Assembly: GCA_028710885.1 (NCBI GenBank)
Contig: JAQTTG010000003.1
Coordinates: 248,001-312,000 of the forward strand
DNA from: Sulfuricurvum sp.
Lineage (GTDB): Bacteria > Campylobacterota > Campylobacteria > Campylobacterales > Sulfurimonadaceae
Length of the DNA stretch: 64,000 nt
Direction of reading: 5' to 3'
The translations under genes and the position numbers were made by a program. Shown here piece after piece: positions 1-64,000 of the stretch; positions within the stretch are counted from its first letter, which is position 1; the number at the start of each line of letters is the position of its first letter. The notes beneath the pieces were generated by a model, which searched no databases, was not told the origin of the DNA, and saw only the letters and a list, made by a program, of their open reading frames with translations.

Positions 1-888
1 AGTCTAAAAGAACAATGGTATCGACGAATCGCTTCTGCTCATGATGATCAGAGTATGAAAGAGTTATACGGAGCCCTTTTTGTAGCGACACCAATGTCTC
101 AGGAGTTTCAAACTCTCGTCGGAGCGATGGGACTCAGTGCTGCCCTTTCTATCAGCGGATATCATTTCGGGATACTCAGTTTGATTGCCTATTTTTTCCT
201 GCGTCCAAGTTATCGTTGGTTACAGAATCGCTATTTTCCCTATCGGCATGGAAATCGAGATCTTTTTTGGGTAGTGATCGGATTGCTTTTTCTCTATTTA
301 TGGATTTTGGAGTTTAATCCGGCGATGGTGAGATCGTTTGGGATGATCGCAGTCGGGTATTGGCTTTATGATCGGGGGATAAAAATCGTCTCGCTTCAAA
401 CGCTCTTGATTGCGATCGGGATTATTCTCGCATTTTTCCCTAAACTCTTTTTTTCACTCTCGTTTTGGTTTTCATCGTTCGGGGTGTTGTCCATCTTTAT
501 TTTTATCCGCTATTACGAGCATTGGAAACCTTGGCAAATATTTTTAGCCCTTAATATCTGGTGTTATCTTGTATTGCTCCCTATTTCATTAGCGATATTC
601 GGGACATTTAGCTGGTGGCACATCGGCTCGATCCCGATTAATTTGGTTTTTAATATCTATTATCCGAGTGTTTTGGCACTCCATTTGACACCGTGGGCTG
701 ATTGGTATGATCCCTATCTCGTCAAAATGTTTAAATTAGGAGAGATTCAATCTGTGTATATTCCGATGGCGGTAGGAATAGGAAGTATTTTTTTAGCTTT
801 TGGTGCTATGAGATGGAAGGGCGCATTTTGGTTATTAGGAGGTTTAGGCATCAGTACGCTTGGTAGCGCGATTTATCAAATAGCATAG
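1..888 (+). CDS. comEC: ComEC/Rec2-family competence protein, C-terminal part (5' truncated by window edge)
   Basis: The frame is open from base 1, so the true start lies upstream; the first ATG inside the window (55) is internal. The visible part is strongly hydrophobic with about seven membrane segments. It carries the family hallmark near visible residue 54, SISGYHFG, matching the 'ISG-H-G' motif of the ComEC competence domain. ComEC forms the inner-membrane channel that takes single-stranded DNA into the cytoplasm. No C-terminal metallo-beta-lactamase domain follows, consistent with the shorter ComEC forms of Campylobacterota. The 3' end overlaps the convergent YihY gene by 45 bases. Family assignment is good; residues upstream of the window were not seen. 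Confidence 0.82.
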   Translation, partial: SLKEQWYRRIASAHDDQSMKELYGALFVATPMSQEFQTLVGAMGLSAALSISGYHFGILSLIAYFFLRPSYRWLQNRYFPYRHGNRDLFWVVIGLLFLYLWILEFNPAMVRSFGMIAVGYWLYDRGIKIVSLQTLLIAIGIILAFFPKLFFSLSFWFSSFGVLSIFIFIRYYEHWKPWQIFLALNIWCYLVLLPISLAIFGTFSWWHIGSIPINLVFNIYYPSVLALHLTPWADWYDPYLVKMFKLGEIQSVYIPMAVGIGSIFLAFGAMRWKGAFWLLGGLGISTLGSAIYQIA

Positions 889-1641
889 TTTCATTCCATA
901 TATGACGATGATCCATGAGACATAAATCCATAAAAAGAAAAAAATTAGCGATGAAAATGATCCATACATCGTGGCATAGGTTTTATTATAAAAAACATAT
1001 TGTATGAAACTATTTTTTGCAATCCCCCAAATAACGGCAACAATAAATGAACTGATGGATGCAGCTTTCAGGGTAACTTTTGCATTTACGGCAATTTTAT
1101 AAATTAAAAAAAATATTCCCCATAATAAAAGAAAAGGGAATATCGATAGTGCATGTAAAGCAAAACCACTCATATTGGCTTGTAAGTAAGCTTTTAGGCT
1201 CAGTGAAGCGATGAGGACGATAGGAGTCAGGGTGATCAGTGTCCAGTAGGTAGTGATTGAATCCCAAATACCACGTTTATGAGCATTAAAAATTTTACCG
1301 ACTATGTGCTCGAAGTTTTGGAAAAATAGCATTGATGATACAATCATGGTGGTAAATCCGATTACTCCAAGCTGTACTGAGTTTCGGAAAAAAGATTCGA
1401 GATAGCCTGCTATTGCTTCCGTTTGTCCTGGCATTATGTTTTCAAAAATAAAAATCTGGATTTTGGCATATTGATCATTAAAAACAGGGACATTAGCAAT
1501 AAGACTCAGAGATATAATGAGAAGCGGAACGACCGTAAAAATCGTATAAAAGCTGAGACTGGAGGCATAGACCGTGATTTCACGGTCAAACATTAAAAGA
1601 ACAAATAGTTTTGAATGTCTCCAAGCCGTTTTTATATTCAT
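844..1641 (-). CDS. YihY/virulence factor BrkB family inner-membrane protein
   Basis: A 265-residue polytopic protein of the YihY/BrkB family. A short cytoplasmic N-terminus is followed by about six membrane helices. The early stretch around residues 26-45 (ASSLSFYTIFTVVPLL) is the family signature, normally 'A..a.ay.ll.slfPll'. Members were once annotated as ribonuclease BN, now known to be wrong; their function is unclear. The gene is last in a minus-strand set with the pgbA-like gene and glcD, separated from glcD by only 3 bases. Its final 45 bases overlap the convergent comEC, leaving no room for a separate terminator. Confidence 0.85.
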   Translation of the reverse strand: MNIKTAWRHSKLFVLLMFDREITVYASSLSFYTIFTVVPLLIISLSLIANVPVFNDQYAKIQIFIFENIMPGQTEAIAGYLESFFRNSVQLGVIGFTTMIVSSMLFFQNFEHIVGKIFNAHKRGIWDSITTYWTLITLTPIVLIASLSLKAYLQANMSGFALHALSIFPFLLLWGIFFLIYKIAVNAKVTLKAASISSFIVAVIWGIAKNSFIQYVFYNKTYATMYGSFSSLIFFFLWIYVSWIIVIYGMKLCYLINRATKRTDA

Positions 1642-1644
1642 TTG

Positions 1645-3030
1645 TTATTCAAGTCCCATTTTGGATGGGTTTAGAATATTATTTGGATCAAATGCACGTT
1701 TGATGGATTGAAACAGTGTCATTTCTTCGGGAGTAAATGCCATTGACATGTAGGGAGCTTTTGCCAGTCCGATGCCGTGTTCTCCACTGAGTGTACCACC
1801 GAGATCAATCGTTGCTTGAAATACTTCGCGGATTGCTTCGTAGCCAATTTTCACTTGTTCCGGGTCTTTACCATCCACCATCACATTGGTGTGAACATTG
1901 CCATCACCGGTATGGCCGAAGCATGGGATATTGATATTGTATTTTTGTGCAATTGTATCAAATCGTTCAAGCAGTTCAGGAAGGGCTGAACGGGGAACGG
2001 TGACATCTTCATTGATTTTTTTGGAGCCGTAAACAGAGAGAGATTGACTCGCATTGCGTCGTGCAAACCATAAATCGCTTGCTTCTTGTTTGTTTTGGGC
2101 AATTTTAAAATCACTGCAACCATTTTCACGGAATACTTTTTCGACAATTTCGAGTTGAAAGTCAAGATCTTCTTCAAGATTTCCGTCTACATCAGTAACA
2201 AGAATGGCGCCTGCCTCTATTGGAAGCCCTTTATGATAGACCTGTTCCACAGAACGGATGGTAAGATTATCCAAAAATTCCATAGCTACAGGTGTTACGC
2301 CACTAGCCATTGTTTTATAAACGGCTTCCATGGCTGTATGTACAGTTGGAAAAATTCCCATTGCCGTTTTTGTCATTTTAGGTTTTGAGAGGAGTTTGAG
2401 CGTCACTTCTGTGGTTACTGCCAGAGTTCCTTCGGAAGCAATAAGAATTCCTGTGATGTTGTAACCTGCGACATCTTTGATTGTCCGTTTTCCTGCTTTG
2501 ATTATATCACCATTAGGAAGAACAGCTCGCATCGCCATAACGTAATCTTTGGTAATGCCATATTTTGCAGCGCGCATACCACCTGCATTTTCATTGACGT
2601 TGCCACCGATAGTAGAGTACTCTTGGCTCGCAGGATCGGGAGGATAAAAAAGTCCAACCTCTTCGACTGCCTTTTGAAGCTCGATGTTGACAACACCCGG
2701 CTGAACGATAGCAACCATGTTTTGCATATCAATTTCGAGAATTTTATTCATGTGCTTTTCAAATGCCAAGACGATTCCCCCATTTGCAGGAAGTGCTCCT
2801 CCTGTAAATCCGCTTCCTGCACCGCGTGGGACAATGACGATACGATGCTCATTACAATACTTGAGAATATTGCTGACATCTTGTTCATGTCGTGGAAACA
2901 GTACCGCTTCAGGTTCAAATCGTTCACGTGTAGCGTCATAGCTGTAGGCGATGAGGTGGGCTTTATCGCTATAAACATTTTCATTGCCGAGTAGGTTGGT
3001 AAAAAATTCGATGGCACTGGATGAGAGCAT
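1645..3030 (-). CDS. glcD: FAD-binding glycolate/D-lactate oxidase subunit, GlcD family
   Basis: The 461-residue product has the VAO/PCMH flavoprotein layout. An N-terminal FAD-binding domain carries the PRGAGSGFTGGALP loop near residues 68-81 that binds the pyrophosphate, and GGNVNENAGGMRAAKYG around 142-158. The C-terminal oxidase-C domain ends with the GEHGIGLAK motif. These enzymes oxidise glycolate or D-lactate and pass electrons to the respiratory chain through an iron-sulfur partner (GlcF/LldE type), which is not in this window. It sits 2 bases after the pgbA-like gene and 3 before the YihY gene, so co-transcription is likely. The exact substrate cannot be read from sequence. Confidence 0.88.
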   Translation of the reverse strand: MLSSSAIEFFTNLLGNENVYSDKAHLIAYSYDATRERFEPEAVLFPRHEQDVSNILKYCNEHRIVIVPRGAGSGFTGGALPANGGIVLAFEKHMNKILEIDMQNMVAIVQPGVVNIELQKAVEEVGLFYPPDPASQEYSTIGGNVNENAGGMRAAKYGITKDYVMAMRAVLPNGDIIKAGKRTIKDVAGYNITGILIASEGTLAVTTEVTLKLLSKPKMTKTAMGIFPTVHTAMEAVYKTMASGVTPVAMEFLDNLTIRSVEQVYHKGLPIEAGAILVTDVDGNLEEDLDFQLEIVEKVFRENGCSDFKIAQNKQEASDLWFARRNASQSLSVYGSKKINEDVTVPRSALPELLERFDTIAQKYNINIPCFGHTGDGNVHTNVMVDGKDPEQVKIGYEAIREVFQATIDLGGTLSGEHGIGLAKAPYMSMAFTPEEMTLFQSIKRAFDPNNILNPSKMGLE

Positions 3031-3032
3031 CG

Positions 3033-3830
3033 TTATTCCTTCAAATCAAAATTGCGCAATAGTGCACTTTTATCACTAAATTTGCCTTTGTAAAGCTCAT
3101 ATAATCCTTGATTCTTTGGATTCTTTAAAGCTATTTGTTCAAGATAATAAGGCTCAAATTTATCTAATCGGGAACTTCCCTCACCCCACCATGCGGCACG
3201 AATTTTTGGTACACGTGTATAAAAAGGGGTCATACTTGTTTCTTCTTTAACTAAAGAAGGGGTGAATTCTAATAAAGTAAAGCTTTTACAATCGAGGGTA
3301 AAAAGGGTTTGGGCACTTTGTATGTAGAGTAATCCGATAGAGTTTGCCGTACAATACTCCTGAAAATCTTTTACCAAAGGGGTAGGGTGACCTTCATAAG
3401 AGAGATAGGTTGCATAGTTATCGGGATGTATCCATTCTATTCCTTGCATACTTTTGGTAATCGTATCGTATGTATCATCATTTGGTGCAATTAATAAAGC
3501 TCGTTCATAATCATAGCCCAAAACAGCAGTATCAGAACTCTTTGGACTCCATTGTCCGCTCGGAAGTGAATTTTGGCGTAGTCCATCGTAAGGGCTCAGT
3601 TTGAGAATCGCATGTTTGTTTGAGGGATTGACTTGTTCTACGATGGCACTAGAGATAATTGTACTGTGTGTTGTATCAAATTGGCGAAGGATAAAACCAC
3701 TCATACCTTGATGAAGATTATCTGCAATTACAGCTGCATGGTTATTTTCGACCTGAAGTAAAGGTGTTGTTATAGAAGAGGCGTTAAGTACACCAAAAGA
3801 GATAAGAGTTATGAGCCAGATGCGCATCAT
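3033..3830 (-). CDS. Exported protein with plasminogen-binding-protein PgbA N-terminal-like domain
   Basis: The 265-residue protein starts with a short signal peptide (cleavage likely after VLNAS, about residue 18). The remainder resembles the PGBA_N domain described in Helicobacter pylori PgbA: a beta-rich start with FDTTHSTIISSA, the ALLIAPN segment, WIHPDNYATYL, and DFQEYCTANSIGLLYI followed by a second cysteine in DCKSF; the two cysteines could form a disulfide. H. pylori PgbA has long C-terminal extensions and binds plasminogen. This protein lacks the extension, so a conserved envelope role unrelated to hosts is more likely. Two tandem ATGs follow AAAGGTTACC. It heads the operon with glcD and the YihY gene. 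Confidence 0.7.
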   Translation of the reverse strand: MMRIWLITLISFGVLNASSITTPLLQVENNHAAVIADNLHQGMSGFILRQFDTTHSTIISSAIVEQVNPSNKHAILKLSPYDGLRQNSLPSGQWSPKSSDTAVLGYDYERALLIAPNDDTYDTITKSMQGIEWIHPDNYATYLSYEGHPTPLVKDFQEYCTANSIGLLYIQSAQTLFTLDCKSFTLLEFTPSLVKEETSMTPFYTRVPKIRAAWWGEGSSRLDKFEPYYLEQIALKNPKNQGLYELYKGKFSDKSALLRNFDLKE

Positions 3831-3860
3831 GGTAACCTTTTTGATAAGTAATGGGGGATG

Positions 3861-3866
3861 ATTATA
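3861..3866 (-). promoter_or_regulatory. -10 box of the pgbA-like/glcD/YihY operon
   Basis: TATAAT on the minus strand, 30 bases before the ATG at 3830, with no clear -35, as is usual for Campylobacterota sigma-70 promoters. It is divergent to the csd3 promoter. Confidence 0.6.
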
Positions 3867-3898
3867 GCCTAACGAGTCTTTGTAAATGGAATTTTTGC

Positions 3899-3904
3899 TA
3901 TGAT
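3899..3904 (+). promoter_or_regulatory. -10 box of csd3
   Basis: TATGAT preceded by a T-rich stretch. A transcript would begin near 3911, so the in-frame GTG/ATG codons further upstream (from 3851) are excluded and the start at 3959 is supported. Confidence 0.55.
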
Positions 3905-3958
3905 TTAAATCTTTTTCGCTGTTTGACAGCTAACACGTGTGATAAATCAAGGATAAGA

Positions 3959-5152
3959 ATGGGTCGACTTTTAGCATTATTTTTGTTGCCCATGCTGCTT
4001 TTTGGTGCTTCTATAAAACCATTTAAATGGAATAATGGCGAGAGTTTCCTTACATTCCTAGAACGAAAAAATCTCCCTTTATCTCTTTATTACAATATGG
4101 ATAAAGATGATCAAAAATTGACAGAAGATATCCCTTTTAGTGCTAATTGTCAAATGCTTATAGGGGATAAAAATGCGATTAAGCAAATTTTGATTCCAGT
4201 TAATGATGAGTTACAGTTTCAGATTTATTATTCAACTAAAAAACGTTATGAAATTAAAGTAATTCCTATTGTAAGTGAAGAAAATACCGAGACATTGTAT
4301 ATTCCGATTAAAACCATTCCCTATAATGACATTTTGGCTGCAACAGGATCTAAAAATTTAGCCTCTATTTTTGTTAAGATGTTTAAAGGCAAAGTCAATT
4401 TTAAAAATGGGTTTAAAGAGGGTGAACCGATAGTGATGGTATATACTCAAAAATACCGTTTAGGAAAGCCTTTCTCCATGCCCCAAGTGCATGGGGCAAT
4501 GGTTCAGGTTAGTGGAAAACAATATACAGCATATCTTAATGCAGATGGTCGATTTTATGATGATAAAGGGGCCCAATTTGAAAAATTTCTATTTAAATAT
4601 CCTATCCGAACTCCCCGAATTACATCTGGCTTTAGTAAAAGCAGATATCATCCGATATTACACCGTTATCGTGCCCATTTAGGGGTGGATTTTGGTGCTC
4701 GTCCTGGGACTCCGATATTGGCAACCGGAGATGGGCATGTCTGTTTTGCGGGTAGATCAAGCGGTTATGGTAATACTATTAAGATTCGACATACCAATGG
4801 ATTGATCAGTTTGTATGCTCATCAAAAATCATTTAGGAGCGGTATTCACGTAGGTATCAGTGTAAAGCAGGGCGAAGTGATCGGATATGTCGGTTCATCT
4901 GGGCTCTCATCAGGCCCCCATTTACATTTTGGTATGTATTCAGGAAGTACAGCAATTGATCCGATGAGTGTTATGAAGAGAAAAACTGAAGGGTTTAGTG
5001 GAAAAGAACGTAAAATATTTATGGCAATTCGAGATAAAATAGATCGTAAATTTACTGAAGCACTTCGTTTAAAACCGATAAAAAAACATATATTCAATTT
5101 TGAAAATACTTATTATGTTAATACTGATACCTTTAAACCACAATTGTTTTAA
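3959..5152 (+). CDS. csd3: M23-family peptidoglycan endopeptidase, Csd3/Pgp3-like
   Basis: The 397-residue periplasmic hydrolase has a signal peptide at residues 1-17, an N-terminal regulatory region, and a C-terminal LytM/M23 domain from about residue 215. Zinc ligands are visible: H240 and D244 (HLGVD) and H323 (GPHLHFG), with catalytic H288 in LYAH. Length and layout match H. pylori Csd3/HdpA (about 400 residues), which trims peptide crosslinks and pentapeptides and sets helical cell shape. The start was chosen because it follows AAGGATAAG, gives a clean signal peptide, and lies downstream of the -10 at 3899; a longer frame reaching back to 3851 has no signal peptide. The Nudix gene follows at once. 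Confidence 0.88.
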   Translation: MGRLLALFLLPMLLFGASIKPFKWNNGESFLTFLERKNLPLSLYYNMDKDDQKLTEDIPFSANCQMLIGDKNAIKQILIPVNDELQFQIYYSTKKRYEIKVIPIVSEENTETLYIPIKTIPYNDILAATGSKNLASIFVKMFKGKVNFKNGFKEGEPIVMVYTQKYRLGKPFSMPQVHGAMVQVSGKQYTAYLNADGRFYDDKGAQFEKFLFKYPIRTPRITSGFSKSRYHPILHRYRAHLGVDFGARPGTPILATGDGHVCFAGRSSGYGNTIKIRHTNGLISLYAHQKSFRSGIHVGISVKQGEVIGYVGSSGLSSGPHLHFGMYSGSTAIDPMSVMKRKTEGFSGKERKIFMAIRDKIDRKFTEALRLKPIKKHIFNFENTYYVNTDTFKPQLF

Positions 5153-5162
5153 AAGATAAGTG

Positions 5163-5720
5163 ATGATAAGTGATGTTCATACTCTTCCTTGTGGAACATC
5201 AGAATTTGTAAAGCCAAAACGGATATCTTATTGTCAAGATGGAGTCAAAAAGATTTGGGATGCAGTTGATGTACATGATAGCGTCGCTATTTTGTTGTAT
5301 CACGAAGAGTATAACTGTTTGATCATTGTGAGACAGTTTCGCCCTCCGGTTTACCTGAAAAATGGAAATGGATATACATATGAACTATGTGCAGGGATTG
5401 TCGATAAAGACAAATCACTCATTGAGATCGCATACGAAGAGATACTCGAAGAGTGTGGATTTGATGTCCCTTTGGAGAAGATAGAGAGAATTACCTCATT
5501 TTATACGGCTGTTGGATTTGCAGGATCAGTACAGACGCTGTATTATGCATCGGTAAATGAAGCTATGCGTGTTAGCGAAGGCGGTGGCATTGAGGTTGAA
5601 TCGATAGAAGTGATTGAAATTCCTCTAAGTGAAGCGAAAGTGTTTGTATTAGATGAGACCAAAGCCAAAACACCTGGTCTTATGTTTGGTTTTGGTTGGT
5701 TTTTGGAAAATCAACTGTAG
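5163..5720 (+). CDS. Nudix hydrolase, nucleotide-sugar (UDP-glucose/ADP-ribose) pyrophosphatase type
   Basis: About 185 residues of Nudix fold. The Nudix helix is GIVDKDKSLIEIAYEEILEE followed by CGF. It keeps the EExxEE core that binds divalent metal but has Lys where the first Glu of the classic box stands and Glu where Arg stands. This variant, together with ELCAGIVD just before it, resembles NUDT14-type UDP-sugar pyrophosphatases. It lies 10 bases downstream of csd3 and is probably co-transcribed. A GTG three bases earlier (5160) could also start; ATG was preferred. The substrate is an inference from family resemblance. Confidence 0.8.
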   Translation: MISDVHTLPCGTSEFVKPKRISYCQDGVKKIWDAVDVHDSVAILLYHEEYNCLIIVRQFRPPVYLKNGNGYTYELCAGIVDKDKSLIEIAYEEILEECGFDVPLEKIERITSFYTAVGFAGSVQTLYYASVNEAMRVSEGGGIEVESIEVIEIPLSEAKVFVLDETKAKTPGLMFGFGWFLENQL

Positions 5721-5738
5721 CTCCTGTTTTTACAGGAG
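5721..5738. terminator. Hairpin between the Nudix gene and the convergent TonB receptor
   Basis: A perfect 7-bp stem (CTCCTGT/ACAGGAG) with a TTTT loop starts right after the Nudix stop codon. No U-run follows on either strand, so termination may be weak or the hairpin may serve only as a 3'-end protector. Confidence 0.5.
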
Positions 5739-5759
5739 ATGACGAAACAGTTTTTAGGA

Positions 5760-7907
5760 TTAGAAGCGGATATTTAATGCCGTATTGAAAGATCGTCCCA
5801 TTCCTTGTAGCGGGGTATAGGTTGTTTTTGCATAGTCAACAACATCTATACCACCTAAGGGCATAGCGTATGCTTGATTAAAAAAGTTGGTTACCGCAAC
5901 ATCAAATTTGACATCTTTTGAAATTTGATATCCTGTGCGTAGATCGACTAGGGCATATCCAGGTGTCATAGGTTCTTTTCGGAGGGAATCAACAGAATCT
6001 TTTTTTGCTACGGCTTGGATATCGATACCGTTATTCCATGCTCCGGATACACGATCCAAACTTATTTTGGCGTGAAATGGCATTATATGATAAAGAGACC
6101 CTCCATCATCACGGAACCCGCGCGTATAACCCATAACAGAAGTAAGTGTTCCTACTCCGTTCTCAGCATTATCCCATAACGTTACATGGCCTGATAAATC
6201 TGCCCCAAAGAAATGGGCATCATGATTGGCAAACTGTAATAATCTTATTCCAGTATAGCCTCCTGCAGTTGCTGTTCCTAAAACATTCACATCGATATAA
6301 TTCGCAACTTTTGAATAATAAGGGGTTAACTTTAATCCCCATACTTTATCAGTACTGTCATGAAATGATAAGGTGGTGCTGATTGTGTTTGCTACTTCAG
6401 GTTTAAGATTGAGATTTCCGACATACCCATTGCCATCACCAAACCAGTTGACCATTGCCATATCCATTGCAATTGGCCCACTGGTTAGTGGAGTTGAACC
6501 GTATCCACCAGCCCATGCGTAGCGTTCATAAATATTTGGAGAGCGTGTTTTACGTGCAAAACCTAGTTCTATATCAGATGTATTGCTGTATTCATATTTT
6601 GACATTGCTGTAAAGTCATAATTAACATCTCGCTTATTTTGGTCGAGTAAATTGAAGTTAGTTGCATCCGTACCATCGTTGACCGTGGGATTGTATCCTT
6701 TAACATCACCTGTATTCATCTTGACGATATCGCTGCGAAGGCCGATAACTGAAGATAATTTATCGCTCCATTGCGAGACAGTTTCAGCAAATAGACCGAT
6801 ACGATCTCTGTGCCCGTTGTTAATATTAATAAAAGTTTCATTTCCCATTCCTCCGACAGTGGTTGAAATAGGTGGCCACCAATCATTCAGGGTGTATTTA
6901 TTGTATTCAGTTCCAAATTTAAGCGTATGTTCTTTTGAAATCGGAAGGGTCACTTTGAGATTGAATCCGCTTTCTTTTGCTTGGGTGTACATCGGCATAC
7001 CATACGGACTAGCAGGATTGAATGCTTGTCGCTCGCCCCAAATTTTATTCATATAATGATCAGTTTTTTGGTTATAAGCATTGGCGTCGAGGAGTAGAGT
7101 ACCGATGCGCCCTTTATATCTTAAATTAAAATTGGTTGATTTGTTATCAAGCATATCCATATACTCATTTGGAAAACCTACAAAGTCAACATATGTTTTG
7201 GTAAGTTTGAGTGAGACGATATTATCATCATTAATTTTATATGCAAGGGTTGCAGCATGATTTTGTTGTTGATATAAACTGTCTTTAACAAGTTTCCCGT
7301 TTCCATCTGTGTAATCACCCGATTTTTCAGCAAATCCAGCGTAACTGACACTTATTTTATCATTAGCGGCTGCAGCCGTTACTGCTGCTCCTCGAGCCGC
7401 GTTATTACTGTGATAAAAGCCGCTAAGATCGCCACTAATGATAACTTCACCCGATTTTTGTGCGAACAAAGGATCTTTTGATCTCACAATAATAGTTCCA
7501 CCAATGCTGTCTCCACCTTCACTCACAGGAGTAATTCCTGCTATAGCACCTATGACGGCAATTTTAGATGAATCGATGTAAGAAAGTGCTGGATTCATGT
7601 GGTTAGGACATGCTGAGGTAATCGTCATCCCGTCTATATCAATTTTAACTCGATCGTCAGCCATACCATGGATAACAGGAAGAGAAGCAGTACTACCGTT
7701 AGAATAAAGGCTTACTCCGGGTAAATCGTTTAGCAATGTTGCCGAATCACCAGACATTTTAGTTGCTTTAGAAAGAGTTGTCGTACTGATAGAAGATGAT
7801 ACATCTGCAAGTGTTGTATCAGCCTCTACGGTAATTTTTTGAACCATCATAGGCTCAGAAGCTAATGCTGAGATGGCTGCAAAGGAGAGAAGAAGCATAT
7901 TCTTCAT
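5760..7907 (-). CDS. TonB-dependent outer-membrane copper receptor, OprC/NosA-like
   Basis: A 715-residue TonB-dependent receptor: signal peptide about 1-16, plug domain about 25-145, then a 22-strand barrel ending in a terminal Phe (LNIRF), as outer-membrane barrels do. Copper specificity is suggested by two motifs that match the binding site reported for Pseudomonas OprC (CxxxM plus HxM): C100-PNH-M104 in the plug (ITSACPNHMNPALSYID) and H284-Y-M286 in the barrel. NosA, needed for copper loading of nitrous oxide reductase, is in the same group. The gene stands alone behind its own leader region. AAGGAATAAAAGT precedes ATG. Copper uptake would serve the cbb3 oxidase whose CcoI and CcoS factors lie at 30-33 kb. 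Confidence 0.85.
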   Translation of the reverse strand: MKNMLLLSFAAISALASEPMMVQKITVEADTTLADVSSSISTTTLSKATKMSGDSATLLNDLPGVSLYSNGSTASLPVIHGMADDRVKIDIDGMTITSACPNHMNPALSYIDSSKIAVIGAIAGITPVSEGGDSIGGTIIVRSKDPLFAQKSGEVIISGDLSGFYHSNNAARGAAVTAAAANDKISVSYAGFAEKSGDYTDGNGKLVKDSLYQQQNHAATLAYKINDDNIVSLKLTKTYVDFVGFPNEYMDMLDNKSTNFNLRYKGRIGTLLLDANAYNQKTDHYMNKIWGERQAFNPASPYGMPMYTQAKESGFNLKVTLPISKEHTLKFGTEYNKYTLNDWWPPISTTVGGMGNETFININNGHRDRIGLFAETVSQWSDKLSSVIGLRSDIVKMNTGDVKGYNPTVNDGTDATNFNLLDQNKRDVNYDFTAMSKYEYSNTSDIELGFARKTRSPNIYERYAWAGGYGSTPLTSGPIAMDMAMVNWFGDGNGYVGNLNLKPEVANTISTTLSFHDSTDKVWGLKLTPYYSKVANYIDVNVLGTATAGGYTGIRLLQFANHDAHFFGADLSGHVTLWDNAENGVGTLTSVMGYTRGFRDDGGSLYHIMPFHAKISLDRVSGAWNNGIDIQAVAKKDSVDSLRKEPMTPGYALVDLRTGYQISKDVKFDVAVTNFFNQAYAMPLGGIDVVDYAKTTYTPLQGMGRSFNTALNIRF

Positions 7908-7948
7908 ACTTTTATTCCTTAAGTAAAGATAAAGAATTGTAGGAAAGA

Positions 7949-7966
7949 AGTGTTACAATAGTGTTA
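7949..7966. promoter_or_regulatory. Direct repeat AGTGTTA upstream of the copper receptor
   Basis: AGTGTTA occurs at 7949-7955 and 7960-7966, one helical turn apart (11-bp period), 42-59 bases upstream of the receptor start. A near-inverse copy (GTTACACTT) lies at 8011-8019. Such spacing suits a winged-helix or similar regulator; none is identified. Confidence 0.3.
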
Positions 7967-8025
7967 AGTCAATGGAAGAAAGTCTGCTCATTAGTAGATT
8001 CATTTTTTATGTTACACTTCTACCC

Positions 8026-8115
8026 ATGAATAAAAAACAGATATTTTTAACCATCACTCTCTTAGCAGCATCAGGCTATTTCCTTTTTTCAGGGTTTAGC
8101 CTTTTATTTCATTGA
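8026..8115 (+). CDS. Possible 29-residue single-membrane-helix peptide
   Basis: A short open frame in the 276-base gap between the copper receptor and agmatine deiminase. Lysines at residues 3-4 precede one hydrophobic helix (about residues 6-28), giving a plausible inner-membrane miniprotein. There is no convincing Shine-Dalgarno, and the frame could be chance. The rest of the gap (7908-8025 and 8116-8183) shows only the AGTGTTA repeats and no other gene. Confidence 0.22.
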   Translation: MNKKQIFLTITLLAASGYFLFSGFSLLFH

Positions 8116-8183
8116 GTGAAATAGTATGAGTCAAGAGAATATCTCCATTCAACGTTGTGTGATATTGAGATAAAAAGTTCGTT

Positions 8184-9197
8184 TTATTCTACCCTTAAAG
8201 CTATGTCTTCAGGAAATTGCATTGTGACACAGTGAAGCGACCCGTGCTGTCGTATGAGAACAGAACAGTCGATAGGGATGATATCACGGTTTCGGAATGC
8301 TTTTTTACAGATAGCGATTGCTTCTTGATCATGTGGATCATTATAAATTGGTAATAAAACTGCATCGTTAATAATGAGAAAGTTAGCGTAGGTCGCCGGC
8401 AGTCTCTCATCATCATAAAAGTGCGGTTGACACATCGGTAAAGCAATCAAATTAAATGGTTCTCCATCAATGTCACGGAATGCTTTTAATTCTTCTTCCA
8501 TTTTTTTCAATGCTTCATAGTGCTCATCATTTTTATCGTCGCATTTTACATACATGATTGTATCCGTATCGATAAAACGGGCTAAAGTATCAATATGGCT
8601 ATCAGTGTCATCACCGGCTAAATAACCGTGGTTAAGCCATAAGATTTGTTCTACTCCAAAATGTTTTTTGAGCTCTTTTTCCATACCTTTTTTATCGAGA
8701 TGCGAATTACGGTTTGGATTGAGAAGACACTCTGTTGTGGTAAGAAGAGAACCGTTTGCATTTGTTTCAACTCCTCCTCCTTCTAGAATTAGATTTATTT
8801 TTTCCATTTGTACACCGTAAAGTGCACTGATTGATGAACTCATGGCATTATCATGAGATGCATCAAATTTTCCACCCCATCCGGTAAAGGTGAAATCCAA
8901 AAGAAGCGGTTCATCGTCCTCTTCATCAATGACACTTAAAGCACTGCAATCACGGGCCCATGTATCGTTTGTTTGATATTGTATAAAGATTAAATTGTCA
9001 TATGATTGAAAATATTTTTTGACAAGTTCTACATTATCACACACAATAAGACAGGGTTGATATCGCGAAATTGCTGTAGCAATATTGACAAAACAGCTTC
9101 TTGCCTCTTCTAAATAAGAGACCCAATCGCTTTGTTGATGGGGAAAAATGAGTTGAACAAAACTTTGGGGTTCAAATTCGGCTGGAAAATAACGCAT
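8184..9197 (-). CDS. aguA: Agmatine deiminase / peptidylarginine deiminase family
   Basis: 337 residues of the pentein fold typical of agmatine deiminase, which turns agmatine into N-carbamoylputrescine and ammonia on the route to putrescine. Visible landmarks are TNDTWARDCSAL near residues 75-87, ILEGGGVETN in the middle, and the C-terminal nucleophile region GSLHCVTMQFPED with the catalytic Cys. The start at 9197 was chosen over an in-frame codon 28 residues upstream because it follows AAGGTAAG and gives the family's usual N-terminus; the longer form would run into alr. The gene diverges from alr with only 49 bases between starts. Confidence 0.88.
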   Translation of the reverse strand: MRYFPAEFEPQSFVQLIFPHQQSDWVSYLEEARSCFVNIATAISRYQPCLIVCDNVELVKKYFQSYDNLIFIQYQTNDTWARDCSALSVIDEEDDEPLLLDFTFTGWGGKFDASHDNAMSSSISALYGVQMEKINLILEGGGVETNANGSLLTTTECLLNPNRNSHLDKKGMEKELKKHFGVEQILWLNHGYLAGDDTDSHIDTLARFIDTDTIMYVKCDDKNDEHYEALKKMEEELKAFRDIDGEPFNLIALPMCQPHFYDDERLPATYANFLIINDAVLLPIYNDPHDQEAIAICKKAFRNRDIIPIDCSVLIRQHGSLHCVTMQFPEDIALRVE

Positions 9198-9212
9198 TAA
9201 CTTACCTTGTAC

Positions 9213-9226
9213 TATAATTTTATAAT
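9213..9226 (+). promoter_or_regulatory. Tandem -10 boxes of alr
   Basis: TATAAT at 9213-9218 and again at 9221-9226, followed by AGGGAAAAA and the alr ATG at 9247. The agmatine deiminase promoter must occupy much the same bases on the other strand. Confidence 0.55.
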
Positions 9227-9246
9227 TTCTGCCCCGTAGGGAAAAA

Positions 9247-10263
9247 ATGGCATCCATTAAACTTAGCCGTGAGGCACTCATTCATAATCTTGACATTATC
9301 GCACATCAAGTCGGTGGAAAAGATAAAATTGCGGTTGTTTTAAAAGACAATGCTTATGGACATGGTTCAGTATTAATAGCTCAAGCAGCATCAGATTACG
9401 GTGTTAAACAAGCTGTTGTTAGACTCGAGCGAGAAGCTTTTGAGATTACAGATTTTTTTGACAATGTATTAATTTTGGGTCAAAAGCCGACACACCCATA
9501 TCCTAAATTCAGTTATGCCGTAAATTCTCTCGAAGAAATAGCACTTTATCCTCGTGGAGCACGTGTAGAATTGAAAATTGATACCGGAATGCATCGTAAT
9601 GGGATTATGCCAAATCAGATTGAAGAAGCGATGGAAAAGATAGCGCAAAATGACTTGATTTGTGTTGGTATTATGAGTCATTTTCGAAGTGCGGACACGC
9701 TGAGTTCTGAATGGTATTGGCAACGTAAAATATTTGATGAGCTAAAAGATAGAGCATCCGTAGTGGCTAAAAAATATGGATGGCTCTTGCGATTTCATAT
9801 CTCTAATTCTGCTGGGACATTTCGCTCTGTTTCATGCAGTGATGATATGGTTCGTGTGGGAATAGCTTTGTATGGATGTTTACAAATGGATTCAACATTA
9901 TTTCAACCGTCTCTAAAGCCTATTTTATCATTGTGGGGAGATAAAATTGCTACTCGTATCTTGAAAGCTGGTGAACGGGTAGGGTACAATGGTACATATG
10001 AAGCATATGCAGATGAAGTTTTGAGCACATATGATTTAGGATATGCCAATGGCTTAGACAGGCTAGCTTCTAACCGTTATGTAACTCCTTTAGGAATAGC
10101 ACTTCGTGGGCGAATTTCGATGGATAGTGCCAGTTTCTCGAGTGATACAGATGAATTGATGATTTTTGACAATGCAAATGATTACGCATATGCTGCCGGA
10201 ACTATTGGTTATGAGATTTTGGCATGTCTGGATAAAGATTTAAAACGTAGATGGATAGATTAA
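9247..10263 (+). CDS. alr: Alanine racemase
   Basis: A 338-residue PLP enzyme making D-alanine for peptidoglycan. The PLP lysine is K33 in VVLKDNAYGHG, followed by the alpha/beta barrel. The C-terminal beta domain has the catalytic Tyr in GERVGYNGTY and the substrate-site segment GRISMDSASF. It is slightly shorter than the usual 360-370 residues, as in other Campylobacterota. It diverges from the agmatine deiminase gene and ends 15 bases before the convergent 10279-10671 gene. Confidence 0.95.
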   Translation: MASIKLSREALIHNLDIIAHQVGGKDKIAVVLKDNAYGHGSVLIAQAASDYGVKQAVVRLEREAFEITDFFDNVLILGQKPTHPYPKFSYAVNSLEEIALYPRGARVELKIDTGMHRNGIMPNQIEEAMEKIAQNDLICVGIMSHFRSADTLSSEWYWQRKIFDELKDRASVVAKKYGWLLRFHISNSAGTFRSVSCSDDMVRVGIALYGCLQMDSTLFQPSLKPILSLWGDKIATRILKAGERVGYNGTYEAYADEVLSTYDLGYANGLDRLASNRYVTPLGIALRGRISMDSASFSSDTDELMIFDNANDYAYAAGTIGYEILACLDKDLKRRWID

Positions 10264-10278
10264 ATAAAAAGCATCTAA

Positions 10279-10671
10279 TTAAGAAGTAATCTTAATAATC
10301 GCATCTGCAAAAATTGCCCCATCAAGGCGCATATTGATTATATTATCTAGGTGGTCCATATCTTCAATATATCCTAAAACTTTGGCATCAAAAAGATAGT
10401 GCTCAGCTACTTTTTGAATTGCTTCGCCATGTTTTGGAAGTACAATCAGATATGATGCTCCAAGATTCTCACCGACTACAGCATCAGTCACTTTATCGAC
10501 ATGGAGTCCAAAACGGACAGAATGTTGACGTAAATGACTGATAATATCAAGATTTTCTGGAATAAAAAAAAGAGTTACTATGGAATTAGCAGGAGTGTGT
10601 CGGATAGATTCAATTGTTTCAATATGATAAAACTGTTCTGAAGGAATATAGGGATGACCAAAAAGCAACAT
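10279..10671 (-). CDS. Conserved protein of unknown function, about 130 residues
   Basis: I do not recognise a named domain. It is a soluble alpha/beta protein with no signal peptide or membrane segment, opening with MLLFGHPYIP and holding a central YLIVLP strand and a C-terminal acidic helix. It looks like small proteins conserved downstream of rsmG in Campylobacterota, which is an impression rather than a match. The start at 10671 follows GGGGGTATAACG; an in-frame ATG six codons earlier (10689) would overlap the PP0621-family gene by 16 bases. It is last in the rsmG transcription unit. Confidence 0.6.
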   Translation of the reverse strand: MLLFGHPYIPSEQFYHIETIESIRHTPANSIVTLFFIPENLDIISHLRQHSVRFGLHVDKVTDAVVGENLGASYLIVLPKHGEAIQKVAEHYLFDAKVLGYIEDMDHLDNIINMRLDGAIFADAIIKITS

Positions 10672-10673
10672 CG

Positions 10674-10877
10674 TTATACCCCCAAACATTCACGTGAACA
10701 ATAGTACTTTCCATCGCGCATAAAGGTCTCTTTTATTTGTACATAAGTTCCACATTTTGCACATGGAATCATTGCTTCTTCTTGTGAATGATCTGAGGTA
10801 GGGGGAGTTAGTGATTTTTTCTTGAAAAAGAGAAAATAAATAGCACTCAAAAATCCTATAAATAATAAAAATTTCAT
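10674..10877 (-). CDS. PP0621-family membrane-anchored zinc-ribbon protein
   Basis: 67 residues: one membrane helix at about 2-18, a polar linker, and a C-terminal metal site with C39xxC42 (IPCAKCGTYV) and a CSREC pair near the end. This matches the small PP0621 family, whose role is unknown. It lies 2 bases after rsmG and 2 before the next gene, so the three are likely one mRNA. Confidence 0.72.
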   Translation of the reverse strand: MKFLLFIGFLSAIYFLFFKKKSLTPPTSDHSQEEAMIPCAKCGTYVQIKETFMRDGKYYCSRECLGV

Positions 10878-10879
10878 AA

Positions 10880-11458
10880 TTATCTCTTTATGAGTAGATA
10901 GTGACGGTTTTCCGTCTCAATAATTTTATAAGACAAGTTTTCATTGACTTCATCATACACTTTTTCCCCTTTGTAAAAAAGCAAAAGAGTTCCTGCCTGA
11001 CAAAACGGCTCAGAAAGTTTCATGAGCATTTGGGTATCAGTAACAGCACGGGAAGTAATGAGATCATAAGGTTCAGCTTCGAGTTGTTCAACTCGTAATG
11101 CTTTTACATCAACATTTTTTAATTCTAAATCGGCTTTGACAAATTGTAAAAAACTTGCCCGTTTAGTGAGCGGTTCAACAAGGGTAAAATGGGTTTGAGG
11201 TAAAGCTATTGCCAATATCATTCCTGGAAAACCGGCACCTGTACCTATGTCCATTGCCTTGTGCAGAGGAGGAAGAAAAGAGATAGGATAGAGAGCATCA
11301 ATGATAAAATCATCAATTTGTGCGAGGGTTTTTGCACCGGTTAAATTGTGAATTTTATTCCATTTTTCAAGTAGCATTTTATAGTGTGTAATATGTTCAT
11401 TAAAACTATCTGGAACAGATATATTGAGGGTTTTAAGCCGCTTTTCTAAGGGTGTCAA
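10880..11458 (-). CDS. rsmG: 16S rRNA (guanine-527-N7)-methyltransferase
   Basis: 192 residues of Rossmann-fold SAM methyltransferase. The SAM-binding loop is MDIGTGAGFPG near residue 70 and the catalytic region reads DLITSRAV. RsmG methylates G527 of 16S rRNA; its loss gives low-level streptomycin resistance in other bacteria. The start is TTG at 11458, preceded by GAGGCGG at 8-base spacing. A TATAAT -10 lies at 11482-11487, and an ATG six bases after that box opens a six-codon frame whose TGA overlaps the TTG start. Confidence 0.93.
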   Translation of the reverse strand: MTPLEKRLKTLNISVPDSFNEHITHYKMLLEKWNKIHNLTGAKTLAQIDDFIIDALYPISFLPPLHKAMDIGTGAGFPGMILAIALPQTHFTLVEPLTKRASFLQFVKADLELKNVDVKALRVEQLEAEPYDLITSRAVTDTQMLMKLSEPFCQAGTLLLFYKGEKVYDEVNENLSYKIIETENRHYLLIKR

Positions 11459-11487
11459 AGAGGAAACCGCCTCATTTAAAGATTATA
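11455..11487 (-). promoter_or_regulatory. rsmG promoter with a six-codon upstream frame overlapping the TTG start
   Basis: On the minus strand TATAAT (11487-11482) is followed by CTTTAA and then ATG (11475). That frame encodes M-R-R-F-P-L and stops with TGA (11457-11455), which shares two bases with the rsmG TTG start. The same stretch contains GAGGCGG, a good Shine-Dalgarno for the TTG, so the minileader may be coincidental. Confidence 0.45.
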
Positions 11488-11509
11488 GGAAATATTAGCG
11501 AAAAAATCC

Positions 11510-13663
11510 TTATGCAATGTGAAGGGTAGACAATGGCTTCTTAACTTGGTTTCGTGATTTTTCAAAGGCATACATTAATGTTGTATAAAATGTATTAACG
11601 TCAATGGGTTTGGATACGTGGCCATTCATTCCAGCATTACTGATATTTTGTATGTCACTTTCTAATGTATTACCTGTTACTGCAATGATGGGGATGAAAT
11701 CATTTTCAGGATATTTTCGTATTTCTCTGGCAGCTTCAAATCCATCCATTATTGGCATTTGTATATCCATTAAAATAACACTGATATCGGAATGAATTTC
11801 AACCATATCAACAGCTGCTTGTCCTGTTTCTGCCATGATAATTTTAATATCTGTACCGGCAAGGAGGCCGCTGATAATAGAACGATTAATTTCATTGTCT
11901 TCAGCGAGAAGCAATGTTTCACCGGCAAATTTTTTCAAACTTTCTTTAAGTTTTTTTGTATTATTTTGATGTTGGGTATTATGATCCATATAGCCGTAAA
12001 TGGATAAAACGATATTAAAAATAGTGAGCTGATTAAATGGTTTTGTGAGAATCATTCCTCCTCGTTTTTTAACATCTTCACCCATCCATACAAGTTTTAA
12101 ATCATCATTTTTGATTCGACTTTGAAGTTCTCGTTTAAACTCCCCACAAAGCGGCATTTGTGAATCAATGAAAACAATATCAAAAAGATAGTGCTGCATG
12201 AGTGCAACGGCATCCAATGAGTCAACGACTCTTTTGACCTCATAATGAAAATATTCTAGCCCTCTTTGTAGCACAATAGCACTGTCAGGATTTAGGTCAA
12301 GTATTAAAGCATTTTTATACATTAAGTCTTTTGTCGGAAGCCTATAATGGCGTTTTTCATAGTCAAAATCAGAATGAAGTTTGATATCAAATGAAAATGT
12401 ACTTCCTTTATTTGGGGTGCTTTGAACATAGATAGAGCCACCCATAAGTGAGACTAGATTTTTACATATGGCTAAACCTAAACCTGTTCCCCCATATTTA
12501 CGAGAAATTGTTTCATCTGCTTGTGAATAAGATTGGAAAAGATTAGCAATTTGATCTTTGTCCATTCCAATTCCGGTATCAATAACTTCAAAGTTTATTT
12601 TGAGATTTAAACGACTTATTTGTTGCCCTCTAGCTCTTAAGATAACACTGCCCTGATCACTGAATTTAATAGCATTGTTCAATAAATTTACTAATACTTG
12701 GAATAATCGTAGTGGATCACCAATTAATTTATTAGGAACACTCTTATCAACATCAAAAATAAGTTCTAGTTGTTTCTCATTTGCTTTTTGAGAAACGATA
12801 TTGGCTATGTCATTGAGCAAAGTATTTAAATCAAAAGGGATTTGTTCAATGGTTACTTTGCCCGCTTCAATTTTTGAATGATCTAAAATATCATTGATTA
12901 AAGCTAGCAGGATAGAGGCGGAATCTTTTATCTTGGTAATTTGAGACTGTTGCTCAATGGTTAGTTTAGATTCTAAAACAAGATGGCTTATCCCCATCAC
13001 TGCATTGATCGGAGCGCGTATTTCATGACTCATCATTGCGATAAAATCATTTTTTGCTTGAACTGAATTTTGTATCTGTTGTTTTTCTTCAAAAAGTACT
13101 TTATACTCATTTGTCAATATTTTATATTTTTTTTCACGCCACAACAAATAACTTAAAATTCCGCCGAAAAGTGATATTACTATCCAAATTATATATGAAT
13201 TGGAAGCTGATATTGTTGTACCGGTTGATGGTAACTTTGTGTCAGTCGTAGAAGTTTCTTTTTGAGGTTTTTTTACAGGGAGAGAAGTTTTAGGGTAATC
13301 ATGCTGTTGTGCCATAGCATTGCGATGTTGCATGAGAAGATATTGTATATCATCAGCAACGCCTTTAGTAATAAATGCTTTTGGAAAATTCGGAGATATA
13401 TTTTTTAGTATTGATTCTGCATCTTGGCGATTAGGAAAAGGTTCAGCAGCAATAATATAGTGCGATCCTGATTTTCGAAAATGGATAATAAATTTTTCAT
13501 CATTATTGTATTGTGCAAGTAGAGAATGCGGGTTACTTTGATATTGTTCAAATGATTTTCTGGCAGCTTCTTTTGTTGAAAAAGTGTCAATAACCACTTT
13601 GTGATTTTCACTAAGGGCAAAAAGAGTTGTGAATAAGCTTAGCAGTAAAATAATATAACGCAT
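11510..13663 (-). CDS. Hybrid sensor histidine kinase with SPOR-like periplasmic domain and two receiver domains
   Basis: About 717 residues. In order: signal segment (1-17); a periplasmic domain of about 80 residues resembling SPOR; a low-complexity linker; one membrane helix (about 157-176); HisKA with H213 (MMSHEIRAPINAVMG); HATPase with GTGLGLAI; a first receiver with phospho-acceptor region FIDSQMP and TKPF but only one acidic residue at its start; and a second, complete receiver (LLAEDNEINR, LMDIQMP, SKP). The start at 13663 was chosen because it has AGGAG at proper distance; a GTG three codons earlier touches the Shine-Dalgarno. It is a single-gene unit with its own promoter. The signal sensed and the output partner are unknown. 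Confidence 0.86.
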   Translation of the reverse strand: MRYIILLLSLFTTLFALSENHKVVIDTFSTKEAARKSFEQYQSNPHSLLAQYNNDEKFIIHFRKSGSHYIIAAEPFPNRQDAESILKNISPNFPKAFITKGVADDIQYLLMQHRNAMAQQHDYPKTSLPVKKPQKETSTTDTKLPSTGTTISASNSYIIWIVISLFGGILSYLLWREKKYKILTNEYKVLFEEKQQIQNSVQAKNDFIAMMSHEIRAPINAVMGISHLVLESKLTIEQQSQITKIKDSASILLALINDILDHSKIEAGKVTIEQIPFDLNTLLNDIANIVSQKANEKQLELIFDVDKSVPNKLIGDPLRLFQVLVNLLNNAIKFSDQGSVILRARGQQISRLNLKINFEVIDTGIGMDKDQIANLFQSYSQADETISRKYGGTGLGLAICKNLVSLMGGSIYVQSTPNKGSTFSFDIKLHSDFDYEKRHYRLPTKDLMYKNALILDLNPDSAIVLQRGLEYFHYEVKRVVDSLDAVALMQHYLFDIVFIDSQMPLCGEFKRELQSRIKNDDLKLVWMGEDVKKRGGMILTKPFNQLTIFNIVLSIYGYMDHNTQHQNNTKKLKESLKKFAGETLLLAEDNEINRSIISGLLAGTDIKIIMAETGQAAVDMVEIHSDISVILMDIQMPIMDGFEAAREIRKYPENDFIPIIAVTGNTLESDIQNISNAGMNGHVSKPIDVNTFYTTLMYAFEKSRNQVKKPLSTLHIA

Positions 13664-13707
13664 GTAATACACTCTCCTAAAAGCAAAAATACTAAACGAG
13701 TAAAGAA

Positions 13708-13713
13708 ATTATA
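13708..13713 (-). promoter_or_regulatory. -10 box of the hybrid histidine kinase gene
   Basis: TATAAT on the minus strand, 44 bases before the start at 13663 and between this gene and the same-strand ribA. Confidence 0.5.
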
Positions 13714-13757
13714 TTGTAGCTTGAAACCTATAGAAAATCGTTTAAAAGAATATCTTG

Positions 13758-14345
13758 TTAAAAAATGTGCCCCATTTGCTCTTTTTTAACTTTTAAATAT
13801 CCTTCGTTATGGGGATTCGGGTCTATGATAACAGGGACGCGTTCGGTGATACAGATATGTAATCCTTCAACGACATGAACTTTTGCCGGATTATTGGTGA
13901 GGAGACGAATTTTAGTGAGATTAAAATCGTTAAAAATCTCACCGACGACATCATATGTGCGCTGATCGGGTGCGAATCCTAATTCTATATTGGCCTCTAT
14001 GGTATTGCGTCCTTGATCCTGGAGGCAGTAAGCATTGACTTTATTAAGTAGACCGATATTACGACCCTCTTGACGATGATAGATGATAAGACCACCTTCT
14101 TCAGCTATAAGTTCTAGAGCTTTGTGTAACTGATTGTTACAGTCACATTTAATACTGCCAAATGTATCTCCGGTTAAACATTCGGAGTGTATGCGTACTA
14201 ACGGAGACTCTTGGTGTTCAAAATTTTCAGTAAAGATTGCAATGTGTTCTTGTATTCCCTCTTTGTAGACACGGATTTTAAAATGTCCATATTTACTTGG
14301 AAGATTGGCAATAGTAGATTTTTCAAATTGTTTTTTGGTATTCAT
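13758..14345 (-). CDS. ribA: GTP cyclohydrolase II
   Basis: 195 residues, full-length RibA. It opens imidazole-ring cleavage of GTP, the first step of riboflavin synthesis. Zinc ligands are in SECLTGDTFGSIKCDC and the GTP-site region reads IIYHRQEGRNIGLLNK. It is a stand-alone RibA, not fused to RibB. The start matches the usual N-terminus, but there is no Shine-Dalgarno: TATAAT ends exactly six bases before ATG, so the mRNA is probably leaderless. It diverges from hemB. Confidence 0.94.
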   Translation of the reverse strand: MNTKKQFEKSTIANLPSKYGHFKIRVYKEGIQEHIAIFTENFEHQESPLVRIHSECLTGDTFGSIKCDCNNQLHKALELIAEEGGLIIYHRQEGRNIGLLNKVNAYCLQDQGRNTIEANIELGFAPDQRTYDVVGEIFNDFNLTKIRLLTNNPAKVHVVEGLHICITERVPVIIDPNPHNEGYLKVKKEQMGHIF

Positions 14346-14351
14346 GCGGCA

Positions 14352-14357
14352 ATTATA
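14352..14357 (-). promoter_or_regulatory. -10 box of ribA, six bases from the ATG
   Basis: TATAAT-TGCCGC-ATG on the minus strand. With usual spacing, transcription would begin at the A of ATG. Confidence 0.6.
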
Positions 14358-14418
14358 ATTTTCTTTTCTTAATCTAAGTATTGCTACACTTACTTCAACT
14401 AATTATTGGAGCAATTTT

Positions 14419-15384
14419 ATGGAACGTTTTCGTCGCACACGTCTCAATTCACATTTACGATCATTGGTTAGGGAGACCCATGTCAGCGTAAATGATTTTA
14501 TTTATCCTTTGTTTGTACGCCCGGGAGAGGGGATTAAAACTGAAGTTTCTTCAATGCCAGGCGTATATCAAATGAGTTTGGATGAAATATTAAAAGAGTG
14601 TGAACTTCTTCAATCATTAGGTATTTATTCGATTATTTTATTCGGTATACCCGAAGTAAAAGATTCTATCGGTTCTGATGCTTTGTGTGATCATGGGATC
14701 ATCGCTACGGCAGTACGTGCGATCAAACGCGCATTTCCAAACATGTTTGTTGTAACTGATTTGTGTTTTTGTGAATACACTGATCACGGTCATTGTGGGA
14801 TTTTAGATCATGTACATGAAACAGTTGATAATGATTTGACTCTTGGTATTTCAGCTCAGCAGGCATTAGTGCATGCTCGTGCAGGTGCAGATATGATTGC
14901 GCCATCAGGGATGATGGACGGGATCATTACGACGCTTCGTGATGCTCTCGATGGTGGCGGATATGTTAATTTGCCAATTATGAGTTATTCGACAAAATTT
15001 GCCAGTGGCTATTATGGACCATTTCGCGATGTAGCTGAATCGGTACCAAGTTTTGGAGACCGCTCATCCTATCAAATGGATCCGGCAAATCGTCGCGAAG
15101 CAATCCGTGAGAGTCTTGTTGATGAAGCACAGGGGGCGGATATTTTGATGGTGAAGCCGGCATTAGCATATTTGGATATTATCCGAGACATACGCGAAGT
15201 CTCTCAATTACCTCTTGCCGTATACAATGTCAGCGGTGAATACGCGATGCTTAAATATGCTGGAAATGCGGGACTAATTGACTATAATCGTGTCATGATG
15301 GAGACAATGATAGGATTTAAACGTGCAGGTGCAGATATAATTATCAGTTATCATGCTAAAGAAGTAGCAAGCCTTTTGAATTAA
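14419..15384 (+). CDS. hemB: Delta-aminolevulinic acid dehydratase (porphobilinogen synthase)
   Basis: 321 residues, full length. It condenses two 5-aminolevulinate molecules to porphobilinogen in heme synthesis. The metal-site region is [16 protein letters not shown] (residues about 115-130). The Schiff-base lysines are in [15 protein letters not shown] and [14 protein letters not shown] precedes ATG at 10 bases. hemJ (26.8 kb) and hemE (61.7 kb) in the same window belong to the same pathway but are not linked. Confidence 0.96.
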
Positions 15385-15395
15385 TATAATTAATT

Positions 15396-15406
15396 TATGA
15401 TATGAT
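15396..15406 (+). promoter_or_regulatory. -10 region of argF
   Basis: Two overlapping TATGAT boxes, then AAAGGGA (15425-15431) and the GTG start at 15436. Confidence 0.5.
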
Positions 15407-15435
15407 TTAGCCTTTTAGATTTCAAAGGGAATTAC

Positions 15436-16356
15436 GTGAGACATTTTTTAACATTAAAAGATTATACCAAAGAAGAGATCTTAGAGATTTTGGAACTTGG
15501 ATTGAAAATTAAAAAAGAGGTCAAAGCCAAAGAGCTAAATCCGCGGTTAGCGGGGCAAACTTTGGCAATGATTTTTGAAAAAAGCTCTACTCGTACCCGT
15601 GTAAGTTTTGAAGTTGGTATGTATCAGCTGGGGGGACATGCATTGTTTCTTTCAAATCGTGATATTCATCTCGGACGTGGTGAACCGGTTAAAGACACGG
15701 CACGTGTCATTTCATCTATGTGTGATATGGTAATGATACGAACGTATGAGCAAGCAATGCTTGAAGAGTTTTCTCGATATTCAAAAGTTCCTGTTATAAA
15801 TGGACTGAGTGATAGTTACCATCCTGTACAGCTTTTGGCAGATTTTATGACAATGATGGAACATGGGAAAGATGTAAATCCTATTGTGGCTTATATCGGA
15901 GATGGTAACAATATGACTCATTCATGGTTGATGCTTGCAGCAAAGTTAGGGTTTGAATTACGCATTGCAACACCAAAAGGATATGAATGTGATCCTGCTG
16001 TGATTGCTGATGCTCTTTATTTGAGTGAACAAAGCGGTGCGAAAATTATTATTGGGAATGATCCCAAGTCTGCAGTTTTAGGTGCTAGTGTTGTGACAAC
16101 AGATACATGGATTTCTATGGGACAAGAAGAAGAAAAAGCACAAAGAATACGTGCTTTTGAAGGATATATTGTTGATGAAGCATTAATGGCACTTGCTTTG
16201 AAAGATGCAGTATTCTTACATTGCCTTCCTGCTTATCGCGGCGTTGAAGTGAGTGAAGCAGTTTTAGAAGGGGAACAAAGTTTGATCTTTGATGAGGCAG
16301 AAAATCGTCTGCATGCACAAAAAGGTTTAATGGTTTGGCTCGATAAACACCGATAA
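15436..16356 (+). CDS. argF: Ornithine carbamoyltransferase
   Basis: 306 residues. It makes citrulline from ornithine and carbamoyl phosphate in arginine synthesis. The carbamoyl-phosphate motif is [10 protein letters not shown] near residue 52, with [11 protein letters not shown] in the middle. The ornithine-site segment is [11 protein letters not shown] near the C-terminus. The start is GTG, chosen because AAAGGGA precedes it and the N-terminus [10 protein letters not shown] is typical. The multiheme cytochrome starts 9 bases after the stop. Confidence 0.95.
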
Positions 16357-16365
16357 GGGGAATGG

Positions 16366-17556
16366 ATGAAATTGTTATTGTTATTGGCTTTAATGGGATT
16401 AAATATTTATGCGGCTCAAGTCGTTCAAGTTGCAGATAAATATAAAGATTCGACTAAATGTAAGGCATGTCATAATCATATAGTAACGCAATGGGATAAC
16501 TCTTGGCATGCAAGATCGCACTATGATAATGATGAATATCTTCAAAAGACGATTGATTATGTGGCTAGAAAAGAGAGTGGTAAATCGCTTAATACAATTA
16601 AAGTAGAGTGTGCAGCATGTCATAACCCTCGTATTTCTGTGACTTCGACCACTTCTGAATATGATGCGATTGCAGCGTTAAAGCTTGATAAAGATTCTGC
16701 GGTTAACAAAGCGATTAATAGTGATCGGATATCAGAAGGTATTAATTGTGTTGTTTGTCATAATATTGATCAGATTCACGATAACCTCCCAGATACGAAG
16801 CGGGGTATTAATCGTGTAGATTGGATGCCATCAGGAACAATGACAGGTCCTTATGGCGACGCTAAATCTCCCTATCATAAAGTTCAACAAAGAGATTTTA
16901 TGGATACTAACCCGAATCAGCTATGTTTTGTTTGTCATGCAAATGATACTTCGGAAGAGGGACATCGTTTTATTGATATGCAGTCAGAGTTTAAAAGTGG
17001 TGGAAAACAATGCGTTGATTGTCATATGAGTCCAAGAAAAGATGGGGTAGCTGCGACAATACGTGATGCAAGTGGTCAAGCACATAAGCGATTGATTCGG
17101 GACCATGGGTTTATTGGTGGGCATATCGAAAAAATGTGGAATGGTGCATTAAAAGTAGATGTAAGTAAAAGTTCACGTGGATTGGAAGTGACCCTTACCA
17201 ATCCTCAACCACATGCAATTCCAAGTGGGTTTGGCGCTCGAGAAATTTTGATTGAAGCACAGTACTTAAGCAGTGGGAAAAATATTAAAAATGAGGTTGT
17301 TTCACTAACGAATCATTACATTAGTAGACACAATAAGCCAACAGTACCTCATTTAGCCGTCAAAACAGTAGAGAGCATTTCAATCCCTGCAGAAGGGTCA
17401 AAATCATTTTCTATACCTATTGCATCAGGATCGGATCAGGTTATAATAAGTGTATCGTATCGTTTGGTTAATGATGAAGTGCGTGGGATTTTGGATTTAA
17501 AAGATCCTCTTTGGTCAAAGAAAATGATCATAAAACAAGTAAAACTTAAATTATAA
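16366..17556 (+). CDS. Pentaheme c-type cytochrome, cytochrome c554-like, periplasmic
   Basis: 396 residues with a signal peptide (1-17) and five CXXCH heme sites: CKACH at 32, CAACH at 82, CVVCH at 128, CFVCH at 187 and CVDCH at 216. The last 170 residues carry no heme and look beta-rich. Extra His residues (HARSH, HRF, HGF) could be distal ligands. The pattern recalls the cytochrome c554/multiheme family that feeds or drains electrons in the periplasm. No reductase or quinol-oxidising partner lies nearby. It may be co-transcribed with argF (9-base gap), an odd pairing. Substrate and redox partner are unknown. Confidence 0.82.
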   Translation: MKLLLLLALMGLNIYAAQVVQVADKYKDSTKCKACHNHIVTQWDNSWHARSHYDNDEYLQKTIDYVARKESGKSLNTIKVECAACHNPRISVTSTTSEYDAIAALKLDKDSAVNKAINSDRISEGINCVVCHNIDQIHDNLPDTKRGINRVDWMPSGTMTGPYGDAKSPYHKVQQRDFMDTNPNQLCFVCHANDTSEEGHRFIDMQSEFKSGGKQCVDCHMSPRKDGVAATIRDASGQAHKRLIRDHGFIGGHIEKMWNGALKVDVSKSSRGLEVTLTNPQPHAIPSGFGAREILIEAQYLSSGKNIKNEVVSLTNHYISRHNKPTVPHLAVKTVESISIPAEGSKSFSIPIASGSDQVIISVSYRLVNDEVRGILDLKDPLWSKKMIIKQVKLKL

Positions 17557-17572
17557 GGGGCAATAGCCCCTT
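17555..17572. terminator. Bidirectional hairpin between the cytochrome and 17571-17774
   Basis: A 7-bp stem AAGGGGC/GCCCCTT with loop AATA. It begins within the cytochrome stop codon and ends within the stop codon of the convergent small gene. Only short A/T tracts flank it. Confidence 0.6.
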
Positions 17573-17774
17573 AATTCATATCGACTTTAATAATTAGATC
17601 ATTACCATCTTCTAAAATACTGAAAGTATGTTTTTTACAGAAGGTTTCACTCATTTCTGCCGCCCATTCTTTAGCTTCGATCATTGCATCATCTTTATTG
17701 TCAAATATTTTACCGCTTTCCATCCCGCTTCGTTTGAAACAGCCACACTCTTTTTCCATTGTAATTTTAAACAT
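17571..17774 (-). CDS. Small conserved cytoplasmic protein, 67 residues
   Basis: I do not recognise a named family. It has an early cysteine pair (KECGCFKRSG) and a third cysteine in ETFCKKH, an acidic helix in the middle, and a C-terminal beta strand. The start at 17774 is set by AAGGAGTAAAAAA directly before ATG; a longer frame to 17840 lacks a Shine-Dalgarno. It is convergent with the pentaheme cytochrome. Confidence 0.6.
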   Translation of the reverse strand: MFKITMEKECGCFKRSGMESGKIFDNKDDAMIEAKEWAAEMSETFCKKHTFSILEDGNDLIIKVDMN

Positions 17775-17921
17775 TTTTTTACTCCTTGATAGTATCAATT
17801 TTTGGAAGTATAGTTTTAATAGATTAAATAATTTGGACAAAATAAAGACGATTCGAAACTAAAGGTTATCTTTATCTTTTGGTAAACTACAGTTGTAAGC
17901 CACTTTTATTAAAAATTCAGC

Positions 17922-17927
17922 TATAAT
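17922..17927 (+). promoter_or_regulatory. -10 box of the DEAD-box helicase gene
   Basis: TATAAT preceded by an A/T-rich run. The predicted transcript start near 17934 gives an unusually long leader of about 160 bases before ATG at 18096. Confidence 0.6.
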
Positions 17928-17933
17928 TCCATT

Positions 17934-18095
17934 TGAATTTTGGGTACCTTCTAAAGATATGAAAACATATTTTTCAAAGGTGCCCTCGCGGATGAGAATC
18001 CAACTTATCCTCTTTTAAAATTTCTCTCCCCTATGATAGGGCAAGCGTAACTGGCCGGAATAGGTTTTCTGGTGGCGTATATATAAAGGTAAATC
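17934..18095 (+). ncRNA. Structured 5' leader (candidate cis-regulatory RNA) of the DEAD-box helicase
   Basis: Four consecutive hairpins are visible by eye. P1 pairs GGGTACCTT (17942-17950) with AAGGTGCCC (17977-17985), nine pairs with one G-U, capped by ATATG/CATAT (17957-17961/17966-17970) and an AAAA loop. P2 pairs GGATGAG (17990-17996) with CTTATCC (18004-18010), one G-U, and is followed by TCTTTT. P3 pairs CCCTA (18029-18033) with TAGGG (18037-18041). P4 pairs CCGGAA (18055-18060) with TTCTGG (18067-18072). TGCCC in P1 could instead pair with GGGCA (18039-18043), which would break P1 and P3. I do not recognise a known riboswitch. No gene lies between 17775 and 18095. Confidence 0.5.
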
Positions 18096-19691
18096 ATGAA
18101 CATTACAGAAGAAACAATCACAGAAAATCTCGTAACATTTGAAGATTTCGGTCTCCGTGATGAGATAATGCAAAGCATCCGTTATGCAGGATTCAAAACA
18201 CCAAGTCCGATTCAACAAATGGTTATTCCAGTTATTATGGAAGGGCGTGACGTTGTAGGACAAGCCCATACTGGTACGGGTAAAACAGCTGCATTCGGTC
18301 TTCCTGCATTGAATAAAATGCATTTAAAAGGGGGAATTGAAACCCTCATCATTACGCCAACACGTGAACTTGCAAACCAAGTAAGTGATGAAATTTTCAA
18401 ATATGGTAAACATCTCGGTGTTCGTACCGTAACAATTTATGGTGGTTCATCGTATAACCGACAAATGGATTTGATCGAGCGCGGTGCACAAGTCATCATT
18501 GCTACCCCAGGACGTTTGCTTGATATGTTGAGCCGTAATATGCTCAAAGGCTTTACTCCTTCAACGGTAATTCTAGATGAAGCAGATGAAATGCTTGATA
18601 TGGGATTTTTGGATGATATCAATGAGATTTTCAGCTATTTGCCGACTGAGCGTCAAACGTTACTTTTCTCTGCAACAATGCCGACTCCGATCAAACAATT
18701 GGCTGAGCGCATTTTGGTAAATCCATTTTTTGCTTCAATAACCAAATCAGAGACAACAAATACAGATATTACTCAACAGTACTATGTAATCGAAGAATCA
18801 GAACGTGATGATGCAATTATCCGTTTGATGGATGCTGAAGATGCGAAAAAAACAGTTGTATTTTGCCGAACGAAAAAAGAGGTTGATCGTCTCTCTAATG
18901 TACTTTCTGCTGCAGGATACTCAGCGAAAGGCCTTCATGGAGATATGGAACAACGTCAACGTGAAAGCGTTATTAAAGGGCTAAAAACCGATGCAGTTGA
19001 TGTTTTGATTGCTACTGACGTAGCGGCACGCGGATTGCACATTGATGACGTTACTCACGTTTTCAACTACCATATCCCGTTTGACCCTGAGAGCTATGTT
19101 CACCGCATCGGACGTACAGGACGTGCAGGTAAAAAAGGTGTTGCTATTACCTTGGTTACTCCAATGGAATTCAAAGAACTTCAACGTATCCGTGCCAAAG
19201 TTGGTACAACGATGGAACATGCGTATATTCCTAGTAAATTAGATGTTAAAGAGGCTCAGGTTACTCGTCTTGTTAATGAAATCGAAAAACAGCACGTTTA
19301 CGATGAAGCGCATAAAGTATTGGATTTATTGAAACAAGATTATGATCAAGAGCAAATTGCGTATAAATTGATCTCAGTTTTGATGGAACGTAATACAGTA
19401 CAAGGGCCGAACAATATTGGTATTGCTGCTGAGCGTTTGGAAAAAATTCTTAGTAATCTTGCCAATCGTCATGATCGTGGTGGTCAACGAAGCGGTGGAT
19501 ATCGTGGTAGTAACAATCGAAGCGGTGGTGGATACCGTGGAAATAATGACCGCAATGGTGGTGGAGAACGTAGCGGTGGCGGATACCGTGGAAATAATGA
19601 TCGTAACGCTGGTGGTGGAGAACGCGGTGAGCGTTCACGCAGTTTTAGTGGTGGCGGTAATCGTTCAGCTAGTAGTAAACCTAGAAGCTAA
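18096..19691 (+). CDS. DEAD-box ATP-dependent RNA helicase with Gly/Arg-rich tail
   Basis: 531 residues. Motifs in order: Q motif about 34-41, motif I AHTGTGKT 57-64, PTRELA 88-93, DEAD 161-164, SAT 192-194, and motif VI HRIGRTGR 336-343. The tail at 461-531 is rich in Gly, Arg and Asn and contains repeated RSGGGYRGNNDR units, typical of RNA-binding extensions in CsdA/RhlE-type helicases that act in ribosome assembly or mRNA decay in the cold. It has its own promoter and a long structured leader, suggesting autoregulation or temperature control. The last 27 bases overlap the convergent HIT gene. A specific symbol (deaD, rhlE) is not assigned. Confidence 0.93.
   Translation: MNITEETITENLVTFEDFGLRDEIMQSIRYAGFKTPSPIQQMVIPVIMEGRDVVGQAHTGTGKTAAFGLPALNKMHLKGGIETLIITPTRELANQVSDEIFKYGKHLGVRTVTIYGGSSYNRQMDLIERGAQVIIATPGRLLDMLSRNMLKGFTPSTVILDEADEMLDMGFLDDINEIFSYLPTERQTLLFSATMPTPIKQLAERILVNPFFASITKSETTNTDITQQYYVIEESERDDAIIRLMDAEDAKKTVVFCRTKKEVDRLSNVLSAAGYSAKGLHGDMEQRQRESVIKGLKTDAVDVLIATDVAARGLHIDDVTHVFNYHIPFDPESYVHRIGRTGRAGKKGVAITLVTPMEFKELQRIRAKVGTTMEHAYIPSKLDVKEAQVTRLVNEIEKQHVYDEAHKVLDLLKQDYDQEQIAYKLISVLMERNTVQGPNNIGIAAERLEKILSNLANRHDRGGQRSGGYRGSNNRSGGGYRGNNDRNGGGERSGGGYRGNNDRNAGGGERGERSRSFSGGGNRSASSKPRS
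19488..19622 (+). repeat. In-frame tandem repeats coding for the RGG-like tail of the helicase
   Basis: Three units encode RSGGYRGSNN, then RSGGGYRGNNDRN plus GGGE, then RSGGGYRGNNDRN plus AGGGE (residues 465-509). The last two are nearly identical at DNA level, so slippage or recombination could change copy number. Confidence 0.8.
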
Positions 19692-20042
19692 GACGGCTTT
19701 CAATTCCTCAATAAACGGCTCCATTGGAGTCGTTAATTTAAACCCCTCTCTTTGTTTAACTCCCCACATTGGTTCAGGAAAATAACTGTCGTTTTCAAAT
19801 CGTGCCATTATGTGCCAATGTACTCGAGGTAACATATTACCAAATGATGCTATATTTATTTTAGTTGGCTGGAAGTAGGTGAGCATTTCTCTTTCGATGA
19901 TTTCCAGTGAATTCCAAATGGCATTTTTTTCTTTTGATGAACATTCTGAAAATTCTTTGTGTGGAACATGGGTAAAAATTTTAAGCCAGGGGATTTCACT
20001 CTCTTGGAGTTCAATATAGATAAGGGAGTTTGAATATAGCAT
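19665..20042 (-). CDS. HIT-family (histidine triad) protein
   Basis: 125 residues with the triad-type motif RVHWHIMARF (His-x-His) near residues 73-82. HIT proteins are nucleotide hydrolases or transferases acting on AMP conjugates or dinucleoside polyphosphates. The N-terminal half (LIYIELQESEIPWLKIF) fits the family's beta strands. AAAGGTTCGAC precedes ATG. It lies 37 bases after fabH on the same strand and overlaps the convergent helicase gene by 27 bases. The substrate is unknown. Confidence 0.82.
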   Translation of the reverse strand: MLYSNSLIYIELQESEIPWLKIFTHVPHKEFSECSSKEKNAIWNSLEIIEREMLTYFQPTKINIASFGNMLPRVHWHIMARFENDSYFPEPMWGVKQREGFKLTTPMEPFIEELKAVLASRFTTS

Positions 20043-20079
20043 GTCGAACCTTTAAAAAGATTCGATAGTGTAGCAATAT

Positions 20080-21078
20080 TTAGATATTTTTTCCTGCAAA
20101 AGGGACAAGTGCACTTCCCCAAGTCAAACCACCGCCAAATGCATCTAGCAGCATCAAATCACCCTCTTGTAGACGGCCAGACTCATAGATATCATTAATT
20201 GCCATAGGGATTGACGCACCTGACGTATTCCCATATTTCTCTACAGTTAATACAACTTGATCTTCATGCAAGGCAAGCGCATCACCTACTGCTTTAATAA
20301 TACGATAATTGGCTTGATGAGGAACAAAGTGTTTGATAGCAGATGATGAAATATTATTTTGTTCTAAAATTTCAACTACATCATTGGTCAAAGTGCGAAC
20401 AGCAACTTTAAACGTTTCATTCCCCTTCATTTGCATGAAGCAACCTGCTGCTTCACGATCAAGCTCATCATGAATAGAGCCACTTCCTCCGTTTGGAGTC
20501 ATCAATAAATCGGCGAAAGAGCCATCTGAACCGGTATGTACATCGATTATAGCTTTGCTTTTATCTTCAGTTGCACTGATGATTGCTGCACCTGCACCAT
20601 CACCAAAAAGAATACAGGTTCCGCGATCAGAGTAATCAGTAATTGCACTTAGCCGTTCTGCCCCGACAATGAGAACATTTTTTTTCATTCCGGATTCTAC
20701 AAATGCTTTGGCAATATTCAGTGCATAGACAAATCCTGTACATGCTGCAGAAATATCAAATGCCATTACTTTTCCAAGTCCAAGTTTTGTAGCAATAATG
20801 GTTGCAGTTGAAGGCATGCAAAAGTAATCTGGAGAAATGGTTGCACAGATAAGCATATCAATTTCATCTTTGGAGAGGCCAGAACGTGCAATTGCTTTTT
20901 CCGCTGCATTTACCCCCATATCGCTTGTTGTTTCATCTATTGCAGCGATATGGCGTTCTTTTATTCCAGTACGTTTGGTGATCCATTCATCTGTGGTATC
21001 GACCATTGTTTCCAAATCAGAGTTGGATAAAATTTTTTCGGGAACATAAGCCCCGATCGATCGAAATGCAGCATACAT
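20080..21078 (-). CDS. fabH: 3-oxoacyl-ACP synthase III
   Basis: 332 residues. It starts fatty-acid elongation by condensing acetyl-CoA with malonyl-ACP. The Cys-His-Asn triad is visible in [20 protein letters not shown] and [11 protein letters not shown]. The start at 21078 follows AAAGGACTCTC and gives the standard N-terminus [13 protein letters not shown]; an in-frame codon 18 residues earlier would overlap plsX. It is last in the ndk-yceD-rpmF-plsX-fabH group, a classic phospholipid/fatty-acid gene order. Confidence 0.95.
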
Positions 21079-21100
21079 GAGAGTCCTTTGAGAAGGAAAT

Positions 21101-22090
21101 TTAGCTTTTAAGCTCTTCCAATCGATTTTCAATATGTTCGTTTACGCCGGTATTAACGTAACGAATGGCCTGAAAGATTGCATTTTTAATTGCTTTTGGA
21201 TTACTTTTACCGTGACTGACAATGGCGCATCCTTTGATTCCGATCAAAGGAGCACCACCGATTTCAGCATAATCAATCTCTTTTTTGAGGAGATGAAATA
21301 CTTTTCGCATTAAAAGAGCACCGGTAATTGCAACGGGAGATTTACGAATATATTGTTTTATGAAAAAACTAATAGTAGATGCAACACCTTCTGATGCTTT
21401 TAGGACTAGATTACCAATAAATCCATCACAGACTATTACATCGCATGAAGCATCAAAGATATTGTTTCCTTCAACATTTCCGATAAATCCTTGGTTTCCT
21501 TTGAGCAGTGAAAATGCCTCTTTGGTAACTTCATTACCTTTAGAATCTTCTTCTCCATTTGCCAATAAGCCAACACGAGGATTTTCAATTTTCAACATGT
21601 CTTTGGCATAATAGTATCCCATGATGCCAAATTGAAACAAATGCTCTGCTTTACAGTCTACGTTAGCACCAGCATCCATCAGGATACTGCGTTGGCCGCT
21701 TTTGGTTGGCATTAGTGTTGCCAATGCAGGACGAAGTACATTTTTCAAACGTCCTAGTCGAAGGGTTGCCAAACTCATAGTCGCGCCGCTGTGACCCGCA
21801 CTGACTACACCGTCAGCTTGACCTTCACGAACTAGCTCAATTGCTTTATAGATAGAGCTCTCTTTACGCTTAAGTGCATCGGTAGCAGCATCACTCATGT
21901 CAATGACATCATCTGCATCAATGATTAAAATTTTATCTTTATAGCCCTTAGGTAGTAAAGATAAAATCTCATCTCTTTTACCAACGAGAATTGGTTGAAA
22001 ACTCTTTTCTTTGAGTGCTTCAAGTGTCCCTTTGACAATCGGTTCGGGACCGAAGTCCCCGCCCATTGCATCAATTGCAATTCTTATCAT
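21101..22090 (-). CDS. plsX: Phosphate acyltransferase PlsX
   Basis: 329 residues. PlsX makes acyl-phosphate from acyl-ACP for phosphatidic-acid synthesis with PlsY. The N-terminus [20 protein letters not shown] is diagnostic, and [10 protein letters not shown] and DAGANVDC are further family landmarks. The start lies 3 bases after the rpmF stop; fabH starts 22 bases downstream. Confidence 0.96.
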
Positions 22091-22093
22091 CGA

Positions 22094-22243
22094 TTATTTA
22101 TACTCACCGGTTGTCGGGTTGACATAGTGAGACAATTTATACGTGCCGTCTTTGTCTTTTACTGGACGAGCAAGAGAGATTTTATAGTGAGTTCTGCGTT
22201 TTGCTGCGCGAGAATGACTCACTCTTCTTTTAGGTACTGCCAT
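22094..22243 (-). CDS. rpmF: 50S ribosomal protein L32
   Basis: A 49-residue basic protein beginning [19 protein letters not shown], diagnostic for bL32. It lacks the zinc-binding cysteine pairs found in some L32 forms. AAAGGACTAAACG precedes ATG. It stands between yceD and plsX, the usual place across many bacteria. Confidence 0.97.
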
Positions 22244-22267
22244 CGTTTAGTCCTTTCTATTTGGTTT

Positions 22268-22639
22268 TTAGAACTCTCGATCTAACGAGGTTCCTTCACA
22301 ATTTTTGCAACAAAAATAGTCGCTTTTGATAAGTTCGATTTCCGAATAAAGAATCTCTTCTAAATCAATCATCGATTTGTCGATTTCAACGATATCCAAT
22401 TCATCATTGTTGTCTTCAAATATCCCATCGCTTAGGTAAAAAGTGACCTCTTCATTTAGAGCTCGCTCTACCTCTTCGGCACAAAGATCGCAGGGAATCG
22501 AAATACTCCCTGTAATTGTACCGTTTAATTGGGCAAGATTGCTTTTTTTCATGATTAAATCACCTGAAAAAAGAGTACTGTCACTATTCACCTCAAAATG
22601 AAGCGGTTGTGATCCCAATTTTTTAAATGCAATTTTCAT
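22268..22639 (-). CDS. YceD/DUF177 family protein
   Basis: 123 residues. The central cysteine pair CDLCAEEVE and the acidic patch DELDIVEIDKSMIDLEEILYSE are typical of the YceD family, encoded next to rpmF and linked to 23S rRNA accumulation. A second cysteine pair near the C-terminus (CCKNCEG) completes a likely zinc site. It starts 5 bases after the ndk stop, without a clear Shine-Dalgarno, so it probably relies on translation of ndk. Confidence 0.85.
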   Translation of the reverse strand: MKIAFKKLGSQPLHFEVNSDSTLFSGDLIMKKSNLAQLNGTITGSISIPCDLCAEEVERALNEEVTFYLSDGIFEDNNDELDIVEIDKSMIDLEEILYSEIELIKSDYFCCKNCEGTSLDREF

Positions 22640-22644
22640 GTCAG

Positions 22645-23058
22645 TTACGAAATTTCGCGGCCTGAAAAGAAAAATGCGATTTCAATTGCTGCATTTTCAG
22701 CAGAGTCACTTCCGTGAACAGCATTAGCATCGATATTTTCAGCGAAATCAGCACGGATTGTTCCTGCAGCTGCTTCTTTAGGGTTTGTTGCACCCATCAA
22801 ATCACGGTTTTTAAGAATAGCGTTTTCACCTTCCAAAACGGTGATAACAACTGGACCGCTTACCATAAAATCAACTAGGTCGTTGAAAAAAGGGCGTGCA
22901 GCATGTACTGCGTAAAACGCTTCTGCGTCTTGACGTGAGAGTTGAACTTTTTTCATAGCCGCGATTTTAAGACCGTTACTTTCGAAACGATCCAAAATTT
23001 TACCGATGACACCTTTTGCTACGGCGTCAGGCTTGATGATTGACAACGTTTGTTCCAT
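22645..23058 (-). CDS. ndk: Nucleoside diphosphate kinase
   Basis: 137 residues, full length. It equilibrates NTP and NDP pools. N-terminal [16 protein letters not shown] and the active-site His in [12 protein letters not shown] are diagnostic. AGGAGCATTG precedes ATG at 23058; a TTG one codon earlier is not needed. It is the first gene of the yceD-rpmF-plsX-fabH group behind a TATAAT promoter. Confidence 0.96.
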
Positions 23059-23094
23059 CAATGCTCCTGTTTAGTGTGTAAAAAATAGAACGGG

Positions 23095-23100
23095 ATTATA
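23095..23100 (-). promoter_or_regulatory. -10 box of the ndk operon
   Basis: TATAAT on the minus strand, 36 bases before the ndk start. No clear -35. Confidence 0.6.
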
Positions 23101-23155
23101 GCGAAACAATAATTTAGGTAATATTAAAGATGATTTGATTCAGGTAAGAAGAAAG

Positions 23156-23180
23156 TTTGGAGAGGTAAAACCTCTCCAAA
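23156..23180 (-). terminator. Intrinsic terminator after the ferredoxin gene
   Basis: A perfect 10-bp stem TTTGGAGAGG/CCTCTCCAAA with a 5-base loop, 9 bases past the ferredoxin stop codon. On the minus strand it is followed by CTTTCTTCTT. Confidence 0.8.
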
Positions 23181-23189
23181 ATGTATCAA

Positions 23190-23474
23190 TTAGTTAACGA
23201 CATTCGCTTTTGAAGAACGCATTTCAGCAGTAACATCATCACGGTGAGCAGGACTTTCACCAATTTCATCCCATGTGATACAACCCTCTGTTGGACACGC
23301 AGTTGCACATGCTGGTTCATCGTGGTGACCTACACACTCGACACATTTGTTAGCATAAACGTAGTAAGTTTCTTCACCTGTTGGATTATCGTCCTCGTCT
23401 ACAATTGCTTCTACTGGACACTCGTCGATGCAAGCGCCGCAGTTAATACAGGTATCATTAATGACTACTGCCAT
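23190..23474 (-). CDS. 2[4Fe-4S] ferredoxin
   Basis: 94 residues. The first cluster motif is CINCGACIDECP (residues 8-19). The second has a spacer insertion, CVECVGHHDEPACATACP (about 43-60), typical of Alvin-type 2[4Fe-4S] ferredoxins. An acidic C-terminal tail follows. It probably carries low-potential electrons for oxidoreductases such as pyruvate:ferredoxin oxidoreductase in this phylum. The start follows GGAGAACCTT. An in-frame longer form begins upstream of the TATAGT -10 at 23505 and is rejected. It is monocistronic. Confidence 0.93.
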   Translation of the reverse strand: MAVVINDTCINCGACIDECPVEAIVDEDDNPTGEETYYVYANKCVECVGHHDEPACATACPTEGCITWDEIGESPAHRDDVTAEMRSSKANVVN

Positions 23475-23504
23475 AAGGTTCTCCTTGGTTGATAAATATC
23501 GGTA

Positions 23505-23510
23505 ACTATA
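23505..23510 (-). promoter_or_regulatory. -10 box of the ferredoxin gene
   Basis: TATAGT on the minus strand, 30 bases before ATG; this helps set the start at 23474. Confidence 0.5.
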
Positions 23511-23524
23511 ACAGAAGAATTTTA

Positions 23525-23551
23525 AACCCACCTAAAAAATAGGTAGGGGTT
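23525..23551 (-). terminator. Likely metK terminator
   Basis: Stem AACCC-ACCTA against TAGGT-GGGTT with a five-base A loop (T on the minus strand) and one bulged base, 35 bases past the metK stop and upstream of the ferredoxin -10. Confidence 0.55.
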
Positions 23552-23585
23552 ATGAAGATTATTTAGGGAGTGTTACGAAAGAGGT

Positions 23586-24743
23586 TTATAAACCCAAATA
23601 GTTACGTATAGCATCTACTTTATCGGTTCTTTCCCATGTAAATTCTGGAAGTTCACGTCCAAAATGTCCATATGCAGAAGTTTTTCTATAAATAGGGCGT
23701 AGTAAATCAAGAGATTCAATGATTCCGCGTGGGGTAAGGTTGAATAACTCTTTGACACAGCTTTCCAGTTTTTCTTCAGATACTATTGCTGTTCCGTGTG
23801 AATTAACCATAATTGAGATTGGTTTAACTACACCAATAGCATATGATACTTGAATAGTTGCTCTTTCACATGCACCGGAAGCAACCAGGTTTTTTGCCAC
23901 ATAACGGGCTGCATACGCGGCAGAGCGATCTACTTTGGTTGGATCTTTACCGCTGAATGCACCACCACCATGAGGACAGGCGCCGCCGTAGGTATCAACG
24001 ATAATTTTACGTCCAGTCAGGCCGGCATCTCCTTGTGGACCACCAATAACGAATTTTCCTGTTGGATTGATATGATAAACGATATTCGGGGACATCAGTT
24101 CAGCCGGAATAACGTATTTAATAACTTCTTCGATGACATCGGCATGCAGTTTTTCCTGAGAAATCTCAGGGGCGTGTTGTGTTGAGACAACAACGGTTTC
24201 AACAGAAACCGGTTTGTCATCCACATAACGGATACTTACTTGGGTTTTACCATCCGGGCGAAGATAAGGGATGATTCCCTCTTTACGCACTTGAGCCAAA
24301 CGTTCAGCAAGACGATGAGAAAGGTAGATAGGTAATGGCATCAATACGTCGGTCTCTTTACAAGCGTAACCGAACATAAGTCCTTGATCTCCTGCCCCGA
24401 TTTCGCCATCTTCTTGATCAACTCCTTGGTTTATATCGGGAGACTGCTCGCCGATGCCGTTGAGTACGGCGCATGAACGGTAATCAAAACCATAGGTTGC
24501 GTCAGTGTAACCGATTTCACGAACGACTTGACGAGCAATCTCTTGCATGGGTGCATAAGCTGTAGTTTTAAGTTCACCTGCGATAACGCAAAAGCCATTG
24601 GAAACAAGAGTTTCACATGCTACGCGAGCTTTTGGGTCATGTTCAATAATATAATCCAAAATAGCATCACTGATTTGATCGGCCATTTTATCTGGATGTC
24701 CTTCAGTTACTGATTCGGAGGTAAAAATATATTCTTTAAGCAT
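23586..24743 (-). CDS. metK: S-adenosylmethionine synthetase
   Basis: 385 residues. It makes SAM from methionine and ATP. Diagnostic stretches are [13 protein letters not shown] at the N-terminus, [23 protein letters not shown], and the P-loop-like [27 protein letters not shown] precedes ATG. Monocistronic, with its -10 lying in the stop codon of the upstream phosphoribosyltransferase gene. Confidence 0.97.
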
Positions 24744-24784
24744 AAATGTCCTTGAGTAAAGTTTTGAAATTTTTGATTGGGGGG

Positions 24785-24790
24785 ATTATA
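24785..24790 (-). promoter_or_regulatory. -10 box of metK, inside the 3' end of the preceding gene
   Basis: TATAAT on the minus strand contains the TAA stop (24788-24786) of the phosphoribosyltransferase gene, 41 bases before the metK ATG. Confidence 0.55.
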
Positions 24791-25241
24791 GCAAATCGGT
24801 TTTTAAAAAATCTCTTTCCCAAAAAAAATCGATCCAATCACGAGCTTCATGTAAGAAAACATCAGGTTGTATGCGTGCTGAGGGTTTACTGAATAGTGTT
24901 ACGATTTTAAAAGTCGCACTGGGATATTGAGCTATTAATATGGGAACAAGGGAAGCCATCGTTTCTCCACTATCTACAATATCATCAACGATTAATATCT
25001 TCTTGGATCCTTTTAAATCGCATTGGCCAGATATTGCGACTGTGTTACGTTGAGATTTTCCATCATAGCTTTCAGCGCGAATACTTTGCAAATTACGAAT
25101 ATTTAGAGCCATTGCCAAGGCATGCGCAAGTGTCATTCCACCGCGTGCTACAGCGATAATGGTATCAGCTTTAAATGGTTCACAAAGTGTACTTAAATGT
25201 TGAATATCATTTTTAAAGTGTTCATATTCATAAGTTATCAT
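24786..25241 (-). CDS. Purine-type phosphoribosyltransferase (PRTase family)
   Basis: 151 residues with the PRPP-binding signature ILIVDDIVDSGETMAS near residues 75-90 and AVARGGMTLAHALA near 30-43. It resembles xanthine/hypoxanthine phosphoribosyltransferases (Gpt/Hpt group) for base salvage. The start has no Shine-Dalgarno: TATGAT, then TTCAAT, then ATG, so the mRNA is probably leaderless. It diverges from der. The base used cannot be told from sequence. Confidence 0.86.
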   Translation of the reverse strand: MITYEYEHFKNDIQHLSTLCEPFKADTIIAVARGGMTLAHALAMALNIRNLQSIRAESYDGKSQRNTVAISGQCDLKGSKKILIVDDIVDSGETMASLVPILIAQYPSATFKIVTLFSKPSARIQPDVFLHEARDWIDFFWERDFLKTDLL

Positions 25242-25247
25242 ATTGAA

Positions 25248-25253
25248 ATCATA
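25248..25253 (-). promoter_or_regulatory. -10 box of the phosphoribosyltransferase gene, six bases from ATG
   Basis: TATGAT-TTCAAT-ATG on the minus strand places the expected transcript start on the A of ATG. Confidence 0.5.
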
Positions 25254-25271
25254 TCATAAGGGCATCTACGC

Positions 25272-25277
25272 TATAAT
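25272..25277 (+). promoter_or_regulatory. -10 box of der
   Basis: TATAAT, followed 26 bases later by the TTG start with AAAAAGGG between. Confidence 0.55.
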
Positions 25278-25303
25278 AAAAAACTTATTTAAAAAGGGTC
25301 AAT

Positions 25304-26836
25304 TTGAAAAAATTAGCCATTATTGGCCGTCCAAATGTCGGCAAAAGCTCGTTGTTTAATCGTTTGCTTAAAGCACGTGATGCGATTACTTCGGAGCAGG
25401 CAGGTACGACGCGAGATGTCAAAAAACGTGTTGCTGTGGTAGTAGACAAAGAGGTAGAGATTCTCGATACAGGCGGACTTGACGAGGGGTGTGAACTCTT
25501 TGACCGTATCAAAGAGAAATCACTCAAAGCGGCGCATGAAGCCGATATTATTCTCTTTATGGTGGATGGAAAAAGTCTTCCGGAAGAGGATGATAAAAAA
25601 CTCTTTTATGAGCTTGAATCGATGGGAAAAGCGATTGCTTTAGTTGTTAACAAAATTGACAATGACAAGATGCAAGAGAAGTTGTGGGAATACTATGAAT
25701 TTGGTACGGATCGTATTTTTGGTATCTCTGTCTCTCATAACCGTTCTGTACTTCCGCTTCTCAACTGGATTGCTTCGGAATTGCCGGAATCTTCTATCGT
25801 CAAGCCTGAGAATGATGCGATTGAAGAAGAAGATGAAATGGACGGTTTTGATGCTGCAATGAGAGCCTCTACGGATGATGAAGAGTTTGAGGAGGATGAG
25901 GACGACGGGTTCTTTATTCCTGAAGAGAATGATGAAGATGAAGAACAGTCGATTGAAGTGCTAGAAGAGGCGTATCGCGGAATCGTCAAAGAGTACGAAG
26001 CGGGTGATGTCAACCAAATGAAAGTGGCGATTATCGGGCGTGTGAATGTCGGTAAAAGCTCACTTCTCAATGCATTGCTTGGCGAGGATCGCTCGGTGGT
26101 TAGTTCGGTTGCGGGTACGACGATCGATCCGATTGATGAAACGGTCGAATATAACGATAAAAAGATCACTTTTATCGACACGGCGGGGATCCGTAAACGG
26201 GGGAAAATCCTCGGAATTGAGAAATACGCTCTCATGCGCACCGAAGAGATGCTTGAAACGGCCGATATCGCATTGCTGGTACTCGATGCGTCACAGCCAT
26301 TTATGGATTTGGATGAAAAAATTGCAGGGTTTGTCGATAAAAACCGTCTTGCATGTTTGATCGTCCTCAATAAATGGGATTTAGCTCCGAGAGAAGATTA
26401 CGACAAGATCATTGCCGAGGTGCGTGATCGATTTAAATTCCTCAGCTATGCTCCAATCATTACGATTTCAGCGCAAAGTAAACAGCGGGTACACAAGATT
26501 TTCGAGATGATCCTCAAAATCAATGAGAACTATTCACAGCGTATTTCGACGGCTAAACTCAATGAGGTCATTCAAGCGGCGATGCGTAAACACATCTTGC
26601 CGAGTATTAATGGGATGAATATCCGTCTGTACTTTGCAACCCAGTACGATATCCGTCCGCCGCGTATTGCCCTCATTATGAATAAGCCGCAGGGATTGCA
26701 TTTTAGTTATCGCCGCTATCTGACGAATCAATTACGTGAACAGTTTGATTTTGAGGGGACTCCGGTACTCTTTAAAGCGAAAGCAAAAAATCAAAAACGT
26801 AAACCGCAACCGCATAAAACTCGGTCGATGTGGTAA
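25304..26836 (+). CDS. der: GTPase Der (EngA), ribosome assembly
   Basis: 510 residues with two tandem GTPase domains. The P-loops are GRPNVGKS (8-15) and GRVNVGKS (245-252), with DTGG and DTAG switch II motifs and NKxD in both. A KH-like domain closes the C-terminus. Der helps mature the 50S subunit. The inter-domain linker (about residues 169-223) is strongly acidic and makes the protein longer than many homologues. The start is TTG with AAAAAGGG upstream. The 3' end abuts the convergent hemJ with no bases between. Its codons look more GC-rich than those of metK or trpS. Confidence 0.96.
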   Translation: MKKLAIIGRPNVGKSSLFNRLLKARDAITSEQAGTTRDVKKRVAVVVDKEVEILDTGGLDEGCELFDRIKEKSLKAAHEADIILFMVDGKSLPEEDDKKLFYELESMGKAIALVVNKIDNDKMQEKLWEYYEFGTDRIFGISVSHNRSVLPLLNWIASELPESSIVKPENDAIEEEDEMDGFDAAMRASTDDEEFEEDEDDGFFIPEENDEDEEQSIEVLEEAYRGIVKEYEAGDVNQMKVAIIGRVNVGKSSLLNALLGEDRSVVSSVAGTTIDPIDETVEYNDKKITFIDTAGIRKRGKILGIEKYALMRTEEMLETADIALLVLDASQPFMDLDEKIAGFVDKNRLACLIVLNKWDLAPREDYDKIIAEVRDRFKFLSYAPIITISAQSKQRVHKIFEMILKINENYSQRISTAKLNEVIQAAMRKHILPSINGMNIRLYFATQYDIRPPRIALIMNKPQGLHFSYRRYLTNQLREQFDFEGTPVLFKAKAKNQKRKPQPHKTRSMW

Positions 26837-27283
26837 TTAGAACGGCTTAACGACGACCAGCGCAACAATTCCCATCAGTAATAGGGTGGGGATTTCATTA
26901 TACATCCGAAAAAACTTTCCACTTTTGTAAGCACTGTTTTCTTTGAGTTTCAAACGGTAACGCCCGAGCGAGAAAAAGTAAGCAGTTAATAGGGCTACGA
27001 GAGTTAGCTTAGCATGCATCCATCCTCCCATAGCAAAGACATTTACTCCGTTGTAATGCTGTGTAGACATCACTATTAGAGTTGTTCCTGAGAGAAGTGT
27101 TGCCCAAAATGCGGGGACACCGATGTATTTATAAATCTTCATCTCCATCACTTCGACCACTTCGATAAAACCATTGTTTGAGCTGTTTTCGACATGATAA
27201 ACGAAAAGACGCGGTAGGTAAAACAGCACGGCGAACCATGAGACCATTGAGATGATATGAAACCACAAAATCCAGTTATACAT
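26837..27283 (-). CDS. hemJ: Protoporphyrinogen IX oxidase HemJ
   Basis: 148 residues, four membrane helices. The family landmarks are WFHIISMVSWFAVLFYLPRLFVYH at the N-terminus, including the conserved His residues, GGWMHAKLT, and the C-terminal FFRMYNEIPTLLLMG plus VVVKPF. HemJ oxidises protoporphyrinogen IX in bacteria lacking HemG and HemY. CAGGAAAATAG precedes ATG. It may be read with the upstream trxC/hpf genes, 50 bases away. Confidence 0.92.
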   Translation of the reverse strand: MYNWILWFHIISMVSWFAVLFYLPRLFVYHVENSSNNGFIEVVEVMEMKIYKYIGVPAFWATLLSGTTLIVMSTQHYNGVNVFAMGGWMHAKLTLVALLTAYFFSLGRYRLKLKENSAYKSGKFFRMYNEIPTLLLMGIVALVVVKPF

Positions 27284-27333
27284 CTATTTTCCTGAGTATG
27301 AATTGGGGAAGATTAACCAAAAGAAGCTAAAAA

Positions 27334-27765
27334 TTAAAGGTGTTTTTTAACGAAGGCAATAATTTGTGGGGTAGGTAAAGCACCGCTGAACTGATCGACA
27401 ATACGGTTGTTTTTAAATGCGATAACCGTCGGAATAGATCGGATACCGAAACGTCCCGCTAGTTGTTGTTGCTCTTCGGTGTTGATTTTTACAAATTGAA
27501 CTTTGAGTGGAAAGTGGCGTGCTGCTTCTTCAAAAGAGGGCGCCATACTTCGGCACGGTCCACACCATGGAGCCCAAAAATCGGCGATAATAAGCCGCTC
27601 ATCATTGAGCATAAGACGATCAAAAGAAGAGGCTTCTACCGAAATAGGCTTGGTGTCAAGTAATGACCCTTTGCAATGACCGCATGCGGCTTTTGCATAG
27701 GACTCTTTGAGTGGAATGGCATTGACACCCCCGCAATGGGGGCAGACAACGTTGATTTTACTCAT
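27334..27765 (-). CDS. trxC: Thioredoxin 2-type protein with N-terminal zinc ribbon
   Basis: 143 residues. An N-terminal four-cysteine ribbon (CPHCGG at 9-14 and CGHCKG at 33-38) is followed by a thioredoxin fold with active site WAPWCGPC and the cis-Pro in IRSIPTVIAF. This layout is that of TrxC, a zinc-binding thioredoxin induced in oxidative stress in other bacteria. AAAGGAATCAT precedes ATG. It starts 9 bases after hpf. Confidence 0.9.
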   Translation of the reverse strand: MSKINVVCPHCGGVNAIPLKESYAKAACGHCKGSLLDTKPISVEASSFDRLMLNDERLIIADFWAPWCGPCRSMAPSFEEAARHFPLKVQFVKINTEEQQQLAGRFGIRSIPTVIAFKNNRIVDQFSGALPTPQIIAFVKKHL

Positions 27766-27774
27766 ATGATTCCT

Positions 27775-28107
27775 TTATTCTGCTTCTACAACCTCAATTT
27801 CACGAAGTGAAGTAGCATGATGATCTTTAACTTTATCATGGAGACGGCGAAGCGCTTTATTTGCACGTTCTATTGCCATATCGATTGCGGTATCAAGATC
27901 TTCGTCAACATCCGAAATAACGACGGGTTGAGCATGTGCGATATGCATGTCGAATTCGACACCTACTCCTTTTTTCTCTTTGGTAATCATAACATTGACG
28001 GTAGTAATATCCAAATGGTAACGTTTGAAATTTTCAATAGCGGTAGCAATATGGTCATTTAGATGTTGTGTAAGCTTTACTTCTTTTGAACGAATTTGGA
28101 CATTCAT
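27775..28107 (-). CDS. hpf: Short ribosome hibernation promoting factor (HPF/RaiA family)
   Basis: 110 residues, the length of a short HPF with no C-terminal dimerisation domain. The fold opens MNVQIRSKEVKLTQHLNDHI and continues with the DLDTAIDMAIERANKALRRLHDKVKDH helix that sits on the 30S subunit. AAAGGATTCATT precedes ATG. The gene leads trxC and diverges from trpS across a symmetric dyad. Confidence 0.9.
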   Translation of the reverse strand: MNVQIRSKEVKLTQHLNDHIATAIENFKRYHLDITTVNVMITKEKKGVGVEFDMHIAHAQPVVISDVDEDLDTAIDMAIERANKALRRLHDKVKDHHATSLREIEVVEAE

Positions 28108-28137
28108 AATGAATCCTTTTATGTTGAACTATCGAAA

Positions 28138-28189
28138 AATATAGCATATCTTTTCTTAAGAGGAAGCTTAAGAGAGTATGCGGTAAAAT
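28138..28189. promoter_or_regulatory. Divergent hpf/trpS promoters with a shared dyad
   Basis: hpf -10 TATATT lies on the minus strand at 28138-28143; trpS -10 TAAAAT on the plus strand at 28184-28189. Between them TCTTAAG (28154-28160) and CTTAAGA (28167-28173) form a perfect 7-bp inverted repeat around AGGAAG, placed over both -35 positions. Confidence 0.45.
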
Positions 28190-28212
28190 AATCGCTATTC
28201 AAGGAGATAATT

Positions 28213-29178
28213 TTGAGAGTATTAACTGGGATTCAACCATCAGGTGATTTACATATTGGAAACTATTTTGGGTCGATTAAGGCGATGGTAGAATCGCAAA
28301 ATGAACATGATGTATATGCATTTATTGCTAATTATCATGCACAGACCTCATTAGGTGATGGCGTACGTTTGTCACAATTGACAATGCAAGCTGCAACCGA
28401 TTTTTTAGCGTTGGGTATAGACCCTGAAAAAAGTACGTTTTGGGTACAGTCAGATGTAAAAGAGGTATTGGAACTTTATTGGGTTCTCTCCTCATTTACT
28501 CCAATGGGACTCTTAGAACGTGCTCATAGCTATAAAGATAAAGTGGCAAAAGGGATCGCATCTAATCATAGTCTATTTTCGTATCCTGTGTTAATGGCTG
28601 CTGACATTTTGCTTTTTGGATCACAAGTGATTCCAGTTGGAAAAGATCAAATTCAGCATGTTGAAATTGCACGTGACATTGCAGTAAAGTTTAATAATTT
28701 ATATGGGGATGTTTTTGTACTTCCTGAATTTCGGGTAGATGAAATTGTTGCAACGGTGCCTGGTACTGATGGACAAAAGATGTCAAAAAGTTATGGAAAT
28801 ACAATAAAGATTTTTGGTGAAGAGAAAGATATTCAAAAAACGATTAAAAAAATTGTGACTGAAGCGGTAGCAGTGGAAGATCCTAAAGAGTTTGATGGGT
28901 GCAACGTTTATAATATTGCAAAACTCTTTTTGGATGATGAAGGACAAAATAGTTTGCAAGAGCGGTATAAACGCGGAGGTGAAGGGCATGGTCATTTTAA
29001 ATTACATCTGCATGATGTTATGTGGGAGTACTTTAGACCGTATCGTGAAAGACGTGCATACTATGAAGCACATCAGCATGAAGTAAGAGAAATTTTACAC
29101 ATGGGTGCAGCAAAAGCGAGCGCTACAGCACAGCCAATTATTGAAAAAATACGAACCGTAACGGGAATTCGATATTAA
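28213..29178 (+). CDS. trpS: Tryptophanyl-tRNA synthetase
   Basis: 321 residues, class I synthetase. GIQPSGDLHIGNYFG holds the HIGN signature and GQKMSKSYGN the KMSKS loop; both are intact. The start is TTG, preceded by AAGGAG at 6 bases. gmhA begins 9 bases after the stop, so trpS probably heads the transcript that continues through gmhA, gmhB, the asparaginase-like gene, ccoI and ccoS. Confidence 0.96.
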   Translation: MRVLTGIQPSGDLHIGNYFGSIKAMVESQNEHDVYAFIANYHAQTSLGDGVRLSQLTMQAATDFLALGIDPEKSTFWVQSDVKEVLELYWVLSSFTPMGLLERAHSYKDKVAKGIASNHSLFSYPVLMAADILLFGSQVIPVGKDQIQHVEIARDIAVKFNNLYGDVFVLPEFRVDEIVATVPGTDGQKMSKSYGNTIKIFGEEKDIQKTIKKIVTEAVAVEDPKEFDGCNVYNIAKLFLDDEGQNSLQERYKRGGEGHGHFKLHLHDVMWEYFRPYRERRAYYEAHQHEVREILHMGAAKASATAQPIIEKIRTVTGIRY

Positions 29179-29187
29179 AGGAAAGAG

Positions 29188-29775
29188 ATGAAAAATTATA
29201 TTATCAAACAAATTGCTGATTCGGCAGCAACAAAACAGGCTATTTTGGAAAATGAGCCTTTGTTGGAAATCATTGTAGCGGTAGCTAAAGCTTGTGTTGA
29301 AGTCTATCGACAAGGTAAAAAAACTATCTTAGCCGGTAATGGCGGTTCGGCTGCAGATGCACAACATATTGCAGCGGAATTGGTGGGGCGCTATGGATTT
29401 GATCGCCCTTCAATCCCCTCATTGGCATTGACTACCGATACCTCTAATCTCACTGCAATCGGAAACGATTATGGTTATGACAAAGTGTTTTCCCGTCAGT
29501 TAGAGGGGATGGCACAAGAGGGGGATTTATTTATCGGTATCTCTACGTCAGGGAATTCGCAAAATATCATCAATGCATTCGAATCTGCGAAAGATAGAGG
29601 GGTAACTACTGTAGCTCTTGTCGGACGTGACGGAGGTAAGATGGCTGCAATGGCTGATTATGCGATTATTATTCCCTCGAATGCAACACCGCGTATTCAG
29701 GAATCCCATATCCTGATCGGACATATCCTTTGTGACATTATCGAAAAAGAGCTTTTTGGAGGCGGGGTTGCGTAA
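29188..29775 (+). CDS. gmhA: Sedoheptulose-7-phosphate isomerase
   Basis: 195 residues of SIS fold. GNGGSAADAQHIAAELVGRY (residues 51-70) is the diagnostic stretch, and the C-terminal QESHILIGHILCD carries catalytic Glu/His. It makes D-glycero-D-manno-heptose 7-phosphate, the first step to ADP-heptose for LPS inner core. AAAGGAAAGAG precedes ATG. gmhB overlaps the end. Confidence 0.96.
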   Translation: MKNYIIKQIADSAATKQAILENEPLLEIIVAVAKACVEVYRQGKKTILAGNGGSAADAQHIAAELVGRYGFDRPSIPSLALTTDTSNLTAIGNDYGYDKVFSRQLEGMAQEGDLFIGISTSGNSQNIINAFESAKDRGVTTVALVGRDGGKMAAMADYAIIIPSNATPRIQESHILIGHILCDIIEKELFGGGVA

Positions 29776-30271
29776 AGCACTCTTTCTTGATCGTGACGGA
29801 GTTGTTAACGTCGAAAAAAATTATCTTCATAAAATAGAAGAGTTTGAGCTTCTGGATGGGATCATTGAGGTTTGTCGCACGTATCAAGAACACGGGTATC
29901 TTATTATTATCGTTACTAATCAATCAGGAATATCACGTGGTTATTATACGGAAGAAGATTTTGCTCATTTAAGTCACTGGATGGTTGAGCATTTCAAAGG
30001 CTTAGGCATTACAATTTCCCATATCTATCATTGTCCTCATCATGAGAGTATTGATGGAGTATGTGAATGCCGTAAGCCTGAGCCGGGGATGTTTTTACGA
30101 GCGCAAAAAGAGTATGATTTAGATATGAAAGGTTCAGTGATGATCGGTGATAATGAACGGGATGTAGAAGCGTCTATCAAGGCTGGAGTCGGTCATAATA
30201 TTCTCCTCTCTTCAGAAACACTCCATTCGAGTGCTGAACGTATTATTACCTCATTGCGAGAGCTACTTTAA
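29768..30271 (+). CDS. gmhB: D-glycero-D-manno-heptose 1,7-bisphosphate phosphatase
   Basis: 167 residues of HAD fold. The nucleophile motif ALFLDRDGVVN is at the N-terminus. The zinc site is CPHHESIDGVCECRKPEPG, and IGDNERDVEA is motif III. The chosen start is TTG at 29768, since GGAGG lies 5 bases upstream and the protein then begins just before the HAD motif; a GTG at 29732 would add 12 residues. It overlaps gmhA by 8 bases and its TAA overlaps the next ATG by one base. Confidence 0.92.
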   Translation: MRKALFLDRDGVVNVEKNYLHKIEEFELLDGIIEVCRTYQEHGYLIIIVTNQSGISRGYYTEEDFAHLSHWMVEHFKGLGITISHIYHCPHHESIDGVCECRKPEPGMFLRAQKEYDLDMKGSVMIGDNERDVEASIKAGVGHNILLSSETLHSSAERIITSLRELL

Positions 30272-30750
30272 TGCTGATCATCAATACCGGTGGTACTTTC
30301 AATAAACGTTATGATCCAATTCGAGGTGAATTATTTGTTCCAAAGGATAATGAAGCCATCGAAAAAATATTACAATCTTTAGTTAGTAGAGTTTCTCTTG
30401 AAGGAATTATTTATAAAGATTCTTTGGAAATGGATAATCATGATCGGGCTTGTTTAGCGCAAACGATTGCACAATCAGAGGAAGTGCTCATCATTATCAT
30501 ACATGGCACTGATACCATGGATCTGAGTGCCGAATATGTAGCAAGTTTGGCACTGGATAAAGTGATTATCTTTACTGGAGGAATGATCCCATTTTCAATA
30601 GACCCGATCGAAGCGACAGCAAATCTTGCTTTGGCTATAGGTTATGCACACAATGCAAAAAATGGTGTTTATATTGGAATGCAAGGGATCATAGGAAGTT
30701 ATGACCAAGTGAAAAAAAACAAAATAGCAGGGAAGTTTGAGTATGTCTAA
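30271..30750 (+). CDS. Asparaginase-like single-domain protein
   Basis: 159 residues matching only the N-terminal domain of L-asparaginases. It has the nucleophile region INTGGTF (residues 4-10), the second Thr-Asp motif HGTDTMDLSAEY, and FTGGMIPFSIDPIEATANL. The C-terminal domain that completes the active-site dimer in AnsA/AnsB is absent. Single-domain forms are common beside ccoI in this phylum as far as I recall, but no function is established. It is coupled to both neighbours: TAATG with gmhB and an 8-base overlap with ccoI. Confidence 0.75.
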   Translation: MLIINTGGTFNKRYDPIRGELFVPKDNEAIEKILQSLVSRVSLEGIIYKDSLEMDNHDRACLAQTIAQSEEVLIIIIHGTDTMDLSAEYVASLALDKVIIFTGGMIPFSIDPIEATANLALAIGYAHNAKNGVYIGMQGIIGSYDQVKKNKIAGKFEYV

Positions 30751-33136
30751 GGTCAAATGCGATCACTGTCATCTGGAATTTAGTGATGAAGTAATGATAC
30801 ATGAAGATGAATACCGATTTTGCTGCCATGGATGTCAAGGTATTTTTCATCTTTTAAAAGATGAAGGACTTGAGAGTTTTTATTCGAAAATGGGCGATAC
30901 AACGTTATCTCCACCAACAGAGCAGTTTGAAGCAAGTACAAATTTCGATACTTCAGCCTTCAGTGAGCGGTTTGTAACAACGACAAAAGAGGGATTGTCT
31001 CAAGTATCACTTGTTATCGAGGGTATTCATTGCGCCGCGTGTGTATGGCTAAATGAAAAAGCACTTCATAAGATGGAAGGTGTAATCGAAGCCTATATTA
31101 ATTATACCAATAACAAAGCTCGTATCACGTGGGATCCTGAAACGCTCAAACTCTCTGCTATTATTGAGATGATTCGTGCGATTGGTTATAACGCATTTCC
31201 TTATGATGCATCGCTGCAAGAAGTACGTTCAAATAAAGAGCGTAAAGAGTATTACCTTCGTATGGCAGTAGCAACTTTTGCGGCAATGAACATGATGTGG
31301 ATAGCTGTCGCACAGTATGCCGGTTATTTCAGCGGAATTAGCCAAGAAATCAAGACCATTTTAAATGTTGCCGAGTGGTTTTTGGCGACTCCTGTTCTAT
31401 TTTACAGTGGTTGGGTATTTTATCGCGGAGCCTACTATGGCTTAAAAAACAAAGCTGTGACCATGGATCTTTTGGTGGTAACAGGATCGAGCTTAGCGTA
31501 TCTCTATTCTATCTATATAACCATTTTTGAAAAAGGTGAAGCCTATTTTGATTCGGTAACGATGATTATCACCTTTGTCCTTTTTGGTAAGTTTCTCGAA
31601 GTTCTCAGTCGTAAAAACGCTGCTGATACTCTCGATATTATCAGTAAACACGTTCCTCGTGAAGTGAGTATTATGGATGGGGAAAATATCCGTTCGGTAG
31701 ATGTTAATGAGGTGAAAGTGGGGGATGTAATCGTTATTCGAAGCGGTGAACGCTCGGCGATTGACGGGGAGGTAATATCCGGTGAAGGGAGTTTTGATGA
31801 GTCAAATCTAACTGGAGAGTCTGAACCGATTTTTAAACGTATTGGTGATTCTATTATTAGTGGTACGACCAGTATTGATGCTTTGATCCACTATCGCTCT
31901 ACAAAAGATTTTGCCCATTCAACCTTATCCAACCTTGTCAATCTTTTAGAGAATGCAATGGCGCATAAACCGTCTATTGAACAATTGGCAAACCGCTTAT
32001 CTCAACATTTTTCTTCTACCATCCTATTTTTAGCGATTGCAACATTTTGGACATGGTTCTTTTGGCCACACAGTTTTGATAGAGCTTTGATGGTTGGTAT
32101 CTCTGTTATAATAATCGCGTGTCCGTGTGCTCTAGCATTGGCAACACCGGTTGCAACATTGGTAGGATTGGCACTCGGGGCTAAACGGGGAATTTTATTT
32201 AAATCGGCTGCACAGATTGAAACAATGGCAAAATCAACGATGATTGTGCTTGATAAGACAGGAACAATTACTCAAGGACGTCCGGAAGTTGTGCATTCAA
32301 CACTTTATGACCCTTTTGATTTTGGGGTTTTGCATACATTGGTGTCATCTTCTAAACATCCGATCAGTCGAGGAGTGTTGGAGTATTTGGATCGCACAGG
32401 AGAGCTTATACGTTCGAATGTGATTGAAGAAGTGCGTGAAATTCCTGCCCGAGGTATGGTAGGAAGAGCAAATGGATTGATGATTGCCGGTGGAAATGCT
32501 CTTCTCATGCAAGAACTTGGAATAATTGTAGATTCTTTCAGTGACAAAAGTTTGTTTTATTATGCTGTTGATAAAAAATTGGCTGCCGTGTATGAATTGC
32601 GTGATCTTCCTAAAGAGAGAGCCTCTGAGTCGATAGAAGCATTAAAAAGATCTAATTTACGGGTTGTGATGTTAACAGGGGATCATGAAGCAGCAGCGTT
32701 AAGAGTAGCGGGGGAAGTCGGTATTGATGAAGTTTATTCTCACCTATCACCAGAAGATAAAGCAACTTTTATCACTCAGGCTCGCGATGAGGGACATATT
32801 ATTGTAATGGCTGGAGATGGTGTAAATGATTTGTTAGCATTAGCTGCTGCAGATATTGCGATTGCTATGGGCAATGGCAGTGATATTGCAATCGAAGTAA
32901 GTGATGTAATATTGATGAATGACTCTCTTACATCTTTGGCTGAAGCATTTGGGATTAGTCGTAAAACATATGGTTTAATAAAACAAAATCTTGCTATTTC
33001 TCTCATTTATAATTCGATTACCATACCATTGGCTATGATGGGATATGTGATTCCTCTCATCGCTGCAATTTCTATGTCATTTAGTTCTCTGCTTGTTGTC
33101 GGAAACTCAATGCGGGTACGTTGGATGTATAAATAA
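30743..33136 (+). CDS. ccoI: Copper-translocating P1B-type ATPase for cbb3 oxidase assembly
   Basis: 797 residues. The N-terminal Cys-rich zinc-finger-like segment (C6xxC9, CCHGC at 27-31) is typical of CcoI/FixI, followed by an HMA domain with GIHCAAC (C97, C100), eight membrane helices, CPC at 460-462, the phosphorylated Asp in DKTGT (504), and GDGVNDL. It exports Cu(I) for the CuB site of cbb3 oxidase. ccoS follows 11 bases later, which settles the CcoI rather than CopA reading. ATG at 30743 follows AGGGAAG. The oxidase subunits themselves are not in the window. Confidence 0.93.
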   Translation: MSKVKCDHCHLEFSDEVMIHEDEYRFCCHGCQGIFHLLKDEGLESFYSKMGDTTLSPPTEQFEASTNFDTSAFSERFVTTTKEGLSQVSLVIEGIHCAACVWLNEKALHKMEGVIEAYINYTNNKARITWDPETLKLSAIIEMIRAIGYNAFPYDASLQEVRSNKERKEYYLRMAVATFAAMNMMWIAVAQYAGYFSGISQEIKTILNVAEWFLATPVLFYSGWVFYRGAYYGLKNKAVTMDLLVVTGSSLAYLYSIYITIFEKGEAYFDSVTMIITFVLFGKFLEVLSRKNAADTLDIISKHVPREVSIMDGENIRSVDVNEVKVGDVIVIRSGERSAIDGEVISGEGSFDESNLTGESEPIFKRIGDSIISGTTSIDALIHYRSTKDFAHSTLSNLVNLLENAMAHKPSIEQLANRLSQHFSSTILFLAIATFWTWFFWPHSFDRALMVGISVIIIACPCALALATPVATLVGLALGAKRGILFKSAAQIETMAKSTMIVLDKTGTITQGRPEVVHSTLYDPFDFGVLHTLVSSSKHPISRGVLEYLDRTGELIRSNVIEEVREIPARGMVGRANGLMIAGGNALLMQELGIIVDSFSDKSLFYYAVDKKLAAVYELRDLPKERASESIEALKRSNLRVVMLTGDHEAAALRVAGEVGIDEVYSHLSPEDKATFITQARDEGHIIVMAGDGVNDLLALAAADIAIAMGNGSDIAIEVSDVILMNDSLTSLAEAFGISRKTYGLIKQNLAISLIYNSITIPLAMMGYVIPLIAAISMSFSSLLVVGNSMRVRWMYK

Positions 33137-33147
33137 AAGGAAAAACT

Positions 33148-33366
33148 ATGGATTCTTGGGTAGTGGCAATGATGTTAGGTGCATCAATATTTTTAGGTGC
33201 AATCGCTCTAACAGCATTTTTATGGGGCATTAAAAATGGTCAGTTTGACGATGAGAAAAAAATGATGAATCAAGTGCAGTATGATGATGAATCAGAACTC
33301 AATGATGCAGCTAATCAGCAGCGCAAGCAAGAAGCTATAAATAAGAAAGAGTATAAACCGGAATAA
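33148..33366 (+). CDS. ccoS: cbb3-type cytochrome oxidase assembly protein CcoS
   Basis: 72 residues: one N-terminal membrane helix (about 5-27), then the signature FLWGIKNGQFDD and a charged tail. CcoS is needed for heme/copper incorporation into cbb3 oxidase. The tail is longer than in the shortest homologues. It directly follows ccoI; AAAGGAAAAACT precedes ATG. Confidence 0.93.
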   Translation: MDSWVVAMMLGASIFLGAIALTAFLWGIKNGQFDDEKKMMNQVQYDDESELNDAANQQRKQEAINKKEYKPE

Positions 33367-33440
33367 CTTGAGAGAAAAGTCTAAAAAGAGAGATTTGTTT
33401 CGAGTGAGCTCTCGAAAGAGAACTCAACGGTAACGTAGCC

Positions 33441-33460
33441 TATCGGATTTAATTCCGATA
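33441..33460. terminator. Hairpin between ccoS and the convergent cytochrome c gene
   Basis: A perfect 7-bp stem TATCGGA/TCCGATA with loop TTTAAT; A/T-rich bases follow on the plus strand. An imperfect GAAA-loop hairpin (about 33406-33425) precedes it. The gap 33367-33469 holds no gene. Confidence 0.55.
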
Positions 33461-33469
33461 AGTGTTTAA

Positions 33470-33766
33470 TTACTTGATGCTTGCAGCGTAAGCAGCAGCA
33501 GCTTTGATATCAGCGTCAGACATAGTAGCAACTTGACCTTTCATCAATGCACCCATACCCGCTTTGTTTTGTGTACCAGCTTTGTATGCTTTCAAAGAAG
33601 CTTCGATAGCCGCTTCTGATTGACCTTTTACGATTCCTGATTTACCAAGAGCCGCTTTTTCAAAGTTAGCACCATGACATGCAGCACATTTAGCAGTTAG
33701 GGCTTTACCATCGGCAGCCATCAAAGATACACCAGCGAACAACATTGCAAGAGCAATTTTTTTCAT
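33470..33766 (-). CDS. Periplasmic monoheme cytochrome c (c553-like)
   Basis: 98 residues with a signal peptide (1-18, ending LMAADGK), one CAACH heme site near residue 26, and a Met-bearing segment (GMGALMKGQ) suited to the sixth ligand. It resembles the small cytochrome c553 that feeds electrons to cbb3 oxidase in this phylum, and it sits next to ccoI/ccoS. The start at 33766 follows ACGGAGAAAAAA and lies downstream of a TATAAT box. A longer frame to 33829 would begin upstream of the promoter. Confidence 0.9.
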   Translation of the reverse strand: MKKIALAMLFAGVSLMAADGKALTAKCAACHGANFEKAALGKSGIVKGQSEAAIEASLKAYKAGTQNKAGMGALMKGQVATMSDADIKAAAAYAASIK

Positions 33767-33794
33767 TTTTTTCTCCGTTGAAAATTTCGCCACC

Positions 33795-33800
33795 ATTATA
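33795..33800 (-). promoter_or_regulatory. -10 box of the cytochrome c553-like gene
   Basis: TATAAT on the minus strand, 28 bases before ATG. Confidence 0.6.
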
Positions 33801-33853
33801 GTCTTAGCAATCTTAAATGACTCTAACAATGTTTAGCTTAATCAATCGTCTGT

Positions 33854-33859
33854 TACAAT
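33854..33859 (+). promoter_or_regulatory. -10 box of hldD
   Basis: TGTTACAAT: an extended -10 (TACAAT), 28 bases before the hldD ATG. Confidence 0.5.
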
Positions 33860-33887
33860 TGTGCACTTAAACAGTCAAGGATATTCT

Positions 33888-34898
33888 ATGCGCTACAGCG
33901 ACGTTGATTTGAATTATAAAACTATCTTGATTACGGGAGGAGCTGGATTTATCGGTTCTAATCTCGCGTTTTATTTTCAGAAGCATTATCCGTATGCACA
34001 TATTGTTGTTTTAGATTTGTTCCGCTCAACTCAAACTCTCTCTAACGGTAACCTCAAAAGTTTTGGCCATTTTAAAAATTTGATTGGATTTCGGGGTGAA
34101 GTGATCAGTGGGGATATTAACGATCAACTTCTGCTTGCAAAACTGAGTGCGACGTATAAATTTGATTATATTTTTCATGAAGCAGCAATTTCAGATACGA
34201 CGGCACTTGAGCAGGATTTGATGATTCAGACTAATCTCAATGCATTCAAAGATTTGCTTGATATTGCTGTTGTTCATGGGGCTAATATGATTTATGCTTC
34301 ATCGGGTGCTACATATGGTGATGCTGAATCACCACAAAAAGTAGGGCGTGAAGCTCCTCAAAATGTTTATGGATTCTCAAAACTTATGATGGATCATTTG
34401 GCTCGTCAATATTCTCAAAAATTTGACAATATCTCTATCGTCGGATTGCGTTATTTTAATGTGTATGGACCGCGTGAATTTTTTAAAAATAAAACGGCTT
34501 CAATGGTAGTGCAGTTTGGTCATCAGCTTCTTAACGGGAAAAATCCGAAACTTTTTGAAAACTCTGATCAAATACTTCGTGATTTTATTTACATAGAAGA
34601 TATTATTCAAGCCAACATTTTGGCAATGCATCCTAAAGAATCAGGGGTCTACAATGTCGGTACGGGAAAAGCCCGTTCGTTTCAATCGATGGTTGATATT
34701 CTCCAAAAAGAGTTGGGGACATCGTTTACGTGCGAATATATTCCTAATCCATACATTGGACGCTATCAGTTTCATACGGAAGCTGATATTGATTCTACAA
34801 GAGCCATATTAAATTACGAACCTCGTTTTGAGTTTGAAGATGGGATTGCTGCATACGTTCCAGAAATCAAACGTCTTTTTGAGCAGGAGTTAGTATGA
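33888..34898 (+). CDS. hldD: ADP-L-glycero-D-manno-heptose 6-epimerase
   Basis: 336 residues, extended SDR fold. NAD(P) motif ITGGAGFIGSN near residue 15; the catalytic Tyr-x3-Lys is in NVYGFSKLMMD; LRYFNVYGPREFFK is typical of HldD. It gives ADP-L-glycero-heptose for LPS inner core. The start at 33888 follows AAGGATATTCT; a GTG at 33861 overlaps the transcript start and was not used. hldE overlaps by 4 bases (ATGA). Confidence 0.94.
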   Translation: MRYSDVDLNYKTILITGGAGFIGSNLAFYFQKHYPYAHIVVLDLFRSTQTLSNGNLKSFGHFKNLIGFRGEVISGDINDQLLLAKLSATYKFDYIFHEAAISDTTALEQDLMIQTNLNAFKDLLDIAVVHGANMIYASSGATYGDAESPQKVGREAPQNVYGFSKLMMDHLARQYSQKFDNISIVGLRYFNVYGPREFFKNKTASMVVQFGHQLLNGKNPKLFENSDQILRDFIYIEDIIQANILAMHPKESGVYNVGTGKARSFQSMVDILQKELGTSFTCEYIPNPYIGRYQFHTEADIDSTRAILNYEPRFEFEDGIAAYVPEIKRLFEQELV

Positions 34899-36328
34899 GA
34901 GCATTTCATGATGCCCATCCTCATATTCTTGTAATTGGGGACCTGATGATTGACCACTATTTGTGGGGAGGGTGTGAACGCATATCGCCAGAAGCACCAG
35001 TACAAGTAGTTGATATTTCTCGTGAAACAACTGTTTTAGGCGGTGCAGGTAATGTGATCAATAATTTGATCTCACTTGGTGCACATGTAAGCGTAGCAGG
35101 CGCTATTGGTGATGATGAGAATGGCGAGGAACTACAGTCGATGCTTAGTGCAATCGGTGTAAACGGTAATGGGCTTATAAAACAAGCAGGACGTAAAACA
35201 TCGAAGAAAAGTCGTATTATTGCTTCAAATCAGCAAATTTTACGTTATGACAAAGAGTCTAAAGAATCGATCGATAAAACAAGTGAACGAGGGATCGTTT
35301 CGTATGTGATTGATGTGATTGACAGTTGTGATATTGTCATCCTTTCTGATTATGGCAAAGGGGTAATTACTGATGCAGTTGCAAAGGGTATAATCGCCGC
35401 AGCTAAAGCAGCAGGTAAAAAAGTGCTTGTTGATCCAAAAGGGAAAGATTATCGTAAATATCGCGGTGCTTATTTATTGACGCCGAATAAAAAAGAGGCA
35501 TCTGAAGCGACAGGCATAGTTATCAATGATGATAAAAGTCTTAAAAAAGCACTTTTGAACTTAAAAGAGACCTGTGATTTAAAGTGTTCGATGATTACTC
35601 TCTCTGAAGATGGTATAGCCATTTATGATCAAAATATGCGACGTTTTCCAACCGTAGCAAAAGAAGTTTTTGATGTTACAGGTGCGGGAGATACTGTTAT
35701 TGCTTCACTTTCATTTGCACTGAGCTTGGGGTTGGGAATTGATGAAGCAGCACCGTTTGCCAATCATGCTGCAGCGGTTGTTGTAGGTAAGATAGGTTCA
35801 GCTACGGTTACTTTGGGTGAGATAGATGCGTATGAGTCGAGTTTGCATCAGAGTACTTCGGAGATGCATATAAAAACAAAAGAAGAGATTTTTATTCTTG
35901 CTGAGCGTTTGAAACAAGAGGGGAAAAAAGTGGTCTTTACTAATGGCTGTTTTGACATTCTCCATGTTGGACATGTGAAATATTTACAAGAAGCGAAAAG
36001 TTATGGTGATGTATTGATTGTAGGGTTAAACTCTGATAGTTCGGTTAGAGAGCTTAAAGGACCTTCTCGTCCGGTTAATAGTGAAAATGATCGCGCTTAT
36101 ATTTTAGCTGCTCTAGAATCAGTCGATTATGTCGTATTGTTTAGTGAAGAGACACCGCATGAGTTGATCAAAAATATTATTCCAGATATTTTAGTCAAAG
36201 GTGGCGATTATGAAGGAAAAAATGTTGTTGGAGCAGAATTTGCTGGTGAATTGCGATTGGTAAAATTTGTAGATGGGAAAAGTACTACAGCTACAATAGA
36301 AAAAATTAATAAAGGAACATCATGTTAA
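34895..36328 (+). CDS. hldE: Bifunctional heptose 7-phosphate kinase / heptose 1-phosphate adenylyltransferase
   Basis: 477 residues. The N-terminal ribokinase-fold domain (about 1-315) has GGAGNVINNLISLGA and the catalytic VTGAGDTVIASLS. The C-terminal nucleotidyltransferase (about 335-477) has FTNGCFDILHVGHVKYLQ with the HxGH motif. It supplies two steps of ADP-heptose synthesis; with gmhA, gmhB and hldD the whole pathway is in the window. It overlaps hldD by 4 bases and the YfaZ gene by 7. Confidence 0.96.
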   Translation: MRAFHDAHPHILVIGDLMIDHYLWGGCERISPEAPVQVVDISRETTVLGGAGNVINNLISLGAHVSVAGAIGDDENGEELQSMLSAIGVNGNGLIKQAGRKTSKKSRIIASNQQILRYDKESKESIDKTSERGIVSYVIDVIDSCDIVILSDYGKGVITDAVAKGIIAAAKAAGKKVLVDPKGKDYRKYRGAYLLTPNKKEASEATGIVINDDKSLKKALLNLKETCDLKCSMITLSEDGIAIYDQNMRRFPTVAKEVFDVTGAGDTVIASLSFALSLGLGIDEAAPFANHAAAVVVGKIGSATVTLGEIDAYESSLHQSTSEMHIKTKEEIFILAERLKQEGKKVVFTNGCFDILHVGHVKYLQEAKSYGDVLIVGLNSDSSVRELKGPSRPVNSENDRAYILAALESVDYVVLFSEETPHELIKNIIPDILVKGGDYEGKNVVGAEFAGELRLVKFVDGKSTTATIEKINKGTSC

Positions 36329-36909
36329 AAAAGTTGATTTTATGTGCATTAATCAGTAGTGGAGCATTTGCGGCTCATCAAATCGAGGCTAATGTAAATA
36401 GTCGGGATGTCGAAGGTGCTATTCGTCTTGATATGGGACGTATGGGAAATGCAATCGAGGGGACGTATATTGGTGCTCGATTTTTAAATGGTGATAATAA
36501 TAACAGTACTACAATTATTAATCCAAAACCGCTTATGGAAGTCTCCTTTTTGGTTCAGCGTCCTGTTCGTGGAGTGCAAGGGTTAAATCTTGGATTAGGG
36601 GTTAAAGGGGAATATACAACATTTGATGGAAACAGCTATGCAGCGATACCGCTTGGTATAGAAGCAGAACTTTTATTGCCGCTTAACACTCCATTTCCAT
36701 TTTATCTTGGTGGAGCTTTTTATTATGCCCCTTCGGTGTTGAGTTTTAAAGATGGCGATGCGTATTGGGAAAATCGTATTCATCTTGATATGGAACCGAT
36801 TGATAATGGTCGCATCGAAGTGGGATATCGTAAAATCAATACTGATTTAAAAAATCAAAATATCACTTATAACAGTGCATGGTATTTCGGGCTTAGATTA
36901 GATTTTTAA
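36322..36909 (+). CDS. YfaZ-family outer-membrane beta-barrel protein
   Basis: 195 residues with a signal peptide (1-17, LISSGAFAA). It shows alternating beta strands and ends in Phe (GLRLDF), as outer-membrane barrels do. The central GLNLGLGVKGEY and final GVGYRK-like segment (EVGYRKINTD) fit the YfaZ family, whose role is unknown. AAAGGAACATC precedes ATG. The tail overlaps the convergent waaF by 17 bases. Confidence 0.72.
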   Translation: MLKKLILCALISSGAFAAHQIEANVNSRDVEGAIRLDMGRMGNAIEGTYIGARFLNGDNNNSTTIINPKPLMEVSFLVQRPVRGVQGLNLGLGVKGEYTTFDGNSYAAIPLGIEAELLLPLNTPFPFYLGGAFYYAPSVLSFKDGDAYWENRIHLDMEPIDNGRIEVGYRKINTDLKNQNITYNSAWYFGLRLDF

Positions 36910-37852
36910 CCGCTTCTATTACTTCCCGCGCGGTAATCGTTGTCATACATTCATGATGTCCGAGCGGGCATTCTCTTTTCATACATGGGGCACATTTCAT
37001 ATCGTGCCTTACAATTATACTTTTTTCATTCATCCACTGTGATGTTTCAAGATGGCGGGTCGGACCGAATATCGCGACAGTCGGGACTTGATAAGCTGCT
37101 GCTACATGCATTGGACCACTATCATTGGTGATAAAGAGATTCAACCCTCCGATAAAACTACACAATTCACTTATTGATGTTTTTCCTGCTAAGTTGGTAA
37201 CTTTTACCCCTTTGAGTGCCGATTCGATCTCATTTGCCATTCCTACTTCATTTGGACCACCAAAGAGGATAATGTCATATTGATGACTAAAAGTACGTGC
37301 TACTTCAGCAAACTTTTCGCTATTCCATCGTTTTGCACTCCCATAGGTAGCTCCCGGATTGATTCCGAGCGTTGGACGCAGATATCGATGCAACGGAATA
37401 TGGATGCTAAGATTGCCGATACTCAGCGGCTGTGGACTCAGGCTTTGGGCGATGTCACGATACTGCTTTACCAGATGAGAGGGATGGGCGGGTTTAATCG
37501 CATATTTGAGCAAAAGGGTTGAGTGCCAGCTTCGGCGTCCTGCCGTGATCGATGTGCCGCTCCAATAGAGTAGAAGCGAAGAATGGAGCTGATTACGAAA
37601 GGTGATTGCCATATCGTGGCTTCCGAGTTCTTTAGCAAATCGGTAGGTATTGAGAAAACGATTTCCCCCCTTTTTGGTCTCATCGACGTAATGGCGTGTA
37701 CACTGCGGATGGTATTTGAGCGCTTCGATACTCACGAATGAGCCGACAAGTGTCAGTTCAGCATCAGGGTAGATACTGCAAAGAGCTTCGATTGCGGGAG
37801 TTGCCATCACCGCATCGCCGAGCCAGTTGGGGAGAATGACGAGTAGTTTCAC
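36893..37852 (-). CDS. waaF: ADP-heptose:LPS heptosyltransferase II
   Basis: 319 residues, GT9 family, GT-B fold. N-terminal LPNWLGDAVMATPAI carries the conserved catalytic Asp. The ADP-heptose site shows LGINPGATYGSAKRWN and FITNDSGPMHVAAAY. A cysteine cluster near the C-terminus (CAPCMKRECPLGHHEC) is typical of WaaF. It adds the second heptose of the inner core. The start overlaps the preceding same-strand gene by 4 bases. Codons look more GC-rich than those of hldE. Confidence 0.93.
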   Translation of the reverse strand: MKLLVILPNWLGDAVMATPAIEALCSIYPDAELTLVGSFVSIEALKYHPQCTRHYVDETKKGGNRFLNTYRFAKELGSHDMAITFRNQLHSSLLLYWSGTSITAGRRSWHSTLLLKYAIKPAHPSHLVKQYRDIAQSLSPQPLSIGNLSIHIPLHRYLRPTLGINPGATYGSAKRWNSEKFAEVARTFSHQYDIILFGGPNEVGMANEIESALKGVKVTNLAGKTSISELCSFIGGLNLFITNDSGPMHVAAAYQVPTVAIFGPTRHLETSQWMNEKSIIVRHDMKCAPCMKRECPLGHHECMTTITAREVIEAVKNLI

Positions 37853-39024
37853 ATTTGAGCCTTATAGGTGTAGATCGGTGCGGATGTGAGCGTCCACGTA
37901 ACGTGAAGTTCGCCGCGAGGGGTTGAACAGATAAGTCGATACTCATCGCGATGATGGGTAAAACTGATAAATTGCGCATCACTGAGATGAGAGAGCATAA
38001 TACGGTATGCCTCAAATGCACTCCGTTTTCGGATAATGCCCTCACGGTTATCGATCAAGCCATACCCTGGAGCGATAAGCTGGTGCCAGTAGATACAGCT
38101 GACACGCTGAGTTGCAAAAGCGAGGAGGTGGTAGCGAACCATGTAGTCGCTGTAATCTTTTTCACTCACACACTCTGTTTCGCTGGTCGGGGCGTAAGGT
38201 GCCGTATTTTTGATCGGCCAGTTGGTTTCGGTGATGATAAGCTCATTGAATGTTTTCGGACTTAGTGAAATAAGCGAAGATAAGAGATTGATTTTCCCCA
38301 TCAGATTAAATCCCATTTGGGACTTTTCAGGTGCACCGCGACGGTCAACGTAGAGTAAAGAGCCGATGGCGTCATAGCGTATTTTTACGAGATTAAAGAG
38401 GGTATGGGCGCTAAAATGGTATTCGAAGTCGATGATGTTGGAACCGATGAGTTTGAGGTGAGGAAAACGTTTTTGTTTTAGTTGATACGCAACACTATAA
38501 AAATCGAGATATTCATTCACACTGAAAAATCCCCACTTTGCTCGGTTGATCGTTGAACCGATGATATAGGTATCGCACACTCCATCAAGCGCCTCAAATA
38601 TTTGGATGAGATGATCGCGTGTCATATCGGCGCTGGTGATGTGCTCACGGTCTTGGAGGAGGGCAACGGTGATATGTTTTTCGGTAAAACTGCGGATAAA
38701 AGCAACATATTCGTGCAATTTGTCTATCTTCCACAGGGGAATACGAATTAGGAGTTTATGAACTCCAAGTTCCTCGATGAGATAGGGGGTTGTGTTGGGT
38801 TCTTTGTCCAGATTGACCCCTATACCGAAAAAATGTTCACCACTAATCGTGCGACGTCGCACGAACGGCATCCATAAAAGAGCGGTAGGGAGTGTAATCA
38901 AGGCAACCAAGAAAGTTTTTATGAGTGATGGGAGGGCACTTCTGCGCATTTGCCGCTTTAGCGATTTATCACGGATAATGGCGGGCTGATCGGAGTAGTG
39001 ATCCCAAGCGAACGGTTGTTTCAT
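37849..39024 (-). CDS. Membrane-anchored glycoside-hydrolase-like TIM-barrel protein, possibly catalytically altered
   Basis: 391 residues. A positively charged N-terminus and one membrane helix (about 33-53) precede a domain reminiscent of clan GH-A barrels. IITETNWP (263-270, Glu266) resembles the beta-7 nucleophile strand, and CIYWHQLIAPGYGLID (310-325) the beta-8 region. At the expected beta-4 acid/base site, where families show G-N-E-x-N, this protein reads GSTINRAKWG (156-165) with no Glu. It could be inactive or binding-only. It overlaps waaF by 4 bases, tying it to LPS core. The start lacks a Shine-Dalgarno and sits six bases after TATAAT. The fold is inferred from motifs only. Confidence 0.55.
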   Translation of the reverse strand: MKQPFAWDHYSDQPAIIRDKSLKRQMRRSALPSLIKTFLVALITLPTALLWMPFVRRRTISGEHFFGIGVNLDKEPNTTPYLIEELGVHKLLIRIPLWKIDKLHEYVAFIRSFTEKHITVALLQDREHITSADMTRDHLIQIFEALDGVCDTYIIGSTINRAKWGFFSVNEYLDFYSVAYQLKQKRFPHLKLIGSNIIDFEYHFSAHTLFNLVKIRYDAIGSLLYVDRRGAPEKSQMGFNLMGKINLLSSLISLSPKTFNELIITETNWPIKNTAPYAPTSETECVSEKDYSDYMVRYHLLAFATQRVSCIYWHQLIAPGYGLIDNREGIIRKRSAFEAYRIMLSHLSDAQFISFTHHRDEYRLICSTPRGELHVTWTLTSAPIYTYKAQM

Positions 39025-39030
39025 GGTGAG

Positions 39031-39053
39031 ATTATAGCGATATTGGGTAAAAT
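39031..39053. promoter_or_regulatory. Divergent -10 boxes for the glycosidase-like gene and the GT9 gene
   Basis: Minus strand: TATAAT (39036-39031), then CTCACC, then ATG at 39024. Plus strand: TAAAAT (39048-39053) ahead of GAAGGTGAACC and ATG at 39079. Confidence 0.5.
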
Positions 39054-39078
39054 AACCCTATTAAAACGAAGGTGAACC

Positions 39079-40050
39079 ATGAATATTTTGGTAGTGCGCA
39101 ACGATAAACTGGGTGATTTTATTACCGCTTTACCGACGCTGTATGTTTTAAAGCATCATAACCCACAAAATCGCCTTATCGCTCTTGTTGCTCCGCTAAA
39201 TCGTAAACTCGCCGAATCGTGCGATTTTATCGATGAGGTGATTGTCGATAGTGGAGAAGACATTTTAGAGCTATCTTTTAAAATCAAAGAGGCTCGTATC
39301 GATGCTTCGATCACTCTCTTTTCCAATACCCGTGTCGCACTGGCACAATGGATTGCCCGTATTCCAATCCGCATCGCTCCTGCCACCAAAATAGCCCAAA
39401 TCTTTTACAATCGTCGCATTACCCAACGCCGAAGTGAAGTAAAAATGGCGGAGTTTGAATACAATCTTCAACTCTCCCGTACATTGTTCCCTGACATTTC
39501 GCTGGAATTTCCCAAACCTTTGTTGGTGTATGCAGGTGCATCGCAAGCGTACGAATCCTTTTGCTGTGAGTATGAGATTACAAAACCCGTCGTCGCCTTT
39601 CACCCCGGTTTCGGAGGATCTTCGGATGCGAACTGGACATTAGCGGAATACATCGAGTTGGTGAAATTGGCTGAATCGTATCAACCGATTGATGTTGTGA
39701 TGACATTTGGTCCCGACGAAGAAGATCTTTATAACGAGGCCAAAGAGATGCTGGGTGAGAGCAGGGTGATTTTATATCGTTCACGTGGAAGCGTTGTCGA
39801 TTTCGCGATGCTTTTAAGCGGAATGAAGATTTTTGTTAGTACCTCGACAGGAACGTATCATTTGGCAAGTGCGGTAGGGTGCGAGACGTTTACCTTTTTT
39901 GCCGACACCCTTTTTGCTTCTAGCGCACGATGGAAGAGTATAGGAGAGAAACAGAGCCATTTTATGATACCACTTGATCCGGTTGGAAGAGCATCTATGT
40001 TTGAGAATGTTAAGCAGGAGTTGAAAAATCGCCTCTCAATACTCTCTTGA
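39079..40050 (+). CDS. Glycosyltransferase family 9 (heptosyltransferase-like)
   Basis: 323 residues of GT9 type. N-terminal ILVVRNDKLGDFITALPTL has the conserved Asp of heptosyltransferases, and FVSTSTGTYHLASAVG the acceptor/donor region. It lacks the WaaF cysteine cluster. It could be WaaC, WaaQ or another heptosyltransferase; the exact step is open. GAAGGTGAACC precedes ATG. The last 41 bases overlap the convergent kinase gene, the longest purely coding overlap after comEC. Confidence 0.82.
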   Translation: MNILVVRNDKLGDFITALPTLYVLKHHNPQNRLIALVAPLNRKLAESCDFIDEVIVDSGEDILELSFKIKEARIDASITLFSNTRVALAQWIARIPIRIAPATKIAQIFYNRRITQRRSEVKMAEFEYNLQLSRTLFPDISLEFPKPLLVYAGASQAYESFCCEYEITKPVVAFHPGFGGSSDANWTLAEYIELVKLAESYQPIDVVMTFGPDEEDLYNEAKEMLGESRVILYRSRGSVVDFAMLLSGMKIFVSTSTGTYHLASAVGCETFTFFADTLFASSARWKSIGEKQSHFMIPLDPVGRASMFENVKQELKNRLSILS

Positions 40051-40777
40051 GTCGTTTTTTAAAGTTTTTGACCCGTTTATTGGCATTGTTATGACGTTTC
40101 ATTTCATAAATAGTGGTCGCTTCATCCAATCCGCTTAATCGAGCGTATTCGCGTCCCATAATTTCTATATCTTCATCACTTGCCCATAATTTGTTAAAGT
40201 TTTCACACCCTTGCAGTGGGGTGATACTTCGAAATTCCATCCGGTTGATGTCTACAATCGAAAATTGGTAACTATCTTCGGTACGTTTGATTAAGATATT
40301 TCCTGGGGAATAGTCCAAATGCCATACTCCGGCTTGGTGAAGTGTATAAGTATAGGCGGCGAAAGCGGTAAAAATAAAATTTCGATCTTCCAGTGATTCG
40401 AGTAACGGAGTACGGATCGTAAAATCATACTCGAAATACTCGCTGATAAAATAGCTGTTCGCCAACAAGTCTGATTCAAAAAACTCGATAAGAGCAATCG
40501 GCTGAGGGGTTGAAATTTCAAGTTCTTGTAAATGCAGTGCATTGTGATACGACTTATAGGCTTTGCTTTTACGAAAAAAAGTATAAATAATACGGTTAAA
40601 CAGATGAGGAATTCTAAATGATTTTACGACAGTTTTCACATCGTCTAATGTGATGATTTTTAGTTCATTACGTGCTTTATGGATACTTTGATCATCTCTT
40701 GAAAAAATCGATTGGATGTTTTCGAATGAGTTTTTTAAATACTCGTAATGTGGCGGAAATTCGCATTGAAAGTTCAT
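40010..40777 (-). CDS. Lipopolysaccharide kinase-like protein (WaaP/InaA family)
   Basis: 255 residues with a protein-kinase-like core. The catalytic loop is HLDYSPGNIL (H-x-D-x4-N) and the metal site VDINR stands in for DFG. The N-terminal lobe has KSFRIPHLFNRIIYTFFRKSKAY, basic as in WaaP, which phosphorylates inner-core heptose. The C-terminus is rich in Lys/Arg. AAAGGTTAGC precedes ATG. Located between two heptosyltransferase-type genes and the glycan operon, a role in LPS core phosphorylation is likely but not shown. Confidence 0.8.
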   Translation of the reverse strand: MNFQCEFPPHYEYLKNSFENIQSIFSRDDQSIHKARNELKIITLDDVKTVVKSFRIPHLFNRIIYTFFRKSKAYKSYHNALHLQELEISTPQPIALIEFFESDLLANSYFISEYFEYDFTIRTPLLESLEDRNFIFTAFAAYTYTLHQAGVWHLDYSPGNILIKRTEDSYQFSIVDINRMEFRSITPLQGCENFNKLWASDEDIEIMGREYARLSGLDEATTIYEMKRHNNANKRVKNFKKRLKRVLRGDFSTPA

Positions 40778-40804
40778 GCTAACCTTTAGTCTAAGAGAGG
40801 GTGT

Positions 40805-40825
40805 GGTATGATACTTTATTATACC
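40805..40825. promoter_or_regulatory. Dyad holding opposing -10 boxes of the kinase and the 40848 operon
   Basis: GGTATGATA (40805-40813) and TATTATACC (40817-40825) pair over nine bases with one G-U and a CTT centre. The left arm contains TATGAT for the plus strand and the right arm gives TATAAT on the minus strand, so the two promoters face each other and overlap. Confidence 0.45.
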
Positions 40826-40847
40826 TGAAACACTTCAAGGGACACAA

Positions 40848-41591
40848 ATGCTTCCAGTTGTGATGTATCATCATATTAACAGCGATGATTTACCGCTTTC
40901 GAATAGTGAGACAATGATGGAGTCTCATCTAAAGTTAATCAGTGAGCGTTATACTACCGTTTTTCCTGGTCATACTCTTTTGCCAAATGCAATTTGTTTA
41001 ACTTTTGATGATGCCTATTTCGATTTTTACCACTATGTATTTCCACTTCTTAAAAAATATAATTTAAAAGCTCTTTTAGCTGTTCCGACTGCATATATTT
41101 TAGAGGATACATTGATTGAAGCTTCTAAGCGTTTATCTCTCAAACATCATGAAATTTATGAGGGGGATAATTATAAAACCTATGCCCCATTTTGTACTTA
41201 TAACGAATTGCGTGAGATGTTAAAAAGTGGTTATGTAGTGATAGCATCACATTCGATTAATCATATCAATCTAAGTGATGCTGGAGTGAATTTAAAACAA
41301 GAGATTCTTGGTTCTAAAATGATTTTGGAAGAGAAACTGGGATGCCGTATCGAATCGTTTGTTTTACCATATGGCAAATACAACGCAGATGCGCTCTCTT
41401 TGGCACAAGAATACTATCCCTATGTATTTCGGATTGGCAATGCGCTTAATTTCGATTGGGAAGGTCTCGGCGGGGTAATTTATAGGATCAAAGGCGATGC
41501 GCTAAAATCTCCTCATGAACTTTTTGGATTTAGAAAACAAATAGCATTTCGATTTAAAAGTTTGATCAAAATTTTGGGGAGCATACGATGA
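40848..41591 (+). CDS. Polysaccharide deacetylase (NodB/CE4 family)
   Basis: 247 residues. CE4 motifs: LTFDDAYFDFY (catalytic and metal Asp), VIASHSINHINLS (H-x3/4-H metal ligands), and SFVLPYGKYN. It has no signal peptide, so it probably acts on a lipid-linked or nucleotide-linked glycan at the cytoplasmic face. CAAGGGACACAA precedes ATG. It heads a tightly overlapped operon with three glycosyltransferases and an acyltransferase. Confidence 0.86.
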   Translation: MLPVVMYHHINSDDLPLSNSETMMESHLKLISERYTTVFPGHTLLPNAICLTFDDAYFDFYHYVFPLLKKYNLKALLAVPTAYILEDTLIEASKRLSLKHHEIYEGDNYKTYAPFCTYNELREMLKSGYVVIASHSINHINLSDAGVNLKQEILGSKMILEEKLGCRIESFVLPYGKYNADALSLAQEYYPYVFRIGNALNFDWEGLGGVIYRIKGDALKSPHELFGFRKQIAFRFKSLIKILGSIR

Positions 41592-42343
41592 ATGTTTCGG
41601 CAGTGATGATCGTAAAAAACGGCGCACGAACGATCCGTAAAACATTAGAAAGCTTGCATGAGTTTGACAATGTAGTCGTATATGATAATGGTTCAACTGA
41701 TGGGACACAATCAATCGTATGTGAGTATCCAAATGTCCATTTGATCGAAGGGAAATTTGACGGATTCGGTACAACAAAAAATCGTGCAGCGAGCTATGCA
41801 ATATATGATTGGATATTGATTATTGATAGTGATGAAGTAGTAGATGAAGAGCTTTTGTATGCTCTTAAATCTGAAGTACTTGATCCAAATACTATTTATA
41901 TTGTCAATTTTTTGGCTTATTATAAAGAGATCCAAATACGATATAGCGGTTGGAATAACCAAAAGATTCGTCGGATTTATAATAAAACAATAACTCGTTT
42001 TAATGATAATGCAGTTCATGAAAATATTATTGATGAAGGGATGAAAAAAGCGCCTATTCATGGAAATATGAAACACTACAGTTACATGAGTATTTCTGAT
42101 TTTATCATCAAACTGGATCGTTACTCGACCCTTTTCGCAACAGATAACGTCGGTAAAAAATCCTCATCTCCCGCTAAAGCGTTTTTCAACGGTTTGTACT
42201 CTTTTTTCCGAACGTATATTCTCAAGCGGGGATTTTTGGACGGTTATGCAGGGCTCATCATAGCTTTTTCACATATGGCGACCAACTTTTATAAATACAT
42301 CAAACTTTATGAGATGAATCTGGAGCACAAACGTGGCAAATAA
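41588..42343 (+). CDS. Glycosyltransferase family 2, WaaE/LgtF-like
   Basis: 251 residues, GT-A fold. VSAVMIVKNGARTIRKTLESL, the VVVYDNGSTDGT nucleotide site, KFDGFGTTKNRAA, and the metal motif LIIDSDEV are characteristic of the WaaE/LgtF group that adds glucose to inner-core heptose. The ATG overlaps the deacetylase TGA by 4 bases. The acceptor is inferred only from the group. Confidence 0.87.
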   Translation: MNVSAVMIVKNGARTIRKTLESLHEFDNVVVYDNGSTDGTQSIVCEYPNVHLIEGKFDGFGTTKNRAASYAIYDWILIIDSDEVVDEELLYALKSEVLDPNTIYIVNFLAYYKEIQIRYSGWNNQKIRRIYNKTITRFNDNAVHENIIDEGMKKAPIHGNMKHYSYMSISDFIIKLDRYSTLFATDNVGKKSSSPAKAFFNGLYSFFRTYILKRGFLDGYAGLIIAFSHMATNFYKYIKLYEMNLEHKRGK

Positions 42344-43415
42344 AATCTGCGAATTATGTCTCTCACCTGATTTGGGCGGATTAGAACTTTATATGATGCG
42401 AGCATCGCGTTATTTTGGGAAAGAGTGTGTCAGTGTCATTAATGAAAAAGGCAAATTGCTCGGATATTATAAAGAAGGTGCAGATCGTTTTTTTACCCTT
42501 AAGCGGCGGAATGTTTTCTTTTCATGGTTAAGTGCTGCTGCACTGGCAAAAATTATTGATAACGAAGAGATTGATGTACTTCATTTGCATTGGACGAAGG
42601 ATCTTCCTCTGGCTATCATGGGAAAATTACTTTCCAAACGTAAACCGCGCGTCGTACAATCACGTCACATGACTATGACTCGGTTTAAAGATGATTTTTA
42701 TCATCGGTTTCTCTATAAAAATATGGAGATGATGCTTGCAGTAACACATCAAGTAAAAAATCAGATTGAAAAATTTGTCCCGTCAATAATTTGTCCAAAA
42801 GTGGAAGTGCTTTACATTGGAGCTGAACAGCCGATGCAAATCAGTACACAGGAGAGAGAATCTCGTCGTAAAGAGTTAGGATTGGGGCAATCATTTACAG
42901 TTGGTATTGTCGGGCGGATTGAAGAGCCGAAAGGACAGCATATTGTTTTAGAAGCGGTAAAAAAGCTATCTGAAAAAGGGATTGATGCAAAAGCATTGAT
43001 CGTTGGTCATGCGATGGATGAGAAATATTTACATAATCTCCAAAGAGAGTATGGCGATATAGCTCTATTTACTGGATTTACCAGTGAAGCACAAATTATG
43101 ATGCAATTATGTGATGTTGTGGTATTGGCAACGGAAAATGAAACATTCGGGTTGGTTTTAATCGAAGCGATGATGTGTGGTGTGTGTGTTGTTGCATCAC
43201 GCAGTGGAGGGCCGCTTGAAATCATTGACGATGGAATCAATGGATTGTTATTTAAAACATTTGATAGTGATGATTTGGCTGATAAACTCATTTTGTTGGA
43301 ACGTGACGAGATATTTCGAAAGACATTTGCAAATGCGGGGAAAGTTAAAGCGCTTGATATTTTTGAAAATAAAAAGCAGTTTAATGAATTAAAAACTATA
43401 TTGGAAAAATTATGA
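42333..43415 (+). CDS. Glycosyltransferase family 4
   Basis: 360 residues, GT-B fold. N-terminal LCLSPDLGGLELYMMR (GG loop), middle VGIVGRIEEPKGQHIVLEA, and the E-x7-E motif in ATENETFGLVLIEAMMCG. The start is GTG with GGAG 8 bases upstream, overlapping the previous gene by 11 bases. Sugar and acceptor are unknown. Confidence 0.9.
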   Translation: MANKICELCLSPDLGGLELYMMRASRYFGKECVSVINEKGKLLGYYKEGADRFFTLKRRNVFFSWLSAAALAKIIDNEEIDVLHLHWTKDLPLAIMGKLLSKRKPRVVQSRHMTMTRFKDDFYHRFLYKNMEMMLAVTHQVKNQIEKFVPSIICPKVEVLYIGAEQPMQISTQERESRRKELGLGQSFTVGIVGRIEEPKGQHIVLEAVKKLSEKGIDAKALIVGHAMDEKYLHNLQREYGDIALFTGFTSEAQIMMQLCDVVVLATENETFGLVLIEAMMCGVCVVASRSGGPLEIIDDGINGLLFKTFDSDDLADKLILLERDEIFRKTFANAGKVKALDIFENKKQFNELKTILEKL

Positions 43416-44245
43416 GAGTCAGTATTATCGTAGCTGTTTACAAGGATATTGCTTCGTTATCTCTTATTATTGAAGCTTTGAAACATCAGACGTACAAAAA
43501 TTTTGAAGTAGTTATTGCTGAAGATGGTGAAAATCCTCAAATGAAAGAGTATGTTGCGTCGATTACAGGTTTAGAGGTTAAACACACGACACAAGAGGAT
43601 ATAGGGATACGAAAAGCACGTTCTCAAAATAATGGGATTATTGCTAGTAGTGGGGAATATCTTATTTTTATCGATGGAGATTGTATCCCTTATTCCACTT
43701 TTATCGAAGCACATGCAGCATTGGCAGAGCCAAAAACAGTTTTGTCAGGAAGACGGGTAAATCTATCAGAATCTTTGACACAAAAAATAAAAGAGGGCTT
43801 GGTTGATGTTATCGATATTGAGAAACGACTCTATAAATATATCGGATTGGCATTTGAAAAAGATTCTAAATATGAGTACGGGATCTATCTTTCTCCGACT
43901 GGATGGATATATTCTTTACTATCAAAATTACGTAAGCGAAATACAGAGATTATAGGGTGTAATTTTTCATGTTTTAGAGAGGATATGTTAGCTCTTAACG
44001 GTTTTGACGAAGGGTATGGGGAAAATTCATTAAGTGATGACACCGATTTAAATTGGCGTTTTTCTGCATATGGATTGAAAATAAAATCATGTAAAAATGT
44101 TGCAAATCAGTTCCATTTATGGCATAAATTTAATGATCGTAATCCTGGTGTACAGTGTTGGGAAAGAATGGTCTCAAATAAAGAAGCAAATCGATTTGTA
44201 TGCCAAATAGGGATATTACAACATGATCTTTCGAGTATAAAATAA
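43412..44245 (+). CDS. Glycosyltransferase family 2
   Basis: 277 residues, GT-A fold. VSIIVAVYKDIASLSLIIEAL, VIAEDGE, the metal motif FIDGDCIP, and a C-terminal galactosyltransferase-type region (IIGCNFSCFREDMLALNGFDEGY, then LSDDTDLNWRF). It resembles the GT at 54827-55660 along most of its length, suggesting the two are paralogues. ATGA overlap with the GT4 gene, one-base overlap with the next. Confidence 0.9.
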   Translation: MRVSIIVAVYKDIASLSLIIEALKHQTYKNFEVVIAEDGENPQMKEYVASITGLEVKHTTQEDIGIRKARSQNNGIIASSGEYLIFIDGDCIPYSTFIEAHAALAEPKTVLSGRRVNLSESLTQKIKEGLVDVIDIEKRLYKYIGLAFEKDSKYEYGIYLSPTGWIYSLLSKLRKRNTEIIGCNFSCFREDMLALNGFDEGYGENSLSDDTDLNWRFSAYGLKIKSCKNVANQFHLWHKFNDRNPGVQCWERMVSNKEANRFVCQIGILQHDLSSIK

Positions 44246-44877
44246 TGTCAATCACTGCAATCAAAACAGGTTTTTTTTTATGGTTGGCAAACAAAAAAAT
44301 TTCTAATTTTTTTAATAATACTTTTGATGTAAGTGGAGTATTGCGAGGTAAATCTAAAATACGTATGAGTGGTAAAAATAATCTGATTTCAATTAAAAAT
44401 GGAAAATTGAAAAATATTCGGATAGGGATAGATGGGAATGATAATAGTATAGTTATTGAAGACAATGTTCAAATAGGATCGCTGGAAATAATTGTACAAA
44501 ATTCTTCATGTAACATACATATCGGTCAAAATACACAAATAGGCGGAGCAAAAATTGTTTGCTGCGAATACCAAGATAAAGTTATTATAGGTAAAAACAA
44601 TCTGATTGCTGATGATGTAGAATTTTGGTCATGTGATGGTCATTCTATTTATCAAAATGGAACTCGGATTAATCCGAGTAAGTCTATTTTTATATCTGAC
44701 AATGTTTGGATAGGACGTAATGTAAAGATATTAAAGGGAGTAACTATTTCCCCTGATACAGTAATTGGAATGGGTAGTTTGGTGACTTCACGAGAGTATC
44801 CTTCAAATGTTTTACTAGCAGGATTCCCGGCAAAAATAATTAAAGAGGGAATTACATGGAGTGCAGAACGAACATAA
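44245..44877 (+). CDS. Left-handed beta-helix (hexapeptide repeat) acyltransferase
   Basis: 210 residues. Repeated I/V-G-x4 turns run from about residue 60 to 175, ending in DNVWIGRNVKILKGVTISPDTVIGMGSLVTS and AGFPAKII, typical of CysE/LacA/WcaF-type O- or N-acetyltransferases. It has a short N-terminal extension before the helix. Last in the plus-strand glycan operon, it probably acetylates a sugar of the same glycan. The composition is A/T-richer than the deacetylase end of the operon. Confidence 0.87.
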   Translation: MSITAIKTGFFLWLANKKISNFFNNTFDVSGVLRGKSKIRMSGKNNLISIKNGKLKNIRIGIDGNDNSIVIEDNVQIGSLEIIVQNSSCNIHIGQNTQIGGAKIVCCEYQDKVIIGKNNLIADDVEFWSCDGHSIYQNGTRINPSKSIFISDNVWIGRNVKILKGVTISPDTVIGMGSLVTSREYPSNVLLAGFPAKIIKEGITWSAERT

Positions 44878-44916
44878 TTTTATTTTTGTAAAATGAATCA
44901 TTGACCATTTTTTTGC

Positions 44917-44958
44917 TATTATGGAATTCCTATAAGTTCCAATAGTATATTAAATACT
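44917..44958. terminator. Two small hairpins between the convergent glycan operons
   Basis: TATT-TGGAA (44917-44926, one bulge) pairs with TTCCAATA (44937-44944), and AGTAT/ATACT (44944-44948/44954-44958) forms a second. They lie in the 106-base gap where the two operons meet. No long U-run follows either, so function is uncertain. Confidence 0.35.
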
Positions 44959-44983
44959 AAAGAATGTTTTACAATCAATATAG

Positions 44984-46459
44984 TTAGAAATTAAAATATA
45001 AAAATTCTGAAACACGTGACATCATAGAAACACTGGTGAGGAATAAAACGATGGTAAATATAAGATTTAATCGATTAGGTTTGAATCCTTCCATTAATTG
45101 CATCGAATTTTTAAGTACCAAGACCATGAAGAGTGCTGCAATAATATAAAAGGTAGTTTGACTTTTACCATTGATATGTTCAAAAACAGTTCCAAATTGA
45201 AAGATAGTATCATGAATATTTTCAAAATATCTGGCATATTTTTCGGGGAGCATGATGCCATTGCCACCCATCATACCTTTAATGATGTTGTTGGCTTGTA
45301 TCCAATCTTTTGCACGGAAAAATATCCATGTAATATTGATAAAGTTAAAGGTGATAAACCACGCGAGGAGAGTATTCATCTTTTGTCCCATTTGCTGCCA
45401 TGCACGATGAAGTATGATTCCACTACCGTGTAATGCCCCCCAAATGATAAACATCCATGATGCGCCATGCCAGAGACCGCCTACCAAAAATACGGTGAAA
45501 AGATTGGCATATGTACGGACCTCACCATTACGGTTTCCACCAAGAGGGATATAGATGTAATCACGTAGGAAACGTGAGAGAGTGATATGCCAGCGTCTCC
45601 AGAAATCTTGAATATTTAAGGCTTTATAGGGGCTGTTAAAATTGAGTGGAAGTTTGATATTAAACATTAAAGCAATCCCTAGCGCCATATCGGTATAGCC
45701 ACTGAAATCGAAATAAAGTTGAAAGGTATAGCTTAGGCTTGTTGCCCATGCTTCGATCATGTTGAGTGTTTGAGTACTATCGAATCCTGCATTAGCCCAC
45801 TGAGCAAAAGTGTCGGCTAGGAGAATTTTTTTAAATAAACCTATTGAGAATAAAAATAATCCTGTAGCGATGTTTTTGTAATTAATAACCTTGTTCTTAA
45901 TCGAGTCAAACTGAGGCATCATCTCTTTGTGATGGAGAATAGGACCTGCTAGTAAGTGAGGAAAAAAGGTAACAAACAGAGTGTAGTTGAGGTAATCCAT
46001 TTCTCTAACTTCATCACGATAAGCATCAACTAGATAGGCAATCTGGGTAAAGGTAAAAAAACTGATCCCTAGAGGTAAAAGGATATGCATTAAATTCCAA
46101 TGCGTTCCTATTAAGGTATTTGAATTAGTGATAAAAAAGTCCATGTATTTGAAATATGCTAGAAGAGCAATATTGGAGATAATTCCAAAACTCAAAAAAG
46201 CTTTATTGGAAAAAGTTTTTACATTTATATTTTTCCGCGCATTAATTTTAGTAATACTGGAACCTACGATAAAATTAAAGAGGATAGAGCTTAGTATAAG
46301 AGGAAGATAACTAATATTCCACCATGAATAGAAGAATAAGGAAGCAAATACCATCCACCCTTTTGAAGCTTGCGTTAAGCGTTTGGAATTTAGCCAAAAA
46401 AAGACGATGAATGTAATCGGTAAAAAGAAAAAAATAAATTCATAACTGTTAAATAGCAT
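44984..46459 (-). CDS. MBOAT-family membrane O-acyltransferase (AlgI/DltB type)
   Basis: 491 residues with 10-12 membrane helices. The MBOAT core shows FWRRWHITLSRFLRDYIYIPLGG and the catalytic-His segment LVGGLWHGASWMF. These enzymes pass acyl groups across the inner membrane to extracytoplasmic glycans. It overlaps the SGNH-like gene by 11 bases, forming the pair that such systems use (AlgI with AlgJ/AlgX). It is the last gene of the sixteen-gene operon, so O-acylation of the exported glycan is the natural reading. Confidence 0.93.
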   Translation of the reverse strand: MLFNSYEFIFFFLPITFIVFFWLNSKRLTQASKGWMVFASLFFYSWWNISYLPLILSSILFNFIVGSSITKINARKNINVKTFSNKAFLSFGIISNIALLAYFKYMDFFITNSNTLIGTHWNLMHILLPLGISFFTFTQIAYLVDAYRDEVREMDYLNYTLFVTFFPHLLAGPILHHKEMMPQFDSIKNKVINYKNIATGLFLFSIGLFKKILLADTFAQWANAGFDSTQTLNMIEAWATSLSYTFQLYFDFSGYTDMALGIALMFNIKLPLNFNSPYKALNIQDFWRRWHITLSRFLRDYIYIPLGGNRNGEVRTYANLFTVFLVGGLWHGASWMFIIWGALHGSGIILHRAWQQMGQKMNTLLAWFITFNFINITWIFFRAKDWIQANNIIKGMMGGNGIMLPEKYARYFENIHDTIFQFGTVFEHINGKSQTTFYIIAALFMVLVLKNSMQLMEGFKPNRLNLIFTIVLFLTSVSMMSRVSEFLYFNF

Positions 46460-47471
46460 TGATTTTCTTTGATATATGATTGTTATTTAGTATGACACCA
46501 TATCCATTATCTTTGTGGAACCGTTCAAAAATCAATTTTCCGATGATTGGACGGTAGTGAACAGGATCATAATAATTTTTGGGATCAAAATTTTGGGATG
46601 CATTGATATCAAAATCATAGACAGTTCCAAAAATATTGGTTAGGTCTTCACGAAATTTTACCGATGCAGCTAATATAGATGGATCGGATTGCATAGCTGA
46701 TTGCATACCATAAAATGTTGGTGTTATGAATGGATAAATTTGAACATGATGTTGATCACAAAGTTTTTTAATCTCTTGGATCGGTTTTAATCCATTTTCA
46801 TCATAGGAAAAGGGATTATTAATATAATCATTTTGAATAGCCTCTATGGACATTTTTGTAAAATGGCTTTTAGTATGGTTGAAAACACCTGTTTTTATTT
46901 CTTCTTCTTCTCGCGGATAGCGTATCGATCCATTGCTAGCGAAATGGGTTTGAGGTTGATGTAATAAAGCATTTTTAATTGTTTTTAAACTAAAAATAAA
47001 AGTTATTGTAGAGAGATAGTTGCTTTCAGAACCTTTAGTAAAAGCATATTTATTGAGATAAAGAGGGCGATTTTTTGAATGAAGTGTATATAGTTCATTA
47101 CCAAGATAGAGTGTTTTCAGGGGAGCATGTTTGAGCCATTCTTGAAGGATAAAAAGTTTTTCAGGATTGTTGGCTACATGTACACCAAAGTTATAACACT
47201 CTTTATTATCAGGAATTATAGACATAACGCGAGAACTTCCCAAAATGATACAATCATATTTATCGATATTGTTTTGATAAAATATATAATTGTATTTTTC
47301 ACTGCGTTCATGTGCAATTGGTTTATATTCTTTTTCTATCAGCCAATTACGGTTTCCGAATGGATCAATAATAAAGTTTGTGGAAAAAATTGTTAATACA
47401 AATATTATAACGACCACTATATATATAGTGGTCCACTTTTTTGAGTTGAGTACTGAATGTAATTGATTCAT
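46449..47471 (-). CDS. Membrane-anchored SGNH-like partner of the MBOAT acyltransferase
   Basis: 340 residues. An N-terminal anchor (about 14-34) precedes a periplasmic domain with block I Ser in CIILGSSRVMS (around residue 75) and a C-terminal DPVHYRPIIGK, which fits the catalytic Asp-x-x-His of SGNH/AlgJ-type enzymes. Overlap with the MBOAT gene supports a two-part O-acylation machine in which MBOAT brings the acyl group across and this protein transfers it. I do not recognise a specific named subfamily. Confidence 0.75.
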   Translation of the reverse strand: MNQLHSVLNSKKWTTIYIVVVIIFVLTIFSTNFIIDPFGNRNWLIEKEYKPIAHERSEKYNYIFYQNNIDKYDCIILGSSRVMSIIPDNKECYNFGVHVANNPEKLFILQEWLKHAPLKTLYLGNELYTLHSKNRPLYLNKYAFTKGSESNYLSTITFIFSLKTIKNALLHQPQTHFASNGSIRYPREEEEIKTGVFNHTKSHFTKMSIEAIQNDYINNPFSYDENGLKPIQEIKKLCDQHHVQIYPFITPTFYGMQSAMQSDPSILAASVKFREDLTNIFGTVYDFDINASQNFDPKNYYDPVHYRPIIGKLIFERFHKDNGYGVILNNNHISKKINAI

Positions 47472-48409
47472 TATTTTATTATTTGTGAGTAACGTAAACT
47501 TTGATGAATAGGTGAGCCGGAAATAATAAATAAAAAGATGGCTAATCCATTTTTCTTGGTAAATATACGTCGAAACTGTTTAAACCATAGTGCTATTTTA
47601 ATGAGTAAACGACTACAAAGTTTAAAGTGTTTGTTGATTAAAAGGTTGTAAGAGATATAGAATTCTTTTTCAAGAGCGATATTCTGTGCAGAACTCCCAC
47701 CACCGGCATGAAATATTTCGGCATCGGGGATAAAATATATCTGTTTGCCAGAATTCCATACTCTTTTACATATATCTTCTTCTTCACAATAGAGGAAAAA
47801 TACGGTATCAAATCCACCAATCCCATGAAAATCTGAAGCCCTAAAAAACATGCATGAGCCACTAATAACTTCTACAGCTGTTGGAATATTCAACAAAGTT
47901 TTATTACTTGGAAAGGAGTTAGGAGATAACCATCGATGAACTGAATTGCCGAGCCATTGTTTTGTGACTGAAGGGAACTGTTTGTATGATGAACTAAAAT
48001 GCCCTTTTTCATCTGTGATTTTACCTGTTGCTACTGCAACGTCATTATGATTATCCATATATTTTTTCATAGTAAATGCAGTGTCATTCAGTAATTTACA
48101 ATCATTATTGACAAAGAAATAATATTCACCTGATGCATGGTTGATGCCAAGCATATTTCCTCCTGCGAATCCGTTATTGATACGGTTACGCACAAGTATA
48201 ACTTGGGAAAATAGATTTAGAGTGTTTTGGAGGTAAGTGAAATCTTCATCGTTTGATGCGTTGTCAATGACAATTATTTCATAGCTTATATTCGAAGATG
48301 TAAAGTCGATAATACTTTGGATTAAAGCAATTGTATGATGCGCCGAATTGTAGTTGATGGTTATGAATGAGACATTGATCGGAGATAAAGAACCATGATT
48401 TGTGTTCAT
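47471..48409 (-). CDS. Glycosyltransferase family 2, rhamnosyltransferase-like
   Basis: 312 residues, GT-A fold. NVSFITINYNSAHHTIALIQS, VIDNASND, NNGFAGGNMLGI, and FFVNNDCKL are typical of WbbL-type rhamnosyltransferases; MFFRASDFHGIGGFDTVFFLYCEEEDICKR carries the base. The start at 48409 forms an ATGA overlap with the preceding gene; a longer frame would run 78 bases into it. One-base overlap (TAATG) with the SGNH gene. dTDP-rhamnose as donor is inferred from the neighbouring rml genes. Confidence 0.88.
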   Translation of the reverse strand: MNTNHGSLSPINVSFITINYNSAHHTIALIQSIIDFTSSNISYEIIVIDNASNDEDFTYLQNTLNLFSQVILVRNRINNGFAGGNMLGINHASGEYYFFVNNDCKLLNDTAFTMKKYMDNHNDVAVATGKITDEKGHFSSSYKQFPSVTKQWLGNSVHRWLSPNSFPSNKTLLNIPTAVEVISGSCMFFRASDFHGIGGFDTVFFLYCEEEDICKRVWNSGKQIYFIPDAEIFHAGGGSSAQNIALEKEFYISYNLLINKHFKLCSRLLIKIALWFKQFRRIFTKKNGLAIFLFIISGSPIHQSLRYSQIIK

Positions 48410-49197
48410 TTTAATCGCTTTAATTTGGATTGAATATTTTCTAAACGTTTTTTTGCACTGTAGAAAATTTTTCGGTTGATGATCCAATTACATATTGGAC
48501 TATTGGTGATAATCAGTGTTGTACATGATGTGCGGATATACAGAGAAGCGAGAATGTCTGTATATTTCTTTATAAAATGTTTTCTTGATAGTGCAAAGCT
48601 CTGATTGCAGTTACCGCCACTTTTATGATAGAGATGAAAATCTATAACATAGGCATTCCATCCTAGGAAAGAGGCGATTGTACATAAATCAGCACCATAC
48701 ATATGAAACCCTTTTAAATTATGAGAAAGAGCGAGATTGGCGTCATTTTTGATAAGTAAAAAATTTTCATCCAAACTTTTAACTTTTGCAGGTAATTGAC
48801 CTATTTTGGTATTGTCTCCCCATGGATCACTAATACGATAGTATTTTTCGGTGAATCCCGCAAAACCAGCATTCCCTAATACAGCCCAATTGGAATCAAT
48901 TACATCCATTTCAGCTATACGTTGATTGAGTATATCAATATTATCGTATTTAAGTAGAATGTCCTGATGACATATAATGATATATGATGCTGTAGAACGG
49001 TTTAAAAATTTATTTAGGCCGCTAAAGCCATCATCATTATTGATATCTGAATTATCAATATAAAAAAAATCACTGTTTTTTTCAGTAAAGCCAGCTTCTT
49101 TAAAGGAAGCTATCATCTCTTGGTATTCATTAAAATTAGTGACTAGGGTACAAACTGAATAAGTTTTTTCAATTGAGTAAGTATTAATATTTTTCAA
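48406..49197 (-). CDS. Glycosyltransferase-like protein, GT2-related
   Basis: About 263 residues. A GT-A-like half with CTLVTNFNEYQEM, FFYIDNSDINND, and IIICHQDILL, where His-Gln-Asp replaces the usual Asp-x-Asp. A second half has GFHMYGADLCTIASFLGWNAYVIDFHLYHKSGGN. This pattern resembles atypical GT2 families; the donor is unknown. The start is uncertain: I prefer TTG at 49197, after AAAGGG. The in-frame ATG at 49368 would overlap the preceding gene by 140 bases, and no ATG lies between. Confidence 0.68.
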   Translation of the reverse strand: MKNINTYSIEKTYSVCTLVTNFNEYQEMIASFKEAGFTEKNSDFFYIDNSDINNDDGFSGLNKFLNRSTASYIIICHQDILLKYDNIDILNQRIAEMDVIDSNWAVLGNAGFAGFTEKYYRISDPWGDNTKIGQLPAKVKSLDENFLLIKNDANLALSHNLKGFHMYGADLCTIASFLGWNAYVIDFHLYHKSGGNCNQSFALSRKHFIKKYTDILASLYIRTSCTTLIITNSPICNWIINRKIFYSAKKRLENIQSKLKRLK

Positions 49198-49228
49198 AAT
49201 ATAAAATCCCTTTTTTTTATCTTCAAAA

Positions 49229-50197
49229 TTATTTATTTTTGATATATGTTTTGAGCTTTTTTTTTCGTTCTTGCATAGCGTCAAAAAATGACAAGAATGA
49301 AGAAGGGGTAAATAATACTCGAAGAAATTGTCCCATATATTTTGTACTGTATAAAAAGAGAAGGGCATTATCGCTGGATGGGAGTCTTTTTATTAACTTA
49401 ATGATACTTTTAGATGAATCATTGAGAATATTTTTACTTTTATTTATATCATATTTATATAAGTCATAGCCAAATCGATGGTTTAAAATGGCATTTCTGC
49501 GATATTCGGCGTATTGTAATAAATTAAACAAGCGTTTTTCGTTGTTATTATTGAGATGAATGGTTCCTTGCTCTTCGTGTATTCTGAAGTAGGAAAGTAC
49601 TTCATCAATAACATATAAATCTCCTACTCTGAGGTGACGGAGCCACATATCCTGATCAGCAAACATTAAAAGGGATATATCAAAAAGTCCAAGATTAAGG
49701 TTTGAACGTCTGAACATGACTGTTGTTGGTTCTCCAATCCAATTTCCATGTTTGAGTGATGATAAGATAGCTGTTTTAGCTTCGATTAACCCGTTGAACG
49801 GAGATTTTAAAATATCATTCTTAGAACCAAAAAATTGTCGATAAGAGGTTACAACGGATACGTTAAGATTATTATCTAAAATTGTGACAAATTTTTCTAA
49901 TAAGGTAGCGTCAAATTTGTCATCAGCATTTAAAAATTTAATATATTCACCTTTGGCATGCAAAAGTGCCTGATTATAATTTCTATACATTCCAATATTT
50001 TCTGAATTTTGTTTAAAAATGACTCTAGAGTCATGCTTAGTGTATTCCAGTACAACTTCTTTTGTATTATCGATAGAACAATTATCTACGATAATGAGTT
50101 CAAAGTCTGTATAGGTTTGTGCTAAAACACTTTCAATAGCTTCAGGAAGATATTGAGCATAATTGTATGCTGGAATTAGTACCGATACTTTAGGCAT
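49229..50197 (-). CDS. Glycosyltransferase family 2
   Basis: 322 residues, GT-A fold. VSVLIPAYNYAQYLPEAIESVLAQTY, IIVDNCSIDNT, and the metal motif KFLNADDKF, then MFADQDMWLRHL. A basic, hydrophobic C-terminus may associate with the membrane. The start overlaps the rfbH stop region by 8 bases; an ATG two codons earlier (50203) is equally possible. It is the first glycosyltransferase after the CDP-dideoxyhexose genes and a candidate to use that donor. Confidence 0.88.
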   Translation of the reverse strand: MPKVSVLIPAYNYAQYLPEAIESVLAQTYTDFELIIVDNCSIDNTKEVVLEYTKHDSRVIFKQNSENIGMYRNYNQALLHAKGEYIKFLNADDKFDATLLEKFVTILDNNLNVSVVTSYRQFFGSKNDILKSPFNGLIEAKTAILSSLKHGNWIGEPTTVMFRRSNLNLGLFDISLLMFADQDMWLRHLRVGDLYVIDEVLSYFRIHEEQGTIHLNNNNEKRLFNLLQYAEYRRNAILNHRFGYDLYKYDINKSKNILNDSSKSIIKLIKRLPSSDNALLFLYSTKYMGQFLRVLFTPSSFLSFFDAMQERKKKLKTYIKNK

Positions 50198-51524
50198 GTG
50201 CATTGATATATTCCTGAATAGTATTTATCATATAGTCGATGGCAGCATCACCCATTCCAGGATAGAGCCCGATCCAAAAACTGTCGTTCATAATCTTATC
50301 GGTATTAGGAAGATCCCCGATGACACGATAGTCCGTTCCTTCAATCATCGAATCGAACATTGGATGGCGAAGCATATTTCCAGCGAAAAGATTTCGTGTT
50401 TGGATATTGGCATTTTCGAGATATTCGACCAGCTCATTGCGGGTGATTTTAACTTCGTCTTTGAGAGTGATCATAAATCCAAACCAGCTTGGATCACTGT
50501 TAGGGGTTGCAGTATTGAGGATAAGTGCTTTGCACTCTTTTAACCCTTCATAAAGTTTAATAAAATTCTCTTTTCGCTTTTCTACAAAGCTTGGGAATTT
50601 TTCGAGCTGCGCCACGCCGATAGCTGCTTGCATATCGGAAACTTTGAGATTAAATCCGAAATGGCTGTAAACATATTTGTGGTCATACCCTTTTGGTAAT
50701 GTACCAAAACTTTGTGAAAATCGGCATCCGCAGGTATTGTCCACACCACTCTCACACCAGCAGTCACGTCCCCAGTCTCGCATAGAGAGCATTATTTTCT
50801 TAAGGAGCGGATTGTCGGTATAGGTAGCACCTCCTTCTCCCATAGTCATATGGTGAGGAGGATAAAAACTACTTGTTCCGATATCTCCCCATGTCCCTGT
50901 TGGTTTTCCTTCATACGTAGAACCTAAAGCATCACAGTTATCTTCGATGAGCCAGAGATTGTGTTTGTCGCAGAACTCTTTGACCGCACGAAGATTAAAT
51001 GGATTTCCTAACGTATGAGCAATCATTACCGCTTTTGTTTTTTGGCTGAGCGCCTTTTCCAATTGAGTCGTATTGATATTAAAGTGGGTTAGTTCCATAT
51101 CAACAAAAACTGGCACTGCACCGTACTGAACGATGGGAGCAACAGTGGTAGGGAAACCTGCTGCCACACTAATGACCTCATCTCCACGTTTAACTTGTCG
51201 ATCTCCTAAAAGCGGTGAGGTGAGCGCATAAAAAGCGAGAAGATTTGCTGAACTCCCACTATTGACTAAAAATGTCCAACGAACACCGAGGTAATCAGCC
51301 AATTTTTTTTCAAATGCCTTAGAATAACTTCCATAAGTTAACCAAAAATCAAGGGAGCTGTCTACTAGATTGGTCATTTCTCTTTCGTCAAATACACGTC
51401 CGGCATAATTGACGCGACTTTTACCTGCTTGAAATGTTTTATCTTGAAGTGGTTTATGTACGAGATTATAATATTCTTTTGTTTTTTGAAGTATTTCATT
51501 TTTGAGTTGTTCTGCTTGTGTCAT
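50190..51524 (-). CDS. rfbH: CDP-6-deoxy-4-keto-D-glucose 3-dehydrase (E1), PMP- and [2Fe-2S]-dependent
   Basis: 444 residues of DegT/AHBA aminotransferase fold, but the PLP lysine is replaced by His (H224 in SSFYPPHHMTMGEGG), the mark of E1/RfbH/DdhC. The [2Fe-2S] cysteines are C197, C255, C257 and C265, spaced exactly as the C-X57-C-X1-C-X7-C motif described for E1. It removes the 3-hydroxyl of CDP-4-keto-6-deoxyglucose together with an E3 reductase; no E3 gene is in this window. The start at 51524 makes an ATGA overlap with the reductase gene. Confidence 0.95.
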   Translation of the reverse strand: MTQAEQLKNEILQKTKEYYNLVHKPLQDKTFQAGKSRVNYAGRVFDEREMTNLVDSSLDFWLTYGSYSKAFEKKLADYLGVRWTFLVNSGSSANLLAFYALTSPLLGDRQVKRGDEVISVAAGFPTTVAPIVQYGAVPVFVDMELTHFNINTTQLEKALSQKTKAVMIAHTLGNPFNLRAVKEFCDKHNLWLIEDNCDALGSTYEGKPTGTWGDIGTSSFYPPHHMTMGEGGATYTDNPLLKKIMLSMRDWGRDCWCESGVDNTCGCRFSQSFGTLPKGYDHKYVYSHFGFNLKVSDMQAAIGVAQLEKFPSFVEKRKENFIKLYEGLKECKALILNTATPNSDPSWFGFMITLKDEVKITRNELVEYLENANIQTRNLFAGNMLRHPMFDSMIEGTDYRVIGDLPNTDKIMNDSFWIGLYPGMGDAAIDYMINTIQEYINAHA

Positions 51525-52408
51525 TTCATTGTCCCTATCGTTTTTTGAATTGCTTCGATTAATGAATATTTTGGCTTCCATCCTGGAAGGGGCTGGGTGT
51601 CTTTCCATGGGATCATTACTTCACGTTCTCGATAACTCCGCTTGCCCCATTCTATATTCAGTGGTATTCCTATGGTGTTTTCAAACACTTTTGATAATTT
51701 TTTTAAACTCATTCGTTCATTAGAATGAATTGCAAATTTTTTATTTTTAACATCATTAGGATTCATTTTTAGATGGTTTATCAGTATCTCATAAGCATTA
51801 ATTACATCTTCAATGTAGCAGATATCAATAATTTGCTCTCCGGGAGACATCTGCAGAGTAGCCCCAGTTTGTGTAAGTTGATACCATAAGTTAAACACTT
51901 TATTGCGTGTATCATTAGGTCCGAATGTATCATTTAAATTTAATGTGGTAAAGATTAGATCGGAAGTTTCTGTATAGTATTTGGCGATGTCCTCAAAGGC
52001 TTGTTTTGTTGCTGCATACAGATTAACAGGATTATAAACTTCATTTTCGTAATGTTGCCAGAAAGTTCCGGTGTTAAGAAACCATGATGTTTTGGAAAGC
52101 TTGCATGCTTCTAATAATTCTGTCCCTAATTGTATATTTGAATGAATTAGATTGGGAATATTGTGACTTTGGTGAGTAGCTAAAAAGAGTGAAGCTAAAT
52201 GGATAACTCCGTCAAATAACTCTTTTTGAAATAAGGTAATCAGATTGTTTATCTCATCTGAGTAATAAAAGAGTGATGCACGGTTATCTAAAATGGAAAT
52301 ATCACTGTTATGACGAACAAGCAAAACGAGAGAATGGTCTTGGTTTAGCAAGTGTTTGATGAGGTTTTGCCCTATAAATCCTGTGGCACCAGTGACTAAA
52401 ATTTTCAT
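51521..52408 (-). CDS. SDR nucleotide-sugar reductase/epimerase, CDP-3,6-dideoxyhexose synthase type (AscF/RfbJ-like)
   Basis: 295 residues, extended SDR. ILVTGATGFIGQNLIKHL at the N-terminus, LFLATHQSHNIPNLIHSNI, and the catalytic Tyr-x3-Lys in NLYAATKQAFE; QIIDICYIEDVINAY follows. Placed between the RmlC-like epimerase and rfbH, it is best read as the 4-ketoreductase that finishes the CDP-dideoxysugar: AscF for ascarylose, RfbJ for abequose, RfbS for paratose. Sequence alone does not decide stereochemistry. ATGA overlaps on both sides. Confidence 0.8.
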   Translation of the reverse strand: MKILVTGATGFIGQNLIKHLLNQDHSLVLLVRHNSDISILDNRASLFYYSDEINNLITLFQKELFDGVIHLASLFLATHQSHNIPNLIHSNIQLGTELLEACKLSKTSWFLNTGTFWQHYENEVYNPVNLYAATKQAFEDIAKYYTETSDLIFTTLNLNDTFGPNDTRNKVFNLWYQLTQTGATLQMSPGEQIIDICYIEDVINAYEILINHLKMNPNDVKNKKFAIHSNERMSLKKLSKVFENTIGIPLNIEWGKRSYREREVMIPWKDTQPLPGWKPKYSLIEAIQKTIGTMK

Positions 52409-52959
52409 CACTCTTCACCGTAAATAAATGGAGAATTAAATAATTGGAGGGGTGGGAACGAAGCATCTCTGTCTGATAATTTTGGATTTTGGATTTCCCA
52501 ATTAAAACCGAATGAATCATAATGGATACCAAAGTCATTATCAGGGGCATAGCAGGAAGTTTGCATATAGGTTACATTTGTATTGTTTTCTAATGATTTA
52601 AATCCATGAGCCAAGCCTTTAGGGATTATCAATATTCTTCCATTTTCGGCTGAAAGTTCGAGATGAAAAAAATTACCGTAAGTAGGAGAATTTTTTCGAA
52701 TATCTAATACTACATCGATGATTTTTCCGAAAGGAACATAAACGATTTTTACATGATCTTGTGGAGGTGTTTGAAAATGCATACCGCGTATTACATCTTT
52801 TGTAGAGAGGGAATAATAACTCTCTTTGATGTGAATATCTAATTTATTCGCTTGAAAAAAATCATCAGTAAAAGTTTTGATAAACTTCCCTCGTGTATCT
52901 TCAAAAACTCGTGGTTCTAATATTTTGAGTCCAGGAATTTCAGTATCAATAATTCTCAT
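52408..52959 (-). CDS. RmlC-like cupin epimerase, probable CDP-sugar 5-epimerase (AscE-like)
   Basis: 183 residues, dTDP-sugar epimerase cupin. The base His is present in VIRGMHFQTPP, and GRILIIPKGLAHGF matches the family. Where the rml-operon RmlC (58601-59173) reads [10 protein letters not shown], this protein reads SCYAPDNDFG. It lies inside the CDP-sugar set, apart from the complete rml operon, and so is unlikely to be a second rhamnose enzyme. In Yersinia ascarylose synthesis, AscE is an RmlC-type 5-epimerase at this step. The start at 52959 overlaps rfbG by one base (TAATG). Confidence 0.8.
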   Translation of the reverse strand: MRIIDTEIPGLKILEPRVFEDTRGKFIKTFTDDFFQANKLDIHIKESYYSLSTKDVIRGMHFQTPPQDHVKIVYVPFGKIIDVVLDIRKNSPTYGNFFHLELSAENGRILIIPKGLAHGFKSLENNTNVTYMQTSCYAPDNDFGIHYDSFGFNWEIQNPKLSDRDASFPPLQLFNSPFIYGEE

Positions 52960-54053
52960 TATATAGCCCACTCGATATTTTTCTTCTGTGCATCAGAAAT
53001 ATACTGTTTTAAATCTTGTAATGTATCTACTTTATCATTTTCATAAAAATTCTTGTACCACAAGACGGTTTTTTCAAAAGTTGTGTCACTGTCCCAAACA
53101 TCTTTCCATTTTAAAAGAATATGCGCTTTGGAACAATCAAGTTTTAAGAGGTTGGCTTCATGAAGCTGATGCGGATCTCGGTTAATCTGATAATCGATAG
53201 CATCCCACTGTCTTTTGACATGATTCACAACCTCTTCGACGCTAATACTTCCCTCATCACTAGGACCAAAATTCCATGCTTCGCCAAATTCTACCTTCTC
53301 TTCGAGCAACTTTTGCCCAATAGTCAAATAGCCGCTCAAAGGTTCGAGAACATGCTGCCATGGGCGGGTAGCATAGGGATTGCGAATACTCACTTTTTTA
53401 CCCTGCGATACAGAGAGCATAATGTCGGTCATAAGACGGTCTTTTGCCCAGTCACCGCCACCAATGACATTTCCTGCACGACATGATGCCAAAAGAGTGT
53501 GGTGTGATTTTTTATACTCGTGCGGATTGAAATAAGAATTTCGATAGGAGTTGGCAAGCAAATCGGCACACCCTTTGGACGAACTGTAGGGATCATAACC
53601 ACCCATAGGATCATTTTCTCTGTAACCCCAAATCCACTCACGGTTTTCATAAGCTTTATCACTGGTGATATTGACAATAGCATTTACACCATGAGTACGG
53701 CATGCTTCGAATACTTTAAGCGTCCCTATAACATTGGTTTCATAGGTTTCGATTGGATTTTCATACGATAGGCGTACAAGAGGTTGTGCAGCAAGATGAA
53801 AAACTATCTCAGGTTTAAAAATTTCAAATGTTGCATTCAATTTATCCAAATCTCGAATATCACCAACTATAGAGGTAATGTTTAAATTCAATAGTGAAAG
53901 ATGATTAGGTTTTGTAGGCGCTTCCAATGAATAGCCCATCACATCTGCTCCCATTAAAGATAGCCAATTTACTAACCATGAACCTTTAAATCCAGTATGA
54001 CCTGTTACTAGAACCTTCTTGTTGTTGTATATGCCACCAAAGAGTTTTTGCAT
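52959..54053 (-). CDS. rfbG: CDP-glucose 4,6-dehydratase
   Basis: 364 residues, extended SDR. VLVTGHTGFKGSWLVNWL is the NAD site. HLAAQPLVRLSYENPIETYETNVIGT and GGYDPYSSSKGCADLL (Tyr-x3-Lys) are diagnostic for RfbG/DdhB rather than RmlB. It makes CDP-4-keto-6-deoxyglucose, the substrate of RfbH. The start at 54053 overlaps the rfbF stop by one base (TAATG). Confidence 0.95.
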   Translation of the reverse strand: MQKLFGGIYNNKKVLVTGHTGFKGSWLVNWLSLMGADVMGYSLEAPTKPNHLSLLNLNITSIVGDIRDLDKLNATFEIFKPEIVFHLAAQPLVRLSYENPIETYETNVIGTLKVFEACRTHGVNAIVNITSDKAYENREWIWGYRENDPMGGYDPYSSSKGCADLLANSYRNSYFNPHEYKKSHHTLLASCRAGNVIGGGDWAKDRLMTDIMLSVSQGKKVSIRNPYATRPWQHVLEPLSGYLTIGQKLLEEKVEFGEAWNFGPSDEGSISVEEVVNHVKRQWDAIDYQINRDPHQLHEANLLKLDCSKAHILLKWKDVWDSDTTFEKTVLWYKNFYENDKVDTLQDLKQYISDAQKKNIEWAI

Positions 54054-54826
54054 TACCAAACTTTCCATGGAGCTTTTTTGCCATCCCAAAGTTTTTGAAG
54101 CTCTTGCTTATCTCGAAGCGTATCCATTGGTTTCCAAAAATCAGTATGTTTATAAGTAAAAATTTCACCGTCTTTTGCTAAATTTTGCAGAGGAGCTTGC
54201 TCAAAAATTGTTTGATCTCCTTCGGTTATATAGTCAAAAACTTTTGGTTCACAAACAAAAAATCCGGCATTAATCCAACCACCATCACCTTTTGGTTTTT
54301 CTAGAAAATGGGTTACTTGATTATTTTCTTCAATATTTAAAGCACCAAAACGACCATCAGGTTGAGCAGATGTCATTGTCATCGCTTTACCATGAGATTT
54401 ATGAAATTTCACCAATTCGGCAATATTGATATTGCTGACCCCATCTCCGTACGTTAACATAAATGGCTCGTTCCCAACAAATTGCTGTGCCCGTTTTACA
54501 CGACCACCTGTCATACTATCGATTCCTGTATCGAGTAATGTAATTTTCCATGGTTCGCTGGAATTATTTAAAACTTCCATTTTACCAGTTTGAATATCAA
54601 GTGTTACATCGCTTTGATGAAGAAAATAATTAGCAAAATATTCTTTAATGTAATACCCTTTGTAGCCGAGAAGAATCACAAATTCATTAAAGCCATAGTG
54701 AGAATAAAGTTTCATAATATGCCATAGAATTGGCTTTCCGCCAATTTCTACCATTGGTTTTGGTCGGATATCCGTTTCTTCACTTAATCGTGTTCCAAAA
54801 CCACCTGCGAGTAATAAAACTTTCAT
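54053..54826 (-). CDS. rfbF: Glucose-1-phosphate cytidylyltransferase
   Basis: 257 residues, the usual length. LLAGGFGTRLSEETDIRPKPMVEIGGKPILWHIM is the NTP-sugar transferase signature (KPM variant of RfbF/DdhA); LTYGDGVSNIN holds the metal Asp. It forms CDP-glucose and commits the cluster to CDP-linked sugars. It starts immediately after the stop of the preceding glycosyltransferase. Confidence 0.96.
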   Translation of the reverse strand: MKVLLLAGGFGTRLSEETDIRPKPMVEIGGKPILWHIMKLYSHYGFNEFVILLGYKGYYIKEYFANYFLHQSDVTLDIQTGKMEVLNNSSEPWKITLLDTGIDSMTGGRVKRAQQFVGNEPFMLTYGDGVSNINIAELVKFHKSHGKAMTMTSAQPDGRFGALNIEENNQVTHFLEKPKGDGGWINAGFFVCEPKVFDYITEGDQTIFEQAPLQNLAKDGEIFTYKHTDFWKPMDTLRDKQELQKLWDGKKAPWKVW

Positions 54827-55660
54827 TTAGACTCCTTGTTTTACAATTCCATTTTGACATACAAAATTGTTTTTATCAAAATTGGCTTTTAAGATTTTAT
54901 TGTTAATATCACCTTGTGTAGCATCAAATCTTTTTTTATGCCATAAATGCATCATACATGCATTGTTTCTGCATGATTTCAGCTCTATTCCAAGTCCTCT
55001 GAATCGCCATCCTAAATCAATGTCTTCACCAACGGAAGGGAGTTTGTAAGTTTCATCAAATCCATTAATCTTTAAAAAATCTTCTTTATAACATGAAAAG
55101 TTACACCCAATAATATAGCGTACATAGCGTTTAGTAATATTGCTTAAGAAACTGCCTGAAGAGAAATGAAATCCTTCTTCCACGTGTCTTGCACTATCTT
55201 TTGCCATCCATGGTAGATGCCATAAAAAATGGTTCTCAAGCTGCTTAAAGGTCAGAGTTTTATTTTTTATTTTATCGGTGTATTCAGATCCAAGTTCAAA
55301 CCGTTTACCACAGAGGACGATCCCATGTTGGGCATTCTCGATATGTCCTTGAATAAAATTACTATATGGGACGCAATCCCCATCGATAAAAATGAGGTAT
55401 TCATTTCTAGAAGCTTTGATTGAATTATTCATCGCGATATTTTTACGCCATCCGTCATCTTCTTGGGTTAAATGAACTAAATTTGGAAAACGATCTTTTT
55501 GGGTTGCGATAAAATTTCGCATTTCAGAGGAATCACCATCTTCTGAGATGATAATTTCATCCACAGGATATGTTTGATATTCTAAACTATCCAATATAAA
55601 TCCTAGCGCTTCGGTGTCTTTATAGACAGAGACAATGATGGTTGATTTTGGATAAGGCAT
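54827..55660 (-). CDS. Glycosyltransferase family 2
   Basis: 277 residues, GT-A fold. STIIVSVYKDTEALGFILDSL, IISEDGDS, the metal motif FIDGDCVPYS, then IIGCNFSCYKEDFLKINGFDETY and VGEDIDLGWRFRG. It matches the GT at 43412-44245 through most motifs, so the two operons share a paralogous pair. The start at 55660 follows GGGAGAGATCATCT; a longer frame to 55756 would overlap the previous gene by 64 bases. Confidence 0.9.
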   Translation of the reverse strand: MPYPKSTIIVSVYKDTEALGFILDSLEYQTYPVDEIIISEDGDSSEMRNFIATQKDRFPNLVHLTQEDDGWRKNIAMNNSIKASRNEYLIFIDGDCVPYSNFIQGHIENAQHGIVLCGKRFELGSEYTDKIKNKTLTFKQLENHFLWHLPWMAKDSARHVEEGFHFSSGSFLSNITKRYVRYIIGCNFSCYKEDFLKINGFDETYKLPSVGEDIDLGWRFRGLGIELKSCRNNACMMHLWHKKRFDATQGDINNKILKANFDKNNFVCQNGIVKQGV

Positions 55661-55692
55661 AGATGATCTCTCCCTCAGGTAATAAATGTATT

Positions 55693-56712
55693 TTATAGAA
55701 TATTTGCTGATTTTAACGACTCGATTACCATGAGAGGGGTGATTTGGCTCATACAAATATTATCTCTACATTGTTTCATCGTATCCGTTTTATAGCATGG
55801 TGAACATGCTAAATTTAATGATATGGGATATACGGCATTGATATCACTTTTGTAGGGGCTGTCGGTAGTGGGATTATTAGGTCCCATTAACACGAATGTA
55901 GGCGTATTGACCGCGGCTCCGATATGTCCGGTAGCTGAATCAGTACAGATAAGCCCTTGTGCATATTGAACAGTGGTGATAAGTTCAGAGATAGATAGTT
56001 GCCCAACTAAGTCAATTACATTGGCAGGATAGGGTTTGATCTGATCGAAAAAAGTCTCTTCACCACGTGCTCCAACGATAACAACTGTACACTCAGTGGT
56101 AAGTGTTTTGATTAGGAACTTCCAGTGCTCAAATGGCCATGCTCTATAGTTTAACCCTTTTTTTTGATTGTGAGAATTGCTTGGGGCGATAACGATATAG
56201 CGCTCTGGCAAAGCAATTTTGGAGTTTAAAGTTACTTTCGAAGTTCCAAAAAGGATTGGTTTGGCTTTAAGTAATATAAGTGGGTCGATGACATCGCGAT
56301 AATAACTTTTTGTTGCTTCACCTCGATTGATATCATGATTTTCTGGTGTTTCTAAAATTCCCATACCAGTTTTGTGGATAGCGTTAATAGCGTTAATAAG
56401 ACTTTTAAATTGTTTTCCAAATTCTAATGAGATAAGCAGATCATACGGGTGCTCTTTGGAAGATCGGATAATGGCACGTTTTTGAGGACTAAGCCAGATA
56501 GGGACTTTTTTGTGTTTTAGAGGAAACGTCTGGTGAATACGTGGATCGTTTTCAAAGAGCCTTCCGGTTCCGGGAGTGGTAATAAAATCGATGAGAATTT
56601 CTTCGCCATACTGAGTTCTAAGCGCATCTATTACAGATGTAGCATAAACTAAATCACCCAACGCTCCGCAACGAAGAATAAGGGCACGTTTGATTTGTGG
56701 CGAAGTAGACAT
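55693..56712 (-). CDS. Glycosyltransferase family 9 (heptosyltransferase-like)
   Basis: 339 residues. ALILRCGALGDLVYATSVIDAL carries the conserved Asp; YIVIAPSNSHNQKKGLNYRAWP and GLICTDSATGHIGAAVNTP line the nucleotide site. A C-terminal cysteine group (CSPCYKTDTMKQCRDNIC) recalls WaaF. Third GT9 gene of the window, but embedded in the rhamnose/dideoxyhexose operon, so its donor may be a heptose or another sugar. One base separates it from rmlB. Confidence 0.87.
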   Translation of the reverse strand: MSTSPQIKRALILRCGALGDLVYATSVIDALRTQYGEEILIDFITTPGTGRLFENDPRIHQTFPLKHKKVPIWLSPQKRAIIRSSKEHPYDLLISLEFGKQFKSLINAINAIHKTGMGILETPENHDINRGEATKSYYRDVIDPLILLKAKPILFGTSKVTLNSKIALPERYIVIAPSNSHNQKKGLNYRAWPFEHWKFLIKTLTTECTVVIVGARGEETFFDQIKPYPANVIDLVGQLSISELITTVQYAQGLICTDSATGHIGAAVNTPTFVLMGPNNPTTDSPYKSDINAVYPISLNLACSPCYKTDTMKQCRDNICMSQITPLMVIESLKSANIL

Positions 56713-56713
56713 C

Positions 56714-57742
56714 TTAGATCGCTGATGTGTATTTTTTCAAATACCACTCTATCGTTTTAACAATCCCGGTATCAAAGTTTTCATCCGCTTTCCATCCAAG
56801 TTCCGTTTCGAGTTTGGTAGCATCGATAGCGTAACGGCGGTCATGCCCCGCGCGGTCTTCGACGTAGCTGATAAGTTCTTTGTAGCTTTTATTGTCATTT
56901 CGTGGTTGCATAGTATCGAGTAGTGTACAGATACGATCAACGATCTGATTGTTATTACGCTCATTTCGTCCCCCGATATTATACACTTCACCGCTTCTTC
57001 CGGTATGGTAAACCAGATCGATCCCTTTGCAATGATCTAACACATAGAGCCAATCTCGGATATTTTTTCCATCACCGTAAACGGGGATATTTTCACCATT
57101 CAGTGCTTTACGTATAACCGTCGGGATTAGTTTTTCGTTATGCTGCTTTGGACCATAGTTGTTCGAGCAGTTGGTGATAACGGTATTCATCCCATACGTG
57201 TGGTGATAAGAGCGGACAATCATATCTGAGCCCGCTTTGGAAGCACTATAAGGAGAGTTTGGAGCATACGATGTCTCTTCGGTAAACAAATCTTTTGGAT
57301 CATCACTAAGGGTTCCATATACTTCATCGGTACTGATATGGTGAAAACGGCAATTTTCGTAACCTACTTTATAAAGAAACGGTTTTTCCATCCATGACTT
57401 GTACGCAACATCGATAAGGGTAAACGTACCATTGACATTCGTTTGAACAAATACTCCAGGATTTTTAATAGAGTTGTCGACATGCGATTCTGCTGCGAAA
57501 TGGATCACTCCACGAATATCGTATTGTGTAAACAATGATTCGATTAAAGCTCTATCACAAATATCCCCTTGTACGAAGATATGACGATCATCTTGCGGTG
57601 CATCAGAGAGATTATTCATATCCCCAGCATAGGTTAAAAGATCAAGATTGATGAGGCGAACATCAGGATATTTGGTTAAAAAGTACGGAACAAAATTACT
57701 TCCGATAAATCCGGCGCATCCGGTGACTAAAATGGTTTTCAT
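56714..57742 (-). CDS. rmlB: dTDP-glucose 4,6-dehydratase
   Basis: 342 residues, extended SDR. ILVTGCAGFIGSNFVPYFL, HFAAESHVDNSI, FHHISTDEVYGTL and APNSPYSASKAGSDM are diagnostic. Second step of dTDP-L-rhamnose synthesis. The start at 57742 makes an ATGA overlap with rmlD. Confidence 0.97.
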   Translation of the reverse strand: MKTILVTGCAGFIGSNFVPYFLTKYPDVRLINLDLLTYAGDMNNLSDAPQDDRHIFVQGDICDRALIESLFTQYDIRGVIHFAAESHVDNSIKNPGVFVQTNVNGTFTLIDVAYKSWMEKPFLYKVGYENCRFHHISTDEVYGTLSDDPKDLFTEETSYAPNSPYSASKAGSDMIVRSYHHTYGMNTVITNCSNNYGPKQHNEKLIPTVIRKALNGENIPVYGDGKNIRDWLYVLDHCKGIDLVYHTGRSGEVYNIGGRNERNNNQIVDRICTLLDTMQPRNDNKSYKELISYVEDRAGHDRRYAIDATKLETELGWKADENFDTGIVKTIEWYLKKYTSAI

Positions 57743-58608
57743 TTGGTTTCTCCTAGGGTTATTAAGCACTCTTTGAGTGAATCTCTCCAGTATGGAATGG
57801 AGAGGTTGAAGTCATTTTTGATTTTAGTTTTATTTAGCAAAGAGTAATGAGGACGAGACGCCGGAGTCGGGTATTGATCAGTGGTGATTGGATTGACACT
57901 GCATTGGATATTGCTAAGTTCAAATATTGCTTTGGCAAAGTCGTACCAGCTTACAGCTCCCTCATTGGAATAATGATAGATTTCAGGCTTCTCGTTGTTG
58001 ATACTTGGAAGGACCTCTAAAATTGCTTGAGCTAAGTCTCGTGCGTAGGTTGGTGTACCAACTTGATCAAAAATCACTCCTAAAGAGTCTCTCTCTTTTC
58101 CTAAGCGAAGCATTGTTTTCACAAAGTTAGTTCCGAAAGAGGAGTAAACCCATGAAGTGCGAATGATGATGGTATTGGCAGGAGCGATAGTGAGAATGGC
58201 GCTTTCTCCGTCACATTTTGTTTTTCCATACATACCTTGCGGATTGGTAGGATCGGATTCGATATAGGGACGATGGTTGCAGCCATCAAACACATAATCA
58301 GTTGAGATATGGATTAGTTTGGTACTGGTGCGTTTAGCAATTTTTGCGAGCATCGAAACAAATCGGTGGTTGATGGTATCGGCGAGTTCTGATTCACTCT
58401 CGGCACGATCTACCGCCGTGTATGCCGCACAGTTAATGATTGCATCAAAGTGCTTATTTGCGAAAAAGTTTTCTATTTTGACGAGATTACTGAGATCCAA
58501 CATTGTTCTATCGGCAAAGATAAAGTCATGCTGAGGATAGTGAGAACTGAGTTCTTTAATCTCTGAGCCTAATTGACCATTGGCTCCCGTTACAAGGATT
58601 TTAAACAT
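57739..58608 (-). CDS. rmlD: dTDP-4-dehydrorhamnose reductase
   Basis: 289 residues, SDR. ILVTGANGQLGSEIKEL at the N-terminus, HISTDYVFDG, and the catalytic MYGKTKCDGE; WVYSSFGTNFVKTML follows. Last step of dTDP-L-rhamnose synthesis. It overlaps rmlC by 8 bases. Confidence 0.96.
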   Translation of the reverse strand: MFKILVTGANGQLGSEIKELSSHYPQHDFIFADRTMLDLSNLVKIENFFANKHFDAIINCAAYTAVDRAESESELADTINHRFVSMLAKIAKRTSTKLIHISTDYVFDGCNHRPYIESDPTNPQGMYGKTKCDGESAILTIAPANTIIIRTSWVYSSFGTNFVKTMLRLGKERDSLGVIFDQVGTPTYARDLAQAILEVLPSINNEKPEIYHYSNEGAVSWYDFAKAIFELSNIQCSVNPITTDQYPTPASRPHYSLLNKTKIKNDFNLSIPYWRDSLKECLITLGETK

Positions 58609-59173
58609 ACAAGTTCACATCATATTTAAATAAATCGGCATTAGTAAGTAGCGGCTGTGTGATATCTTTGGCAGAGAGTTGAAGCTTTTCATATTCTACA
58701 ATCCAGTCAATATTTAAAGCAGGATCGTTAAACGCAACACCGCGATCACACTCTGGAGAGTAATAGTTATCGACTTTATAGGCAAAAGTGCAGGTCTCTG
58801 ACAATACCACAAATCCATGGGCAAATCCACGAGGGATTAAAAGTTGACGTTTGTTTTCACCGGAAAGACGAACAGTAACATGGCGACCAAAGGTCGGGGA
58901 ACCTTCTCGGATATCAACAGCGACATCGAGCACTTCACCCTCCATAACACGAACCAGTTTGGTTTGTGCAAATGGGGGAAGCTGATAATGCAAACCTCGG
59001 AGTACTCCATGAGAACTTTTGGATTCGTTGTCTTGGCAAAAAGGGATTTTAAATCCTAAAAACTCTTCGAGTTTATCAGCACGAAAGGTTTCAACGAAAT
59101 ATCCACGAGCATCACCGTGTACTTTGGGATCGATAATCACAACATCGGGGATAGAAGTGCGAGTAAATATCAT
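58601..59173 (-). CDS. rmlC: dTDP-4-dehydrorhamnose 3,5-epimerase
   Basis: 190 residues, cupin epimerase. [13 protein letters not shown], the base His in [24 protein letters not shown], and the [10 protein letters not shown] region that supplies the catalytic Tyr. Third enzyme of dTDP-L-rhamnose synthesis. ATGA overlap with rmlA. Confidence 0.96.
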
Positions 59174-60060
59174 TCTCCAATCTTCCCTTCACTTGCGCGA
59201 CGAATCAAATATTGACCATATTGATTTTTACTGAGAGGTTTTGCTAATTCAAGTAAATTTTCTTTGGTAATGTACCCCATCTCATACGCTATCTCTTCTA
59301 AACAGGCAACTTTTAGTCCTTGACGATTTTCGATTGTTTGGATAAACATACTTGCTTCAAGTAAACTTTCATGAGTTCCTGTATCGAGCCAGGCATATCC
59401 ACGTCCCATTAGCTCCACTTTCAGTGCATTTTGTGCAAGGTATTCCTGATTAATGGAGGTGATTTCCAATTCTCCACGATGAGAAGGTTTAACATTTTTG
59501 GCAATCTCTACAACACTATTTGGATAAAAATACAAACCTACTACGGCATAAGAACTTTTAGGATCTGTAGGTTTTTCTTCGATGGAGAGGACATTTCCTT
59601 CATTATCAAATTCTGCAACACCGTAGCGTTCGGGATCTTTGACCCAGTATCCGAATACAGTCGCTTTTTTCTCTTCAGTGACATTTTTGACTGATTGTGC
59701 CAACATTTTGGTGAGACCGTGTCCATGAAAGATATTGTCTCCTAATACCAAACAAACATCATCATTATTGATAAAATCTGCACCTAATATAAATGCTTGA
59801 GCAAGACCATCAGGGGAGGGTTGAACGCAGTATTCAAAGTGCATTCCGATATCATTTCCATCTCCTAAGAGCTCTTCGAAGCGTGGCAAGTCATTTGGGG
59901 TAGAAATGATAAGTACTTCACGAATGCCGGCAAGCATTAAAACTGAGAGGGGATAATAAATCATCGGTTTGTCGTAAATAGGGACAAGCTGCTTACTAAC
60001 TCCTTTTGTAATAGGGTAGAGGCGTGTTCCGCTCCCGCCAGCTAATATGATGCCTTTCAT
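59170..60060 (-). CDS. rmlA: Glucose-1-phosphate thymidylyltransferase
   Basis: 296 residues. [36 protein letters not shown] is the full signature of Rml[13 protein letters not shown] and TIEEKP-like [12 protein letters not shown] follow. It commits the dTDP-rhamnose path. TAGGAGTATC precedes ATG and a TATAAT promoter lies 29 bases upstream. It is the first gene of the sixteen-gene operon. Confidence 0.97.
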
Positions 60061-60089
60061 GATACTCCTAAAAAACGCTAATAAACGTG

Positions 60090-60095
60090 ATTATA
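60090..60095 (-). promoter_or_regulatory. -10 box of the sixteen-gene rml/CDP-dideoxyhexose glycan operon
   Basis: TATAAT on the minus strand, 29 bases before rmlA. The genes downstream are separated by at most 32 bases or overlap, so this may drive all of them down to 44984. Confidence 0.55.
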
Positions 60096-60111
60096 GTAAA
60101 AAAAATATTAT

Positions 60112-60151
60112 AAGATGATTTAAAGAACTTTAACGCATCTTACGTGATAAT
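60112..60151 (+). promoter_or_regulatory. Nested dyad and -10 box ahead of the receiver-like gene
   Basis: Outer arms AAGATG (60112-60117) and CATCTT (60136-60141), inner arms TTAAAG (60120-60125) and CTTTAA (60128-60133), with AA at the centre and two-base gaps, give a symmetric 30-base dyad. GATAAT (60146-60151) follows, six bases before ATG. It lies between the receiver-like gene and the divergent glycan operon. Confidence 0.5.
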
Positions 60152-60157
60152 GTCATC

Positions 60158-60553
60158 ATGAAAATATTAATAATAGATCGAAGCGGCTTTCAGCTTCAAA
60201 CTCGAAAAATGTTGATCGAAGAAGCTTTGAAGTGTGAAATTGATATTGCTTCAAAATTAAGTGAAGTTTTTATTATGTTTCATAAAGATGAGTATGATGT
60301 AGTTGTTATTGATAATACGATTGAAAATGGTCAAGAATGTGTAAATCATATTTTAGAAACAGATCCTCATCAATCATTATTGGTTGTAAGTGATGCAATT
60401 CATTGTGTTATTAATCGATGTGGCGATTGTGTGAATAACCATCATATTCGTCGTTTGTTTAATCCAACCCCGATTAAAAATATAGTTCGTATGGTTGATG
60501 GATTTCAATCATATGCATGTGATCATTACGATGAAGAGACAAATAAAATTTAA
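60158..60553 (+). CDS. Degenerate single-domain receiver (CheY-like) with Cys/His cluster
   Basis: 131 residues of CheY-like pattern: ILIIDRSGF (single Asp7), VVVIDNTIENG with D52 as possible phospho-acceptor, and LLVVSDA with Ser78 at the Thr/Ser switch. The usual Lys-Pro near residue 102 is replaced by NPTP. Just before it sit C83, C88-GD-C91 and H95-H96, which could bind metal. No output domain. The start has no Shine-Dalgarno and is six bases after GATAAT. Position next to the glycan operon promoter invites a regulatory role, which is inference. Confidence 0.65.
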   Translation: MKILIIDRSGFQLQTRKMLIEEALKCEIDIASKLSEVFIMFHKDEYDVVVIDNTIENGQECVNHILETDPHQSLLVVSDAIHCVINRCGDCVNNHHIRRLFNPTPIKNIVRMVDGFQSYACDHYDEETNKI

Positions 60554-60578
60554 TACTATTTGCCATATGTATGAAGTG

Positions 60579-60653
<75 letters not shown>

Positions 60654-60677
60654 ACAGAAAAATAAAAAGTCAAAAAG

Positions 60678-60752
<75 letters not shown>

Positions 60753-60769
60753 ATCTTTATGAGGGCGTA

Positions 60770-60798
60770 ATTATACGTTATGAATGGTTCAATGTCAA
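60770..60798 (-). promoter_or_regulatory. Full-consensus sigma-70 promoter for the tRNA-Asn pair
   Basis: TTGACA (60798-60793), exactly 17 bases, then TATAAT (60775-60770) on the minus strand. The transcript should begin about 10 bases before tRNA copy 1. Confidence 0.8.
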
Positions 60799-60809
60799 TA
60801 AAAAAGGGC

Positions 60810-61748
60810 TTATTTAGTCCGTTTTCGATCAATATTTTCACTAGAGATGAAAAAAATCACATTTGAACGTTCGATTTTAGAGATTTTACCTTTTAAAAGG
60901 AGATTTTCAAAGCGTTGTTGGGATGCAGTATCAAAAAGGGCATGAATATCATCAGTAGTTAAAGGACGCTTATTAAGAGTCGTAATAATATCTTCATCGC
61001 TGTAAATACTCGGTACTGCTGAGGCATGCGTACGTGAAACGATATGGATTGGTAAAATCGTATCAAAATGGTGTGACAATGTATAAAGTTCTTCAAAGCT
61101 CAATCCTTGAACAGCATAGGCAGGAGGACGATCGATAGTACCGATATCGATACGCTCGCAATGGATACCGAGTAGGGCATGATTAAGCGCTGCAATTTCT
61201 GCGAGAGTGTCGTTGATCCCTTTGACGAATAATATTTCTAAAAAAAGTTTTCCTTGATATATTTTGGAAAATTGGGTGATGCTCTCTATGATGGTTTCAA
61301 TTCTGATCCCCTCAGCTGGTCGGTCAATTTTTTTGAATGTTTCGGGAGTTGCCGCATCGAGTGAGAGTTTGACCTGATCTAGTTTTAAAAGGGTGTTAAA
61401 TACCTCAGAATCGCTTAAACAAGCACTGTTCGAGAGGATGAGAATTTGGATAGAGCCTTTGAACTCATCAATCTGATCGATTAGCTCACTTAGATGGGGG
61501 TACATTGTCGGTTCACCGTTGGCCGTGATGGTGATAACATCAATAGAAGGATATTTTGTCAGTGCCTCTTTTAGATCGGTGATAATTGTTTCAACGGGAG
61601 TTACGGCGTGTTGATGAACCATAGCAGGTGCTGGGGCAAGTTCACAGTAGAGACAGTCAAAGTTGCATTGTTTGGTGGAAGCGGAGAGATCGATCCCGAG
61701 TGACGTACCGAAACGGCGGGAAAATACGGGACCGAAGATTGTGGACAT
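60810..61748 (-). CDS. Radical SAM protein, molybdenum cofactor/tRNA-wybutosine-like group
   Basis: 312 residues. The [4Fe-4S]-SAM motif is C28-NFD-C32-LY-C35 (CX3CX2C). GIDLSAS before it, TITANGEPTMYPHL (the GEP SAM-binding strand), and LSLDAATPETFKKIDRP are typical of a conserved radical SAM group with a C-terminal winged-helix-like tail. The reaction is not known to me. It follows hemE with no gap and ends the asd-yqhA-hemE operon. Confidence 0.82.
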   Translation of the reverse strand: MSTIFGPVFSRRFGTSLGIDLSASTKQCNFDCLYCELAPAPAMVHQHAVTPVETIITDLKEALTKYPSIDVITITANGEPTMYPHLSELIDQIDEFKGSIQILILSNSACLSDSEVFNTLLKLDQVKLSLDAATPETFKKIDRPAEGIRIETIIESITQFSKIYQGKLFLEILFVKGINDTLAEIAALNHALLGIHCERIDIGTIDRPPAYAVQGLSFEELYTLSHHFDTILPIHIVSRTHASAVPSIYSDEDIITTLNKRPLTTDDIHALFDTASQQRFENLLLKGKISKIERSNVIFFISSENIDRKRTK

Positions 61749-62789
61749 TTATTTTTTACTTACTCTTTGACACTCACGGACAAAGTGTTGTGCATTTTCT
61801 ACCGGAACATCGGGAAGAATCCCATGCCCAAGGTTAAAAATATGACGTTTTCCACCCATGATATTTTGAATCGCTTCGACACATGCAGTCGTTTGCTCTT
61901 TTGAGTACAATCGGCACGGCTCCATGTTTCCTTGTAGGACGTAGCGATCTCCCAGTTTTTCTTTTGCTAGAGCCATAGGAGTACTCCAGTCGACACCGAA
62001 TACATCGAAATTTCCATACACTTTATCCAAGAATGCTGGTATCCCTTTTGGGAACATAATTACAGGGACATGAGGATATTTTTCTTTGAGATACTCGGCG
62101 ATTTCGACCATGTATTTCCATGAAAATTCATCGTATCGACTTGGTTCGATCGCAGCTGCCCAACTGTCGAAAATTTGAACGACATCGATCCCTGATTGGA
62201 TTTGTTTCTCCATATAGAGCTTGACGACGTCGGTCACTTTGCGGAGAATTTTGTGGAGGAGCTCAGGATTTGAATACATCATTTTTTTACAAATATTGTA
62301 AGTTTTTGTCCCTTGTCCTTCGATCATGTAGGTTGCCAGTGTCCATGGTGCACCGGTAAAGCCGATTAATGCTTTGTTATCATCGCGTGCATCGAGTTGT
62401 GCACGTAAAATCTTGATAGTTTCATAGACATAAGTGAGTTTAGATGCCGCTTCATCTCCGCCGATAAGTGCATCCAAATCTTCTTCTGTTGCAATAGGCT
62501 TATCAAAAACAGGACCTTCCCCTTTGATGAAATCAAGTTTCATCCCCATCTCGTTTGGAACGACCAGAATATCGCTGAATAAAATTGCCGCATCCACACC
62601 GACGATATCTACCGGTTGAATTGTGACTTCTGCTGCCATATCTGGAGCATGACAAAGGTTTAAAAAGTTTCCAGCACGCTTACGAACTTCCATATACTCG
62701 GGAAGGTAGCGTCCTGCTTGACGCATCATCCAAACAGGAGTATAAGGTGTCTCTTTTCCAAAACACGCATCTACAAAAATTTTACTCAT
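61749..62789 (-). CDS. hemE: Uroporphyrinogen decarboxylase
   Basis: 346 residues. [16 protein letters not shown] at the N-terminus carries the substrate-binding Arg pair; [14 protein letters not shown] and [16 protein letters not shown] are diagnostic. It converts uroporphyrinogen III to coproporphyrinogen III in heme synthesis. It overlaps the YqhA-family gene by 8 bases. Confidence 0.97.
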
Positions 62790-63306
62790 GGTGACCTACT
62801 TTACTAAGAAAATAAAGACCAACGGCAACGGCCGTGATCGAGAGAGCAAGGTATAATAATTCTAAAGCTCCGTTAAATACCGTATGACCTACTTTTTGGA
62901 AAAAACCGACGACTAAAACCATGACAATAACTTTAGATATTTTATCTTTGAGTTGATCAAGTGAATGAACGGCAAGAAGCTGATTTTCGCTTCCATGTTC
63001 ATCTTTTGCAGGATCGATATCGGAGATAAAAAGCTCATATAATCCGAATGAAAAGATGATCATAATAACACCGATGAGATACAAATCAACCGCACCGATA
63101 ATACCGCCCACAACCTCTTCATGAAAATGTTCAGGGTGTGCATGGGTAGCATATGTATTAATAACGTATGCCGCAGTATTGTAAACATCAAAACTGGCGA
63201 CAGTGAAAAGTAATATAGCACCTATAAGACCGAAAATGACTGCTAACACAATCATAAAACGTGAGCTCCAAAGCCCGTGTTCAAATATATTTTCGATCAG
63301 GTTCAT
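62782..63306 (-). CDS. YqhA/UPF0114-family membrane protein
   Basis: 174 residues, three to four membrane helices (about 12-36, 60-82, 106-126, 142-162). [43 protein letters not shown], and [18 protein letters not shown] match the family, whose function is unknown. The start at 63306 follows GGAGAGTAAAA. It sits between asd and hemE. Confidence 0.85.
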
Positions 63307-63308
63307 TT

Positions 63309-64000
63309 TTACTCTCCTTGCATTTCTACCCATTTTTGGGCGATACGGACGGCATTTGTAGCTGCTCCAACACGGAGGTTATCAGCAACAACCCATAAAT
63401 GAAGAACATTTTCACGGTAAAGATCATTACGGATACGTCCAACAAAAGTTTCATTTTGATCCATGCAGAGCGATGGCATCGGATAGATACTCTCCTCCGG
63501 AGTATCTAAAATGATAATATTTGGTGCTTTACTGAGCAACTCGCGTGCTTCATTTGCATCCACTGCACCATCAAATGTGAGAGTGAGAGTTTCGGCATGA
63601 CCACGAAGTGTTGGGATACGGACACACGTTGCACTTACTTCGATCTCTTTGTGCATAATCTTTTGGGTTTCATTCACCATTTTAAGCTCTTCTTTTGTAT
63701 AGCCATTATCAGTAAAAGAGTCGATTTGCGGGATAGCATTAAGAGCAATTCGGTGAGGAAACTTTTTAGGTTCTACATCATCAAGTTTGAATGCAAAAAA
63801 AGCTTGCATTTGTTCAACGAGCTCTTCCATAGCAGATTTTCCAGCACCAGAAGTTGCTTGATAGGTACTGACATCGATTCGTTGCAAATCGTAAGCATCA
63901 TCAAGAGGTTTGAGTGCTTGCACCATTTGGATAGTAGAGCAGTTCGGATTGGCAATGATACCGCGATTACGCCATTGCGCAATGTCTTCAGGGTTGACTT
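63309..64000 (-). CDS. asd: Aspartate-semialdehyde dehydrogenase, C-terminal part (5' cut by window edge)
   Basis: The frame is open to base 64000. The first visible residues lead into IIANPNCSTIQMVQAL, which holds the catalytic Cys; the visible part covers about 230 residues, including SGAGKSAMEELVEQ, CVRIPTLRGHAETL with the catalytic His, and the NLRVGAATNAVRIAQKW end. It makes aspartate semialdehyde for lysine, threonine, methionine and diaminopimelate. It leads the yqhA-hemE-radical-SAM operon. The N-terminal NADP-binding half lies outside. Confidence 0.95.
   Translation of the reverse strand, partial: VNPEDIAQWRNRGIIANPNCSTIQMVQALKPLDDAYDLQRIDVSTYQATSGAGKSAMEELVEQMQAFFAFKLDDVEPKKFPHRIALNAIPQIDSFTDNGYTKEELKMVNETQKIMHKEIEVSATCVRIPTLRGHAETLTLTFDGAVDANEARELLSKAPNIIILDTPEESIYPMPSLCMDQNETFVGRIRNDLYRENVLHLWVVADNLRVGAATNAVRIAQKWVEMQGE

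Follow-up and report, generated by a model that had tools for sequence, protein, structure and literature searches.

We found, in the window (the whole stretch of 64,000 nucleotides analysed here), a gene for a DEAD-box RNA helicase, probably of the RhpA/CshA/CsdA type, whose 531-amino-acid product combines DEAD and Helicase_C domains with an RGG-rich tail. The best match of this protein is the CshA model, at a score of 500 bits that lies below the curated cut-off of 646, and its best-matching named records are from Sulfuricurvum (84-91% identity). A leader of about 160 nt separates a TATAAT box from the helicase ATG, and positions 17942-18079 of it comprise four hairpins, P1 to P4, arranged as follows:

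17922-17927, forward strand: -10 box TATAAT, identified from the sequence
near 17934, forward strand: probable transcript start, predicted from the sequence
17942-17985, forward strand: P1, with a 9-bp base (17942-17950/17977-17985), a 2x2 internal loop and an inner helix (17953-17961/17966-17974)
17990-18010, forward strand: P2, stem 17990-17996/18004-18010, followed by TCTTTT at 18011-18016
18029-18041, forward strand: P3, stem 18029-18033/18037-18041, whose register differs among relatives
18045-18078, forward strand: P4, base 18045-18048/18075-18078, inner stem 18054-18059/18068-18073
18085-18089, forward strand: Shine-Dalgarno (SD) sequence AAAGG, predicted to be mostly unpaired (unpaired probability 0.82)
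18096, forward strand: start codon ATG of the helicase gene, identified from the sequence
18096-19691, forward strand: DEAD-box RNA helicase gene

The multi-hairpin leader that a preliminary description had read from this sequence is thus present with all of its stems, including P1 as a 9-bp stem with a capped inner helix. Folded up to position 18120, it reaches a predicted minimum free energy of -47.6 kcal/mol versus a mean of -37.4 for shuffled sequences (z -2.9), none of 200 dinucleotide shuffles being as stable. Among the 63 upstream regions within the window, to which this ranking applies, the leader comes third by fold stability (z -3.64, mean -0.49, standard deviation 1.24). Another unusually stable fold (z -3.7) is located at 23062-23189, in the upstream region of gene 22645-23061 on the minus strand, and may represent a terminator that belongs to the gene before it.

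The distance between a -10-like box and P1 is 13-15 nt in 39 of 39 leaders, and exactly 14 nt in 26 of them, which would leave about 7 nt between the probable 5' end and P1. Such a constant spacing argues for transcription from the TATAAT box, with P1 capping the 5' end of the mRNA, and the conserved box speaks against a transcript that starts just before the ATG.

Covariation and search for further copies

Near-identical leaders were restricted to one genus, that of the window's assembly (G000:C20). From upstream regions sampled from genomes of this genus that carry the helicase orthologue, we compared 37 distinct leaders: 13 of the window type (v1), 4 of a sister form (v1') and 20 of a more distant type (v2), which has the same hairpin order as v1 plus an insertion in P4. 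A more divergent leader (L164) was excluded from these counts. Across 12 aligned v1/v1' leaders, 97.2% of the P1-P4 positions formed standard pairs versus 93.5% after shuffling (0 of 500 shuffles), 6 pairs had changed on both sides (0 of 500 shuffles) and 15 compensated cells stood against 4.3 in shuffled alignments, figures that are not probabilities, because the leader sequences are mutually related. When the 3' partners were slid, pairing dropped to 42-53%.

Covariation among aligned leaders, on which the preliminary description had made its reading depend, was found in most of the hairpins. In the 12 v1/v1' leaders, the inner helix of P1 holds three compensated pairs, the inner stem of P4 two, and P2 one together with a one-sided pair change; no variation occurs in the P4 base or in most of the P1 base, which are therefore uninformative. 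Covariation of P3 is weak in v1. In v2, as read off predicted folds, P3 occurs as GUCUC/GAGAC, GUCC/GGAC, GCCC/GGGC and GCCCC/GGGGC; for the added hairpin P4c, the variants are AGGAA/UUCCU, AGAAA/UUUCU and AAGAA/UUCUU. Fixed-register counts for P2 and the P4 base in v2 gave compensation not above that of shuffles, and the register of P2 slips between sequences. According to this comparison, the hairpins are evolutionarily maintained through matching base changes, that is, the leader is a conserved folded one. In two v1' leaders (L180 and L183), P2 and P3 are separated by an additional hairpin, AGAACTYRGCGAGTTCT.

A covariance model (R1), trained on the 12 v1/v1' leaders only and run against 41 whole genomes, recovered all 17 v1/v1' leaders genome-wide as well as, at the helicase gene, 15 of the 20 untrained v2 leaders and L164, with E values of about 1e-5 to 0.05; other matches were few. 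Outside the genus, it matched no helicase leader in the family sample. On inspection, the off-target matches were of two sorts, hairpins resembling P1 from a pst-type intergenic region and REP-like copies of P4, and no second gene bearing the whole leader was among them. Of the 41 genomes, 38 contain the P1 pattern, once each at the helicase gene, and the one extra copy in each of the genomes G057 and G104 is located in the pst-type intergenic region. In four Sulfuricurvum genomes, the interval between a PstS-like gene and the gene that follows it holds a P1-like hairpin, GGGTACCTTTAA...TTTAAAGGTGCCC, with TCGTGG or TTGCGG after it; the P1-like hairpins at pst-type loci are:

L228, 1026-1138
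L231, 1076-1191
L232, 1036-1142
L233, 1031-1109

Several conventional switches were considered and abandoned. The run TCTTTT does follow P2, but is replaced by TCATTAAAA and similar sequences in relatives, so that the terminator-like role suggested for it is not supported. Likewise, the segments TGCCC (17981-17985) and GGGCA (18039-18043) are complementary as described, but the alternative pairing proposed from them shows no covariation, only breakage in relatives. An anti-SD/SD switch, in which the P1 5' strand (UACCUU) would pair with AAGGUA, gave duplex energies that in most genera were not more favourable than those of shuffled sequences (Fisher p = 0.16 for 23 representatives; the sole outlier was genus g3, L188). 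Masking of the SD was rejected as well, as its unpaired probability in the predicted ensemble averages 0.78 over the 37 leaders. A non-conserved T-run, an open SD and an anti-SD pairing not above chance together provide no evidence for a terminator or an SD-masking switch.

P4, a dispersed palindrome and leaders in other genera

P4 is homologous to a low-copy, REP-like intergenic palindrome, GCGTAGCCAATCGG-N-TCCGATGGCGT, which is GTAG-tagged and dispersed in both orientations among unrelated genes, with up to about five relatives per genome. As a class, GTAG-tagged REP repeats have been reported from every proteobacterial division (PMC3733652). The dispersed relatives of P4 resemble this family in being intergenic and in consisting of GTAG and then an imperfect palindrome, but they differ in number, each genome having about 0-5 exact copies instead of many, and most v1 leader copies, the window's P4 included, read GTAA and sit at a single gene. 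In a comparison of the sequences, the P4 of L158 (G082) and a dispersed copy were identical at 24 of 32 positions. Copies of the dispersed element were located at:

G000:C17:21118-21149 (L241)
G000:C20:124631-124662 (L242)
L230, L235-L240 and L243-L260

The dispersed element has a second hairpin before the GTAG-tagged palindrome and is often found between convergent genes, at a distance of 6-7 nt from a stop codon. The window's genome also encodes a 177-amino-acid Y1 transposase-domain protein that resembles REP-associated tyrosine transposases (L261, G000:C13:48627-48848, minus strand); no P4-type palindrome was found beside this gene, its one Y1 transposase-like gene.

Because P4 is related to a dispersed repeat, the leader gives the impression of a mosaic, with a 5' part specific to the helicase gene and a 3' part that resembles the repeat. 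We infer that descent ran from repeat to leader, and the same kinship implies that part of the conservation could stem from the repeat's origin.

Structured leaders also precede the helicase orthologues of other genera, where promoter calls were automatic and some are probably wrong: their median fold z is -2.3, and 24 of 39 lie below -2, against 7 of the 63 upstream regions of the window. In g2, the largest sister genus, whose helicase resembles named Sulfurimonas records, the leader forms a compact hairpin GGRGAAGRUGC...GCUUGUAUCAUCUCC; hairpins of the type GGACACCU...AGGUGUCC occur on helicase leaders in several further genera, and the Sulfurospirillum helicase gene has a long structured leader, too. 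No long structured leader was found at the Aliarcobacter and Sulfurovum loci with an identified start codon, nor, by inspection, a comparable leader at any of the remaining four DEAD-box genes in the window's genome. The presence of structured leaders on the same gene in many genera favours a regulatory role over chance; as leaders from different genera are not alignable, a mechanism common to them is an assumption.

Two observations concern individual genera. The Sulfurimonas-type leaders (L208-L226, for example L210 and L225) consist of a single compact hairpin that ends just before the SD and has a near-invariant core and a variable apical stem. In genus g3 (L188, L189), a strand CUUUUUCA can pair in two ways, with the leader's 5' part or with UGAAAAAG across the SD, possibly representing a two-state leader.

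Possible functions of the leader

Judged from these comparisons, the element is a structured 5' leader of about 160 nt that belongs to the gene of a DEAD-box helicase, probably of the degradosome type, and is conserved through Sulfuricurvum. Our tentative preference, held with slightly less than even confidence, is that it acts in cis as an autoregulatory or mRNA-stability element, through a presumed feedback of RNase J and the helicase on the helicase's own mRNA. It would then be a post-transcriptional control element, most likely an autoregulatory one: the 5'-terminal P1 would shield the helicase mRNA against attack of RNase J on the 5' end, and abundant free helicase, the partner of RNase J, would unwind P1 and thereby accelerate the decay of its own mRNA in a negative feedback. 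With the helicase occupied, in the cold or by many misfolded RNAs, P1 would stay closed and helicase synthesis would rise. The open SD fits control through stability, not through SD masking.

By analogy with known systems, such a feedback loop, in which a helicase unwinds its own leader as the preliminary description had proposed, is plausible. In a survey of Epsilonproteobacteria, one CsdA-like helicase (RhpA in Helicobacter) was reported in nearly all of them, together with RNase J and without RNase E, and in H. pylori the rnj 5'UTR region becomes more active when RhpA or RNase J is lost (PMC5874925). This case shares with ours the phylum, the protein partners of the RNase J-RhpA degradosome and a proposed post-transcriptional feedback on a 5'UTR, but it concerns rnj rather than the helicase gene and no structure was described (PMC5874925). 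That RhpA feedback was reported for rnj, not for rhpA, counts against autoregulation, as does the finding that the H. pylori RhpA protein is not induced at 33 C (PMC5874925). In Synechocystis, CrhR autoregulates its own expression (PMC3485376); here, too, a DEAD-box helicase gene controls its own expression with temperature, but no conserved leader structure was defined and the organism belongs to another phylum (PMC3485376). The E. coli rne 5'UTR, cited within PMC5874925, likewise is a structured leader on the gene of an RNA-decay enzyme, RNase E, with a proposed decay feedback for autoregulation; in Sulfuricurvum, the gene is that of a helicase, the nuclease would be RNase J, the structure is unrelated and the feedback is one that we infer.

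A bolder version, which we consider rather unlikely, would make the leader a direct sensor of helicase activity: the encoded helicase would unwind P1, which carries an SD-like strand for an upstream start codon, and thus toggle 5'-end decay or upstream initiation, so that the helicase level matches demand. In other genera, RNA structures of another kind would have arisen on this gene to the same end, and in Sulfuricurvum a REP-like repeat would have been recruited.

The leader might instead respond to temperature in the manner of cold-shock genes, with cold altering its fold or stability and thereby raising helicase production without the helicase acting on its own mRNA. CsdA-type helicases serve cold adaptation, RhpA is required at low temperature (PMC5874925), and GC-rich stable stems lie next to AU-rich linkers in the leader, but the missing cold induction of H. 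pylori RhpA (PMC5874925), together with the lack of any conserved alternative fold and of SD masking, makes this explanation rather unlikely.

Could the structure be a constitutive stabiliser, in which P1 simply shields the 5' end, and P3-P4 go back to an old REP-like insertion that was retained by chance or because it adds stability, with no regulation at all? The position of P1 as a 5' cap and the dispersal of P4 homologues between unrelated genes would agree with this, but conservation exceeds what pairing requires (GCAAGCGTAACTG is identical in v1/v1', CCTTCCATGG in v2) and different structured leaders evolved on the same gene in other genera, so that we regard it as unlikely.

A further explanation invokes initiation upstream of the helicase gene. 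The 3' strand of P1 contains an SD-like AAGG that is followed by an AUG at a fixed spacing (8 nt on in v2, 11 nt on in v1) in 33 of 37 leaders, and the CCUU/AAGG of P1 is invariant across all 37 although adjacent pairs vary. Opening of P1 could therefore expose AAGG and AUG, and ribosomes starting there might alter helicase initiation or mRNA stability. This is quite improbable, since the start is missing at that spacing in three or four v1' leaders and the CCUU/AAGG invariance could reflect pairing alone. A leader peptide was rejected: upstream starts recur, but the peptides, at 4 to more than 50 codons, are not conserved. In the window, a possible upstream reading frame (MRIQLILF and a stop codon) lies at 17992-18018, with its SD-like AAGG within the 3' strand of P1.

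Very improbable, finally, is a riboswitch-like binding site for another regulator (a small molecule, or a ribosomal or other RNA-binding protein), because the highly conserved stretches that would suggest it, and for which the four stems do not account (for example CAAGCGTAACTG in v1, CCTTCCATGG and AACATGGGC in v2) are offset by the missing Rfam match, by the lack of a conserved terminator or SD-masking platform, and by v1 and v2 cores that differ beyond what a ligand pocket would tolerate.

In agreement with the initial impression that the leader belongs to no known riboswitch class, no Rfam family matched it on its strand, even with E values up to 5. Our search of open-licence papers found no description, for this group, of an RNA motif that precedes DEAD-box helicase genes, and the literature search yielded no description of a cold-box in csdA leaders. 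The structure and its mosaic composition appear to be new; structured leaders on RNA-decay genes are already known as a kind. If the leader reports the activity of the helicase or the degradosome, it would reveal how bacteria that rely on RNase J, and are reported to be without RNase E, balance RNA decay, and would serve as an in vivo reporter for helicase activity. Either way, it is an RNA structure that covariation supports, that Rfam does not contain and that was apparently built in part from a dispersed repeat.

Elsewhere in the window, two tRNA genes on the minus strand (60582-60653 and 60681-60752) are arranged in tandem, 27 nt apart; both score 67.2 bits with Rfam and are possibly identical copies.
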